Assembly: GCA_021324545.1 (NCBI GenBank)
Contig: JAJPIX010000017.1
Span: 1 to 55,025 of the forward strand
Source of the DNA: Alphaproteobacteria bacterium
Lineage (GTDB): Bacteria > Pseudomonadota > Alphaproteobacteria > Micropepsales > Micropepsaceae
Length of the DNA stretch: 55,025 nt
Reading direction: 5' to 3'
Both the position numbers and the translations under genes were made by a program. Positions 1-55,025 of this stretch are shown here, piece by piece. The first letter of the stretch is position 1; every line of letters begins with the position of its first letter. The notes beneath the pieces were generated by a model. That model was not told the origin of the DNA, searched no databases, and saw only the letters and a program-made list of their open reading frames with translations.

Positions 1-638
1 CCGGGGTCCACATCGGCCACGCCGCCATATTTCTGCTGGCGGTTGCGGCCGCTTTCGTGGATGTGCGTGCGCACAAAGCCCGGACACAGCACCGACACGC
101 CGATATTGAGCGGCGCAAGCTGCTGAAACCAGCCTTCGCTCATGCCGACCACGGCGTATTTGGTGGCGGTATAGGGTTCCAGGCCAGGCATGCTGACCAT
201 ACCCGCCATGGAGGCCGTGTTGACGATGTGCCCGCCTTCGCCGTGACTCTTGATGAGGGGCACGAACGTCTCCATGCCAAAGACAACGCCCTTGAGGTTG
301 ACGTCTATGATCCAGTCCCAATCCGACGGCCGCACCGTGCCAATGGGACCGCCGACGGCCACGCCGGCATTGTTGCAGACCACATGCACCTTGCCGAACT
401 GCGCCACGGCTTCCAGCGCCGCGGATTGCACGCTTGAACGGTCTGCCACGTCGCAATGAATGGGCGCCGCCTTGATCTGCTCCGAAGCCAGCCGCTCGGC
501 CGCCGCTTTCGCCGTTTTGTCATCGATGTCGGCCAGCACGACATTCATGCCGGCGCGGCCGAAGGCACGAGCCATGGAAAGGCCAATGCCGGAGCCGCCA
601 CCCGTGACAAATGCCGTCTTGCCCCGAAACTCCTTCAT
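1..638 (-). CDS. SDR family NAD(P)-dependent oxidoreductase (partial, C-terminus outside window)
   Basis: A short-chain dehydrogenase/reductase, a cytosolic NAD(P)H-dependent alcohol/ketone oxidoreductase. The N-terminus reads MKEFRGKTAFVTGGGSGIGL, which carries the Rossmann TGxxxGIG motif near residues 12-19. NNAG follows near residue 90 and the catalytic pair YTATK (YxxxK) near residue 155. About 212 residues are visible; the substrate-determining C-terminus runs off the left edge. The ATG overlaps the stop of the upstream gene as ATGA, so the two are translationally coupled and probably co-regulated by the TetR gene further upstream. The substrate cannot be inferred. Confidence 0.93.
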   Translation of the reverse strand, partial: MKEFRGKTAFVTGGGSGIGLSMARAFGRAGMNVVLADIDDKTAKAAAERLASEQIKAAPIHCDVADRSSVQSAALEAVAQFGKVHVVCNNAGVAVGGPIGTVRPSDWDWIIDVNLKGVVFGMETFVPLIKSHGEGGHIVNTASMAGMVSMPGLEPYTATKYAVVGMSEGWFQQLAPLNIGVSVLCPGFVRTHIHESGRNRQQKYGGVADVDP

Positions 639-1648
639 GCCGCTTGCCTTTCCTCCAGCGAGTCGAATTCGGCCATCAATTCGCGGCCGAGCGTCAGAGC
701 GAGGTCTTTGCGCGCCTGCTCGCGATTGAAATCCACATTGGCGACGGCATGCCAGTGAACCATGCCGCGCCAAACCGGATCGATGAAGATGGCGCCCTTC
801 ACCGTCTTGCCGTCCACCGTCCTGAACGTGAAGCTGCGCAGTTCGGAGACGAAATCGGTCAGGTATCCCACATGCGGGGCTTCATCCTGCCGGATGCGGT
901 CAACAAGCTCGGCTGCATGCAGGGCGGCTTCCCGGCGGTCCGCAAAATTATCCGGATCGCGCATGACGGCCGTACAGAAACTGAAGAAATTCTCCGCGCG
1001 CACTTCGATCATGAGCACGTTCATCAGAAGCAGAATCCATTGCTCAAACTGCGGCGGGATCTGCGGCATCAGCCGCCCAAGCTCCGGCCGCGAAAGGCTT
1101 TCGGGGATGGCGGGCATAGGGAACGCATTCTTGCCGAACAGCATGTCGCGCACGGCAAACCACATTGAATCGTGCCCGCCTTCGCCGGTTGCCGGATTGC
1201 CGCCTTCATCGAGCCCGTGCGCAACCAGCAAGCCCCTGTTCAGGTGGCCCGTGCAGGTGCCGGAAATGTCTTCGACGACAATGTCCTGGAAATCCGGCGC
1301 AACATTTTCAACCAGAGCCCGGCCGCGGGCCTCGATCACGCCGGTGACGGTCAGGGAATCCCAGAGCGTCTGTCCAAACCCGTTGGCAAGAAGAAATTTC
1401 TGTTGCGCAACCGTCGGAAAATGCCCCCGCACCATGAGCTGCTGGGATGAATCCACGAGATCAAAACCGCGGACCCGAAGCGATTGCGCCCACGCTTCGA
1501 TCGCCGGCCCGCGATTCAGCGTGCGCGGCGAAACATAACGGCCCTCGCGGTCGAAGCCGCCATGAAGCCTGTATCCCGCTTCAACATGCGGGCGCAGATT
1601 CGGATGATCGGCGAGGATTTCCTCGCGCGTATAACGCAGCTTCGTCAC
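635..1648 (-). CDS. conserved hypothetical protein, possible ferritin-like/diiron fold
   Basis: A 337-residue protein I cannot name with certainty. It is acidic and helical, without signal peptide or membrane segments. Possible metal ligands are an ExxH motif (E256-A-P-H259) and acidic residues E215 and E219 on a preceding predicted helix, with H135, H144 and H159 earlier. This arrangement suggests a ferritin-like or diiron protein, but that is inference. The GTG start is supported by GGAGAGG a few bases upstream. It lies between a TetR gene and an SDR gene to which it is coupled by ATGA, so a role in oxidising the same compound as the SDR is plausible. Confidence 0.8.
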   Translation of the reverse strand: MTKLRYTREEILADHPNLRPHVEAGYRLHGGFDREGRYVSPRTLNRGPAIEAWAQSLRVRGFDLVDSSQQLMVRGHFPTVAQQKFLLANGFGQTLWDSLTVTGVIEARGRALVENVAPDFQDIVVEDISGTCTGHLNRGLLVAHGLDEGGNPATGEGGHDSMWFAVRDMLFGKNAFPMPAIPESLSRPELGRLMPQIPPQFEQWILLLMNVLMIEVRAENFFSFCTAVMRDPDNFADRREAALHAAELVDRIRQDEAPHVGYLTDFVSELRSFTFRTVDGKTVKGAIFIDPVWRGMVHWHAVANVDFNREQARKDLALTLGRELMAEFDSLEERQAA

Positions 1649-1674
1649 GCGCCTCTCCGGCGTACTCTCTCACA

Positions 1675-1706
1675 CTGATAATTTGTCAGCGCGGGCGGAG
1701 AGTCAA
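1675..1706 (-). promoter_or_regulatory. candidate promoter with overlapping TetR operator
   Basis: On the minus strand TTGACT (1706-1701) lies 17 bases from AATTAT (1683-1678), a plausible -35/-10 pair about 30 bases before the GTG of the hypothetical gene. The -10 lies inside the near-perfect 15-base palindrome CTGATAATTTGTCAG (1675-1689; 6 of 7 arm pairs match). This is the geometry expected of a TetR-family operator blocking the promoter of the downstream pair of genes. Confidence 0.5.
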
Positions 1707-1716
1707 TCCGAAGCCG

Positions 1717-2331
1717 TCAGGCCTTGAGCGCCCGAACGAGGAATTTGGTGAGATTGTCGAGAACCACCGCACGGTTGCGGCGGGAGCGCGAACCCTCGGC
1801 CGAAACCTGGTGGATCGCGCCAAGGATCGCCTGCCCGACGATGGCGGGATCGTATTGCGTGGAAATCCGGCCCGTGCGCGCAAGATTGCGCACCGTTTCC
1901 GCCCAGTCGTCGCCCCATCGGTCAAGCAGCGGCTTTGCCTGCGCGCCTTCGGCATCGATCACCGCTTCATCCGTCATGGCCGCATTCAGCACGCCCGGAT
2001 GGCTTTCGGCATAATCGAAGATGGCGTGCAGCGTGTGCGCAATCAGCTCTTCTAACGTATCTTCCTGCGAGACGCGTGCGCGGATATAGGCATCAAGCTC
2101 GCTGCGCGCATCGTCCACGAAATCCAGAAAACAGGCCCGCTTGTCGGGAAAATGCAGATAGAACGTGCCGTGGCCGACATCGGCTTCGCGGGCGATGTCC
2201 TGCGGCCGGGTGGCGTGGTAGCCCCGTTCGACGAAAAGCTTGCGGGCCGCCGCCTTGAGCTTCAGCAGGCTGTCGGGCCTTTTGCGCCGCGATGGCGCCT
2301 CGTCCAGGGAATGAACTGCCGATTTGCCCAT
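1717..2331 (-). CDS. TetR/AcrR family transcriptional regulator
   Basis: A DNA-binding repressor of the TetR family, about 204 residues. The N-terminal helix-turn-helix is clear: LKAAARKLFVERGYHATRPQ followed by DIAREADVGHGTFYLHFPDK, the usual tetR_N pattern near residues 25-70. The C-terminal half is a helical ligand/dimer domain without an identifiable ligand. I chose the ATG at 2331; a TTG at 2343 would add four residues but sits against the putative promoter. It precedes the hypothetical-SDR pair on the same strand, with candidate operators on both sides, so it probably represses itself and them. Confidence 0.92.
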   Translation of the reverse strand: MGKSAVHSLDEAPSRRKRPDSLLKLKAAARKLFVERGYHATRPQDIAREADVGHGTFYLHFPDKRACFLDFVDDARSELDAYIRARVSQEDTLEELIAHTLHAIFDYAESHPGVLNAAMTDEAVIDAEGAQAKPLLDRWGDDWAETVRNLARTGRISTQYDPAIVGQAILGAIHQVSAEGSRSRRNRAVVLDNLTKFLVRALKA

Positions 2332-2354
2332 AGCCGGACACAATCATCCGCGAA

Positions 2355-2369
2355 CGGACAAAAAGTCAA
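2355..2369. promoter_or_regulatory. candidate second TetR operator (autoregulation)
   Basis: The plus-strand sequence CGGACAAAAAGTCAA reads TTGACTTTTTGTCCG on the minus strand. It matches the palindrome at 1675-1689 at about 10 of 15 positions, with the same TGA-N5-TTGTC core spacing, and lies just upstream of the TetR start. The match is imperfect, so this is a hypothesis. Confidence 0.35.
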
Positions 2370-2445
2370 TGCGGCCCCATGCGGAAGCGCCGGAATGATG
2401 GTAGCTTTGCCGCACGCAGACCTTAACCACCTTGCGGGGGCGATC

Positions 2446-2991
2446 ATGCGCACAAAAGCACTGTTCAACGCGGCGGCATTTGCGATTCTGATTTCGGCAT
2501 CCGGCGCCATGGCAATGGGCGGGATGGGCGGCTATGGCAGCATGGGTACCGGGATGAGCCCCGGCATGATGCACAGCGCCGGATTTGACGACTATGCCAC
2601 CGCGCTGCGGCTGATTCACGAGCAGAAATACGCCGACGCAATTCCCCACCTGCAGCGCGCGCTGGCCGACCGGCCGCACAGCGCCGACGTCCTGAACTAT
2701 CTCGGTTTTACCGAGCGCATGGTCGGCAACTACACCGTCTCGCTGGATTACTATCAGCGCGCCTTGCACGAAGATCCCGATCATAAGGGCGCGCACGAAT
2801 ATCTGGGCGAGCTTTACCTCGACCTGAAGGACCTCAATTCTGCAAACCAGCAGCTCGCGGAACTTGTGCGCCTGTGTCCCGACGGATGCGTGGAACGGCA
2901 GACACTGCTCAACGCAATCGCCGCCTATCAGGCAAACGGCGCAACGCCCGGCCAGGCGCCGGCGGCGTCAGCCTCACAGACGGGCCAGTAA
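2446..2991 (+). CDS. secreted/periplasmic TPR protein with Met/Gly-rich N-terminus
   Basis: A 181-residue protein with a signal peptide ([20 protein letters not shown], likely cleaved after AMA near residue 23). A Met/Gly-rich stretch follows (residues 24-42, with [18 protein letters not shown]), then tetratricopeptide repeats: [20 protein letters not shown] (50-69), [16 protein letters not shown] (81-96) and a third helical pair to about residue 140. It probably acts in the periplasm as a protein-interaction module. C144 and C148 lie after the repeats. The ATG at 2446 begins a proper signal peptide; the open frame upstream is non-coding. Its stop abuts the stop of the convergent hydroxylase gene. 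Confidence 0.85.
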
Positions 2992-5307
2992 TCAGGCCGC
3001 CGCGCGCGCTTCGCGCATGGCGCGCCAGACGCGTTCGGGCGTGGCGGGCATGTCAATGTGCTTGACGCCGATAGCATCGGCCACGGCGCTGATCACGGCG
3101 GGCAATGCGCCGACAGTTCCTGCCTCACCGCAGCCCTTGGCGCCAAGCTCGTTCGTCTTGCAGGGGATTTCCTCGTAGGCGAAGCTGATGTCGGGCATGT
3201 CGCCGGCGCGCGGCATGGCGTAATCCGAAAAGGTGGCAGTAAGAATCTGGCCACTTTCGGCGTCATAGATGCAATTCTCCAGGAGCGCCTGGCCGAGCCC
3301 CTGGGCTACGCCGCCGTGCACCTGGCCGGCAACAAGCATCGGATTGATGACACGGCCGAAATCGTCCAATACGGAATACCGCACGACATCCACCTTGCCG
3401 GTTTCTTCGTCCACTTCGACTTCGCAAATGTGGCAGCCATTGGGGAAGGTCGATGCCTTGCCCTGGAACGTGCCGTCGCTATCCAGCCCGGATTCGAAAC
3501 CGGGAAGAATGGTGCGCTTCAGGGCGACGGCAAGCTCGCCAACGGTCAGCGCGCGATCGGTTTGCGCCACGCGGAAACGGCCCACCCCATCACTTTCAAC
3601 CGCAAATCCCACCTCTCTGCCGCCGGCCTGCAGGATTTGTCCTGCGGCGGCCTTGCCCTTCGCGATCACTTCGTCCGCACAGAGATTGATGGCGCCGCCG
3701 GACATGTTGAGCGAGCGCGATCCGCCGGTGCCGCCCCCGTTCACCCAGTCGGTGTCGCCCTGTTTCACCGTGATGGATTCGAAGGGCACGCCAAGCCGCT
3801 CGGCCACAATCTGGGCGAAGGCCGTTTCGTGCCCCTGCCCGTTCGATTGCGTGCCGACATAAACTTCCACGCCGCCGTTGTCGGTGAATTTGACGCGCGC
3901 GGGTTCGCTCCCGACGGAAAACGTGATTTCCACGTAATAGCCAATGCCAAGGCCACGCCTCTTGCCGCGCGCTTCGCTTTCCTTGCGGCGCGCCGCGAAG
4001 CCGGCCACATCGGCGCGCGCGAGCGCCGATTCCAGCATGTGCGGATAATTTCCGGAGTCAAAGGTTATTCCCATCCAGTTAGGATAAGGAAGCTCATCCG
4101 GCCCAACCAGGTTGCGCCGGCGCAGCTCTGTCCGATCGATGCCGATCTGGAGCGCCGCCGCATCCATCAGGCGCTCCATGAGATAGGCCGCTTCCGGCCG
4201 GCCCGCGCCGCGATAGGCATCCACCGGAGCGGTGTTCGTGAAGTAGCACTTCACTTCCGCAAACAGTGCGGGCACGCGGTAAAGGCCGCCGAAGATTCGG
4301 CCGCCCGCGAGCGTCGGAATGAAGGGCGCCACCTGCGAAAGATAGCCGCCCATGTTGGCCGTGCCCTTTATCCGCACAGCAAGGATTTTTCCGTTCCTGT
4401 CGAGCGCAATGTCCGCGCGCGTGCGCATGTCGCGGCCCGCATCGTCGCAAAGGAAGGCCTCCGTGCGCTCGCCGGACCAGCGGCAGGGGCGGCCCGTCAG
4501 CTTCGCGGCCACAAGCACCAGCGGCTGTTCCGGGTACATGAAGCCCTTCATGCCGAACCCGCCGCCGACATCCGGCGTCACGACCCGGAGGTTTCCCTTC
4601 GTGAGGCCCGGCAACACCGCGATCACCCGGTCGCGCAGCTGGCCGGCGCCCTGAGTGGACGTGTACAGCACATATTTGCCGCCTTCGGTGACGCCGATGG
4701 CGTTTCGCGTTTCCATCGCATTGGCGACGATCCGGTTCTGCACGACCTCGACATGCGCGGTATGCGCGGCCGCGTCGAACGCGGCCTGCACTTTCGCTTC
4801 GTCTCCGGCCGCCCAGTCGAAACAGAGATTGTGCGGTGCGTGGTCCCAGACGAGCGGACCGAACGGCGCGGCTTCCAGCGTGCCCACAGCATCCAGCGGT
4901 TCGTAATCGACAGCCACAAGCTCGGCCGCATCCTTGGCCAGCGCCAGCGTTTCGGCCACGATCATGGCGACCGCTTCGCCGGCAAAACGAACACGATCCT
5001 TCGCAAGCAGCGTCTTGGGCGTCTGCTTGTAGTCGCTGCCGTCACGGTTGCGGACCGGCAAGTGACACGGCATGGGGGCGGCGCCGAATGCCTCCACATC
5101 GTCCTGCGTGAAAACGCCGATCACGCCCGCCGCCTTCCTGGCCGCGCCCGCGTCAATCGCCTTGATCTTCGCGTGCGCATGCGGGCTGCGGAGAAAAAAG
5201 ACAAACGCCTCGCGGTCGAAATGCAGATCGTCCGTGTAGCGTCCCTGCCCCGTAACGAAGCGGATATCTTCCGTTCGCCTGACCGATTGTCCGATGCCAA
5301 ACTTCAT
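2992..5307 (-). CDS. xanthine dehydrogenase-family molybdopterin-binding subunit (CoxL-like, form II)
   Basis: The 771-residue large subunit of a molybdenum hydroxylase (xanthine oxidase / aldehyde oxidase / CO dehydrogenase family). Cofactor-binding motifs are VGGGFGMKG (247-255), AYRGAGR (364-370) and [14 protein letters not shown], in which E728 is the catalytic glutamate. AYRGAGR marks the form II type rather than the AYxCSFR loop of true aerobic CO dehydrogenases, so a CO substrate is unlikely. Such enzymes normally need FAD and 2Fe-2S subunits; neither is encoded nearby. Upstream on the same strand is a class II aldolase, separated by a palindromic spacer. The moaA, moaC and moeA genes elsewhere in the window make its cofactor. 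Confidence 0.92.
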
Positions 5308-5323
5308 GTCTCATCTCTCATCA

Positions 5324-5381
5324 GTCATGCCTTGCACCGCGGGCGGGATCCGGCCGGATCGCCCGGGCCCTGCAGGATGAC
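5324..5381. repeat. large imperfect palindrome between aldolase and hydroxylase genes
   Basis: Outer arms GTCAT (5324-5328) and ATGAC (5377-5381) flank CTTGCA/TGCAGG and a perfect inner palindrome, GATCCGG|CCGGATC (5347-5360). The whole 58-base spacer folds as one stem with small bulges. It could be a terminator, an mRNA stabiliser or a copy of a dispersed palindromic element; the GTCATCCTGCAGGG-type arm looks like elements common in alphaproteobacterial spacers. Confidence 0.6.
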
Positions 5382-5388
5382 AGTTCGC

Positions 5389-6186
5389 CTAATGCTTGTA
5401 CCCGGGATCGACCCTGTCGAGCTTGCGCAAGAGCGCAGGCCAGGCAAGCGCGCTGATCGGCCCGTCGAAAGCCGCCTTTGTCACCGCCGCGTTTTTCTCC
5501 GCCACGCCCTGGTTGACGCCATAGGGCTTGATGCCGCCGGCCAGCGCGCGCACCTGCATGCTGCAGGCCTTCTCAAGATAATACATGCGCATGAAGGCGT
5601 CCGCGCAGGTTCTGCCCATGGTGAGCGTGCCGTGGTTGCGCAAAAGTACGCAATTCTTGCTGCCGACATCGGCGACAATCCGCTCGCGTTCGCCAAGCTC
5701 CAGCGCGATGCCCTCGTAGTCGTGATAGGCGAGATCGCCGGTCACGGCTTGCGCATGCTGCGTGATCGGGAGCAGGCCGCATTCCTGCGTCGCCACCGCC
5801 ACGCCGTCTTCAGTGTGCAGATGTATGACGCAATGGGCGTCTTCGCGGTTCATGTGGATGGCCGAATGAATGGTGAAGCCCGCCGGGTTTACCGGATAGG
5901 GCGAATCTTCGACCTTGTTGCCGTCGGTATCGATCTTCACGAGGCTGGAGGCGGTGATCTCCTCGAACATCATGCCGTAGGGGTTGATGAGGAAGTGATG
6001 CTCGGGGCCTGGCACGCGCGCGGAGATATGCGTAAAGATCAGGTCGTCCCAGCCGTAGAGCGCGACGAGGCGATAGAGCGCCGCAAGCTCAACACGCTGT
6101 TTCCATTCCTCGGGGCTGACCTTGCCTTCGAGCGAGCGAATGGCATGCGACCTCGGCAGGTCCACGTTCATTGACTGCAAATTCAT
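5389..6186 (-). CDS. class II aldolase/adducin family protein
   Basis: A 265-residue cytosolic member of the zinc-dependent class II aldolase/adducin family (fuculose-phosphate aldolase-like fold). Likely zinc ligands are H122 and H124 in HCVIHLHTEDG and H185 in LLRNHGTLTMG, with the family GWDDLIFTHISAR segment at about 45-57. The ATG at 6186 is preceded by GGAGG at good spacing. Members of this subgroup often lack a known substrate, and several are not sugar-phosphate aldolases. It sits between glycerol kinase and a molybdenum hydroxylase on the same strand; a shared pathway is possible but not shown. Confidence 0.9.
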   Translation of the reverse strand: MNLQSMNVDLPRSHAIRSLEGKVSPEEWKQRVELAALYRLVALYGWDDLIFTHISARVPGPEHHFLINPYGMMFEEITASSLVKIDTDGNKVEDSPYPVNPAGFTIHSAIHMNREDAHCVIHLHTEDGVAVATQECGLLPITQHAQAVTGDLAYHDYEGIALELGERERIVADVGSKNCVLLRNHGTLTMGRTCADAFMRMYYLEKACSMQVRALAGGIKPYGVNQGVAEKNAAVTKAAFDGPISALAWPALLRKLDRVDPGYKH

Positions 6187-6255
6187 GGGCGGCCTCCGTC
6201 AATAGCAATATTACAAGAGTGCGCTCGGTGTTTGATCGTGTCAAACCATCCGCGG

Positions 6256-7740
6256 TCAGGATCGAACGCGCCCCACCGCGCGTTGCCAGCCTGCATACAA
6301 TGCGTCGCGCGTGGCCGCCGCCATCTCGGGCCCGAAGCGGCGGTCCAGCGCCCAGGATTTCGCGATGTCCGAAAAGTCCTTGAACACGCCGGCGGAAAGA
6401 CCCGCGAGATAGGCCGCTCCAAGGGCCGTGGTTTCCGTGACGGTCGGCCGCTCCACCGGCAATCCGGTGAGATCGGCAAGCCGCTGGCAAAACCAGTCGT
6501 TCTTCACCATGCCGCCATCCACTTTCAGGGCGGCCGGCCGGCCCTTCATGTCGCGCGCCATGGCATCCAGAAGGTCTCGTGTCTGATAGCAGACGGCGTC
6601 CAATGCGGCGCGCGCGATTTCAGCGGCTCCCATGTCGCGGGTGAGACCGACAATGGCGCCACGCGCATTCGGATCCCAGTGCGGCGCGCCAAGCCCGGTA
6701 AAGGCCGGCACAAAATAGAGCCCGTCCGCATCTTTCGCGGTGCGCGCGAGCGCTTCCACTTCGTGCGATTGCCGGATGCAGCCCAGGGCATCCCGCAGCC
6801 ATTGCACGACCGCGCCCGCGATGAAGATGCTGCCTTCGATGGCGTAGGCCGTGGTGCCCTTGGCCCGATAGGCGCAGGTCGAAAGCAGTCCGTTTTTCGA
6901 GACCGGAATCGTGCGGCCGGTGTTGACCAGCGCAAAACAGCCGGTGCCGTATGTTGATTTCACATCGCCGACATCAAAGCAGGCCTGACCGAAGGTTGCC
7001 GCCTGCTGATCGCCGGCCACGCCAAGAATGCGGACCGGTGCACCCAGCACCCCGGCGTCGGTTTCGCCGAAATCGCCTGCGCAATCGCGCACGTCCGGCA
7101 ACAGCCCGCGCGGGACGCCAAACAGTTTCAGCATCTCGTCGTCCCATTGCAGCGATTTGAGATTGAGCAGCAATGTGCGCGACGCGTTGGTGACATCGGT
7201 GGCATGCACCCTGCCGCCCGTGAGCCGCCAGATCAGCCAGCTGTCGATCGTGCCGAACGCCAGTTCGCCCTTTTCCGCCCGCGCGCGCGAGCCCGCAACA
7301 TGATCGAGCAGCCAGCCGATTTTGGTGCCGGAAAAATACGGATCGATCACAAGCCCCGTGTGTGCACTGACCGTTTTTTCCAGCCCGCGATCTTTCAGCT
7401 CGCGGCAACGGTCTGCCGTGCGGCGGTCCTGCCAGACAATGGCGTTGGCGATGGCCCGGCCGGTCACGCGATCCCACACCACGGTTGTCTCGCGCTGGTT
7501 GGTAATGCCGATGGCAGCGATATTCTTCGCGTCCGCGCCCTTCGCGGCTGCGCGGCAGCACGCCAGTGTCGCCTGCCAGATTTCCTCCGGGTCGTGCTCG
7601 ACCCAGCCGTTCGCGGGGTAGATCTGCCGGAGTTCCGCCGAATGACCTGCCACCGGCTTTGCAGCGGCATCGAACAGAATGGCGCGCGTGGATGTCGTGC
7701 CCTGGTCGATCGAGAGAAGAAACGGCGGCTCCGGCGTCAT
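6256..7740 (-). CDS. glpK: glycerol kinase
   Basis: Phosphorylates glycerol to sn-glycerol 3-phosphate with ATP in the cytoplasm. The protein is 494 residues, normal for the family. The FGGY kinase N-terminus shows [17 protein letters not shown] (8-24) with the phosphate-binding DQGTTSTRA, then [14 protein letters not shown] near 85 and the second FGGY signature [20 protein letters not shown] from residue 408. No glpF, glpD or glpR is adjacent, so it appears as a solitary gene. It is divergent from a DUF2336 gene across a 91-base spacer holding a CtrA-type box. Confidence 0.97.
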
Positions 7741-7772
7741 TTACGACTCATTAGGGTTGCTGCCCAACTACC

Positions 7773-7787
7773 TTAACATGCTGTTAA
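7773..7787. promoter_or_regulatory. perfect CtrA-type box TTAA-N7-TTAA
   Basis: TTAACATGCTGTTAA followed by C matches the Caulobacter CtrA consensus TTAA-N7-TTAAC exactly, and is also a palindrome (TTAACA-TGC-TGTTAA). It lies in the divergent spacer between glpK and the DUF2336 gene, centred 52 bases before the TTG start of the latter. It is the only TTAA-N7-TTAA I found in the window's spacers. Confidence 0.55.
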
Positions 7788-7831
7788 CGCCATTTGCCTA
7801 AGTTTCCGGCCTAGGACCAAGGGGGCACGTC

Positions 7832-8923
7832 TTGGGCTTGAGCGTACGCGACATCACCGACATGACACGGCTGGCGGCTTTGGCCGCCGATCCGAAGGGC
7901 ACAAGCCGCGAGGAAATCTATCTGGCGGTCGCCTCGCTGTTCCGCACGCAGGGACCGTACCTGACCGAGCGCGAACGCGATCTGATGTGCGACATCCTGC
8001 GAATGCTGACGCGCGATGTGGAGATGGCGATCCGGATTTCGCTGGCCGAACGGCTTGCCGACGACCCAAACGCACCCGAGGGACTTGTCCATCTGCTGGT
8101 GGACGACAAGATCGAGGTCGCACGGCCCGTCATCCTGCGCAGCAAGACGCTGACGGACGAGGACATCCTGGAATTCATCGAAACGGCAAGCGAGGCGCAC
8201 CAGGCCGCCTTCGCGGAGCGCCCGAACATCGGCGAGCCCGTAACGGCGCGGCTGGCCCGTAGCGATGCGGAATCCGTGCTCATGGCGCTGGTTCGCAACG
8301 TGACCGCCAGGATCGCGCACGACACCTTTGAGACGCTGGTCGAAAAATCGCGCATCGTGGCCGCGCTCCAGGCGCCACTTGTGGAGCGTCCCGACCTCCC
8401 CAGCCCGCTCGCCAGCCGGATGTGCGAATGGGTGTCCGATACCCTTAAGACCTATATTGCAACGAAATATGATGTCGCGCCCGGCCGCATCGCGCAGACG
8501 GTCGAAGTCGCTGCCACGGCGGTCCAGCGGCCCTCACCCATTTCGAGCGACGACCCGGCGCGCGGCGCGCAGAAGCTGATAGAGAAGATGGCGATTGCCG
8601 GGCAGCTCAAGGCGGGATTTTTGCTCCGCGTGCTGCATCAGGGCCAGATGGACCTGTTCGACCTGGGGTTTGCGCGCCTGCTCAATCTGCCGCTGGCGGA
8701 GACCCGGGCAGCCCTCTACGAGCGCGGGCCACGCGGCGTGGCGCTCGCCTGCCGCGCGGCGGGAATTGACCGCTGCGTCTTCTCCACCGTCTTCAACTTG
8801 ACGCGTCAGGCGAAAAAGATGCCGCCCAGCATTTCGCGTGACGACCTGACGGATGTGGACGCCATTTTTGACGGCAGCAAAACCGAGGCGCTCGGCAACC
8901 TTCAAGGTCAGCGCGCCGCATAG
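7832..8923 (+). CDS. DUF2336 domain-containing protein
   Basis: A 363-residue, largely helical cytosolic protein matching the alphaproteobacterial DUF2336 family by its HEAT-like N-terminal half (for example LTERERDLMCDILRMLTRDV and VRISLAERLADDPNAPEGLVHLL-type repeats) and length. The function of the family is not established. I accept the TTG start because AAGGGGG (7819-7825) sits six bases upstream; the next in-frame ATG (7862) would discard part of the domain. The upstream spacer contains a perfect CtrA-type box, which suggests cell-cycle-linked expression. It is followed by moaA after 56 bases. Confidence 0.85.
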   Translation: MGLSVRDITDMTRLAALAADPKGTSREEIYLAVASLFRTQGPYLTERERDLMCDILRMLTRDVEMAIRISLAERLADDPNAPEGLVHLLVDDKIEVARPVILRSKTLTDEDILEFIETASEAHQAAFAERPNIGEPVTARLARSDAESVLMALVRNVTARIAHDTFETLVEKSRIVAALQAPLVERPDLPSPLASRMCEWVSDTLKTYIATKYDVAPGRIAQTVEVAATAVQRPSPISSDDPARGAQKLIEKMAIAGQLKAGFLLRVLHQGQMDLFDLGFARLLNLPLAETRAALYERGPRGVALACRAAGIDRCVFSTVFNLTRQAKKMPPSISRDDLTDVDAIFDGSKTEALGNLQGQRAA

Positions 8924-8979
8924 CGGCCCGTCGGAAAGCCCGGTGTGAAAGAAGATGCGTCCCCTGCTAAGGTGGGCGC

Positions 8980-9966
8980 ATGATCGACCCGTTCGGCCGG
9001 CATATCAGCTATCTGCGCGTTTCAGTGACGGATCGCTGCGACTTCCGCTGCATCTATTGCATGGCGGAGCAGCAGACGTTTCTGCCGAGGGCTGAGCTTC
9101 TGACACTGGAGGAGCTTGAGCGCCTTTGCGGCGCTTTCATCGCCAAGGGCGTGGAACGCATTCGCATCACGGGCGGCGAGCCCCTGGTGCGCAGGAACGT
9201 GATCTGGCTGATCGAGCGTCTTGGAAAACGGATCGGCGACGGCTTGAAGGAACTGACCCTGACTACCAACGGCTCGCAGCTCGCGCGGTTCGCCGCGGCG
9301 CTGCGCGCCGCCGGCGTGCGGCGGATCAATGTGTCGCTCGATACGCGCGACCCGGAAAAGTTCCACGCCGTTACGCGCCGCGGGGATCTGAACAAGGTTC
9401 TGGCCGGAATCGATGCGGCGCAAGAGGCCGGTCTCGAGGTCAAGATCAACATGGTGGCGCTGCGTGGCCTGAACGAAGATGAAATCGTTCCAATGATGGA
9501 ATGGTCGCACGGCCGCGGCATGGACCTGACGCTGATCGAAACCATGCCGATGGGCGAAATCGACGGCGACCGCGTGGAGCAATATCTTCCGCTGTCGGTG
9601 GTGCGCGCGCGACTCCAGGAACGGTTTGCGCTCGACGACATTGACTTCCGCACGGGCGGGCCGGCGCGCTATGTGCGCGTGCGCGAAACCGGAGGCCGGC
9701 TCGGCTTCATCACGCCGCTCACCCACAATTTCTGCGAAAGCTGCAACCGCGTGCGGCTGACCTGCACCGGCACCTTGTACATGTGCCTGGGCCAGAACGA
9801 CGCGGCGGATTTGCGTCAGGTCTTGCGCGCTGGCAACGACGACCGCATCCTTTCGGCCGCCATTGACGAGGCGATCTCGCGCAAACCCAAGGGGCATGAC
9901 TTCATCGTCGATCGCCGGCACAACCGGCCTGCCATCGTGCGCGCCATGTCGCTGACCGGAGGCTGA
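8980..9966 (+). CDS. moaA: GTP 3',8-cyclase (molybdenum cofactor biosynthesis protein A)
   Basis: A radical SAM enzyme for the first step of molybdopterin synthesis, converting GTP to 3',8-cyclo-7,8-dihydro-GTP. It is 328 residues long. The N-terminal 4Fe-4S motif CX3CX2C is C20, C24 and C27 ([10 protein letters not shown]). ITGGEPLVR (63-71) is the SAM-binding GGE region. The C-terminal cluster is C252-X2-C255-X13-C269. The end MSLTGG carries the double-glycine tail needed for activity. Its stop is directly followed by the nadK ATG (TGAATG). MoaC and MoeA are encoded 39 kb away. Confidence 0.97.
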
Positions 9967-10728
9967 ATGACCCAAAAGCTTCATTTCGTCGCCTCGCCGT
10001 CGCCGGACGCCCAGGAGGCGCTCGAGTCCCTGCGCAAGGCCTATCCGGACGCCGGAGCGGACAGGGCCGACGTGATCGTGGCGCTTGGCGGGGACGGCTT
10101 CATGCTGCAGACGCTGCACGAATTTCTGGGAAAAGGAAAACCGATTTACGGCATGAATTTCGGCTCAATCGGCTTTCTCATGAACGAATATCACGAGAAG
10201 GACGTGGACGCGCGGATTGCCGCCGCCGAGCGGGCCGAGATTCATCCCCTGCGCATGCGCGCCACAAATGCGCAAGGCACACATGAGGCGCTTGCGTTCA
10301 ACGAGGTGTCGCTCCTGCGGCAAACTCGGCAGACCGCGAAGATCCGTATTGTGGTGGATGGCAAGCCGCGCATCGCGCAACTGGCCTGCGACGGCGTGCT
10401 GATTTCCACGCCGGCCGGCAGCACCGCGTACAACCTGTCAGCCCATGGGCCAATCCTTCCGATCGACGCGGCGCTGCTCGCGCTCACGCCCATCAGTGCG
10501 TTTCGCCCGAGGCGTTGGCGCGGCGCGCTCCTGCCGCATCGCGCGAAGGTGCGCTTTGAAATTCTGGAGGCGGAGAAAAGGCCCGTGAGCGCGGTGGCCG
10601 ATGATTACGAAGTGCGCGACGTGACGAGCGTCGATGTGGCCGAGGACCGCTCCGTCTCCATGACGATGCTGTTCGATGCCGGTCATAGCCTTGACGAGCG
10701 CATCCTGGCCGAACAGTTCTTGGATTGA
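9967..10728 (+). CDS. nadK: NAD kinase
   Basis: Phosphorylates NAD to NADP. It is 253 residues, the compact size usual in alphaproteobacteria. The ATP/NAD site GGDG is at 41-44 ([14 protein letters not shown]), followed by [13 protein letters not shown] (62-74), the NE motif at 112-113, and [20 protein letters not shown] (142-161). It begins immediately after the moaA stop, so the pair is likely one transcript. The following peptidase gene starts 11 bases later. Confidence 0.96.
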
Positions 10729-10739
10729 CCGGGACCAAC

Positions 10740-11804
10740 ATGAAACGCTGCCGCTTTCGCGAGCTTGGATTCGAGATCGGGTCGCTGCCGACGGGCCCTC
10801 TGAACGCCATCACCGATGTGAAAGGCGTTCGCGTCGGTCACTGCACGATTCGCCAGGGCAACGGGCCGCGCGCGCTCAATACCGGCCTCACAATGATCCT
10901 GCCGCATGAAGGCGACCCATGGGAGGAACGCGTGTGCGCGGGCTTCAGCATGCTGAACGGCTGCGGCGAGGTCACCGGACGCGAATATGTGGAAGAAATG
11001 GGCATGCTCGACGGGCCGATCGCCCTCACGGGCACGTTCAATGTGCCGCGCGTGGCGGACGCGATGATTGCCGAGGTCATGGCGCAGCATCCGGAGGTGG
11101 GCCGCGGCGACAGCTACGATCATCCATTCGTCGCGGAATGTTCGGATGCGCTGTTGAGCGACATGCAGGCGCGCCCGATTGGCCCTGAACATGTGCGCGC
11201 GGCGTGGCACGGCGCGCAGGGCGGCCCCGTCACCGAGGGCGCCGTCGGCGCAGGCACGGGCACCACGGCGTTCGAATTCAAGGGCGGCATCGGGACGTCG
11301 TCGCGGCTTGCCGACATCGCCGGCGAGCGCTTCACCGTCGGCGTGCTTGTTCAGACAAACATGGCCGTGCGCGAGCTGTTGCGCATCAAGGGCCTTGAAG
11401 TCGGCAGGATGATCGCGGCGCCGCGGCCAAGCTGGTCGCAGGATGGCTCGATCATTCTGGTGGTCGCGACCGACGCACCGGTGTTGCCGCGCCAGTTGAA
11501 GCGCATCGCCAAGCGGGCAGAAATCGGATTGGCGCGCACCGGCGCCATTTCGGCAAACGGCAGCGGCGATTTTGCCATCGCTTTTTCAACCCGCAACCGC
11601 ATTCCGCGCGGCAGGCCGTTCCTCAGCTTCACCGACATCGACAACGAATGGATATCGCCGCTCTTTCAGGCAACGGCGGAAGCCGCCGAGGAAGCCATCC
11701 TCAATTCGCTGTGCATGGCGGAGGATTTCCAGGGCCGTGACGGCCATTTCATCCCGGCCATTCCGCTGGACGAACTCAAGCGGCTTCTGTCCGGCCGCAG
11801 TTAG
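10740..11804 (+). CDS. P1 family (DmpA-type) aminopeptidase
   Basis: A 354-residue member of the DmpA/P1 family, N-terminal-nucleophile hydrolases that self-cleave at a Gly-Ser bond and release N-terminal residues from peptides or amides. The family core reads TDVKGVRVGHCTI (25-37), EGAVGAGTGTTAFEFKGGIG (166-185), and the processing site SWSQDGSI, with G236-S237 as the predicted cleavage point. I prefer the ATG at 10740, preceded by GGGA, to the in-frame TTG at 10725 inside nadK. No signal peptide, so probably cytosolic. The natural substrate is unknown. Confidence 0.9.
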   Translation: MKRCRFRELGFEIGSLPTGPLNAITDVKGVRVGHCTIRQGNGPRALNTGLTMILPHEGDPWEERVCAGFSMLNGCGEVTGREYVEEMGMLDGPIALTGTFNVPRVADAMIAEVMAQHPEVGRGDSYDHPFVAECSDALLSDMQARPIGPEHVRAAWHGAQGGPVTEGAVGAGTGTTAFEFKGGIGTSSRLADIAGERFTVGVLVQTNMAVRELLRIKGLEVGRMIAAPRPSWSQDGSIILVVATDAPVLPRQLKRIAKRAEIGLARTGAISANGSGDFAIAFSTRNRIPRGRPFLSFTDIDNEWISPLFQATAEAAEEAILNSLCMAEDFQGRDGHFIPAIPLDELKRLLSGRS

Positions 11805-11816
11805 CAGCCCCGGGCA

Positions 11817-12611
11817 TCAGCCCCGTTGCACGTCGCTTGCAAGCGTCCACGTCTGATCGTAGCCCGCATCGTCCCGGATGCGGATGATCGCGCCCCTTTC
11901 ATTCCGGTCGGGCCACGGCTCGACCGGAACGATGTTGAAGTTGCGCGCCGCCGCCAGGGCTTCTTCCACCGTCTTCGATTTGGACAGTTTCATCAGGTTG
12001 AGCTTGGTCGGAAACATGATGCTCCAGCGCCGGCGGTCTTCGATGGCCGCCTGCGGCGTGAGCCAGACGGAATCCACGGACTCATGCCCGTCATGGCTTC
12101 CCACATGCCCCGGCGGCGCCGCTGCGAGGAAAAACTGCGTGTCGAAGCGTTTGGGCATTAGCTTCGGCGTGATCCAATGCGCGAAACGCACGAGCCGGTC
12201 ACAGGCCAGCCGCAGCTTCTCTGCGCGCAGCATCTCTGCGAGACCTATCTCGCCCTTGTCGAGCGGCACGCGGTAACGATCGAGCTCCGGAAGCCGCTCC
12301 GCCGGCAAAAGCGCATCGCTCCCCTGGGGCCGGACCAGAAGAATTCCGGACTCTTCGAACGCTTCGCGGATGGCTGCCGCGCCCAGCGCGCGCATCTCCG
12401 CCGACCAGCCGGGATCGCAATCGGTGAAATCGGCGAGCGCGGCATCATAGTCCCCTTTCGCCGCCTTTCCTCCCGGGAAAACCAGCGCGCCGGATGCGAA
12501 GTCGATCTGGTAGTGGCGCTTGACCATGAAGACTTCGACCCCGGACGGGCCATCGCGCACAAGCAGAATGGTTGCGGACGGAACGGGCGTGACGGGCTGG
12601 TGATCTGACAT
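11817..12611 (-). CDS. Nudix hydrolase family protein (NUDT19-like)
   Basis: A 264-residue Nudix-fold protein, expected to hydrolyse a nucleoside-diphosphate-linked compound, possibly a CoA derivative. FPGGK at 45-49 and REAFEESGIL at 82-91 form the Nudix box, but they are separated by about 20 more residues than in the canonical GX5EX7REUXEEXGU motif. This resembles the interrupted box of the NUDT19/NUDT7-type subgroup. The catalytic E-E pair of REAFEESG is intact. The C-terminal half has a helical segment typical of that subgroup. It converges on the peptidase gene with a 12-base gap. Confidence 0.88.
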   Translation of the reverse strand: MSDHQPVTPVPSATILLVRDGPSGVEVFMVKRHYQIDFASGALVFPGGKAAKGDYDAALADFTDCDPGWSAEMRALGAAAIREAFEESGILLVRPQGSDALLPAERLPELDRYRVPLDKGEIGLAEMLRAEKLRLACDRLVRFAHWITPKLMPKRFDTQFFLAAAPPGHVGSHDGHESVDSVWLTPQAAIEDRRRWSIMFPTKLNLMKLSKSKTVEEALAAARNFNIVPVEPWPDRNERGAIIRIRDDAGYDQTWTLASDVQRG

Positions 12612-12655
12612 GCCCCCAGCCTAGAGCGGAATCTGCCTGAAGGAAAACCTGCGCC

Positions 12656-13585
12656 CTAGGATGCCAGCACGAGATCCACGCGATCGCGCGCATGGGCGCG
12701 CTGATCTGCCGTGGCTTGCCGGGACTTTTGTGCGGAATCGTTCGCGTGCGTGAAAAGGTCGATGATGGCCGAAGTCAGCGCGAACGGCGCCTGGCCGAGG
12801 CCTTTCATGGGCACGATCGTGCAGGCACCGGACGGCGGCATCAGGCCAATGCTCGCCGTTTCGTCGCCCATGCCGTCGGCCACGGCAGGAAGGCTGTAGT
12901 TGTAGGATGGCATCGCGGATGCCGGCGACGATGCGTCCGAGGCCATGTCGTCGCTCGAGCTGCCACAGTCGGGCTTCTGCTGGGCCCAGTTGTAGACCTC
13001 GCGCACGGTCTTTGGCGTGCCGTTGGCGTGGTAGAAAACGCTGCGGTTGGCTTGGGCCGCTTCCGGAAATTCCGCCGCTGCGCAGGCATTGGGGTTGGAG
13101 GCGTTCATCCGGATCAACCGGCAAGCGGCCCCTTCGCCCAGGAAATGGGCGGCATAGAGCTCGCCGTTGTTGACCCTGCGGCCAAGGGAAGCCTGAAGCT
13201 GCGACCGGGTGGCCTTCGCATACTCCCCGGCCATATAGGCGGAAACCTGGGGGTCGTTGCGCAAGGCAAGAATTGCCCGGCGGTCGGCAGAATTGTCGAC
13301 CCGATAGCTTCCATCACCGTTTCGGGTGATCTGGCTTGCGTATGAGCCAAGCCCGTATTTTTCGCCATATTGCTTGATGAGGCCGAGCCAGGTTTGTCCC
13401 ACGAACTGGAAGAGGCCGGCGGCCGAGGAAGTCGTTGCTTTGGCTTGCGGTTTCAGGCTGCTTTCGCGCGTGGCGGTGGAAAGGAGATAGTCGAAATCCG
13501 AGCCCGTCACCGCCGCGGCCTGATGGAGGTCGGCGATGATCTGGGACCGGATATTCGACACTGCGTTTGCGGCTTCTGCCAGCAT
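12656..13585 (-). CDS. lytic transglycosylase SLT-domain protein
   Basis: A 309-residue protein with an N-terminal goose-type lysozyme-like SLT domain, which cleaves peptidoglycan at the MurNAc-GlcNAc bond leaving a 1,6-anhydro end. STATRESSLKPQA places the catalytic glutamate at E41; AAGLFQFVGQTW (55-66) is the conserved AxGLFQF segment. No classical signal peptide is visible (MLAEAANAVSNIRSQ), so export would need another route, or the protein acts with a flagellar or pilus machine. The C-terminal 100 residues are low-complexity. AGGAG lies about ten bases before the ATG. Confidence 0.88.
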   Translation of the reverse strand: MLAEAANAVSNIRSQIIADLHQAAAVTGSDFDYLLSTATRESSLKPQAKATTSSAAGLFQFVGQTWLGLIKQYGEKYGLGSYASQITRNGDGSYRVDNSADRRAILALRNDPQVSAYMAGEYAKATRSQLQASLGRRVNNGELYAAHFLGEGAACRLIRMNASNPNACAAAEFPEAAQANRSVFYHANGTPKTVREVYNWAQQKPDCGSSSDDMASDASSPASAMPSYNYSLPAVADGMGDETASIGLMPPSGACTIVPMKGLGQAPFALTSAIIDLFTHANDSAQKSRQATADQRAHARDRVDLVLAS

Positions 13586-13636
13586 GATGCGGTTGCTCCT
13601 GGCCCGTTCAAGGCAATGCCCATGCCAACCGCCGCG

Positions 13637-14065
13637 TCACAGCCCCATTCGTAAACGAGAGATGAATTCATCCCGCGGGCGGGTTTCGTAAGGCCGCGCG
13701 GCGCCATGACCCCAGACAGGACCCGGCCAGGCCGCATCGCCTGCGTGCCGCGCGATCACATGCAGATGAAGCTGCGGCACCTGATTGCCCAGCGCGGCTG
13801 TATTGATCTTGCCGGCGCCGGTCAGTTTCTTAAGTCCGCTCCCGGCGCGGCGAATTTCCCGCGTCAGTATTGCCGCGTCGGCATCTGCGAGATCATGCCA
13901 TTCGCCGAGCCCCGCCCGCCGCGGCACAAGGACGATCCACGGATAGCGCGCATCGTTCATCAACAGAACGCGCGACAGGTCCCAGTCCGCGACAAATGCG
14001 GTGTCCGCGGCAAGCCGTGGGTGCAATGCGAATTCCGCCATGGCCGACTCCATGGTTTGAGGCAT
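13637..14065 (-). CDS. HIT family protein
   Basis: A small (about 142 residues) histidine-triad-like nucleotide hydrolase. The motif is QLHLHVIAR, preceded by NQVPQ, in which the first histidine of HxHxHxx is replaced by glutamine, a pattern seen in many alphaproteobacterial HIT proteins annotated as diadenosine tetraphosphate hydrolase-like. RVLLMNDARYPWIVLVPRR near residue 30 matches the HIT N-terminal strand region. The start is uncertain: ATG at 14065 or 14053; an in-frame TTG at 14104 would overlap the divergent monooxygenase start. Confidence 0.85.
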   Translation of the reverse strand: MPQTMESAMAEFALHPRLAADTAFVADWDLSRVLLMNDARYPWIVLVPRRAGLGEWHDLADADAAILTREIRRAGSGLKKLTGAGKINTAALGNQVPQLHLHVIARHAGDAAWPGPVWGHGAARPYETRPRDEFISRLRMGL

Positions 14066-14106
14066 ATCATGCCCGCGCGTTGGCGCTATCGGATTCAGGG
14101 GCAAAT

Positions 14107-15351
14107 TTGCGGATCGGCATTATCGGCTGCGGCGTGGCCGGCCAGGCTGCGGCCATCGGGCTGGCGCGCGCCGGGCACGACGTATCCATTTTCGAGCGTT
14201 TCCCGCAGGCGCGTCCGCTGGGCGCGGGGCTTCTGCTTCAGCCTTCGGGCCTTGCAGCGCTGGATTGCCTGGGCCTGCGCAGCGATGTCGAACGCTGGGG
14301 CGCGCCGGTCGAGAGGCTGGATGGCCGGACAACAAACGGGCGCAAGGTGCTCGACCTTCACTACAAGGGCGAGCAAGGCCTGGGCGTGCATCGTGCCACC
14401 CTCTTTCGCGTGCTGCACGAGGCGCTGATTGCATCTCAGACCCGGCTCGTCCTGAACTTCGAGACGCATGCCATCGAAAATCCGGCGGCGCCCGCCCTGA
14501 TCTCGGCGGACGGCCGGCGCGAGGGGCCGTTCGATCTCGTCATCAATGCGGCCGGAGCGCACGATCGCTTGCGGCACTCGCTCGGCGGACGCGTGCGCGA
14601 CCCGCTCTATCCGTGGGGTGCGCTCTGGGCGACCTGCAGCGACCGCAGCGGCGCGTTCGCGCGGGCCTTGCGACAAGTCTACCGGCATTGCGACACGATG
14701 ATCGGCATCCTTCCCGTCGGCCGTCTGCCGGAATCGGACGGCGAGCAGGTCGCTTTTTTCTGGAGCCTGCCGCTTTCCGAGTACGACGCGCAAAAAGCGC
14801 TGGGAATCGACGCGCTGCGGAAAAAGGTCGTGGCGCTGTGGCCCGCGGCCGAACCGATCGTCAGCCAAATCCCGTCCTTCGACGAAATGTCGCTTGCCAC
14901 CTATCGCGACGTGAGTCTGCAGCCCATCCGCCATGGCCGGGTGGTGACCATCGGCGATGCAGCGCACGGCACAAGCCCGCAGCTCGGGCAAGGCGCCAAT
15001 CTTTCGCTCATAGACGCGGTCACGCTCACCCATTGCGTGAGGAGCAGCGCGGATATTGCACGCGCCCTCGAGGACTATGAAAGGAAGCGCCGCCGGCATG
15101 TCGCCTTCTATCGAACGGCTTCACGTTGGCTGACGCCCGTCTTTCAGTCGAACAGCAGGGCCGTCGCGTTTGCGCGTGACATGCTCATGGCGCCCGGGCG
15201 TCATCTGCCCGGAGCCGATTACCTGATGCGTACGACCCTGTCCGGCGTGCGCTGCCTGCCCTGGGGATTGTGGAGGCTGCCTACGGACCAAACACCAGCA
15301 GCCCCTGCCGCCAGGCCAGAAATCCCGCATAACACGCGTATCCGGCAATAA
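14107..15351 (+). CDS. FAD-dependent monooxygenase (flavoprotein aromatic hydroxylase family)
   Basis: About 414 residues of the UbiH / p-hydroxybenzoate hydroxylase superfamily, which uses FAD and NAD(P)H to insert one oxygen atom into a usually aromatic substrate. The dinucleotide-binding GCGVAG is at residues 7-12, and the second FAD motif reads TIGDAAHGTSPQLGQGANLS. I chose the TTG at 14107 because AGGGG lies five bases upstream and it places the Rossmann strand at the terminus as usual; no suitable in-frame ATG exists. The last 71 bases overlap the convergent antiporter gene. Substrate unknown. Confidence 0.88.
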   Translation: MRIGIIGCGVAGQAAAIGLARAGHDVSIFERFPQARPLGAGLLLQPSGLAALDCLGLRSDVERWGAPVERLDGRTTNGRKVLDLHYKGEQGLGVHRATLFRVLHEALIASQTRLVLNFETHAIENPAAPALISADGRREGPFDLVINAAGAHDRLRHSLGGRVRDPLYPWGALWATCSDRSGAFARALRQVYRHCDTMIGILPVGRLPESDGEQVAFFWSLPLSEYDAQKALGIDALRKKVVALWPAAEPIVSQIPSFDEMSLATYRDVSLQPIRHGRVVTIGDAAHGTSPQLGQGANLSLIDAVTLTHCVRSSADIARALEDYERKRRRHVAFYRTASRWLTPVFQSNSRAVAFARDMLMAPGRHLPGADYLMRTTLSGVRCLPWGLWRLPTDQTPAAPAARPEIPHNTRIRQ

Positions 15352-16255
15352 GGAGCAGCCCCTCGATGCGCGTGGCGCGCCAGCCGGACAACATGAGCGG
15401 CATCAGAAGAACTGCCGCCGCCCCCATGACCGGAAGGTCCGTGCGCGCAACATCGAAGGAAACGGTCAGCGGATGAAGCGCCGCCGTCAAGCCGATCACA
15501 AACAGAATGTTGAATATGCTCGATCCGATAAGCTGGGCGCTGAGAAACGAATTTTCGCCGCGCACCGTCGCTGCAACCGCATTGCCCATCTCCGGCAGGG
15601 CAGCGCCAAACGCAACCAGCGTCAGCGCGACCAGCGTGACCGGCAACCGGTACTGCAGCGACAGCGCAAGCGCTCCATCCACGGCATAGCGCGCGCCGAA
15701 GAACAGGAACGCCAGTCCCAGGAGCGCGACCAACACGTGCACCCCAGACAGGGGCGCGTGCGCTTCCTGTGGCGGAACGGCATGGGCGGACGCCAGCGCG
15801 ATGCGCGTGTGGCGGCCGCGCTCCGTCACAAAACAGACAACGATGTAGAGGGCCAATCCGCCCAGCAGCGCAAATCCGGCGGTTTTCGTCAGTTCACCGC
15901 CAATCGCGGCAAGAATGACTGCCACGGATGCCGCCAGCAGAAAGAGGCCGTCGCGGAAAACAACCTTTGGCGGGGCGGGAACCGGGCGAAACAGCGCAGC
16001 TAGGCCGAACACAAGCAGAATGTTGATGATGTTGCTGCCGGCAATCATGCCGATGGAAATTTCAGGATGGTTCTTGGCCGCCGCCTGAAGCGACATGGCA
16101 AGCTCCGGCGCGCACATCGCGAGCGAAACGACGACCAGACCGGTTACGAGGGGAGATACGCCCAGTCCCCGCAGGAGCGCCGAACCGCTGCGCGCGACCG
16201 CGCCGCTGCCAGCCAGAAGCAGCGCAAGCCCAACCCCGAAAAACACCCACGCCAT
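15281..16255 (-). CDS. calcium/sodium antiporter (CaCA family, YrbG-like)
   Basis: A 324-residue inner-membrane cation exchanger with about ten hydrophobic segments in two inverted halves. The alpha repeats are visible in each half: CAPELAMSLQAAAKNHPE with GSNIINILLVFG, and GAALPEMGNAVAA with GSSIFNILFVIG. These carry the conserved P-E and GSN/GSS-N ion-binding residues. Family members exchange Ca2+ or other divalent ions for Na+ or H+. An upstream in-frame GTG (16270) is an alternative start. The 3' end overlaps the convergent monooxygenase gene. Confidence 0.92.
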   Translation of the reverse strand: MAWVFFGVGLALLLAGSGAVARSGSALLRGLGVSPLVTGLVVVSLAMCAPELAMSLQAAAKNHPEISIGMIAGSNIINILLVFGLAALFRPVPAPPKVVFRDGLFLLAASVAVILAAIGGELTKTAGFALLGGLALYIVVCFVTERGRHTRIALASAHAVPPQEAHAPLSGVHVLVALLGLAFLFFGARYAVDGALALSLQYRLPVTLVALTLVAFGAALPEMGNAVAATVRGENSFLSAQLIGSSIFNILFVIGLTAALHPLTVSFDVARTDLPVMGAAAVLLMPLMLSGWRATRIEGLLLIAGYACYAGFLAWRQGLLVFGP

Positions 16256-16314
16256 AACGCAAGGCCCCACGCCTTGCCGGCATCATTCGTCAAGCGCGCG
16301 CGTTGCACAAGCAG

Positions 16315-17403
16315 TTAACCGCGTTCGAAGCGCCGGGGGTCGAATGCGGCTATGTCGGCAACAGGCTCGCGTCCCAGAACGAGAGCGGACAAGGCTTCCG
16401 CGACCGCCGGTGCAAACAGGATGCCGTTGCGGAACTGGCCCGTGGCCACAAACAGCCTACCTATGGCCGCCCGGCCCAGGATCGGCAGGCCGTCCGGCGA
16501 TCCGGGCCGAAGGCCGGCCCAGTGTTCGCAGACCGGCCAGCGCTCAAGGTCGGGCAACAAAGCCACCGCCCCGTCGTAAAGCTCTTGTTCGGCCTCTTGC
16601 GTCAGGCCCGTATCGAAGCCCGCTTCTTCGACGGTGGCGCCGACAAGCAGCCGATCTTCGCGCGGCACGAGGTAAACGTGCCCCTCGCGCAGCATGGGGC
16701 CGGGCGCTGGCGCGCCTTTGGGCGGCCGAAGCGCGATCATTTGTCCTTTGACGGGGCGAACCGCCGGGAGCGCATGAGGCGGCAACCCGTCGATGCGACC
16801 ACTCCAGGCTCCCGCTGCCAGAACGAACGCGTCGCCTTCGTGTGCGGCGAAGGGCGTGCGCGCGGCAAAGACCCCGCTGGGGTCCATCTCAAGGCGAATG
16901 ACGGCCTCGTTGGGAAGCAGCTTTCCGCCGGCGCGCATGAAGGCCGATGCGAGCGCGCGGCCAAGGGCGCGATTGTCCACCTGCGCCTCTTCGGGCAGCC
17001 AAGCCGCACCCTTGATGGACGGTGTCAACATCGGCTCCATGGCGAGGGCTTCACCAGCGCTCAGCCATTGGCCCGGACCGCCCCGAAGCTCAGCGGCCTT
17101 TTGATCGGAAAGCGCGCAGATGAGCGATCCGCTTTTCCGGTAGCCGATCTGGAATCCTGAAGCAGCCTCAAGTTCTGCCGCAAAATCCGGCCATAAGCTG
17201 CTTGAATAGTGTGAGAATTTGGCATCCGGACTGCTGGCGGCCGCACCGCTCTCCGCAGCCGGCGCGATCATGCCGGCCGAAGCCCAGGTTGCGCCGCGCC
17301 CCGGCTGTGCGCGCTCCAGCACGACCACTTCCGCGCCGGTTTGTGCCAGCCGCCAGCCGATACCCAGTCCGGCCACGCCTGCGCCGATCACCACGACCTT
17401 CAT
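16315..17403 (-). CDS. thiO: glycine oxidase ThiO-like FAD-dependent amine oxidase
   Basis: A 362-residue D-amino-acid-oxidase-family flavoprotein. MKVVVIGAGVAGLGIGWRLA carries GxGxxG at 7-12, and RGATWASAGMIAP near 40 is the flavin-contact segment typical of ThiO. The C-terminal GLRPGSPDGLPILG and GQFRNGILFAPA are also typical. ThiO oxidises glycine to iminoglycine for thiazole synthesis, but no thiS or thiG is nearby, so a more general amine-oxidase role is possible. The ATG at 17403 starts exactly at the Rossmann strand; the longer open frame upstream overlaps the divergent msrA promoter region. Confidence 0.85.
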   Translation of the reverse strand: MKVVVIGAGVAGLGIGWRLAQTGAEVVVLERAQPGRGATWASAGMIAPAAESGAAASSPDAKFSHYSSSLWPDFAAELEAASGFQIGYRKSGSLICALSDQKAAELRGGPGQWLSAGEALAMEPMLTPSIKGAAWLPEEAQVDNRALGRALASAFMRAGGKLLPNEAVIRLEMDPSGVFAARTPFAAHEGDAFVLAAGAWSGRIDGLPPHALPAVRPVKGQMIALRPPKGAPAPGPMLREGHVYLVPREDRLLVGATVEEAGFDTGLTQEAEQELYDGAVALLPDLERWPVCEHWAGLRPGSPDGLPILGRAAIGRLFVATGQFRNGILFAPAVAEALSALVLGREPVADIAAFDPRRFERG

Positions 17404-17515
17404 GCGGCGCGGCTTAGGCGAAGGGCCGGATTGCGTCAAACGCAGAATGGGTTGCGTGACCTGCCCTGCCCGGCTTCCTATATTCGACGGCTGCCAGGGC
17501 GACAGGAGAATTGAG

Positions 17516-18007
17516 ATGGAAAAGGCGATGTTCGGCGCGGGCTGCTTCTGGGGCGTGGAGCATTTCTTCCGTGAGGTGCCCGGCGTGATAGATGCCATAT
17601 CGGGTTATTCTGGCGGCACGGTTGCCAACCCCACCTACAAGCAGGTCTGCAGCGACAAGACGGGCCATGCCGAAGTGGTCGAGGTAACTTTCGATCCGGC
17701 CAAAGTCTCCTACGCGCGGCTCGTGGATCTCTTTTTCAAGATGCATGACCCCACGCAGATGAATCGTCAGGGGCCGGACGTCGGCACGCAGTACCGCTCG
17801 GTGATCTTCACGCATTCGCCCGAGCAGGAGCGGATCGCCAAGGAAGAGCTTGCGAAGGCAAAAGCGTCGGGCCGGTTCAAGAGGCCCATCGTGACCAGCA
17901 TCGAACCCGCCGGCCCCTTCTGGCGCGCGGAGGAATATCATCAGCGCTATTTCGAGAAGAACGGCGGCTCCTGCCATGTGAGCTTTGCGGAGGTCGCCAA
18001 CCAATGA
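17516..18007 (+). CDS. msrA: peptide-methionine (S)-S-oxide reductase
   Basis: Repairs oxidised methionine (S-sulfoxide) in proteins and free methionine. It is 163 residues, a complete single-domain MsrA. The catalytic motif GCFWG is at 9-13 with nucleophile C10, and C45 in YKQVCSDKTGH may be a resolving cysteine; GTQYRS and EEYHQRYFEKN are also diagnostic. AGGAG (17504-17508) sits seven bases before the ATG. The stop overlaps the next gene as ATGA, coupling it to gamma-glutamyltransferase; together they suggest a redox/thiol-repair pair. Confidence 0.97.
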   Translation: MEKAMFGAGCFWGVEHFFREVPGVIDAISGYSGGTVANPTYKQVCSDKTGHAEVVEVTFDPAKVSYARLVDLFFKMHDPTQMNRQGPDVGTQYRSVIFTHSPEQERIAKEELAKAKASGRFKRPIVTSIEPAGPFWRAEEYHQRYFEKNGGSCHVSFAEVANQ

Positions 18008-19791
18008 AACTTGTGCGGGGGATCGCGGGGGCGCTTGTCGTCATGGCAGCAGGGTTCACAACGGTATCCTATGGACAGATCGGCCGCGGCGACCGCTATT
18101 CCGGTGCGCCCTGGGCCACCCGCTCTCCCGTGCTGGCGCAACACGGCATGGTGGCCTGCGAGCAGCCGCTTGCAGCCGAGGCCGCAGTGCAGATTCTGAA
18201 AAATGGCGGCAGCGCCGTGGACGCTGCGATTGCCGCCAACGCCATGATCGGGCTGATGCAGCCGGTGCTGAACGGCATCGGCGGCGATCTTTTCGCTATT
18301 GTTTATGATCCAAGGACGCACAGGCTCTACGGCTATAACGCCTCGGGCTGGTCCCCCAAGGGTCGCGACCTGGCGAGGCTGACCGCAGAAGTCGAAGCGG
18401 CCTACCAAAAGGCCGGCATGGCGCCCAAGCCGCATATCCCGCCGGTCGGTTCGCTGCCGATCACGGTGCCCGGCGCCGTGGACGGCTGGTTTGCGCTGCA
18501 TGACCGGTTCGGCAAGCTGCCGATGGCCCAGGATCTGGCGCCGGCGATTTCCTTCGCGCAAAACGGCTTTCCGGTCACCGAACTTATTGCGGACTACTGG
18601 AAGATCAACATGGCCGCGTTCGAGAAGAACAAGGGCCTGATCGAAGAGCTGGACAACGCGCGCCACACCTACCTCATCCCCGATGCAAACGGCGGCCACA
18701 CGCCGGCACAGGGCGAGATTTTCCGCAATCCTGACCTTGCCCACACGCTGACCCTGATCGCACGAGGCGGCCGCGACGTGTTCTACAAGGGGGAAATCGC
18801 GCGCACGATGGACGCCTATTTCAGGCGCATCGGCGGCGACCTGCGTTACGACGATTTCGCGGCGTTTCACGGCGAATGGGTGGACCCCGTTTCGGTCAAT
18901 TACCGCGGTTACGACGTTTACGAACTGCCGCCCAACGGCCAGGGCATGGCAGTTCTGGAAATGCTGCAGATTCTGAAGCATTTCGATCTGAAAAAGATGG
19001 GCGCCGGTTCGGCGGATGCGCTGACTGCCATGCTGGAAGCCAAGCGGCTCGCCTACGAGGATCTGGCAAAATGGTATGCCGATCCACGCTTCTATCACGC
19101 GCCGATCAAGGGGCTCCTCTCGGATGCCTACGCCGAGGCGCGCCTGAAGGCGATCGACCTGTCGCATGCCAACCCGGATATCGGCCCTGGCGATCCGCGA
19201 CTTTACGACGGCGATACGATCTATCTGGCCACGGCCGACAAGGACGGCATGATGGTATCTCTGATCCAGTCGAACTATCGGGGCATGGGATCGGGGCTGG
19301 TGGCCGACCATCTGGGCTTCATGTTCCAGGATCGGGGCGAGCTTTATTCGCTCGATCCGAAGGCTGCGAATGTCTATGCGCCCCGCAAGCGGCCGTTTCA
19401 CACGATCATTCCCGCCTTTGTCATGAAGGACGGCCGGCCATTCCTGTCGTTCGGGCTGATGGGCGGCGACATGCAACCGCAAGGCCATGTGCAGGTGCTG
19501 ACCGACATCATCGATTTCGGCATGAACGTGCAGGAAGCCGGAGATGCCGCCCGCTGGCGCCACTATGGCAACGCCGAACCTACCGGCGAAGCTTCCGAAG
19601 GCATCGGAGCCGTTGAAATGGAGTCGGGCTTCGACCCTGCGGTCAAGGCGGAACTCGAAAAGCGCGGCTACAAAGTCGTTCCGGGAACGGGCAATTTCGG
19701 GGGTTATCAAGCGATAATGTTCGACCCGAAAAACCACGTTTACTGGGGTGCGTCGGAAATGCGCAAAGACGGCCAAGCCTTGGGCTATTAA
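18004..19791 (+). CDS. gamma-glutamyltransferase family protein
   Basis: A 595-residue Ntn-hydrolase of the gamma-glutamyltranspeptidase family, which cleaves or transfers gamma-glutamyl groups (for example from glutathione) after self-processing. The signal peptide MKLVRGIAGALVVMAAGFTT indicates the periplasm. NGGSAVDAAIAANAMIGLMQP and GIGGDLFAIVYD are the family N-terminal signature. The predicted processing and nucleophile threonine is T405 in GDTIYLATADKDG, where classical enzymes have GDTTH, so the second threonine is absent. Its start overlaps the msrA stop (ATGA). Specificity could also be for acyl-glutamates or related amides. Confidence 0.92.
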   Translation: MKLVRGIAGALVVMAAGFTTVSYGQIGRGDRYSGAPWATRSPVLAQHGMVACEQPLAAEAAVQILKNGGSAVDAAIAANAMIGLMQPVLNGIGGDLFAIVYDPRTHRLYGYNASGWSPKGRDLARLTAEVEAAYQKAGMAPKPHIPPVGSLPITVPGAVDGWFALHDRFGKLPMAQDLAPAISFAQNGFPVTELIADYWKINMAAFEKNKGLIEELDNARHTYLIPDANGGHTPAQGEIFRNPDLAHTLTLIARGGRDVFYKGEIARTMDAYFRRIGGDLRYDDFAAFHGEWVDPVSVNYRGYDVYELPPNGQGMAVLEMLQILKHFDLKKMGAGSADALTAMLEAKRLAYEDLAKWYADPRFYHAPIKGLLSDAYAEARLKAIDLSHANPDIGPGDPRLYDGDTIYLATADKDGMMVSLIQSNYRGMGSGLVADHLGFMFQDRGELYSLDPKAANVYAPRKRPFHTIIPAFVMKDGRPFLSFGLMGGDMQPQGHVQVLTDIIDFGMNVQEAGDAARWRHYGNAEPTGEASEGIGAVEMESGFDPAVKAELEKRGYKVVPGTGNFGGYQAIMFDPKNHVYWGASEMRKDGQALGY

Positions 19792-19947
19792 CAGCTTTTT
19801 CGCTCCGGCGCTGCGGCTTGCGGCCAATCGGCCAGGAACCGCATTTGTGCGCCGCCCGTTATCGAACCAGCGGTTGCGACTACGCGCCGTCAACTGACCT
19901 TAGCTGGCGCCGCGCAGCGCGGACGCAAAGGCAAAGGAGTGACGACA

Positions 19948-20601
19948 ATGGCAACTGTCTATACGGAAAGAGACGTGGCACGCGTTGAAGCTGCCGGTTC
20001 TCTTGTCGAAGCTGCGGGCGGCATCGCCGTGGTCATACTTTCGATCATCGCACTGACGCGCGCCGCGCCCGGCATACTCTCCTCCATCTCGGTCATCATT
20101 CTCGGCGCGGCATTGCTTGCCGAGGGCGGGACGATCGCGACGGAGTTCTCCCGTCTCTATTCGATGGCGGCGGGCGGCGTCAGCGCGAGCCTGGCGGGCG
20201 GCGGCATGATGACGGAGGTGTTTGTGGGTGCAACCGTTCTGGTGCTGGGAGTCCTCGCCATTCTGGGCGTGGGTACGGGGACGCTTGTGCCTGTGGCCGT
20301 GATCGCCACGGGCGGAATGATGCTGATCACGGCAGCCGGAACCCAGCGGTTGAATGAGGTACGCGTGCAGACATCGACGGGGGTTCCAGAACCCGCGCAA
20401 AGCCTTGCCATCGTGGCCGGGCGCAGTGCGGCGGGGTTCCAGAGCCTTGCGGCCGTCGCGGCGATCGTGCTTGGCATCATCGCCCTGACCGAAGGAGCCA
20501 CCCCCGTGCCGGCGCAGGTTGCGCTGCTCATTCTGGGCGCAGCGGTCGCGATCAGCGGGACGGCGGTGACGGGCAGCGTCATGCGGCTGATCAGCCGTTA
20601 A
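19948..20601 (+). CDS. hypothetical membrane protein with three internal repeats
   Basis: A 217-residue hydrophobic protein I do not recognise. It contains three related units of about 55-70 residues, each with two hydrophobic segments: one around SIIALTRAAPGILSS...ILGAALLAEGG, one around GVLAILGVGTGTLVPVAVIA, and one around GIIALTEGATPVPAQVALLI. This predicts six membrane helices as three hairpins. The start is the ATG at 19948 with AAAGGAG eight bases upstream. A strong hairpin follows the stop. Nothing in its neighbours points to a function. Confidence 0.8.
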   Translation: MATVYTERDVARVEAAGSLVEAAGGIAVVILSIIALTRAAPGILSSISVIILGAALLAEGGTIATEFSRLYSMAAGGVSASLAGGGMMTEVFVGATVLVLGVLAILGVGTGTLVPVAVIATGGMMLITAAGTQRLNEVRVQTSTGVPEPAQSLAIVAGRSAAGFQSLAAVAAIVLGIIALTEGATPVPAQVALLILGAAVAISGTAVTGSVMRLISR

Positions 20602-20616
20602 AGGTCCTTCATGAAA

Positions 20617-20642
20617 CACGCGCCGGCCATTGCCGGCGCGTG
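20617..20642. terminator. bidirectional hairpin terminator
   Basis: A perfect 11-base-pair stem, CACGCGCCGGC / GCCGGCGCGTG, with a four-base CATT loop, placed between two convergent genes. Short T-rich stretches lie on both sides, but no long T-tract. Confidence 0.75.
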
Positions 20643-20645
20643 CCT

Positions 20646-21080
20646 TCATTTGCCGCGCGCATTCTTGACCGTGAAATCGGCGTTCACCTTCGTTCCATCG
20701 GCAAATTCCAGCGTCACGGGGACATGCTTGCCGGGGCTCAAGCCCTCGTCCGGATTCATGCACATCAGGTGATAGCCGCCGGGCGCAAAAGCGATCCGGC
20801 CGTGCGCAGGAACGACGACGCCGGACAGCTCGCTCATGCTGCTGGTGCCGTTTTCGCTCGTGCTCTGATGCAGCATCAGCATGCCGCAGGCCGGCGATTG
20901 GGCCGCCGTAAGGGTTGCGGCGCCCCTGCCCGTGTTGCGGAGCACGAAGTATCCGGCGGCCGGCAGTCCCGCCGGCAGCGCGCGGAACCAGGCATTCCCG
21001 ACCTGTACGTCGGCCGCGCGGGCGCCAGGCGGAATCGCCGCAAGGAACGCGGCCAGAAGCACCTCAGGCTTTCGGCGCAT
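20646..21080 (-). CDS. periplasmic copper chaperone, PCu(A)C family
   Basis: Carries Cu(I) in the periplasm to the CuA/CuB centres of cytochrome oxidase. It is 144 residues with a signal peptide (MRRKPEVLLAAFLAAIPPGARA). The family metal motif H-X10-M-X21-H-X-M is exact: H71, M82, H104 and M106. It overlaps the stop of the upstream CtaG-like gene by 17 bases, and a divergent SCO1 gene lies next to that, so the three form a copper-delivery group. Confidence 0.95.
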   Translation of the reverse strand: MRRKPEVLLAAFLAAIPPGARAADVQVGNAWFRALPAGLPAAGYFVLRNTGRGAATLTAAQSPACGMLMLHQSTSENGTSSMSELSGVVVPAHGRIAFAPGGYHLMCMNPDEGLSPGKHVPVTLEFADGTKVNADFTVKNARGK

Positions 21081-22005
21081 AGCGGCCTCTTTCCTCGTTC
21101 ATGAACATGTTTGTCAGCACGATAAGCATGCCGAGCAGGCTCATCATCGAGCTTGGAATCCACAGGATCAATCCGCCGAAATGCTGATCGCTGAGCGCGC
21201 TTATGGGAAGCACGCGGCCGCAGATATGATAGACTTCATAGAAATCGGTGCCGGACAGCGAAAGGATGGCGCCGATCGCCATTTGCGGCGGCTCGACCGC
21301 GATCACCATGAGCGCGCGCAGGCCATAGCCCAGGCGCGCCGGCGGCTTCGGCCGCGGGTCAAGGATCAGCGTCCAGAAGAAGATGCCGTCCACCGCCATG
21401 CTCCAGTTCATCAGATTGTAGAGATTGACATCGAGCATCACGCGCGTCTGCATCGCCGGAATGAGCCAGAGATAGATAAGTCCGACAAAAAGCACGGGCG
21501 CAATCACCGGATGCTGGATGAAATCCACCGTGCCGCGCACGGGCCGCGAGGAGAATACCGGCTGCAGAAACCGCGGCATGCCGGCCCAGATCACGCGGCC
21601 GGAGGTTCCGAGGGCAATCAGGAATGCGCCGACATGGTGCAGAACCAGGTGCTGGAGGCGATGAAAGAAAAACATGTGCTGCGAAAGGTAATCGTAGTGC
21701 GTCTGCAGCGCCGCGTAGGTCAGGACAACGCCGAGCACGAACGACAGATTGCGCCACAGCGGCGGCCAGTCCGATCTTGGCAGGCGCCCGAGCCCCAGCG
21801 CATACCACCCCAGGGCAAGACTCGTGACCAGGAACACCGGCCAGGAGAAATCCCACGGCATCCAGAAAGGCATGTCCGCCGGATATTGGGTGACGGCGAA
21901 ATCCATGAGGCCGCCCACAAGCAGCATCACGCCGTAGGCGAGCCATTCCCTCAGATCGGAGCGGCGGGTATCGGACAGGGCAAGGGCGATCATTGCCCGC
22001 ACCAT
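21064..22005 (-). CDS. cytochrome c oxidase assembly protein, CtaG (caa3-type) family
   Basis: A roughly 313-residue polytopic inner-membrane protein of the caa3_CtaG family, implicated in copper insertion into haem-copper oxidases. Seven or so hydrophobic segments are visible (for example WLAYGVMLLVGGLMDFAV and APVLFVGLIYLWLIP). The conserved histidine cluster HMFFFHRLQHLVLHHVG near residues 120-140 probably binds metal. I place the start at the ATG at 22005; the longer open frame runs into the divergent SCO1 start. It overlaps the PCu(A)C gene. Confidence 0.88.
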   Translation of the reverse strand: MVRAMIALALSDTRRSDLREWLAYGVMLLVGGLMDFAVTQYPADMPFWMPWDFSWPVFLVTSLALGWYALGLGRLPRSDWPPLWRNLSFVLGVVLTYAALQTHYDYLSQHMFFFHRLQHLVLHHVGAFLIALGTSGRVIWAGMPRFLQPVFSSRPVRGTVDFIQHPVIAPVLFVGLIYLWLIPAMQTRVMLDVNLYNLMNWSMAVDGIFFWTLILDPRPKPPARLGYGLRALMVIAVEPPQMAIGAILSLSGTDFYEVYHICGRVLPISALSDQHFGGLILWIPSSMMSLLGMLIVLTNMFMNEERGRYAPKA

Positions 22006-22088
22006 ATCATTTTCGCAGGTTCCTTCCGCACAGGGACCTTTGGTCACAGGCAAGCACCGCGGCGCGGGAAGGCGTGATAAGGAGCGCC

Positions 22089-22673
22089 ATGCCACGTCTT
22101 GCCCATTTCGCCGCGTTCGCCTCCGCACTGTTGCTTGCGTCCTGCGACAGCGGCACGCCTTGGCATATGACCAACATCACCGGCGTAATGCCGGCGCTCG
22201 AATTTTCCATGACGCGCGCCAGCGACGGGCGCGCCGTATCGGCGGATGATTATCGCGGAAAAGTCGTCGTCCTCTATTTCGGCTATACGCATTGCCCGGA
22301 TATCTGCCCCACCACGCTGGCCAATCTGAGCGACGCTCTGGAGCGCCTTGGAAAGCGTGCAAACGGTGTGCGCATCCTCTTCGTGACCGTGGACCCCCGC
22401 CGCGATTCGCTTCCGGTTCTCAGGCGGTATGTGTCTGCTTTCGCGCCGCAGCTGGATGGCCTGCGGGGCAGCGACAACGCCCTTGCCCGGCTCGCCCGGC
22501 GCTATCGGGTGATTTACAGCGTGACGCCGGTGTCATCCGGGCGAGCCTATGAGGTTGCCCATTCGGATTCTGTCTTCTTTTTCGACCGCGGCGGCCATGC
22601 GCGGCTGGTAACGACCGACACGCGGAATACGCCCGCCCTTGCCGACGATCTGCGGCGGCTGCTGGCCGAATAG
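22089..22673 (+). CDS. SCO1/SenC family copper chaperone lipoprotein
   Basis: A 194-residue thioredoxin-fold protein that delivers copper to or reduces the CuA site of cytochrome oxidase. The N-terminus ends in a lipobox (LLLASC, C19), so it is probably anchored to the outer face of the membrane. The copper ligands C69 and C73 lie in YTHCPDICPTT and H158 in EVAHSDSVFFF. AAGGAG (22079-22084) precedes the ATG. It is divergent from the CtaG gene. Confidence 0.95.
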   Translation: MPRLAHFAAFASALLLASCDSGTPWHMTNITGVMPALEFSMTRASDGRAVSADDYRGKVVVLYFGYTHCPDICPTTLANLSDALERLGKRANGVRILFVTVDPRRDSLPVLRRYVSAFAPQLDGLRGSDNALARLARRYRVIYSVTPVSSGRAYEVAHSDSVFFFDRGGHARLVTTDTRNTPALADDLRRLLAE

Positions 22674-22759
22674 TACAGCCCTGTGCTGGCCATTGCGGAT
22701 GGCGGGTGACATAGTCCCTGACCATCGGGGAGGAAAAACTCAGACCACGGGGGGAACTC

Positions 22760-23494
22760 ATGTCTCGGGTCATCGCTCTTATTTACGGTGTTGCTGCCTA
22801 CGTCCTGTTTTTTCTCACGTTCCTTTATGCCATCGCCTTCGTCGGCGATTTTCTTGTTCCGAAAACCATAGATTTCGGCACGCGGGGCGATCTTGCGACA
22901 GCCATCGTCATTGACCTGATCGTACTCAGCATCTTCGCGGTACAGCACAGCCTGATGGCGCGGCCGTTCTTCAAGCGCATGTGGACGAAAATCGTGCCAC
23001 CGGCGGTAGAACGCTCGACCTATGTGGTGTTTTCAAGCCTCGCGCTCATTCTTCTTTATTGGCTGTGGCGCCCGATCGACGGCACGGTCTGGAGCACAAG
23101 CGGCAACCTTGCCACCGCACTTTGGGTCGTGTTCGCGGCCGGCTGGGGCATCGTGCTCATCAGCACGCTTCTGATCGACCATTTCGAGCTGTTCGGCCTG
23201 AGGCAGGTTTGGGCAAACTTCCGCGGCCAGGCCTTGCCGCCGCCCGAGTTCAAGACGCCGACCTTCTATCGCGCCGTACGCCATCCGATTTACCTCGGGT
23301 TCACGCTGGCGTTCTGGGCCATTCCCGTGATGACTTATGGGCATCTGCTCTTTGCGGCGGCCTGCACCGGATACATGCTCATTGCCATCCGGTTCGAGGA
23401 GCACGATCTCATCGGCACCTTCGGCGCGACTTATGTGGAATACCGCCGCCGGGTTTCGATGATTCTCCCCTGGCCGCCGCGGCGCGGAGCGTGA
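22760..23494 (+). CDS. MddA-like methanethiol S-methyltransferase / isoprenylcysteine methyltransferase-type membrane protein
   Basis: A 244-residue integral membrane protein with about six hydrophobic helices and the C-terminal methyltransferase signature RAVRHPIYLGFTLAFWAIP, followed by RFEEHDLIGTFGATYVEYRR (SAM-binding E-E and YxxY region). The N-terminal IFAVQHSLMARPFFKRMW segment matches MddA/NnrU-type proteins. MddA methylates methanethiol to dimethylsulfide; that specific activity here is inference from similarity. GGGGGGA precedes the ATG. It converges on lpdA with a hairpin between. Confidence 0.8.
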   Translation: MSRVIALIYGVAAYVLFFLTFLYAIAFVGDFLVPKTIDFGTRGDLATAIVIDLIVLSIFAVQHSLMARPFFKRMWTKIVPPAVERSTYVVFSSLALILLYWLWRPIDGTVWSTSGNLATALWVVFAAGWGIVLISTLLIDHFELFGLRQVWANFRGQALPPPEFKTPTFYRAVRHPIYLGFTLAFWAIPVMTYGHLLFAAACTGYMLIAIRFEEHDLIGTFGATYVEYRRRVSMILPWPPRRGA

Positions 23495-23525
23495 ACTTAA
23501 AGGCTGGCGCCGATCGAAGTCGCAC

Positions 23526-23547
23526 CTGACGGCGGCGGCTCCGTCAG
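23526..23547. terminator. hairpin between convergent mddA-like gene and lpdA
   Basis: A seven-base-pair stem, CTGACGG / CCGTCAG, with an eight-base loop. The stop codon of lpdA lies in one arm. Probably terminates transcription from both sides, though no T-tract follows. Confidence 0.55.
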
Positions 23548-24941
23548 ATGTGCAGGGCCTTCTTGTCGGAATCCAGCACCGATTCGTGCAGCATCTCGCT
23601 CAGCGTCGGGTGCGGGAAGATGACGTCTTCCAGGTCCGCTTCTGTCGCTTCGAGCGTGCGCGCAATGGCAAAGCCCTGGATCAGCTCGGTCACTTCGGCG
23701 CCGATCATGTGCGCGCCCAGAAGCTCGCCCGTTTCGGCATCGAAGATGGTCTTGATCAGGCCGTCCGGCTCGCCCAGCGCGATGGCCTTGCCATTGCCGA
23801 TGAAGGGAAACCGACCGATCTTGATCTTGCGGCCAGACGCCTTTGCGGCCGCTTCCGTCAGTCCGACGCTCGCGATCTGCGGCCAGCAGTAGGTGCAGCC
23901 CGGCACCTTCGATGCATCAAGCGGGTGGGCGCCCTTCACGCCGGCGATCCGCTCGGCCACGACGACGCCCTCATGCATGCCTTTGTGCGCAAGCCATGGC
24001 GGCCCGACCAGATCGCCGATGGCCCAGATACCGGGAACGCCGGTCGCGCCCCACTGGTCGATGACAACATGGGTTTTTTCGACCTTAACTCCCGCCTGCT
24101 CGAGGCCGATGTTCTCGACATTGCCGACGATGCCCACGGCCAGAATGACGCGATCCACCGCGACCGTCTCCGTCCTGCCGTCCGCGGCCTTCAGCGTGGC
24201 GGTGACATTGTCTCTTCCCTTTTCCAGTTTTTCGACCGTCGCGGACGTTCTGATCTTCATGCCCTGTTTGATGAACGCTTTCTGCGCAAGCTGCGAAATT
24301 TCGGCGTCTTCCACCGGCAGTACGCGCTCGAGCACTTCCACGACGGTGACATCGGCTCCAAGCGTGCGATAGAAGCTGGCGAATTCTATGCCGATGGCGC
24401 CGGAACCGATCACCAGCAACGACTTCGGAAAGGCCGGCGGCACCATCGCTTCGCGATAGGTCCAGATCAGCTTGCCGTCTGGCTCCAGTCCGGGAAGCGT
24501 TCGCGCCCGGGCCCCGGTGGCCAGCACAACATTCTTTGCGAGGTATTCCGTGGTCTTGCCGTCCTTGCTGACGGCAATCCGGCCTTGCCCGATGAGTTTC
24601 GCCACGCCGTCAATCACCTGGATCTTGTGCTTCTTCATCAGGAACGCGACGCCGCTGGACAGCTGTTTGGCGACCTTGCGCGAGCGTTCGACGATTTTCG
24701 CGGCGTCGAATTTGAAATTTTCGGCCGAGAATCCGAACTCGTTCAGCCTATGCATCAGGTGCCAGATTTCGCTGGATCGCAGCAGCGCCTTGGTGGGGAT
24801 ACAGCCCCAGTTGAGGCAGATGCCGCCGAGATTCTCGCGTTCCACGATGGCCGTCTTCAGTCCGAGCTGCGAGCAGCGGATGGCGCACACATAGCCGGCC
24901 GGCCCCGACCCGATGACGATGACGTCGTAACTCTCAGCCAA
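23544..24941 (-). CDS. lpdA: dihydrolipoyl dehydrogenase (E3)
   Basis: The FAD-disulfide E3 component that reoxidises dihydrolipoyl groups of the pyruvate dehydrogenase complex with NAD. It is 465 residues. DVIVIGSGPAGYVCAIR is the FAD site, the redox disulfide is C42/C47 in GGICLNWGCIPTKALL, VIGSGAIGIEFASF is the NAD site, and H444 in HPTLSEMLHES completes the active-site pair at the dimer interface. It ends the pdh gene run; a DUF3667 gene overlaps its start by eight bases, so it is co-transcribed. Confidence 0.97.
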   Translation of the reverse strand: MAESYDVIVIGSGPAGYVCAIRCSQLGLKTAIVERENLGGICLNWGCIPTKALLRSSEIWHLMHRLNEFGFSAENFKFDAAKIVERSRKVAKQLSSGVAFLMKKHKIQVIDGVAKLIGQGRIAVSKDGKTTEYLAKNVVLATGARARTLPGLEPDGKLIWTYREAMVPPAFPKSLLVIGSGAIGIEFASFYRTLGADVTVVEVLERVLPVEDAEISQLAQKAFIKQGMKIRTSATVEKLEKGRDNVTATLKAADGRTETVAVDRVILAVGIVGNVENIGLEQAGVKVEKTHVVIDQWGATGVPGIWAIGDLVGPPWLAHKGMHEGVVVAERIAGVKGAHPLDASKVPGCTYCWPQIASVGLTEAAAKASGRKIKIGRFPFIGNGKAIALGEPDGLIKTIFDAETGELLGAHMIGAEVTELIQGFAIARTLEATEADLEDVIFPHPTLSEMLHESVLDSDKKALHI

Positions 24942-26097
24942 TGTTTCCTCCGAAAACGCTCAGCGCGAGAACCGCGCCCATTGCGGGCAGGAAGAGGAAG
25001 AGAAAATAGACGCCGGACACGGCCGCGAACTTCACCCCCGTCCAGAGCCAGCTTTGGCCGTAAAACCGCTTCATCGAAACGAGCACGTAGAATGAAATCG
25101 CCGCCAGCGTGAGCCATGCAACCGCCTCGCCCGGCAGAAGCTGCATCAGGCCGGCTGCGATCAGGAACATCACGAAGGCAAAGCTGTAGATGTTCAGCGC
25201 CAGGATCAGGTGATCGACCAGATAAAAATCCCTGCGCTGGCGGATATAGAAGAGCGCCAGCAGCAAAGCCGAAAGCGGCAGCAGCAGAAACAGCACCCGC
25301 GGAATCCACGTCGTGAGCGCGCCGTTCAGAGCTGCGGGGTTGTCTTCCAGGCTGAGGATCGTCTTGAAAGCTGTCTGCTGAACCCAGTCGGGTTTTCCCT
25401 TTGTGGCGTCCGCCGATGCTTCCGCTTTCATGCGCGCGACGGTCCGGCGCACGGCGGGCGAAATCCTCACGGACGCCGAATTGATGGGCAGAAAGAAATA
25501 GGGCCTGATCCTCACGTTGTTCGTGATCGAACCGTCGGCCTTGATGGCAGGGACCGGCACGTGAAGCTCGTTCGAGCCGGTCAGGTACACATGGCCCTTC
25601 GCGTCGGCCTTGAGGCCCTGCATCGGCGATACCTTGCCATTCGTTTCGACAAGGACGTTCCCCTGGCGGTCGGTGAAGAACTTCTGTGTGGTAATCTCCA
25701 GATTGAACTGCACGAGCGCGATGTTTGTCGCCGAGAGCGTGAGAAAGAAGATCAGGGTCACGAAAAAATAGAGGCGCAAGGCCGGTACATAGCGGCGGGT
25801 CCGGCCCTGACGGAACGCGATCGCCAGCTCTCCCGGCTCAAACAGCAGCGCAAAGGCCGTGCGAAGGATGCGGCTGTCGAAGCTCAGAAAATCCTCGAAG
25901 AAAACCTTGAGCAGCCCCCAAACGGATCGGCGGTGTGTGTCACGTTCCTGCCCGCACACCGCGCAATAGGCGCCGATCATGGATGTGCCGCAGTTGGCGC
26001 ATTTGCCGACGCTTTCGCCGCGCTGTGCCATCGCCGATGCGGCCATTTCCACAGCTGCGGCCGCACCCGTTTCCAGAATGGCTTCAATATCGCTCAT
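24934..26097 (-). CDS. DUF3667 domain-containing membrane protein
   Basis: A 387-residue protein with an N-terminal zinc-ribbon (C33, C36, C45, C48 in CANCGTSMIGAYCAVC), a GLLKVFFEDFLSFDSRILRT segment typical of DUF3667, one membrane segment, a roughly 150-residue extracytoplasmic-looking domain, and three to four C-terminal membrane helices. The function is unknown. The ATG at 26097 gives the zinc ribbon near the terminus; the longer frame overlaps pdhC. Its position inside the pdh operon, overlapping lpdA by eight bases, is unusual. Confidence 0.85.
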   Translation of the reverse strand: MSDIEAILETGAAAAVEMAASAMAQRGESVGKCANCGTSMIGAYCAVCGQERDTHRRSVWGLLKVFFEDFLSFDSRILRTAFALLFEPGELAIAFRQGRTRRYVPALRLYFFVTLIFFLTLSATNIALVQFNLEITTQKFFTDRQGNVLVETNGKVSPMQGLKADAKGHVYLTGSNELHVPVPAIKADGSITNNVRIRPYFFLPINSASVRISPAVRRTVARMKAEASADATKGKPDWVQQTAFKTILSLEDNPAALNGALTTWIPRVLFLLLPLSALLLALFYIRQRRDFYLVDHLILALNIYSFAFVMFLIAAGLMQLLPGEAVAWLTLAAISFYVLVSMKRFYGQSWLWTGVKFAAVSGVYFLFLFLPAMGAVLALSVFGGNIG

Positions 26098-26116
26098 GAC
26101 CGGTCCCTGCCGCAGA

Positions 26117-27523
26117 CTATAGCAGCATCGCAGCCGGTTCTTCGATGTATTGCCTGAAGGCCGCCAGAAAGCGCGCACCGGTGGCGCCGTCGATCACGCG
26201 ATGGTCGCAGGACATGGTGACCGTCATCATGGTGGCCCGTTCGATGCGGCCGTTGATGATGACGGCCCGCTCCTCGCCCGCGCCGACGGCCAGAATCGCC
26301 GATTGCGGCGGATTGATCACCGCCGTGAAGTCGCGGATGCCGAACATGCCCAGATTGGAGATCGAAAAGCTGCCGCCTTCATATTCCTGCGGCTTCAGCT
26401 TTTTCGCGCGGGCGCGTTCGGCAAGGCTCTTCACCTCGTTGGAGATGACGGCAAGCCCCTTCTCTTCCGCGCGGAACACGATGGGCGTGATCAGGCCGAA
26501 GTCGAGCGCCACCGCCACGCCCACATCGGCATGCTTGTGGCGAAGGATCGCGTCGTCCGTCCAGCTGGCGTTGACCTCCGGCACGCGCATCAGCGCCAGC
26601 GCGGCCGCCTTCACCACGAAATCATTGACCGAAAGCTTGAACCCGCCCTCGCCCTTCGGCGCGCGTTCGTTCAGCCGCACGCGCGTTTCGATCAGTTCGT
26701 CGATGCGGCAATCGACGGTGAGGTAATAGTGCGGGATGAGAGTCTTGGCCTGTGTCAGCCTTCGCGCGATCGCCTTGCGCATGGAATCGTGCGGGATCGC
26801 CTCGTAATCCTCGGGCTTGTAGAACAGCCGCGCGTCGGGCAGCGGCGCGATGCCGGCAACGCCCGCTCCGGCGGGCGGCGCGGCGGGTTGCAACCCCGGG
26901 CGCGCCGGCGCTGTTGCCTTGCCCTGTTTTTGCGCCGCTTCGACATCGGCCTTGACGATGCGTCCGCGCGGGCCCGTGCCGCTCAGGGCCGCGATGTCGA
27001 TGCCATTCTGATGCGCGAGCCGCTTCGCAAGCGGCGAGGCAAAGATGCGTTCGCCCTTCTTTCCTTCCCCGGAAAGGGGAAGGTTGCGCGCCGAAGGCGG
27101 GCGGGCGGTGGTCTCATGTGAGGCAGCCTGGCCACTCCCCGAACCGCTTTCGGCGGTCCGATCCTTCTCTTTCAGGGAAGGCATATTCTGTTCGGGCTTC
27201 TTTTCGTTCTTCGCCTCTGCGTGAACCGCATCCTTGATGGATTGCATGGCAGACGAAATGTCCACCGCGCCGGGTTTTTCGTCCTCACCGAGCAGCGTGG
27301 CGATCGGCTGGTTCACCTTCACGCCCTCGGTGCCCTCCGGCACAAGGATTTTTCCGATCTTTCCTTCATCGACGGCTTCGAATTCCATCGTGGCCTTGTC
27401 GGTTTCGATTTCGGCCAGGATGTCGCCGGAACGAACCGCGTCGCCTTCCTTCACGTGCCATTTGGCGAGCTTGCCCTCCTCCATCGTGGGCGAAAGCGCG
27501 GGCATGAGGATGTTGGTGGCCAC
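26117..27523 (-). CDS. pdhC: pyruvate dehydrogenase complex dihydrolipoamide acetyltransferase (E2)
   Basis: Forms the core of the pyruvate dehydrogenase complex and transfers acetyl from lipoyl to CoA. It is 468 residues: a lipoyl domain at 1-76 (lipoyl K43 in [10 protein letters not shown]), an Ala/Gly-rich linker, a peripheral-subunit-binding domain at about 161-197 ([20 protein letters not shown]), a second linker, and the catalytic domain with H441 in DHRVIDG. The GTG start at 27523 shares a base with the stop of the upstream GFA gene (TAGTG). Residues 139-157 are encoded by a palindromic element, and the lipoyl DNA is nearly identical to that of pdhB. Confidence 0.97.
27055..27110. repeat. 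palindromic repeat element inside the pdhC linker
   Basis: A perfect 8-bp stem CCTTCCCC (27063-27070) / GGGGAAGG (27076-27083) with a five-base loop, followed by GCGCGCCGAAGGCGGGC, which holds a smaller stem. This arrangement matches, from memory, a widespread alphaproteobacterial intergenic palindrome type. Here it is read in frame as about 19 linker residues (139-157) containing [10 protein letters not shown]. Confidence 0.6.
27296..27523 (-). repeat. lipoyl-domain direct repeat, copy in pdhC
   Basis: These 228 bases align without gaps to 29132-29359 in pdhB, with about 23 differences by hand count (roughly 90% identity including third codon positions). The similarity is too high for ordinary lipoyl-domain homology and suggests recent duplication or gene conversion. 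Confidence 0.85.
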
Positions 27524-27942
27524 TAGTTGCCCTCCAGCGCCCGCAGATTGCCGACGTTCTGTTCCCAATGCGCGCCGTCGAATTCCGTTGTCACGACCGA
27601 GCGGAATTCCTCCGCATTGAGGCAGCGAAAGTTCACGCTGTAGCTGTCCGGGTGCGAGCGCGGCACATAGAACGACTTGATGCCGCAGACGGAGCAGAAC
27701 AGGTGCTTCGCGGTGCCCGTGTTGAAGGTGTAGGAGGTGAGCACAGGTTCGCCGCGCAGGATCCTGAAGCGCGTTTTCGGCACGATCAGGTGCAGATAAC
27801 CGGTCATGCGGCAGATGGAGCAGTTGCAGTCGATCAGCTCCACTTCGTCCGGCGTCTCAATCTCGAACAGCACCGCGCCGCAGTGGCAGTGGCCGCGATG
27901 TTTGCCGAGTGGTTTTTCCTTTTTCTTACGCCGGGGCGCCAT
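27523..27942 (-). CDS. GFA-type (CENP-V/GFA domain) zinc protein
   Basis: A 139-residue protein of the glutathione-dependent formaldehyde-activating enzyme (GFA)-like family. Cysteine ligands are C19 and C21 (HCHCGA), C39, C41 and C44 (CNCSIC) and C83 and C86 (FCSVCG), the standard two-zinc arrangement. Most members have no proven formaldehyde activity, so function is open. It starts one base after the pdhB stop and its stop shares a base with the pdhC start, so it is fully embedded in the pdh operon. The basic N-terminus (RRKKKEK) may be unstructured. Confidence 0.9.
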
Positions 27943-27943
27943 G

Positions 27944-29359
27944 TCAGGACCTGTAGCAAACCGCCTTCGCCGCCGCGACAATCTCATCGGCATGCGGCAG
28001 CGCCAGCTTTTCCAGATTGGCGGCATACGGCATCGGCACATCCTTGCCGGTGATCTTGGCCGGCGGCGCATCAAGATAGTCGAACGCGTGCTCCACAACC
28101 TGCGCCGCAAGTTCCGAACCGATGGAGCAAATCGGCCATCCCTGTTCGACCGTGACGATGCGATTGGTCTTCTTCACGGATTCGATCACGGTCTGCGCAT
28201 CGAGCGGCCGCAGGGAGCGAAGATCGATCAACTCCGCGTCGATTCCTTCGGCCGCGAGCTTTTCCGCAGCTTCAAGGATCAGGCCCACGCAAATCGAATG
28301 CGCCACCAGCGTCACATCCTTGCCGCGCCGGATCACGCGGGCCTTGCCGATGGGCACCAGATATTCCTCCATTTTCGGTACCGGAAACGACCGGCCGTAA
28401 ACGATTTCATTTTCCAGGACTATGACGGGGTTGGGATCGCGAATGGCCGATTTCAGCAACCCCTTCGCGTCCGCCGCGAAATAGGGCGCAACAACCTTCA
28501 ATCCCGGCACATGCGCATACCAGCTGGAATAATCCTGGCTATGCTGGGCCGCGACCCGTGCGGCAGGCCCGTTCGGTCCGCGGAACACGACGGGGCAATT
28601 CATTTGCCCGCCCGACATGTAGCGCGTCTTGGCGGCGGAATTGATGAGCTGATCCATCGCCTGCATCGCGAAGTTCCATGTCATGAATTCGACAATCGGC
28701 CGCAACCCGCCGAAGGCCGCGCCGACGCCAAGGCCCGCAAATCCATGTTCGGTGATCGGCGTATCGATAACACGCTCGGGTCCGAATTCCTCGAGCAGGC
28801 CCTGGCTCACCTTGTACGCGCCCTGGTATTGCGCCACCTCCTCGCCCATCAGGAACACGGTTTTGTCGCGGCGCATTTCTTCGGCCATCGCATCGCGCAG
28901 GGCTTCGCGCACGGTTATGGTCACCATTTCGGTGCCGGCCGGCACTTCGGTATCGGACAGCGCTGCTTCCGCAATTTCCAGGGCGTCGGCCTTTCTGGCC
29001 GCAGGCCTGGCGCGCGTTTCTTCCTCTCGGACTTCCTTGCGGGCTTCGCGCTTTGTCTCTTCGCGGCCGCCTCCGGTTTGCGTTGCGGCGACAGGCTCTG
29101 CCTCTTCGCCCGCATCGCCGTCCGCCAGAAGCGTGGCAATGGGCTGGTTCACCTTCACGCCTTCGGTGCCCTCCGGCACAAGGATCTTTCCGATCTTTCC
29201 TTCATCGACGGCTTCGAATTCCATCGTCGCCTTGTCGGTTTCGATCTCGGCCAGAATGTCGCCGGAGTGGACGTCCTGGCCCTCCTTCACGAGCCATTTG
29301 GCGATCTTGCCCTCTTCCATCGTGGGCGAGAGCGCGGGCATGAGGATTTGCGTGGCCAT
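27944..29359 (-). CDS. pdhB: pyruvate dehydrogenase E1 component subunit beta with lipoyl domain
   Basis: With PdhA, decarboxylates pyruvate and acetylates lipoyl groups. It is 471 residues: an N-terminal lipoyl domain (1-78, K43 in [10 protein letters not shown]), a charged linker of about 60 residues ([15 protein letters not shown]), and the E1-beta transketolase-like domain from about residue 143 ([20 protein letters not shown]). Fusion of a lipoyl domain to E1-beta is a known alphaproteobacterial trait. The start directly follows the pdhA stop (TAGATG). Its lipoyl DNA is a near copy of that in pdhC. Confidence 0.97.
29132..29359 (-). repeat. lipoyl-domain direct repeat, copy in pdhB
   Basis: The partner of 27296-27523: the same orientation, 228 bases, no gaps. 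The two copies lie 1,836 bases apart, so recombination between them would delete the E1-beta domain, the GFA gene and one lipoyl copy. Confidence 0.85.
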
Positions 29360-30364
29360 CTAAGCGAGCACGTCGGTGTAAAGTTCGTCCGGTTTCGGTT
29401 CGGGGCTTTCGGTGGCGAATTCCGCAGCGGCGTTCACGGTCGCGCGGATGTCCTTGTCGATCTGTTTGAGGTCGGCGTCACTCAGCGTGCCGCGCTGTAC
29501 GAGGCGCTGGCCGTAATGATCGATGGGATCGCGCTTTTCGCGCACCTCCTGGACTTCCTCGCGCGTGCGGTATTTCGCCGGGTCGCTCATGGAATGGCCG
29601 CGATAGCGATAGGTCTTCATTTCCAGAATGATCGGCCCCTTGCCTGAACGCGCAAATTCGATCGCCTTCAGCCCCGCGGCATGAACGGCTTCCACATCCA
29701 TGCCATCCACCTGCTCGCCGGGAATGCCGAAGGAAGCGCCGCGCCTGAAGAAATGTGTTTCAGCGCTGGAACGCTCCACGCTGGTGCCCATGGCATACTG
29801 GTTGTTCTCGATGATGTAGACCACGGGGAGCTTCCACAGCTGCGCCATGTTGAAGCTTTCATAGACCTGGCCCTGGTTGGCCGCGCCGTCGCCGAAATAG
29901 GTCAGCGTGACTGCGCCGTTCTTTTTGTACTTGTTGGAAAACGCCAGCCCGGTTCCGATCGGCACCTGTGCGCCCACGATGCCGTGGCCGCCGAAGAAAT
30001 TCTTCTCGCGGCTGAACATGTGCATCGAGCCGCCCTTGCCTTTGGAATAGCCGGTTTCGCGGCCGGTCAACTCGGCCATCACGCCGCGGGGATTCATGCC
30101 GCTGGCCAGCATATGGCCGTGGTCGCGATAGGCCGTGATCACCTGATCGCCCTCTTTCAGGGCGGCCTGCATGCCCACCACAACGGCCTCCTGGCCGATA
30201 TAGAGGTGACAGAAACCGCCGATCAGGCCCATGCCGTAAAGCTGACCGGCCTTCTCCTCGAACCGGCGAATGAGAAGCATGTCGGAATAGAACTTGCGCG
30301 CGAGCGCCGGATCGGCGGCAGACGAACCGGAGTCGATCGTCGCGGCGGGCTGGGCGCTTGCCAT
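29360..30364 (-). CDS. pdhA: pyruvate dehydrogenase E1 component subunit alpha
   Basis: The thiamine-diphosphate-binding subunit of pyruvate dehydrogenase E1, 334 residues. The ThDP motif is GDG (158-160, YFGDGAANQGQ) with ENNQYAMGT at about 186-194. MHMFSREKNFFGGHGIVGAQ and RYRGHSMSDPAKYR (the usual phospho-loop-like segment) fit the family. The ATG at 30364 is preceded by AGGGAGA; an in-frame start 15 codons upstream lacks such a site. It begins the pdh run; ftsB lies upstream on the same strand. Confidence 0.97.
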   Translation of the reverse strand: MASAQPAATIDSGSSAADPALARKFYSDMLLIRRFEEKAGQLYGMGLIGGFCHLYIGQEAVVVGMQAALKEGDQVITAYRDHGHMLASGMNPRGVMAELTGRETGYSKGKGGSMHMFSREKNFFGGHGIVGAQVPIGTGLAFSNKYKKNGAVTLTYFGDGAANQGQVYESFNMAQLWKLPVVYIIENNQYAMGTSVERSSAETHFFRRGASFGIPGEQVDGMDVEAVHAAGLKAIEFARSGKGPIILEMKTYRYRGHSMSDPAKYRTREEVQEVREKRDPIDHYGQRLVQRGTLSDADLKQIDKDIRATVNAAAEFATESPEPKPDELYTDVLA

Positions 30365-30480
30365 TCCGTTCTCCCTGATGCCCGGGCGGGCGGGCGGTGG
30401 TTTTGGCAAGCATGGGCTTGTTTGGCAAGCCGTGAAGGACCATCAGGCCTGCGGCCCTTGGAACGAATAAGCCAGCGCAA

Positions 30481-30798
30481 TCAATGGCTGTCGCGAGGCA
30501 CGTCCACCTGGCCGGGCTGGCTTTCCAGCTGCTGGCCGCGGGCCAGTTCCTCCACCAGATCCGGATCGATCGAGCCCGGCTTCAGAAGCTGGATGCGGTG
30601 TTCCAGACGCAGCCGGTCGGCGCGAAGGGCGGCCAGCCGGTCCTGTTCCATCTGCAGCTGCGACCGGGCGGCTGTGAGCTGCACGAAGCCGCGCTCGCCC
30701 CAAATCGCGTAATAGCCGAAATAGGCCGAAGCCGCGACCGAGATGGCCGGAAGCACCATGAGCGCAAGAAAGCGCGAAACGCTGTGCCGAATTCGCAT
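30481..30798 (-). CDS. ftsB: septum formation initiator family protein (FtsB/DivIC)
   Basis: A 105-residue bitopic membrane protein of the divisome, which with FtsL and FtsQ helps activate septal peptidoglycan synthesis. One N-terminal membrane segment (LALMVLPAISVAASAYFGYYA) is followed by a coiled coil (LTAARSQLQMEQDRLAALRA) and a short C-terminal tail. Its position between eno and pdhA is the usual alphaproteobacterial location. The first ATG is at 30798; no clear ribosome-binding site is visible. Three GANTC sites lie at the start of the gene and its upstream region. Confidence 0.9.
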   Translation of the reverse strand: MRIRHSVSRFLALMVLPAISVAASAYFGYYAIWGERGFVQLTAARSQLQMEQDRLAALRADRLRLEHRIQLLKPGSIDPDLVEELARGQQLESQPGQVDVPRDSH

Positions 30799-30826
30799 GA
30801 TTCGCAACGAATCACGGACTGATTCG
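30799..30826. promoter_or_regulatory. GANTC cluster with perfect palindrome upstream of ftsB
   Basis: GATTC at 30799-30803, GAATC at 30809-30813 and GATTC at 30821-30825 are three CcrM-type methylation sites in 27 bases. The last two are arms of a perfect palindrome, CGAATCA-CGGAC-TGATTCG (30808-30826). Confidence 0.5.
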
Positions 30827-30854
30827 CGGCGTCAAGCGAAAATGCGTTAACGCG

Positions 30855-32129
<1,275 letters not shown>

Positions 32130-32244
32130 TTAATTCTCCCGACAGGAAAAGCGTATGGCGCCCGCCTTCTAGGACCTTAGGCTTGCGCCATCAAGCGGGC
32201 CACGCAGGCCCTCGACGCCCCGAACAGGAGTCCGGTCAGGATCC

Positions 32245-33111
32245 ATGCGCATAAGAATTCTGATCCTTGCTGGCGCGCTTTTGGTCACGCCGGCCTTTGC
32301 TGCAGTGGCCGGGGCCCAGCCGGCCAATCAATCCCGGGAAATGCCCGAACAGATACGTCCCCGGCGGGCCTTGCCGCCGTATCTGTTCATGCTCTGGCGG
32401 CAGCAGCACCCGGGAGAGCGGTTCGGCCAGATCTGGACCTCAATGTCCGAGCAGGATCGGCAAAAGCTGCGCAGCGATTTGCAGGCCAAATGGGATGCGC
32501 TTTCCGCAGATCAGCAGAACGACATCAGGGCGCGCATCCGCGACCTTCGCGAGCAGCGGCGCGCCCGGCGCCTGCGCCTGCAGGGCCAAACGGCCGCCGC
32601 TGCAAACGGAGCGAATCAAGTAAGCTCCGCCCCCGCTGAAACGGCGCCATCGGGGGATGCAATCATGAACACAACCGCCATGCCTGTCACGCTGGTGACA
32701 GCGATCATCACCATTCTCGCCCTCCTCTTTTATTTCTGGACCGGGCTGAATGTCGGCCGCATGCGCGGCAAGCACGGCATCAAGGCGCCCGCCATGACGG
32801 GCAACCCCGAATTCGAATGTGCGGTGCGTGTGCAGATGAACACGCTGGAGTGGATTGTCGTGTTCCTACCGATGCTGTGGCTGGCCACGGTCTATTTCTC
32901 GCCTGCGATGAGCATCGCCTGGCTGGGCTGGCTGCCGGCGGCATTCGGCGTCTTATGGATCGCCGGCCGCGTGCTCTACATGACCGGATACATGCAGGCG
33001 CCGGAAAAGCGCGAACTCGGCTTTGGAATCGCCGCATTTGCCGTGTTGGGCCTTTTGATCATGGCGATCATCGGAATTGTCATGCAGTGGACGGCGGCTG
33101 GCGCTGCGTGA
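32245..33111 (+). CDS. secreted DUF3106-like domain fused in frame to a MAPEG-family membrane domain
   Basis: A single 288-residue open frame with two parts. Residues 1-24 form a signal peptide, and 40-125 a charged helical segment (FGQIWTSMSEQDRQKLRSDL and WDALSADQQNDIRARIRDL) resembling DUF3106. From residue 141 (MNTTAMPVTLVTAIITILAL) it becomes a complete four-helix MAPEG domain with the diagnostic RVQMNTLEWIVVFLP; MAPEG proteins include membrane glutathione transferases. An internal ATG at 32665 has GGGGGA seven bases upstream, so the MAPEG part may also be made alone. Topology as a fusion would be odd: signal peptide, periplasmic linker, then helices. Its stop abuts that of convergent kdsA. 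Confidence 0.8.
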   Translation: MRIRILILAGALLVTPAFAAVAGAQPANQSREMPEQIRPRRALPPYLFMLWRQQHPGERFGQIWTSMSEQDRQKLRSDLQAKWDALSADQQNDIRARIRDLREQRRARRLRLQGQTAAAANGANQVSSAPAETAPSGDAIMNTTAMPVTLVTAIITILALLFYFWTGLNVGRMRGKHGIKAPAMTGNPEFECAVRVQMNTLEWIVVFLPMLWLATVYFSPAMSIAWLGWLPAAFGVLWIAGRVLYMTGYMQAPEKRELGFGIAAFAVLGLLIMAIIGIVMQWTAAGAA

Positions 33112-33948
33112 TCAGGCGCGGCGCCGTTTCGCGATCCGGTCCAGTTCGACCAATTCGGCCAGCAGCGCCGGCACGGTTTTGATGTCGAGCATGTTGGGTC
33201 CGTCGCTCGGCGCGCGGTCCGGATCCTGATGCGTCTCCATGAAAACCGCCGCCACGCCCACGGCAACCGCGGCGCGCGCAATCACGGGCGCCATCGCGCG
33301 GTTGCCGCCCGACGACGTGCCCTTCCCGCCCGGCTTTTGAACCGCGTGCGTTGCGTCCATCACGACGGGTGCGCCGAGCTTTTCCATTTCCGGGAGCCCC
33401 GTCATGTCCACAACAAGCGTGTTGTAGCCGAAGCTTGTCCCGCGTTCGGTGACGAGTACATTCGCATTGCCTGCGCCGATGATCTTTTCGATCACGTTCT
33501 TCATGTCCCAGGGCGCAAGGAACTGCCCTTTCTTGACATTCACCACCTTGCCGGTCTTTGCGGCCGCCACAAGCAGGTCGGTTTGCCGGCAAAGAAATGC
33601 CGGTATCTGCAGCACATCCACAACCTCGGCGACGGGGGCGCACTGCTCCCGCTCATGCACGTCGGTCAGGACAGGTATGCCAAGCCGGGAGCGCAGATCG
33701 GCAAAGATCGGCAGGGAATCCTTCAGGCCGAGGCCGCGCTTGCCGGCGGCGCTGGTGCGGTTCGCCTTGTCGAAACTCGTCTTGTAGATCAGTCCCACAC
33801 CCGCCTTGGCCGCAATCTCTTTCAGCGCGGACGCGATTTCGAAGGCATGGGCGCGGCTTTCGAGCTGGCAGGGCCCCGCGATGATGGCGAGCGGCAGCCG
33901 GTTGCCGATTTCGACCGCGCCGATCCTGACCGTTTCGCTGACATTCAT
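33112..33948 (-). CDS. kdsA: 3-deoxy-8-phosphooctulonate synthase
   Basis: Condenses arabinose 5-phosphate with phosphoenolpyruvate to KDO 8-phosphate for lipopolysaccharide. It is 278 residues, complete. Signature segments are IIAGPCQLESRAHAFEIA, YKTSFDKANRTS, GIPVLTDVHE, LQIPAFLCRQTDLLVAAA and VNVKKGQFLAPWDMKNV. The C in AGPCQ at about residue 27 could indicate a metal-dependent form, but the class was not resolved. It indicates a Gram-negative LPS-bearing host. It sits between pyrG and eno in conserved order and diverges from the ClC gene. Confidence 0.97.
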   Translation of the reverse strand: MNVSETVRIGAVEIGNRLPLAIIAGPCQLESRAHAFEIASALKEIAAKAGVGLIYKTSFDKANRTSAAGKRGLGLKDSLPIFADLRSRLGIPVLTDVHEREQCAPVAEVVDVLQIPAFLCRQTDLLVAAAKTGKVVNVKKGQFLAPWDMKNVIEKIIGAGNANVLVTERGTSFGYNTLVVDMTGLPEMEKLGAPVVMDATHAVQKPGGKGTSSGGNRAMAPVIARAAVAVGVAAVFMETHQDPDRAPSDGPNMLDIKTVPALLAELVELDRIAKRRRA

Positions 33949-34101
33949 GACCGTTCTCTACCATCCGGCCGGGGCCATTCCCATTTGTTTCTGCAGCCGG
34001 GGTAAATCTCATGCGCCCTCTCGCCGCATAAGCATTGCGCGCGCATGGCGCACGCGTTAAGCGCAGGTGCCTTGGGTCCCATCCCCGGCACCGAAACCAC
34101 C

Positions 34102-35922
34102 ATGACCACCACCGCCAGCACCGGCCAGCGAAAGCCTGGCGCTTTCGCCAATGCCGCCCGTCAGGGCGATTTCACCGCCGATCCGCGGCTGCTCATTCTC
34201 AGCGCCATGGCGCTGGTCGCCGGTGCCGGCGGCGCCGCTTCGGCGTGGCTGCTGCTGAAGATGATCGCGTTTTTCACCAATCTCGCCTTCTTCGGCCGGA
34301 TCAGCACGGCGGCCGTCTCGATCTCCGGCTCGCCGCTCGGGCCCTACATCATTCTCGTACCGGTGATAGGCAGCCTGATCGTGGGCCTCATGGCGCGCTT
34401 CGGGTCGGAGAAGATCCGCGGCCACGGAATTCCCGAAGCCATCGAAGCCATCCTGATCGGGCAGAGCCGGATCGAGCCAAAGGTCGCCGCCCTCAAGCCG
34501 CTGTCCTCTGCGATTTCCATCGGCACCGGGGGGCCGTTTGGCGCCGAAGGACCGATCATCATGACGGGCGGCGCGCTTGGCTCGCTGTTCGCGCAACTGT
34601 TCAATCTGAGCGCGGCCGAGCGGAAGACATTGCTTGTGGCAGGCGCGGCCGCCGGCATGACGGCCATCTTCAACACGCCGATCGCTGCGGTTCTGCTTGC
34701 GGTCGAACTTCTGCTGTTCGAATGGAAGCCGCGCAGTTTCATTCCCGTCGCCGCCGCGGCGATCGTCGCCGCCGCGATCCGCCCGTACATCCTGGGCTCG
34801 GGCCCTCTGTTTCCCTTCAGCGGCGATCCTGCGATGCCATGGTGGGGGCTGGCCCTGTGCGCGCTCGCCGGATTGGTTGCCGGCCTTCAATCGGCGTTGA
34901 CAACGCTGTGCCTCTATGGCGTCGAGGACCTGTTCCACAAGCTTCCCGTCCACTGGATGTGGTGGCCGGCCATCGGCGGTCTTGTTGTGGGAGTTGGCGG
35001 CTGGCTTGATCCCTCCGCGCTCGGCGTCGGCTACGACGTCATCCGCGCGCTGCTGCACGGACAGCTTGACGCCATCGCGACCTCGAAGCTGCTGGTGGAC
35101 AAGGCGGTCATCTGGGTCGTGGCGCTTTCCTCCGGCACATCCGGAGGCGTCCTGGCGCCGCTGCTCATCATGGGCGGCGCGCTCGGCGGAATTGAAGCGC
35201 ATGTCATGCCCTTTGGCGGGCCGGGCTTCTGGGCCCTGCTCGGCATGGCGGCCATTCTCGGCGGCACGATGCGCGCGCCATTGACGTCCACGCTGTTCGC
35301 CATCGAACTGACGGGCGACGTCCATGTTTTTCCGGCGGTGCTGGTGGCGTCCGTCAGCGCCTTTGCCGTGACGGTTCTGCTGATGAGCCGCTCGATTCTG
35401 ACTGAGCGCATCGCGCGGCGTGGCCTGCATATCGCCCGCGAATACAGCGTCGATCCGTTCGAAAGCACGCGCGTGGCGGACATCATGGCCAGACCCGTGC
35501 ACACGCTGGCGGCTTCGATTCCCGTCCCGGAGGCCATTGCCTTCTTCATGGTCGCAGAAGGCACGCGCCGCCACAAAAGCTATCCGGTCGTGGACGGCCA
35601 GAATCATGTCATCGGCATGGTGTCGCGGTCGGATGTGCTGCGCTGGTCGCGCGACGGATTCAACGAGACCGACACGCTGGGGCACATGCTCGACAAGGGC
35701 TCGCTCGTGTTCGGCTACGATGACGAGCCGGTTGGCGCCCTTGCCGACCGCATGGCCCGGACCGACGTGGGGCGGGTTCCCATACTCAGCCGTGCGACGG
35801 GAACCTTGGTGGGCCTTGTGGCGCGCCGTGATCTGTTGCGCGTGCGCACCAGGGTCATCCGGGAAGAACGGCACCGCAGGCGAATCTTGCGGCTGGACAT
35901 CCGTGCCTCTGACACGGATTGA
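34102..35922 (+). CDS. ClC-type chloride channel/transporter with C-terminal CBS pair
   Basis: About 606 residues: a ClC membrane domain of some ten helices followed by two CBS domains. The ion-pathway motifs are GHGIPEAIEA (usually GSGIP), GTGGPFGAEGPIIMTGG with the gating glutamate in GAEGP, and SSGTSGGVLAPLLIMGG. The CBS region begins near RVADIMARPVHTLAAS and may sense adenosine nucleotides. Whether it is a channel or a chloride/proton exchanger cannot be decided from sequence. An in-frame ATG at 34045 is an alternative start. It is the only plus-strand gene between pyrG and kdsA. Confidence 0.93.
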   Translation: MTTTASTGQRKPGAFANAARQGDFTADPRLLILSAMALVAGAGGAASAWLLLKMIAFFTNLAFFGRISTAAVSISGSPLGPYIILVPVIGSLIVGLMARFGSEKIRGHGIPEAIEAILIGQSRIEPKVAALKPLSSAISIGTGGPFGAEGPIIMTGGALGSLFAQLFNLSAAERKTLLVAGAAAGMTAIFNTPIAAVLLAVELLLFEWKPRSFIPVAAAAIVAAAIRPYILGSGPLFPFSGDPAMPWWGLALCALAGLVAGLQSALTTLCLYGVEDLFHKLPVHWMWWPAIGGLVVGVGGWLDPSALGVGYDVIRALLHGQLDAIATSKLLVDKAVIWVVALSSGTSGGVLAPLLIMGGALGGIEAHVMPFGGPGFWALLGMAAILGGTMRAPLTSTLFAIELTGDVHVFPAVLVASVSAFAVTVLLMSRSILTERIARRGLHIAREYSVDPFESTRVADIMARPVHTLAASIPVPEAIAFFMVAEGTRRHKSYPVVDGQNHVIGMVSRSDVLRWSRDGFNETDTLGHMLDKGSLVFGYDDEPVGALADRMARTDVGRVPILSRATGTLVGLVARRDLLRVRTRVIREERHRRRILRLDIRASDTD

Positions 35923-36066
35923 CCCGTCAATGGAACATTAAGCGCACGCGCCGGCGCGCCGCTTTAACAACCCCGCTCCTGAATCGTTGAACCGAACGAT
36001 GAAGCCCGCAAAATCCCGGGCGCGCGGCGCGAACGGACGTTCTTTTCCGCTAATTATTTCCGAAGA

Positions 36067-36510
36067 TCAGACATGTCCCTGATCGCCCGCATGCCGGCCC
36101 CCGGGCGCGACGACCCCGGAAAATGCGATGCCGACCACGTCCGGCGTGTGCATGCGCGCCGCATCGGCCAGCGACAGGATTCCGATCAGCCGCTTGTCCC
36201 GGCTCATGACCGGAAGCCTGCGTACCTGCTGTTCGGCCATGTTCTCCATGACAAGGTCGAGGTCTTCGTCCTCGAAGCAGTATTTTACGTCGTTGGTCAT
36301 GGCGTCGCGAACGCGAGCCTTGCCGTCTTTCCCCTGCGCCACGCAGCGCAGAACGATGTCGCGATCGGTGATCATGCCAACCAGACGGTCGTTGTCTTCC
36401 ACAGGCAGGAAGCCGACGTCCTCGTCCGCCATGATTGCCGCCGCCTTCTTGATCGTGTCGTTCGTGCTGACCACATGCGCGCCCTTGTTCATTGCTTCGC
36501 CCACTTTCAT
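36067..36510 (-). CDS. CBS domain pair protein
   Basis: A 147-residue cytosolic protein made of two CBS motifs: MKVGEAMNKGAHVVSTNDTI to about 60, and VRDAMTNDVKYCFEDEDLDL to about 130. Such stand-alone pairs bind adenosine nucleotides or regulate partner proteins. The ATG at 36510 has AAGGAG just upstream; the longer frame does not. It converges on the ClC gene, which also ends in CBS domains, and is downstream of pyrG on the same strand. Confidence 0.9.
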   Translation of the reverse strand: MKVGEAMNKGAHVVSTNDTIKKAAAIMADEDVGFLPVEDNDRLVGMITDRDIVLRCVAQGKDGKARVRDAMTNDVKYCFEDEDLDLVMENMAEQQVRRLPVMSRDKRLIGILSLADAARMHTPDVVGIAFSGVVAPGGRHAGDQGHV

Positions 36511-36624
36511 GGCCGAGCTCCTTCTTGCTTGGGTTGCAAAGCGCGCCCGGAACCTCGGGCGCTGGCTTCCTTTAAGGAACATCGGCGCGCAAGGCTGGTT
36601 CCGAAGCCCAGGTTTGGAACTTTG

Positions 36625-38253
36625 CTAAACCAGCCGGCTCTGATGAACGGCCGCTGCAATAAAAGATGCAAACAATGGATGCGGTTCGAACGGCTTGGAC
36701 TTCAGCTCGGGATGAAACTGCACGCCGATGAACCACGGATGGTCGCTGATTTCCATGATTTCCGGCAGGCGGCCGTCCGGCGACCAGCCCGACACCCTGA
36801 ATCCGTGTTCCTCGAGCTGGCGCGTGTAGCCGACATTCACTTCATAGCGGTGCCGGTGGCGTTCGCTGATTTCGGTGGCGCCATAAATCTCGGCCACGCG
36901 GCTTCCCGGCGTCAGCACCGCCGGATAGGCGCCCAGCCGCATCGTGCCGCCCAGATCGCCTTCTTCGCTGCGCGTTTCCAGCCGGTTGCCTTTCGTCCAC
37001 TCGGTCATGAGCGCGATCACCGGATGGCGCGGTTTTCCGTTTTCCGTGGTTCCGGCCCCTTCCAGGCCGGCCAGATCGCGCGCCACTTCGATCACCGCCA
37101 TATGCAGCCCGTAGCAGATGCCGAAGAACGGCACCTTGCGATTGCGCGCGAACTTGACGGCCTCAATCTTGCCCTGCGTGCCGCGCTCGCCAAACCCGCC
37201 CGGCACCAGGATGCCGTCCACCTCCTCCAGAAACGCCGCAGCGTCGTCGCGCTCGAAGATTTCGCTGTCGATCCAGTCCATCTTCACGCGCACGTTGTTC
37301 GCGAGGCCGCCGTGGGTCAGCGCCTCCGACAGCGACTTGTAGGAGTCCTTCACCTGCATGTATTTGCCGACAACCGCAATTCGCACTTCGCCTTCGGGAT
37401 TGGTGACCCGATCCACCACCCATCGCCAGCGCGACAGGTCGGGCGGCGGCGCGTTTTCGATTCCGAACACCTTCAGCACCTGTGTATCGAAACCGACGTC
37501 GTGAAAATGGATCGGCGCCTGATAGATCGTGGGAAGATCGATCGCCGGGATCACCCGTTCGGGCCGCACGTTGCAGAAAAGCGCGATCTTGCGGCGCTCG
37601 TCTTCCGGTATCGGCTTGCTGGAACGGCACAGCAGGATGTCCGGCTGTATGCCGATCCCGCGCAGCTCCTTCACCGAATGCTGGGTCGGTTTCGTCTTCA
37701 GCTCGCCTGCGGTCTCGATGAACGGCACGAGCGTCAGATGCACAAACGCCACGCGCTCGCTGCCGAGCTCGTTGCCAAGCTGGCGGATGGCCTCGAAGAA
37801 CGGCAGGCCCTCGATGTCGCCCACCGTGCCGCCGATCTCGCACAGCAGGAAATCCAGATCGTCCTGGCCGGCCTGGATGAACTCCTTGATCTGGTCGGTG
37901 ACATGCGGGATCACCTGGACCGTGCGGCCAAGATAGTCGCCCCGCCGCTCCTTCTCGATGAACTGCTGATAGATGCGCCCGGCCGTGATGTTGTCGGCTT
38001 TGGATGAGGCCACGCCGGTGAAGCGCTCGTAATGGCCAAGGTCAAGATCGGTTTCCGCGCCGTCGTCGGTTACATAAACCTCGCCGTGCTGGAACGGGCT
38101 CATCGTGCCCGGATCGACGTTGAGGTAGGGATCCAGCTTCCGCAGACGGACCTTGTAGCCGCGCGCCTGCAAAAGCGCTCCCAGTGCCGCGGAGGCGAGA
38201 CCTTTTCCCAACGAGGAGACCACGCCGCCGGTGATGAAGATCAACCGCGCCAT
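36625..38253 (-). CDS. pyrG: CTP synthase (glutamine hydrolysing)
   Basis: Aminates UTP to CTP using ATP and glutamine. It is 542 residues, complete. The synthetase domain begins [20 protein letters not shown] (P-loop) and includes [19 protein letters not shown]; the glutaminase domain has its nucleophile C380 in [10 protein letters not shown] and the C-terminal [10 protein letters not shown] histidine-glutamate pair. Downstream order secG-pyrG-kdsA-eno is the conserved alphaproteobacterial arrangement. Confidence 0.98.
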
Positions 38254-38365
38254 GGGAGACCACCATAAGCAGATGCCAGAGCCGCACTCAAGCGGTTTTC
38301 ACGCGCTCGCCGCGCGCTTCGGAAAAAAGACGAGGATTGGTCCGGAAGCCGCTGAATTCTCTCGC

Positions 38366-38713
38366 CTAGCCCGGGCCGGGAACGGCGGGCAGTTGCGGCT
38401 TTGGCGCGGCGGGTTTGACCGGCTGGGGCAGCGGCGCCGTCGAAGATGGTCCAGGTGATTCGAGAATCGATCCCACGGGCCGGCCGTGAAGGGCCACCAG
38501 CGTCAGGCCTATGCTGATGGCAAAGAAAAGGATGGCCAGGATCGTGGTGGTGCGCGTCAAGGTGTCGGCCGCGCCGCGGGGCGAAAACAGTCCGCCCAGG
38601 CCCGAGCCGCCGCCCCCGATGCCCAGCGCCCCGCCTTCCGAGCGCTGCAGCAGCACCACGCACACAAGCGCGACCGAGACGACAAGCTGGGCGACAATCA
38701 GGATGTTCTGCAT
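38366..38713 (-). CDS. secG: preprotein translocase subunit SecG
   Basis: A small inner-membrane subunit of the SecYEG translocon, 115 residues. Two membrane helices are visible (ILIVAQLVVSVALVCVVLLQ and TTTILAILFFAISIGLTLVA), linked by the typical glycine-rich loop GGGGSGLGGLFSPRGAADTL. The C-terminus is a proline-rich tail common in alphaproteobacterial SecG. I chose the ATG at 38713 (MQNILIVAQ); the open frame upstream adds nine residues without support. Confidence 0.95.
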   Translation of the reverse strand: MQNILIVAQLVVSVALVCVVLLQRSEGGALGIGGGGSGLGGLFSPRGAADTLTRTTTILAILFFAISIGLTLVALHGRPVGSILESPGPSSTAPLPQPVKPAAPKPQLPAVPGPG

Positions 38714-38770
38714 GGGACCAAAGCCGTTCCGCGGGCTCAATAACGGAAATGGGCGGCCAGGGAAAGCCCT

Positions 38771-39715
38771 TCAAGACGCCAGCTTCTGGGCCTCGCGGGC
38801 GTGGATCATGTCCATCGTGGCGTCCAGTTCCCCCTTGTGCTGGACATCGGTCTTTTCGGGCTCGAAGAAATGCTTCAGTTGCAGGGCCGATTGGCCAAGA
38901 AGGTGCATCGAGGCGTTGCGGTCCACCCCTGCTTCCAGCCCTTCCACGGCCGCCATCACGGAGTCGCTGCTTTCCACAGCTGCGTCATAATTGTTTGCCG
39001 CACAGCGCTCCCGCACATCGCGTGTCAGCTGCCTGAGCTTGACGAGGTCATCGGCAAATTCCGTCGTGCCGGGCTTATGTTCCTGCAGCAGGCGCCACAG
39101 GATGCAGATCTGGAAGGCGTCGCGCTTCAATTTCTCCGCGGTCAGCGCGGCACAGGCGGCTTTCAGTTCCCCGTCCAGGCGCTGGCTCACTTCCTCGGGC
39201 GACATCCGCTCCTTGGCCTTCATGCGCAGCGAGTTGGGTGGCTCGAACAGTTCCACGTTGGGCTCGCGCCTTTCGGGACGGCGGTCGGGCCCCACATAAT
39301 CGGAAGTCACGACGAAATTCTTGCGCCGCTCGGTATGGGCGCGGATGCGGGTCTCCAGCAGCGAGGTCGAAAAGGGCCGAAGCAGAAGATCGTCGGCGCC
39401 GGAATTGACGATCCGCTTGATGAGCGACTGGTCGTTGGTCCAGGCGGTAACAATGATCACGACAAACGGGTTGAACCCCTCGCCGCCGCGCCGCAGCTTT
39501 TGGATCAGCGCGCAAAGCGGGCCGTCCGACCCATGGGCCTCACACAGCACCAGATCCGGTGGGCGCTGGCGCAAGGCCGATTCCAGGTCTTCGGGCGTGC
39601 TTACTGTATCAATCTGGCGAAATCCCAAGGCTCGCAGCGAGGCGCGCGTCGTGTTCCGGTTCGCCGCCACAGGATCATAAACGAGCGCTGTCACCGTCTC
39701 GTAGGCCAAACGCAA
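38771..39715 (-). CDS. response-regulator receiver-like protein with degenerate phosphorylation site
   Basis: A 314-residue protein: a CheY-like N-terminal domain (1-125) followed by a helical region of unknown type. In the receiver fold the usual phospho-aspartate after strand 3 is replaced by E59 (PPDLVLCEAHG), T90 matches the conserved threonine (VVIIVTAWTND), and the lysine before proline-phenylalanine is R113 (LLLRPFS). The canonical acidic pair is also incomplete (LVYDPV). It therefore probably does not use normal phosphorelay chemistry. It lies between tpiA and secG on the same strand, an insertion in the conserved order. Confidence 0.85.
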   Translation of the reverse strand: MRLAYETVTALVYDPVAANRNTTRASLRALGFRQIDTVSTPEDLESALRQRPPDLVLCEAHGSDGPLCALIQKLRRGGEGFNPFVVIIVTAWTNDQSLIKRIVNSGADDLLLRPFSTSLLETRIRAHTERRKNFVVTSDYVGPDRRPERREPNVELFEPPNSLRMKAKERMSPEEVSQRLDGELKAACAALTAEKLKRDAFQICILWRLLQEHKPGTTEFADDLVKLRQLTRDVRERCAANNYDAAVESSDSVMAAVEGLEAGVDRNASMHLLGQSALQLKHFFEPEKTDVQHKGELDATMDMIHAREAQKLAS

Positions 39716-39794
39716 GATGAAATCCCCTGACCTGCCAAATCCCGCCTTCGGCTATTAGAACCGCGCCGAGTTAAAGAAATGTGGGGCGGGATGG

Positions 39795-40544
39795 TTAAGC
39801 GTCCGGATTTGCACACGCTATAATTGCACCGAATTCGGCTGCTTTCAGGCTCGCGCCGCCCACAAGCGCGCCGCCAACGTCTGCCACTCTCAGAATTTCC
39901 GCCGCGTTCGACGGCTTGACGGAGCCGCCGTAGAGGATTCGCGTGCGCCGGCCGATTTCGCCGAAGCGGCGGACGAGGGACTGGCGCACATGGGCATGCA
40001 TCTCTTCAATTTCGCGCGACGTGGGCGTGCGGCCGGTGCCGATGGCCCACACGGGCTCGTAAGCGACGGCCGTGTTTTCGGCCGTAAGACCATCGGGAAC
40101 GCTGCCGGCCAGCTGGTTGCCGCAAATGTGAAGCGCATGCCCGCTGTCACGCTGATCTTCCGTCTCGCCCACGCAAATGATGGCCATAAGCCCCGCGCGC
40201 CACGCCGCGCGCGCCTTGCTCGCCACAAGCCCGTCGGTCTCGCCATGATATTGCCGCCGTTCCGAATGTCCCACGATCACCGCGCTGGCGCCGGCATCCT
40301 TCAGCATCTCAGCGCTGATGTCGCCGGTAAACGCACCCTTCTGCTCGGAGTGGCAATCCTGTCCGCCCATCGCAATGGCGCCGCCTGCGGCAGCTACGGC
40401 CCTCGTCAGAAGCGTGGCCGGGGGACAGACCAGAACATCGGCCGGGGGCGGATTTCCGGCCAGCATGCGTTTGAGCGCCTCGATCTCGCCCAACGCGTCC
40501 CCCAGCCCATGCATTTTCCAGTTTCCGGCGATCAATTGGCGCAT
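39795..40544 (-). CDS. tpiA: triosephosphate isomerase
   Basis: Interconverts dihydroxyacetone phosphate and glyceraldehyde 3-phosphate. It is 249 residues. Catalytic residues are K10 (AGNWKM), H93 (IVGHSERR) and E163 ([11 protein letters not shown]). The ATG at 40544 is preceded by AAGGGG at six bases; the longer frame lacks a site. It is divergent from the PpiD gene, the usual alphaproteobacterial arrangement. Confidence 0.97.
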
Positions 40545-40639
40545 GCAGACCCCTTCTCGATAAGCCCCGATTTGCTTGCTGTTCTTTGCCCCCATCCCTA
40601 TCATCCGCCGCCTTTCGATGCACTATTGAGGACGGCCGC

Positions 40640-42529
40640 ATGCTCCAGGCTATGCGAAAAGTTGCGAAGTCATGGGTCTCGTCCCTCTTTCTGGGGGCGC
40701 TGGCGCTCAGCTTCGGCATCTGGGGCATCGCCGACGTCTTCAAGGGCACCACCGATACGTCGGTTGCGACTGTCGGCGGCGCGGCGATCCCCGCACAGGT
40801 TTTCCAGCGCGAATACCGCAACAACCTGCGCACGCTCAGCGCGCAGACCGGGCGCGACATCACGCCCGATGAAGCGCGCGCCGCCGGGCTGGGCAACAAG
40901 ACGCTGGACCACATGATCGACCGCACGGCGATCGATCAATACGTCTCAAGCCTCGGGCTGACCGCGACCGATGATGCGGTTTCGGCCCAGATTCGCGCCA
41001 TGCAGGCGTTCGCCGGGCCGCTTGGAACATTCGATCACAATACATTCCTGGAGCGCGTGACCCAGGCAGGCTTCAACGAGCAGGAATTCATCGAAGCGGT
41101 GCGCGGCGATACCGCGCGCGACCAGCTGATCAGCGCAGCCCAGGACGGTTTCGGAATTCCGCCGGGCTATGCCAGGGCGCTGTTCTCCTACATCAACGAG
41201 CTCAGGGCTGCCGACTACGTGATCATTCCGGCCTCCGCCGCAGGGGACATTCCGGCGCCGGACGATGCGGCCCTGTCAGCTTACATCAAGGCGCATGCCG
41301 CAAAATTCAGCACGCCCGAATATCGCGAGCTGAGCTACGCCGAAATCGGCCCGGCCGACGTGATGAGCCAGGTTCAGGTTACGGATGCGCAGCTGCGCCA
41401 GGAATACGACACGCGCAAATCGGAATTCCAGGTTCCGGAAAAGCGCGACCTGGAGCAAATCACGTTCCCGAATGAAGCCGAGGCAAGAGCCGCCCGCGCA
41501 AAGATTGACGGCGGCATGACATTCGAGGCGCTGGCGCAGTCGCGCGGGCTGTCCGCGAAGGACATTTCGCTCGGCTCCGTCGCGCAGGCCGACATTCCCG
41601 ACAAGGCGACCGGCACGGCCGCCTTCGCGCTGGCCGATAACGGAACGACGCAGCCGATCAAGGGTCCGTTCGGCTGGGTGCTGATCCATGTCACCAAAAT
41701 CACGCCGGGCATTTCGAAAAGCTTCGACGAGGTGAAGGACCAGCTGAAACAGGACATCATGAACAAGCTTGCCGCAAGCAAGGTCGTGGACATCACCAAC
41801 GCCTATTCCGACGCGCTGGCAAGCGGCGACACGCTTGAGGAGGCCGCGAAGAAAGCCGGCATGAGGGTCATTCACGTCGCGGGCGTGGACAGCAAGGGGC
41901 TCGCGCCCGACGGCAGCAAGGCAAACGTGCCCGCGACGTCCGATTTCATGGCGCAGGTGTTCAGCGCCGATGTCGGCCAGGATGGCGACACCTTCGCCAC
42001 CAAGGACGGCAATGCCTACGCCCTAAAGGTGATCGGTATCACGCCGCCGAGGCTCAAGTCGCTTGATCAGGTCCGCGCTCTGGCCACGGCGGACTGGATG
42101 GCCGAGCAGCGCGCCAAGGCTCTCGACGCGAAGGCGCGGGCGCTTGCAGCACAGGCCGGCACCGCGCAAAGCCTTGCCGAGGCCGCGCGAGCCGTGGGCG
42201 GGTCCGTCCAGAAATCGCAGGCCCTGCACCGCGGCACGCCGACGGATGTGTTCAGCGCCGACACGATTGCCAAGCTCTTCTCCAAGCCGCCGGGCGTTGC
42301 CGTTTACGGCCCCCTGCCGAAGGGCGACGGATATGTGATTGCGATCGTGACGGGGGTTCTGCATCCCGATCTGCCCGCGGACAGCCCGCAATATGCGCAA
42401 GGCCAGTCCGAGCTCAGCACGCAGGTCGCCGGCGACATTTCCACCTCGCTGGCAATGGCGGCGCGCGCCAAGGCGGGCGTAACCGTCAATCAGGCGCAGG
42501 TTGATCGCACAGTGGGCGGCGGCGAGTGA
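40640..42529 (+). CDS. ppiD: SurA N-terminal/PpiD-type peptidylprolyl isomerase
   Basis: A periplasmic foldase anchored to the inner membrane, 629 residues. It has a short cytoplasmic start, one membrane helix (SSLFLGALALSFGIWGIADV), a SurA-like N-terminal chaperone region, and a central PpiC-type parvulin domain around ELSYAEIGPADVMSQV to FGWVLIHVTKITPG, then a large C-terminal region. It helps newly exported outer-membrane proteins fold. The ATG at 40640 has GAGG eight bases upstream. trpE begins seven bases after its stop, so they may share a transcript. Confidence 0.93.
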   Translation: MLQAMRKVAKSWVSSLFLGALALSFGIWGIADVFKGTTDTSVATVGGAAIPAQVFQREYRNNLRTLSAQTGRDITPDEARAAGLGNKTLDHMIDRTAIDQYVSSLGLTATDDAVSAQIRAMQAFAGPLGTFDHNTFLERVTQAGFNEQEFIEAVRGDTARDQLISAAQDGFGIPPGYARALFSYINELRAADYVIIPASAAGDIPAPDDAALSAYIKAHAAKFSTPEYRELSYAEIGPADVMSQVQVTDAQLRQEYDTRKSEFQVPEKRDLEQITFPNEAEARAARAKIDGGMTFEALAQSRGLSAKDISLGSVAQADIPDKATGTAAFALADNGTTQPIKGPFGWVLIHVTKITPGISKSFDEVKDQLKQDIMNKLAASKVVDITNAYSDALASGDTLEEAAKKAGMRVIHVAGVDSKGLAPDGSKANVPATSDFMAQVFSADVGQDGDTFATKDGNAYALKVIGITPPRLKSLDQVRALATADWMAEQRAKALDAKARALAAQAGTAQSLAEAARAVGGSVQKSQALHRGTPTDVFSADTIAKLFSKPPGVAVYGPLPKGDGYVIAIVTGVLHPDLPADSPQYAQGQSELSTQVAGDISTSLAMAARAKAGVTVNQAQVDRTVGGGE

Positions 42530-42536
42530 GCAGCCG

Positions 42537-44060
42537 ATGGCGATCCTTCCCGATTTCCCCGCCTTCGCGCGCGGTTATGACGCCGGGCGGGCGCAGGCCT
42601 GTTATGTCCGGCTCGTCGCCGATCTGGAAACGCCGGTCTCGGCCTATCTGAAACTGGCGTCGGGCCGCTACAACGCCTTCCTTCTGGAAAGCGTGCAGGG
42701 CGGCGAAACACGCGGGCGTTATTCGATCATCGGGCTCAAGCCCGATCTTGTGTGGCGTTGCCGCGATGGCAAAGCCGAAATCGACCGCAACGCGCGCGCC
42801 GATGCGGACGCCTTTGGTCCTGCAGACAGCGCCGATCGTCCGCTCGAGTCCCTGCGCAGGCTGCACGCTGAAACGCGTCTGGCGCTGCCGGAAGGCCTGC
42901 CGCCAATGGCCGTGGGCCTGTTCGGCTATCTGGGCTACGACATGGTGCGGCTGATCGAGAAGCTTGGCGCCCCGCCGCCCGACACGCTTGGCCTGCCGGA
43001 TGCCATCCTCATTCGCCCCACGGTCACCGCAATATTCGACAATGTGCGCGACGAGATCATTGTCGTGACGCCGGTCTGGCCGGAGCCTGGTGTCGAGGCC
43101 CGCGCCGCATACGCGCGCGCCTGCGAACGGCTGGCCGACACCATGAGCGATCTCGAACGGCCGGCTGCAACGCCGCATGCGCTTGAAGGAATGCCCGAAC
43201 GCGCCGAGGCCCAGTCGAACACGACGCATGACGAATATCTGAGGATCGTCGCGCGGGCGAAGGAATATGTGTACGCGGGCGACGTTTTCCAGGTGGTTCC
43301 GAGCCAGCGCTTCCGCCGCCCCTTCCCGCTTCCGCCGATTTCCCTTTACCGCGCGCTGCGGCGCCTCAATCCATCGCCGTTTCTCTATCACCTCGCCTTC
43401 CCTGGTTTTGCCATCGTCGGGTCGTCGCCCGAAATCCTGGTGCGCCTGCGCGATGGCGTGGTGACCATCCGGCCCATCGCCGGCACGCGCAAGCGCGGCG
43501 TAACCGCAGAGGAGGATTTGCGGCTTGCCGAAGAGCTGATCGGCGATCCCAAGGAGCGGGCCGAACACCTGATGCTGCTCGATCTGGGCCGCAACGATGT
43601 GGGACGCGTAGCCGATATCGGAACCGTGCGCGTCACCGACAGCTTTTTCATCGAGCGCTACAGCCATGTGATGCATCTGGTGTCGAATGTGGAGGGACGC
43701 ATCCGCGCGAAATTCGACGCCGTGGACGCGCTGGCGGCGGGGCTTCCCGCCGGCACGCTTTCCGGCGCGCCCAAGATCCGCGCGATGCAGATCATCGACG
43801 AACTGGAAAAGGAAAAGCGCGGCGCGGTCTATGCCGGCGCCGTCGGCTACTTCGCCGCCGACGGCTCGATGGACACCTGCATCGTCCTGCGCACCGCGCT
43901 GGTGAAGGACGGCACGATGTACGTCCAGGCTGGCGGCGGGGTGGTCGCCGACAGCGATCCGGAAGCCGAATATCAGGAGACCGTGAACAAGGCCCAGGCG
44001 CTCATGGCCGCCGCCGACGAAGCCGTGCGCTTTGCGTCTTCCGGAACAAACCGGCGCTGA
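42537..44060 (+). CDS. trpE: anthranilate synthase component I
   Basis: With TrpG makes anthranilate from chorismate and glutamine, the first step of tryptophan synthesis. It is 507 residues. The tryptophan-feedback motif LLES is at 49-52 (FLLESVQGG). The chorismate-binding core includes IAGTRKRGVTAEEDLRLAEE, LDLGRNDVGRVADIG and LPAGTLSGAPKIRAMQIIDE. It starts seven bases after ppiD, so there is no room for a trpL-type leader. Its partner trpG is 1.4 kb away, beyond an opposed gene. Confidence 0.97.
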   Translation: MAILPDFPAFARGYDAGRAQACYVRLVADLETPVSAYLKLASGRYNAFLLESVQGGETRGRYSIIGLKPDLVWRCRDGKAEIDRNARADADAFGPADSADRPLESLRRLHAETRLALPEGLPPMAVGLFGYLGYDMVRLIEKLGAPPPDTLGLPDAILIRPTVTAIFDNVRDEIIVVTPVWPEPGVEARAAYARACERLADTMSDLERPAATPHALEGMPERAEAQSNTTHDEYLRIVARAKEYVYAGDVFQVVPSQRFRRPFPLPPISLYRALRRLNPSPFLYHLAFPGFAIVGSSPEILVRLRDGVVTIRPIAGTRKRGVTAEEDLRLAEELIGDPKERAEHLMLLDLGRNDVGRVADIGTVRVTDSFFIERYSHVMHLVSNVEGRIRAKFDAVDALAAGLPAGTLSGAPKIRAMQIIDELEKEKRGAVYAGAVGYFAADGSMDTCIVLRTALVKDGTMYVQAGGGVVADSDPEAEYQETVNKAQALMAAADEAVRFASSGTNRR

Positions 44061-44205
44061 ACGCCCCAAGTGCGGCAGTCTTGCAAACGAGACCTTTCTC
44101 ATCGTCGACAAGAACGGGGTGGCCGGATACCAGGCGGGCGAGGATTTCGTCATTCATCTCGTTGACGGCCAACATCTCGATCAGTTCGGCGCCGGCTCGA
44201 TCTGA
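44032..44205 (+). pseudogene. remnant resembling the C-terminal tail of a calcium-binding (RTX-like) exoprotein
   Basis: A short open frame overlapping the last bases of trpE and running to TGA at 44203. Its codons are strongly GC3-biased and read CGSLANETFLIVDKNGVAGY, then QAGEDFVIHLVDGQHLDQFG and AGSI. From memory, the pattern T-[YF]-L-[IV]-VD-x-NG-x-AGYQAG-x-D-[YF]-V-[IF] is the C-terminal tail of many alphaproteobacterial calcium-binding repeat proteins. No plausible start, repeats or signal are present, so this looks like the decayed end of such a gene. A minus-strand frame (44002-44214) also exists and cannot be ruled out. Confidence 0.4.
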
Positions 44206-44234
44206 TTTCTGCACCCGCTTCTTCGTCCGGAAGA

Positions 44235-45323
44235 TTATCGGGATTGCTTCGCCGACCGCGCTGCGATTCTCAGCGGATTGCCGATTTCGTTCTCGGTCTT
44301 CATCCGGATCGCCGTGCTGGCCGGGACCAGATGAAACCCGCGCCTTGCGGCATCTGCGGTCCAGGCCGAAAGCACCGCCAGCGTGGCCGCGTGCGGATGG
44401 CCGATGGCGATGGCAATGCCGTTGGCGCGGGCGCGATTTTCGGCCGCCGCCAGTTCCGCGGCGACGGCTTCCGGCGTTTCGATGTCATCCAGGAAAACGT
44501 CGCGGCCGGCGCTCGCCACGCCGAAGGCCCGCGCAACCGTCACCACCTGCGTGTCCGGCGTCGTGCGGGAGTCCAGAAAGAAGAGATGCCTGTCGGCCAG
44601 TGTCTCCGCCACCGGGATCAGCGCCATGCGGTCCGCCGTGAACCGGCTGCCTTCGTGATTGTTGACGCCGCTGGCCCCGGGCAGGCGGTCAAGGGCCCAA
44701 AGCAGCCGCGTCCGGATCTCCGCGTCGCTCAGTCCCTCGCGCAGGACCATGGGGCCGGCGTCATGGGGGCCGTCGGGCTCCATCGGCACATGCGCAATCA
44801 CTTCATGGCCGGCGCGCGCCGCTTCGGCCGCAAGCGGCGGAGCCAGCGCCGGATAGGGCAGAAACGAAAGCGTCACCGCCTTGGGCAGCGCAATCGCGCG
44901 GCGCGTCGAATCGGCATCCGCGCCCAGGTCGTCGATGACGATCGCGATCGACGCGCCGCGGGGATGCACTGCGGTGCGTGAGGGGACTGCAGCCGAATCC
45001 GCATTGCGCGCAATCCATTCCGGCCAGTCATGCGTGACCACCGGCTGAAGCACCTGCGGCGCATGGCTGTTTCCCGCGGCCGCCAACGGCTCCGGCAGGA
45101 CAAACGCCACGCGTTCGCCCTCGCGATTGCCGCGTGCTTCCGCCGCCAGGGCGCTGCGCGGGCTGAGCATTTGCACCAGCATCGGCAGCCCTGAGACCGC
45201 GCCCGGCCCGCCCACCGCAAGCGCGACAACCAGCACGAACCAGAATGCAATGCCCGTGCCCCAGAGCACGGGATCGGCGGCCTTGCGCTTCCGGCGCTTT
45301 GGAATCGGTTGCCTGCGCGCCAT
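44235..45323 (-). CDS. divergent polysaccharide deacetylase family protein
   Basis: A 362-residue membrane-anchored protein: a basic N-terminus, one membrane helix (LWGTGIAFWFVLVVALAV), a linker, then a divergent NodB-like deacetylase domain with IAIVIDDLGAD (the D-D metal/catalytic pair), PHDAGPMVLREGLSD, ASGVNNHEGSRFTAD and IAIAIGHPHAATL. Substrate is probably cell-envelope carbohydrate or peptidoglycan; this is family inference. It opposes and separates trpE from trpGDC. Confidence 0.9.
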   Translation of the reverse strand: MARRQPIPKRRKRKAADPVLWGTGIAFWFVLVVALAVGGPGAVSGLPMLVQMLSPRSALAAEARGNREGERVAFVLPEPLAAAGNSHAPQVLQPVVTHDWPEWIARNADSAAVPSRTAVHPRGASIAIVIDDLGADADSTRRAIALPKAVTLSFLPYPALAPPLAAEAARAGHEVIAHVPMEPDGPHDAGPMVLREGLSDAEIRTRLLWALDRLPGASGVNNHEGSRFTADRMALIPVAETLADRHLFFLDSRTTPDTQVVTVARAFGVASAGRDVFLDDIETPEAVAAELAAAENRARANGIAIAIGHPHAATLAVLSAWTADAARRGFHLVPASTAIRMKTENEIGNPLRIAARSAKQSR

Positions 45324-45437
45324 GGCCCATCTGCTAACGGAGCTTCGGGGCTGTCAACGCCCGAGCCCCCTTCTCAACAGACTTGCTTGACGGCGTGCGA
45401 CTCAGCGGGCTTTGCTCACATCCGAAAGGCCTTGCCG

Positions 45438-46028
45438 ATGCTTCTCCTGATCGACAATTACGACAGCTTCACCTGGAATCTCTTCCATTATCTGGGAGAG
45501 CTTGGGGCCGACGTGCGCGTGAAGCGCAATGACGAGCTTTCGGCGCGCGAGGCGTTGGCCCTGAAGCCGGATGCGATCGTGCTTTCGCCGGGGCCCTGTT
45601 ATCCGGATCAGGCGGGCATCTGTCTGGATCTCCTTCGCGAAGCGCAGGGCCGCGTGCCGGTTCTGGGGGTGTGTCTTGGCCATCAGGCCATCGGGCAGGC
45701 TTACGGCGGCAGAATTGTGCGCGCGCCAAAGCCGATGCACGGGAAGCTCAGCCGCATCCACCACACGGGCAAAAGCGTGTTCCGCGGCCTGAACAACGAT
45801 TTCCTGGCGACGCGCTATCATTCCCTCACGATTGCGCCCGAAAGCCTGCCCGCCGAACTCGAAGTCACGGCCACAAGCGATGACGGCGTCATCATGGGCG
45901 TGATGCATCGCGCCCTTCCCATCCACGGCGTGCAATTCCATCCCGAAAGCATTGCGTCGGAAAACGGCAAGCAGCTCCTGAAGAATTTTCTGGATCTGGC
46001 GCGCGCAAAAACCGCCGTGCCCGCATGA
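45438..46028 (+). CDS. trpG: anthranilate synthase component II (glutamine amidotransferase)
   Basis: Supplies ammonia from glutamine to TrpE, 196 residues. It is a class I glutamine amidotransferase: MLLLIDNYDSFTWNLFHYLG, LSPGPCYPDQAG, nucleophile C79 in GVCLGHQAIGQAYGG, and the H-E pair in VQFHPESIAS. The ATG at 45438 is where family similarity begins. Because the upstream gene is divergent, trpG must have its own promoter in the 114-base spacer; TTGACG at 45386-45391 is a weak -35 candidate. The stop overlaps trpD (ATGA). Confidence 0.97.
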   Translation: MLLLIDNYDSFTWNLFHYLGELGADVRVKRNDELSAREALALKPDAIVLSPGPCYPDQAGICLDLLREAQGRVPVLGVCLGHQAIGQAYGGRIVRAPKPMHGKLSRIHHTGKSVFRGLNNDFLATRYHSLTIAPESLPAELEVTATSDDGVIMGVMHRALPIHGVQFHPESIASENGKQLLKNFLDLARAKTAVPA

Positions 46029-47056
46029 GCATTGACGAGGAATTTCCGAAAGTCCTCAAGCGGCTGGCAGGCGGCGAAACGCTGGGCGCAGAGACGGCCA
46101 CGCGCGCCTTCGCCGCCATCATGGCCGGCGAGGTGAGCGAGGCGCGCATGGCGGCGTTCCTGACCGCGCTTGCGATCCGCAAGCCGACCGTCGCCGAGCT
46201 TGCGGGCGCCGCCCAGGCCATGCGGGCGGCCATGCGCGCGGTGAGCGCGCCGGCCGGCGCCGTTGATCTTTGCGGCACCGGCGGCGACGGGCTCGGCACG
46301 CTCAACATCTCCACGGCCACCGCATTCGTGGTCGCGGGCGCCGGCGTGCCGGTGGCCAAGCATGGCAACCGCAACACCTCCTCGAAAAGCGGCGCTGCCG
46401 ACGTGCTGGAGGCGCTGGGCGTGAAGATCGGGCTGGAGCCGGCTGCGTCGGAGCGCTGCCTGAAAGAGGCGAACCTCTGCTTCATGTTCGCGCCCACCCA
46501 CCACACCGCCATGAAATTCGTGGCGCCGGTGCGCAAGGACCTGGGCTTCCGCACTGTATTCAATCTGCTCGGCCCCGTCTGCAATCCCGCAAAAGTGCGC
46601 CGCCAGCTACTGGGCGTCTATGACGAGGAATGGCTGGAGCCGATTGCCAATGTGCTTGCGATGCTGGGTTCGGAACGCGCCTGGGTCGTGCATGGCAGCG
46701 ACGGGCTGGACGAGCTCACGTCCACCGGGCCGACCCAGGCCGCCATTCTTGAAAACGGCAAGGTCGTGAAGAAGACCATCGTGCCGGAAGATGCGGGCCT
46801 CGAACGCGCCCTTGTCTCCGACCTGATCGGCGGCGACGCGCCGCACAATGCCGAAGCGATCCGGGCGCTGCTTGGCGGCGCCAAAGACCCTTTCCGCGAT
46901 GTGGTTCTCCTGAACGCGGCCGCGGCGCTCGTGATCGCCGGCAAGGCGGCCGGCCTGAAACCCGGCGTGAAACTCGCCGCAGACGCAATCGACAGCGGCA
47001 AGGCAAAAGACGTATTGAGCCGCCTCATTGCCGTCTCGCAGGCAGCGAATGAATAG
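46025..47056 (+). CDS. trpD: anthranilate phosphoribosyltransferase
   Basis: Transfers phosphoribose from PRPP to anthranilate. It is 343 residues. The PRPP loop GTGGDG is at 84-89, followed by NISTATAFVVAGAGVPVAKH and GNRNTSSKSGAADVLEALG, and the HGSDGLDELTSTGPT segment. It is coupled to trpG by ATGA and separated from trpC by a spacer with a strong inverted repeat. Confidence 0.98.
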   Translation: MSIDEEFPKVLKRLAGGETLGAETATRAFAAIMAGEVSEARMAAFLTALAIRKPTVAELAGAAQAMRAAMRAVSAPAGAVDLCGTGGDGLGTLNISTATAFVVAGAGVPVAKHGNRNTSSKSGAADVLEALGVKIGLEPAASERCLKEANLCFMFAPTHHTAMKFVAPVRKDLGFRTVFNLLGPVCNPAKVRRQLLGVYDEEWLEPIANVLAMLGSERAWVVHGSDGLDELTSTGPTQAAILENGKVVKKTIVPEDAGLERALVSDLIGGDAPHNAEAIRALLGGAKDPFRDVVLLNAAAALVIAGKAAGLKPGVKLAADAIDSGKAKDVLSRLIAVSQAANE

Positions 47057-47068
47057 TCTCATTCCCGC

Positions 47069-47114
47069 GCGGAGACGCAAAGGCGCGGCGGAGGCTTGTG
47101 CTCCGCGTCTCCGC
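47069..47114. repeat. inverted-repeat element between trpD and trpC
   Basis: GCGGAGACGC (47069-47078) and GCGTCTCCGC (47105-47114) are perfect 10-base inverted arms. Inside, GCGGAG (47088-47093) and CTCCGC (47101-47106) form a competing hairpin with a seven-base loop. The following TCTCCGCGTGAAA, with the arms, resembles a dispersed repeat (GCGGAGACGCGGAG type) seen in many bacteria. Confidence 0.65.
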
Positions 47115-47143
47115 CTCTCCGCGTGAAACCGTTCGGCTGGAAC

Positions 47144-47932
47144 ATGTCGATTCTCGATCGCATTGCGGCCTACAAGCGCGAAGAGATCGCGGCGGCGAAG
47201 GCGCGCATGCCATTTGCCGCGCTGGAGGAAAAGGCGCGGCAGGCCGGTCCGCCGCGCGGATTCCGCCGGCGGCTGATGGAACGCCGCGCCAGGGGCGCCA
47301 TCGGCCTGATCGCGGAGATCAAGAAGGCCAGTCCGTCGAAGGGCCTCATCCGGGCGGATTTCGACCCGCCCGCACTCGCCCGCGCCTATGAAAGCGGCGG
47401 CGCGGCCTGCCTTTCCGTGCTGACCGACGGCCCCTCGTTTCAGGGTGCGCCGGAATTCCTCTCGCTCGCGCGCGCGGCAACATCGCTTCCCGTGCTGCGC
47501 AAGGATTTCATGCTCGATGTCTATCAGGTGGCGGAAGCGCGCGTGCTTGGCGCCGATTGCATCCTCATCATCATGGCCATGGTGGGCGATGCGCTGGCGC
47601 GCGATCTACTTTCCGCCGCGCGCGGGTGGAAGATGGACGCGCTGGTCGAAATCCACGACGAACGCGAGCTCGAGCGGGCCGTGGCGCTTGGCGCAGACAT
47701 GATTGGCATCAACAACCGCGACCTGGCCACCTTCCACACCGATCTTGCCCTGAGCCTGCGGCTTGCGCCGCGCATTCCGCAAACCGTCCTTGCGGTCGCC
47801 GAAAGCGGGCTGGCCACGCGCGGCGACCTCGGGCGGCTCATGGATGCCGGCATCAGCACGTTCCTGATCGGCGAAAGCCTGATGCGGCAGGCCGATGTGG
47901 CCGCCGCAACCCGGGCACTGGTGGAGCAGTAA
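47144..47932 (+). CDS. trpC: indole-3-glycerol phosphate synthase
   Basis: Closes the indole ring of tryptophan from CdRP, 262 residues, with a TIM-barrel. Family motifs are [77 protein letters not shown] and [13 protein letters not shown]. The ATG at 47144 begins [19 protein letters not shown], the normal start. trpF, trpB and trpA are not in this window, as in many alphaproteobacteria. Confidence 0.97.
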
Positions 47933-47965
47933 ATTTCCGGTTGGACTGAAACGAATTCAATGGAC

Positions 47966-47984
47966 GGCCGGGACAGGCCCGGCC
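47966..47984. repeat. palindromic element after trpC
   Basis: GGCCGGG-ACAGG-CCCGGCC forms a perfect seven-base-pair GC stem. On the other strand the region reads CGTCATGGCCGGGCCTGTCC, close to a palindrome that is frequent in alphaproteobacterial spacers. It may also terminate trpGDC transcription, though no T-tract follows. Confidence 0.6.
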
Positions 47985-48037
47985 ATGACGGCTTGAAATG
48001 ATTCGGTTTGATCAGGAAGTGCTCTAAGCTGTCCGGC

Positions 48038-48523
48038 ATGAAGAAACTCACGCATGTTGATGACCGTGGCGGCGCCCGCATGGTGGATGTGTCGGCCAAG
48101 CCCGTCACCGCCCGCGAGGCCGTCGCGGAAGCCGCCATCCGCATGACGCGCGAGGCTTTTGCCGCCGTGACTTCGCTCAAGGCAAAAAAGGGCGACGTGC
48201 TGGCCGCCGCGCGCATTGCCGGCATCATGGCCGCAAAACAGACGTCAGGGCTGATCCCGCTTTGCCATCCCATCCCGATCACGAAGGCCGAAATCGCGTT
48301 TGAGCCGGACAGGAAACGCAACACGATCCGCATCCTTGCCTCGGCGCGGACCGCCGCGCGGACGGGCGTCGAGATGGAGGCGCTGACGGCCGCAACGGTT
48401 GCCGCGCTGACGATCTACGACATGATCAAGGCGGTCGATCGGGCTGCGGAAATCGAAACCGTCCGGCTTGTCTCGAAATCCGGCGGCAAGAGCGGCGTCT
48501 ATAAGGTGAAGCGCGCACGATGA
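48038..48523 (+). CDS. moaC: cyclic pyranopterin monophosphate synthase
   Basis: The second enzyme of molybdenum cofactor synthesis, acting on the MoaA product. It is 161 residues, normal length. Signature: KKLTHVDDRGGARMVDVSAK near the N-terminus, SGLIPLCHPIPITKAEI with LCHP at 75-78, RTGVEMEALTAATVAALTIYDMIK, and the C-terminal LVSKSGGKSG. The stop overlaps moeA (ATGA). With moaA at 9 kb it serves molybdoenzymes such as the hydroxylase at 3-5 kb. Confidence 0.97.
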   Translation: MKKLTHVDDRGGARMVDVSAKPVTAREAVAEAAIRMTREAFAAVTSLKAKKGDVLAAARIAGIMAAKQTSGLIPLCHPIPITKAEIAFEPDRKRNTIRILASARTAARTGVEMEALTAATVAALTIYDMIKAVDRAAEIETVRLVSKSGGKSGVYKVKRAR

Positions 48524-49716
48524 TCTCCGTCGAAGACGCCGCCGCGCGCATCAGGGTGGCATTCCGGCCGCTTGCAAGCGAAAGCGTGCCGCTCGCACAG
48601 GCGGCCGCGCGCGTACTGGCCGAAGATGTAACCGCGCGCTTTGCTCAGCCTCCCCTGCCCGTTTCCGCCATGGACGGTTATGCGGTGCGCAGCGCCGACG
48701 TGGCACACCCGCCCACAACCTTGCGCATCCTCGGCGAATCCGCCGCGGGCAAGCCGTTTTCCGGCAGGATCGGCAGGGGCGAAGCCGTGCGCATCTTCAC
48801 CGGGAGCGTCGTGCCGGATGGCGCCGACACCGTCATTGTCCAGGAAGATGCCGAACGGAGCGGCACGGCCGTCACCTTTCGCGAGCCGGCAAGGCCCGGC
48901 CGGCACATCCGTCCCGCAGGTCTTGATTTCAGGGCCGGCGACAGGCTCGCGGCAAAAGGCAAGCGGCTTTCGCCCCGCGATCTGGCGCTGCTTGCGGCCG
49001 GGGATTGCGCCGATGTTCGCGTTTCACGAAAGCCCGTCGTCGCCTTCGCCGCCACGGGCGACGAGCTGTCCCGCCCCGGCGAGCCGCGCAAGACCGGCGG
49101 GATTGTGGCGTCGTCGGGTTATGGCCTTGCGGCGTACATCGATGATTGGGGCGGTATTCCGCGCGATCTCGGCATCGTTCCTGATAGCGTTGAAGCCCTG
49201 TCGGCGCTGCCGGAAAAGGCGAAAGGCGCCGATCTTCTGATCACGCTGGGCGGCGCTTCGGTCGGCGATCACGATCTTGTCCGGCAGGCCTTCGGCCCGA
49301 AAGGTTTTGTGCTGGATTTCTGGAAAGTCGCCATGCGGCCCGGAAAGCCCCTGATCTTTGGCCGGCTTGGCGCAATGCCCTTGCTCGGGCTGCCAGGCAA
49401 TCCGGTTTCCACCCTTGTCTGTTCGATCCTGTTCCTGAGGCCGGCCATCGCCGCCCTGCTGGGGGAGGATTTTTCTGCGCCGCTTGGCAGCGCGCGGCTT
49501 GCGCGCGATCTGCCGGCCAACGACAGCCGGCAGGATTATCTGCGCGCCCGCACGGAAATCCGCGACGGGGCGCTCTGGGCCGATCCCTTTCCCGTGCAGG
49601 ATTCCTCCATGCTCACGCCGCTTGCGCGGGCCGACGCGCTGATCCTGCGCAAGCCGCATGCTCCGGAGGCTCGCATGGGCGATGCCGTGGAAATCCTGAT
49701 GCTCGGCGCCCGCTGA
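48520..49716 (+). CDS. moeA: molybdopterin molybdenumtransferase
   Basis: Inserts molybdate into adenylylated molybdopterin. It is 398 residues. The N-terminal PPLPVSAMDGYAVRSADV and IFTGSVVPDGADTVIVQED are diagnostic, as are FAATGDELSRPGE, GGASVGDHDLV and MRPGKPLIFGRLG with LLGLPGNPVSTLV near the C-terminus. It is coupled to moaC by ATGA. The lexA regulatory spacer follows. Confidence 0.97.
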   Translation: MISVEDAAARIRVAFRPLASESVPLAQAAARVLAEDVTARFAQPPLPVSAMDGYAVRSADVAHPPTTLRILGESAAGKPFSGRIGRGEAVRIFTGSVVPDGADTVIVQEDAERSGTAVTFREPARPGRHIRPAGLDFRAGDRLAAKGKRLSPRDLALLAAGDCADVRVSRKPVVAFAATGDELSRPGEPRKTGGIVASSGYGLAAYIDDWGGIPRDLGIVPDSVEALSALPEKAKGADLLITLGGASVGDHDLVRQAFGPKGFVLDFWKVAMRPGKPLIFGRLGAMPLLGLPGNPVSTLVCSILFLRPAIAALLGEDFSAPLGSARLARDLPANDSRQDYLRARTEIRDGALWADPFPVQDSSMLTPLARADALILRKPHAPEARMGDAVEILMLGAR

Positions 49717-49769
49717 CGAATCACCGGTACAAATTGGCCGACAACGACCCGGGGATTTTCCAATTCTTC

Positions 49770-49798
49770 TTGACACGGGGCCCGTCCTCCATTACATT
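49770..49798 (+). promoter_or_regulatory. strong sigma-70-like promoter upstream of the lexA promoter
   Basis: TTGACA (49770-49775), 17 bases, then TACATT (49793-49798). This is a better match than the SOS-overlapped promoter downstream and lies some 170 bases before the lexA ATG. It would produce a long leader or a separate short RNA; it shows no SOS box. Confidence 0.5.
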
Positions 49799-49876
49799 TA
49801 TTCTCAACTCCCGAAATATATTCTTAGTTCTGTGGGGCTGCCATAAGTCTTGGGCGGCGCCACAACATCTTGATTG

Positions 49877-49905
49877 TTGACGGAGGGAAGGAACTAAACT
49901 AGAAC
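49877..49905 (+). promoter_or_regulatory. lexA promoter overlapped by SOS box
   Basis: TTGACG (49877-49882), 17 bases, then TAGAAC (49900-49905). The -10 lies within the downstream half of the SOS box, so LexA binding would block it directly; this is the expected autoregulation. Confidence 0.6.
49891..49905. promoter_or_regulatory. LexA-binding SOS box, GAAC-N7-GAAC
   Basis: GAACTAAACTAGAAC is a perfect match to the alphaproteobacterial direct-repeat SOS box (GAAC-N7-GAAC, equal to GTTC-N7-GTTC on the other strand), 70 bases before the lexA ATG. Confidence 0.88.
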
Positions 49906-49916
49906 GATTCTCCGTT

Positions 49917-49931
49917 GTTTCGGATTTGTTC
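49917..49931. promoter_or_regulatory. second, degenerate SOS box
   Basis: GTTTCGGATTTGTTC matches GTTC-N7-GTTC at seven of the eight fixed positions, in the inverse orientation to the perfect box and 26 bases downstream centre to centre, just past the likely transcription start. Confidence 0.4.
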
Positions 49932-49974
49932 GGGCCGTGCGGTCCGGGCCGGAAAACGGGGAGAAAGACGGACC

Positions 49975-50730
49975 ATGCTGACCAAGAAACAATACGAGCT
50001 TCTCATGTTCATCCACGAACGGGTGCGTGAGACTGGCATCCCGCCTTCCTTCGACGAAATGAAGGACGCGCTCGACCTGAAGTCCAAATCCGGCATCCAT
50101 CGCCTGATCACGGCGCTGGAGGAACGCGGCTATCTGCGCCGCATGGAAAAACGGGCCCGCGCGCTCGAAATCCTGCGCCTGCCCGAAAACGTCGCCGATA
50201 CGCTTCGGCCGGCCACGACGCGCACTCAGGCGCAGCGGCTTGTGCACATGCCCGGCGGCCGTTCGGCGCGCGGCGGCAATGGCGATCTGCGCATCCCGGC
50301 CGATACGCGCGGCGGCGGCTCACCCCGCCGCAGCGGCGATGGCGAAAGCGCCGCGCATGTTCCCCTGCTCGGCCGCATCGCCGCGGGCACGCCGATCGAA
50401 GCGCTCCAGCACAAGGTGTCGGATGTGCCCGTGCCCGCCAGCATGCTGGCGCGCGGGGAGCATTATGCGCTCGAAGTGACGGGCGATTCGATGATCAATG
50501 CCGGGATTCTGGATGGCGACACGGTGGTGATCCAGAAGGCCGATACCGCCAACACCGGCGACATTGTCGTTGCCCTGGTGGATGAGCAGGAAGCCACGCT
50601 GAAACGCCTGCGCCGGCGCGGGGATTCCATCGCGCTGGAAGCCGCCAACCCCGCCTATGAGACGCGTCTTTACGGCGCCGACCGCGTGCGGGTTCAGGGC
50701 AAGCTCGTGGGTCTGATCCGCCGCTATTGA
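49975..50730 (+). CDS. lexA: SOS-response repressor LexA
   Basis: Represses DNA-damage genes and cleaves itself when RecA is activated. It is 251 residues. The DNA-binding winged helix is at 1-65 ([20 protein letters not shown] and [15 protein letters not shown]), the self-cleavage bond is A137-G138 (GRIAAGTP), and the catalytic dyad is S172 ([10 protein letters not shown]) and K210 (EATLKRL). The linker (about 80-127) is long and rich in glycine and arginine. The ATG at 49975 follows GGGAGAAAG. SOS boxes precede it. It overlaps the convergent comEC by seven bases. Confidence 0.97.
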
Positions 50731-52907
50731 AACCGGCGTTCATGCCGCCGCGGCCGTTCGCTCCAGGGCCTGTCGCCGCGCGCCCCTTGGGCGGTTGCGA
50801 TTCTGAACGGTGAAAACCAGACGGCGTAGGCGCCGTTTCTCGCCACATCGAAACGGTCTATCGCCAGCCTTGTCCCGTTGCATCGACGTCGCACCGGGAT
50901 GGCGCTCACCACGATGCTGGCCCTGGCGCAGTCTTCTGCAAGGGCATCTTCGCGGCGAACTGCGGCAACGAGCATGCCGCCGGCCTGCCCGATGCAGCCG
51001 AACTCGTCGCAGCGCACGCCTGCGGCCGGCGTGGCGACGGCTTCGGCAATCTGCCGGGCGTCGCCCGTACGCTTCAGCCATTCGGACGCGGAATATCTGT
51101 CCTTGGGCGCGCCCATCAGGTGCAGCACGCCGTCGCTGCCGCGCAGGGCAACCGTCGCGCCGTCGCGTGCGACCAGAAGGTCGGGGGGCCGGGGGGCGAA
51201 CGCCGCCACAACGCCCGCGGCGAGCGGCAGAAGGCCAAGCCACCGCCAGCGGCGGCGCCAGAGCGCGATCCACAATCCGCCGAGCGAGATCATGACCAGT
51301 GCGTGCACCGGCCAGGCCGCAACCACCGAAACGGATCCCGGAAGATGAGAAACCCATCGCCCAACCGCCAGCATCGCCTCGATTCCGTAGCCCATGACGT
51401 GCAGCGGGGCGGAATCCAGTCCGAACGGCATGAGCAGCACCGAAACCGCAGCGGCCGGCATCACCAAAAGGCCCATGACCGGCATGGCGAGCAGGTTGCC
51501 CAGAACGGCGTAATGCGTGGCGCGATCGAAATGGAACACGGCAAACGGCAAGGTCGCGAGGCTGCCCACGAAGCTCGTCATCGCGATGCCGCCGAAATAG
51601 TGGCGCAATTTGCGCCACCAGAGCGGGGCGGCTTCGATGGTCCCCCTCGGGCGCGCCTGCTCCCATTCGACGACCGCGATCAGCGCCACCACGGCGGCGA
51701 ACGACATCTGGAATCCCGGTTCGATGAGGCTTTCAGGGCGCGCAAGCAGGATGAGGCTCGCGGCCATCGCCACCGAGCGCATGGAAAGCGCAGGCCGATC
51801 CACCAGAATGGCGATCAGCATCATGGCGAGCATCACGAAGGCGCGCTCGGTGGGCACCGCTGCGCCGCTGATCACAAGATAGAACGTGGCGCTTGCCAGG
51901 GCCGCGAGCGCCGCCCACTTCTTGATCGGCTGGGTCAGCGCAATCGTGGGAAACAGCGCGAGAAACGCGCGCACCGCCCAGAAGATGCCAAGGCCCACCA
52001 GCGCCATGTGCAGCCCGGCAATCGCCAACACATGGGCAAGACCCGCGTCGCGCAGGGCCGTTTCGTCCTCGTCGGAAATGCCGCCGCGATCGCCGGTGAT
52101 GAGCGCGGCGGCGATGCTGCCTGTGCTGCCCGGCAGCACGGCATGGATGCGCGCGGTCATGCGCCAGCGCAGGCCGTCAACAGCGAAACGGATGCGTTCG
52201 AAAACATCCGGGCGCCCGAGCGGCGCGATCGGCACGGGCTTGCCATAGGCGTAACCGACTCCGCCCAGCCGCATGAAATAGGCGGCGCGTCCGAAGTCGA
52301 AGTCGCCGGGTGCTGCCGGTTCGGGCGGCGGCATCAGCACGGCTTTCAGGTGAACCCAGCGCCCGGGCTCCAGAATGTCCGTGCCGCTGCGAACCGATAT
52401 GCGCGCATATTTCGGGGGCGGCGCCGAAAGACGATCGATCCGCGCAACCCGCAGCATGATCCGTTTGCCTTTGCCGCGCATCTCGACCGCCTCGATGCGG
52501 CCGTCGATGCCTGTGGGCGGCATCCTGTGCGCGATAACCGGTGCTGCAACGATGTCCGTGCGCAGCCTGGCCGCGGAGAATCCGATCGCCGCGACGGCGG
52601 CAAAAATCAGGCAGGCGCGGAGCATCGCCGTGGAAGGCGCGGCGATGATCGCAGCCACGCCGGCGGCGGCAACGACGATTGCTGTGCTGTCGGTCGGCTC
52701 GAACGGCAAGGCGAAATAGACGCCGATACCGCAGCCGAGCGCGACCGGCAGCCACAAGGGCCAGCGGTCCCGCTCGCTGCGCAGGTTGCCGGAGATGTCC
52801 GCCAGGGACGAAAACAGGCGTTTCCAGGAGAGCGCGCGATGGCCCGTTCGGTCCGCAGCGCGGAACGGCGCGAAACGCCGGAACAGAGGCGAAAGACCTA
52901 CCCCCAC
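50724..52907 (-). CDS. comEC: ComEC/Rec2 family membrane protein
   Basis: A polytopic inner-membrane protein related to the DNA-uptake channel ComEC. About 727 residues from a GTG start at 52907 (uncertain; the open frame extends to 53132 but would overlap gltX). A DUF4131-like N-terminal domain is followed by the Competence domain, recognised by [20 protein letters not shown] and [16 protein letters not shown], then several hydrophobic helices. The C-terminal 170 residues lack the HxHxDH motif of the metallo-beta-lactamase domain, so only a degenerate one remains. No other competence genes are near. Confidence 0.9.
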
Positions 52908-52979
52908 GGAACCCGGTTTGCTAGAAGCCGCGAAATCACCTAGAGCCGAGAAACGCCGGACGCCCCGAATAAGAGCATC

Positions 52980-54392
52980 ATGACAGAGAATCCGAAACCC
53001 GTCCTGCGCTTTGCGCCATCGCCCACCGGTTACCTGCATATCGGCGGCGCACGCACGGCGCTGTTCAACTGGCTCTATGCCCGCCATACCGGCGGCAAAT
53101 TCCTGCTGCGGATCGAAGATACCGATCGCCAACGGTCAACGCCGGAGGCGATTGCCGCCATCCTGAACGGGCTGGTATGGCTGGGCCTGGATTGGGACGG
53201 CGAGCCGACCTACCAGTTCGCGCGCGCGCCGCGGCACCGGCAGATCGCCGAGCAGCTTCTGGCCGACGGCAGGGCCTATCGTTGCTTTGCCACACCGCAG
53301 GAGCTTGAAGAAATGCGCGCGCGCCAGCGCGCGGAGGGACGGCCCATCCGCTATGACGGCCGCTGGCGCGACCGCGATCCGAAAGAAGCGCCGGCGGGGG
53401 CGCCGTTCGTCATTCGCCTGAAGGCGCCGCAGGCCGGCGAAACTGTCGTGCATGACCTGGTGCAGGGCGACGTGCGCTTTGCCAACGATCAGCTCGACGA
53501 CATGATTCTTTTGCGCAGCGATGGCACGCCAACCTACATGCTCGCGGTCGTCGTGGACGATCATGACATGGGCGTTACCCATGTGATCCGCGGCGACGAC
53601 CATCTCAACAATGCCGCGCGGCAGCTCCAGATCATCGAGGCCATGGGCTGGCCCGTGCCTGTCTATGGCCATGTGCCGCTGATCCACGGCCCCGACGGCG
53701 CGAAGCTTTCGAAGCGGCATGGCGCCCTCGCCGTCGAAGCCTATCGCGACATGGGCTATCTGCCGGAGGCCATGCGCAATTACCTGCTGCGGCTCGGATG
53801 GAGCCATGGCAACGACGAAATCATTCCGACCCGGCAGGCCATCGCCTGGTTCAACCTGGAAAATATCGGCCGCAGCCCGTCGCGCTTCGACATGAAGAAG
53901 CTCGACAATCTGAACGGCCACTATATCCGGCAATCGGACGACGCAGCCCTTGTCCGCGAGGTCGAGCAGCTTCTGGCGCGCCGTTCGCCGCCGGTGACGC
54001 TGACGGCGGCCGCGCGATCGCGCCTTCGGGCGGCCATGCCATCGCTCAAGGAACGCGCCAAGACTCTCGTCGAACTTGCGGACGGCGCGGAGTTTCTTTA
54101 TGCCGATGGTCCGCGCAGGCTGGATGCGGCGGCCGAAAAACTGCTGGACGGAAACGCGCGCGGCACGCTGAAAAACCTGCTTCCGGAAATGGAGAAAACG
54201 GATTGGAGCGGCCCCGCGCTCGAAGCCGCCGCGCGCGCCTTTGCAGAAGCGCGTGGCCTCAAGCTTGGGCAGGTGGCGCAACCGGTTCGGGCCGCGCTGA
54301 CGGGGCGTGCGATTTCGCCGCCGATCTTCGAGATGCTTGCTGTTTTGGGCCGCGAAGAATCCCTAGCGCGCCTAAGGGCATACGCAAACTGA
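52980..54392 (+). CDS. gltX: glutamyl-tRNA synthetase
   Basis: Charges tRNA with glutamate. It is 470 residues, a class I synthetase. The HIGH motif appears as HIGG (20-23, [20 protein letters not shown]) and KMSKS as KLSKR (242-246, [12 protein letters not shown]). Full-length with a normal anticodon-binding C-terminus. Alphaproteobacteria often carry two GltX proteins, one of which serves tRNA-Gln; this copy alone does not tell which. It diverges from comEC and precedes gltA, as expected. Confidence 0.97.
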
Positions 54393-54508
54393 ATGACAGA
54401 TTTCCGGCGCGTAACGCGCGAATCGGATGACGCCGTTAACCTCCAGGGATTATATTTGTTGCAGTGCAGAAATATCCGGCTCGACCGGAAAAACCGGAGT
54501 TGACCGCC
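54393..54508 (+). promoter_or_regulatory. gltX-gltA spacer with small hairpins
   Basis: GCGCG-TAA-CGCGC near 54405 and TCCGG-CTCGA-CCGGA near 54475 are small stems. An AT-rich stretch (GGATTATATTTG near 54449) could hold the gltA promoter, but I see no convincing -35. No gene is visible here. Confidence 0.3.
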
Positions 54509-55025
54509 ATGAGAGAACGCAAGGCCAAGCCTGCCGGGTCGGCCACGCTGACCTATCGGAACAAGAGCTTCGAGCTTCCGGTCTATGCGGGCAGCGAAGG
54601 CCCCAACGTGCTCGACATCCGCAAGCTCTACGGGCAGGCCGATGTGTTCACCTACGATCCCGGTTTCACATCGACCGCAAGCTGCGAAAGCGACATCACC
54701 TTCATCGACGGCGAAAAGGGCATCCTGCTCTATCGCGGCTACCCGATCGACCAGCTTGCCGAACATTCCACCTTTCTGGAGGTCTGTTATCTGCTGCTTT
54801 ACGGCGAGCTGCCCGACAAGCAGCAGATGGAGCAATTCGACCGCTCGATCACGATGCACACGATGGTGCATGAGCAGCTGGCCACGTTCTACCGCGGCTT
54901 CCGCCGCGATGCGCACCCGATGGCGGTGATGTGCGGCGTGGTGGGCGCCCTGTCGGCATTCTATCACGACTCCACCGACATCAACGATCCGCATCAGCGC
55001 GAAGTGGCGAGCCACCGGCTGATCG
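54509..55025 (+). CDS. gltA: citrate synthase (partial, N-terminal part)
   Basis: The TCA-cycle entry enzyme joining acetyl-CoA and oxaloacetate. 172 residues are visible before the right edge. The type II N-terminus is clear: [60 protein letters not shown] and [20 protein letters not shown]. The catalytic histidines and aspartate lie beyond the window. It consumes the acetyl-CoA made by the pdh complex encoded at 23-30 kb. Confidence 0.96.

Follow-up and report, generated by a model that had tools for sequence, protein, structure and literature searches.

The interdomain linker of PdhC, the E2 subunit of pyruvate dehydrogenase, in a member of the Micropepsaceae very probably contains a complete copy of a dispersed, nonautonomous palindromic element. 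The copy occupies positions 27063–27182 of the window, the whole 55,025-nucleotide stretch of DNA analyzed here, and appears to be read as ~40 residues of the protein. Related elements lie between genes across the genus and, at a minority of sites, in frame within conserved proteins.

Results

The element in pdhC. The host gene, pdhC, runs from 26117 to 27523 on the minus strand and encodes a dihydrolipoamide acetyltransferase of 468 residues with a GTG start codon. The element, also given here on the minus strand, is 120 bp long and was delimited by its match to a covariance model, R1, and by end-to-end alignment with dispersed copies. Its product corresponds to PdhC residues 114–154, in the linker between the lipoyl and subunit-binding domains. 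Despite the insert, the Pfam domains are intact (Biotin_lipoyl, residues 4–77; E3_binding, 160–195; 2-oxoacid_dh, 238–468). The reading frame is open throughout the segment, in agreement with the initial annotation, which had proposed an insertion that leaves the frame unbroken. Because the frame is kept and the segment is open in the frame used, the element would be translated as ~40 extra linker residues. The initial annotation had placed the insert at 27055–27110 and credited it with ~19 residues; both figures were too small, since the element extends through a second, decayed hairpin at 27163–27181 and encodes about 40 residues (114–154).

Each half of the element consists of a terminal hairpin and a smaller inner stem; the two halves are inverted with respect to each other and are joined by the arms GGGGAGGGGTC...GACCCC. 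In the window one terminal hairpin is intact, with an 8-bp stem and a 5-nt loop (CCTTCCCC-GGAAA-GGGGAAGG, 27063–27083), and is adjoined by the small inner stem CGCC-GAA-GGCG (27089–27099); these are the palindrome and second stem on which the initial annotation was founded, and both are confirmed in the sequence. In the other half, reading of the sequence together with alignment to dispersed copies identifies an inner stem with one mismatch (CGAACCGC-TTTCG-GCGGTCCG, 27140–27160), followed by the decayed terminal hairpin (27163–27181), in which a 5-bp outer stem remains and the loop TTTCA is retained. The plan is illustrated by the dispersed copy G000:C31:45961–46075, which begins with the terminal hairpin CCCTCCCC-TGAAA-GGGGAGGG, an inner stem, GGGGAGGGGTC, and a short spacer, and continues with GACCCCCACCC, a second inner stem, and a terminal hairpin with the loop TTTCA. 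The window element aligns to this plan over its full length. Among dispersed copies the sequence of the inner stem varies, and units measure 91–132 bp across 15 listed dispersed copies of the same genome. One variant element, whose hairpin loops differ (TTTAT and ACAAG), lies between two ORFs at G000:C34:3958–4076.

Two observations concern the neighborhood of pdhC. Between pdhB and pdhC, at 27523–27942 on the minus strand, is a small gene that we take, from its appearance, to encode a GFA/CENP-V-type protein; its stop codon shares one base with the pdhC start codon. The lipoyl-domain regions of pdhC (27279–27522) and pdhB (29115–29358) are 89% identical over 244 nt, a similarity that suggests the two genes have recently undergone duplication or gene conversion.

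Dispersed copies. The genome to which the window belongs (G000) comprises 2.70 Mb in 68 contigs and is 97% complete. R1 was built from nine copies, four from G000 (including one in ctaA) and five from the congener G022, with none taken from pdhC. Over its whole length the model matches 27063–27182 at 71.4 bits, with E-values, rough since calibration was shortened, of 6.6e-18 for the window and 3.2e-16 for the genome. At E ≤ 0.01 it identifies 20 places in G000 with strands merged, four of which supplied training copies, and these places bear out the proposal that the pdhC linker contains a palindrome of a dispersed, intergenic type. The BLASTN comparison suggested for finding such copies fared otherwise: a BLASTN-type search of G000 with 27030–27135 yielded no convincing copy, the best nonself match having an E-value of 0.07. 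That negative is best regarded as a false one, because the copies are divergent. The exact palindrome shape is present at three places in the genome, against none in the control. Within the window there is a second, weak R1 match (34946–35061, E 0.0044), which may be a decayed copy or due to chance.

The element is widespread in the genus. R1 matches were found in 19 of 20 genus genomes searched, at 1 to 111 per genome with strands counted separately (73 each in G083 and G067); G029 had none. When PdhC linkers were themselves used as queries against 12 genomes, that of G034 gave 48 matches in G034, itself included, and 13 in G033, while that of G022 gave 12 in G022, itself included, and 8 in G000. 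In several congeners the PdhC linker likewise contains two palindromic halves in inverted orientation. Some dispersed copies lie between what we take, from the translations, to be purC and purS, and also sucC and sucD; two neighboring copies occupy the latter apparent interval at G000:C48:33147–33731.

Coding potential was assessed for 17 of the 20 G000 places with a script that scores codon usage and was trained on 34 ORFs of the window. Two of the 17, in pdhC and ctaA, lie wholly within supported ORFs and in frame; each of the other 15 either falls outside the ORFs selected or overlaps just the start of one, where the start codon is unsettled. We considered whether the element is preadapted to coding and rejected the idea: in 53 dispersed copies a mean of 3.34 of the six frames were open, compared with 3.81 in dinucleotide shuffles and 3.47 in random stretches of flanking DNA. 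Because the dispersed copies do not exceed expectation in their open frames, the element is not adapted to coding; a sequence of its composition is often open by itself.

In-frame copies in other proteins. In CtaA of G000 the insert comprises residues 194–229, within a COX15-CtaA Pfam match (residues 21–367, E 1.2e-103). In the same loop, G004 has another full-length palindrome and G074 one of a different type, G034 and G002 have half-elements, and G026 and G021 have sequence that resembles half-elements; by eye, no palindrome is recognized there in G027, G028, G022, G029, G067, G076, and G084. Thus divided, the 16 usable rows of 19 include seven with a palindrome, seven without, and two that are unclear (G063 and G013); the rows for G033, G072, and G068 had been read in the wrong frame and were not used, and G083 yielded no CtaA match. 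Compared with G029 the difference is one of 63 versus 35 residues, yet the insert is 36 residues long. The net gain is smaller than the element, which indicates that the flanking sequence changed too.

Among 21 genomes, 19 of which were readable, the element is also present in the pdhB linkers of G072 and G021. The pdhB linkers of G022 and G013 contain, by eye, a different repeat with RHPEV-type residues, which looks like another family of elements in this linker. Examination of 20 places in G034 for coding identified an insert in dnaX (residues 324–371), flanked by Pfam domains of which the first ends at 321 and the next begins at 390. At 40 further loci, from G022 (12), G074 (10), and G083 (18), two copies were in frame: one in rnr of G074, where it falls within the RNB match, and one in mutL of G083, where the flanking domains end at 307 and begin at 393. 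The mutL copy, which scores 45 bits, is the weakest coding case. Coding cases are a minority, and the pdhC and ctaA sites recur.

PdhC linkers across the genus. PdhC was matched at E ≤ 1e-80 in 62 of 69 genus genomes, and linkers could be parsed for 58 of these 62 congeners and one outgroup (59 rows; G075, G087, G065, and G036 are absent). Three of the 62 do not show the linker: G075 and G087 end at a contig edge before it, and in G065 it is broken by an assembly gap. Eleven of the 62 have the element type in the PdhC linker, namely G000, the nine R1 carriers G022, G004, G067, G033, G034, G083, G072, G074, and G080 (the last on a partial contig), and G065, where both terminal hairpins are present with the gap between them. 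Because that gap falls inside the element, the apparent stop codon at this locus (G065:C31) may be an effect of assembly. In the majority of the genus's PdhC loci, R1 gives no match in the linker. Over the compared region, complete carriers have linkers of 78–117 residues and most of the others 57–76 (59 rows), which fits the expected indel among relatives, most of which are shorter and lack the element; the lengths do overlap, with G002, G005, and G023 reaching 81–84 residues in the absence of a recognized element. Other repeats occupy the same linker, including a different palindrome with a 12-bp stem in G013 and, in G027 and G028, a stretch that resembles a repeat, has weaker stems, and is perhaps a third element type; G063 has, by eye, an apparent remnant.

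Local alignments divide the pdhC copies into two sequence classes. In class I, the copies of G034, G074, G067, G033, and G072 are mutually nearest and are joined by the pdhB copies of G072 and G021; the G034 and G074 copies, for example, score 102.5 with each other, against 56.5 for the best copy in G034's own genome. The partial G080 copy, counted with class I, is also nearest to pdhC copies. The copies of G000, G004, and G022, in contrast, are nearest to a dispersed G000 copy, with dispersed versus best other pdhC scores of 51.5 versus 42.0 (window), 54.5 versus 38.5 (G004), and 58.5 versus 42.0 (G022), where the dispersed copies compared came only from G000, G022, G034, G074, and G083 and the best one for G004 is from G000. 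We read these classes as suggesting that one insert is older and shared and that at least one insertion or conversion is younger.

A different history, which we consider possible but doubtful, is that a single ancestral insertion in the clade of carriers was followed by many losses, and that the window copy was later overwritten by conversion from dispersed copies. Two findings are consistent with it: the high scores of class I copies among themselves and the position of the element, which by eye ends 6–13 nt before the same Arg codon, that opening the subunit-binding domain, in nine carriers (G000, G004, G022, G034, G033, G072, G067, G080, and G065). However, the element of G074 ends 42 nt before that codon (the end in G083 is unreadable), and a site near the domain edge may merely be where insertions are tolerated. 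The affinity of the window, G004, and G022 copies for a dispersed copy over other pdhC copies also argues against one origin, as does the PdhC tree, on which carriers are scattered among noncarriers, although its bootstrap support is not settled; G034, for example, stands beside G076, which lacks the element, and G022 forms one clade with G068 and G084, which also lack it. Exchange between pdhC and pdhB may have contributed as well. The two inserts of G072 are close (score 98.0), and this closeness, together with the similar lipoyl regions of the two genes in the window, makes pdhB/pdhC conversion plausible.

Mobility and hairpin structure. No target-site duplication was recognized by eye in the dispersed copies examined, and no exact empty site was found. 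Being built of two inverted hairpin units, the element resembles a REPIN, and it might be moved by a RAYT transposase. A search for the RAYT-type domain Y1_Tnp (PF01797) gave matches in 5 of 20 genomes (G083, G067, G004, G026, and G002), two of which, G083 and G067, are rich in the element. We nevertheless regard RAYT-driven movement as improbable, given that alignments of copies reveal no constant GTAG beside the hairpins and that the search gave no Y1_Tnp match in G022, G034, G033, G074, or G000, where the element is also common.

Slightly less probable still is that the hairpin is maintained for a role in the mRNA, such as ribosome pausing after the lipoyl domain or operon tuning. It does keep an 8-bp stem fully paired within coding sequence, none of 200 shuffles was as stable as the RNA fold of 27045–27125 on the minus strand (z −3.5), and several congeners retain strong stems in the PdhC linker. 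Against such a role, most congeners lack the element in this linker, inserts are also found in unrelated proteins, and the other half of the window copy has decayed. One half being perfectly paired and the other decayed, the copy looks more like a tolerated selfish or neutral insert than a maintained RNA device.

With up to three mismatches allowed, the palindrome at 27063–27083 is the sole match to its pattern in the window, and shuffles contain a mean of 0.28 matches; by this loose test alone it is unremarkable, because 23 of 100 shuffles contain at least one. That it arose by chance in a GC-rich, Ala/Pro-rich linker enlarged by local duplication, as the shuffles and the empty BLASTN-type search might permit, has next to no probability and is already refuted by the 120-bp end-to-end match to dispersed intergenic copies (E 3e-16).

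Beyond the genus. R1 matched 15 of 142 genomes of the class at E ≤ 1e-4, G000 and one congener included. Among the best 80 PdhC loci of the genome collection, it found a linker match in two at E ≤ 0.01 (L117 and L125), while the PdhC locus of Mesorhizobium sp. AR07 (L137) reached only E 0.064, and the matches at L163 and L142 fall outside the PdhC gene. A linker stem of at least 8 was present at seven loci, 72 of these best 80 being parseable. By eye, the linkers of L137, L125, L117, and L166 contain palindromes with pyrimidine arms that resemble the window element. L124, from another Mesorhizobium related to AR07, has a plain PdhC linker.

Queried with the AR07 linker segment, the AR07 genome and that of L124 each give 112 matches, strands counted apart. 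The five strongest matches of the segment in AR07, counting that in pdhC, can each be read in frame as PISP...GEIG; the hosts are PdhC, a second E2, and UvrD (Pfam) and, twice, GlyS (one by Pfam and one named from its flanks). The glyS gene of AR07 apparently contains two in-frame palindromic inserts ~1 kb apart (L385 and L389). The uvrD insert (L387 and L382) occupies the same place in two Mesorhizobium genomes, the case in the L124 genome being named from its flanks. Plasmid records gave only partial matches to the Mesorhizobium element, in four records.

Discussion

We propose that a dispersed palindromic element of about 120 bp inserted into the interdomain linker of pdhC, probably by transposition or a similar process. 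This stretch of the linker accepts changes in length, and the residues of the insert would be made as part of PdhC with a near-neutral effect. The element would persist within genes only where the frame and the protein allow.

A broader and more tentative reading, to which we give somewhat less than even weight, is that the linkers of lipoyl proteins (PDH E2 and E1-beta) are recurrent sites of landing or retention for several palindrome families across the Alphaproteobacteria, with turnover and possible conversion between pdhC and pdhB. It is prompted by the sharing of the pdhC linker within one genus by the element described here, the G013 palindrome, and perhaps the G027/G028 type, by the closeness of the G072 pdhC and pdhB inserts, and by the similar palindromic linkers found elsewhere, including AR07. 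If this reading is true, linkers would be continually supplied with new sequence by mobile DNA.

Comparing species that carry the insert with those that lack it, and shared copies with apparently younger ones, offers a natural experiment on how selfish DNA is turned into protein, for how long a hairpin can last within a reading frame, and how far the length of a PDH linker matters. The inserts also counsel caution, as linker residues such as LPLSGEG, SPLEGE, and PLKGEG in such proteins can be read-through mobile DNA.

Elements of this kind are already known, in the form of Rickettsia palindromic elements (RPEs) and intragenic REPs. RPEs were reportedly described by Ogata in 2000. The element itself had no Rfam 15 match above the gathering score, either in the window (26800–27500) or at three copy loci, and titles and abstract openings in the open-access literature revealed no paper dealing with either the window element or palindromes within E2 linkers. 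The best subthreshold bacterial match, of half of a dispersed copy (L087:1499–1554), was to the Whalefall-1 sRNA, at 23.4 bits versus the 37 needed.

Several known repeats share part of its plan. The Caulobacter CIR is likewise an alphaproteobacterial intergenic repeat, but it is reported not to be intragenic and to be closed in all six frames (PMC2229807), whereas two of the 17 examined places of the present element are intragenic. REPIN or BIME modules associated with RAYTs similarly consist of two inverted hairpin units dispersed as one module (PMC3116915); unlike them, the element has no constant GTAG tag, and its genome of origin has no Y1_Tnp match. Among REPs, Di Nocera 2013 (PMC3733652) describes the GTAG and CGTC super-families, some copies of which lie within ORFs, where the authors propose flexible linkers or loops; CGTC REPs have stems of 8–9 bp and loops of 4–5 nt, are common in the Alphaproteobacteria, and lack a dedicated transposase. 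Inverted hairpin pairs, some of them inside ORFs, are thus a likeness to REP dimers (PMC3733652). In contrast to REPs, the element lacks AT at the first stem positions, a CCA tail, and a constant CGTC or GTAG, and it possesses an extra inner stem and joining arms; its stems begin with CC, and the alignments contain no constant CGTC or CCA tail, CGTC preceding the stem in some copies. As far as the text of that description goes, the element lacks the defining marks of both REP super-families.

The closest likeness is to RPEs, a parallel drawn by the initial annotation that holds as one of type. RPEs are described as palindromic and 105–146 bp long (PMC2229807) and Rickettsia elements as lying in frame inside proteins (PMC2229807, PMC6649704), and guanylate kinase carrying an insert is reported to be both translated and active, its affinity for substrate being altered (PMC2229807). 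The element described here is likewise a dispersed palindrome of similar size, located both between genes and in frame in conserved proteins. It differs from RPEs in being GC-rich, in belonging to another alphaproteobacterial genus, and in its hosts, which include the linkers of E2 and E1-beta and CtaA. Collectively, these findings extend protein-embedded palindromic elements, for which Rickettsia is the best-known example, to another alphaproteobacterial genus and to Mesorhizobium, with the same linkers occupied repeatedly.
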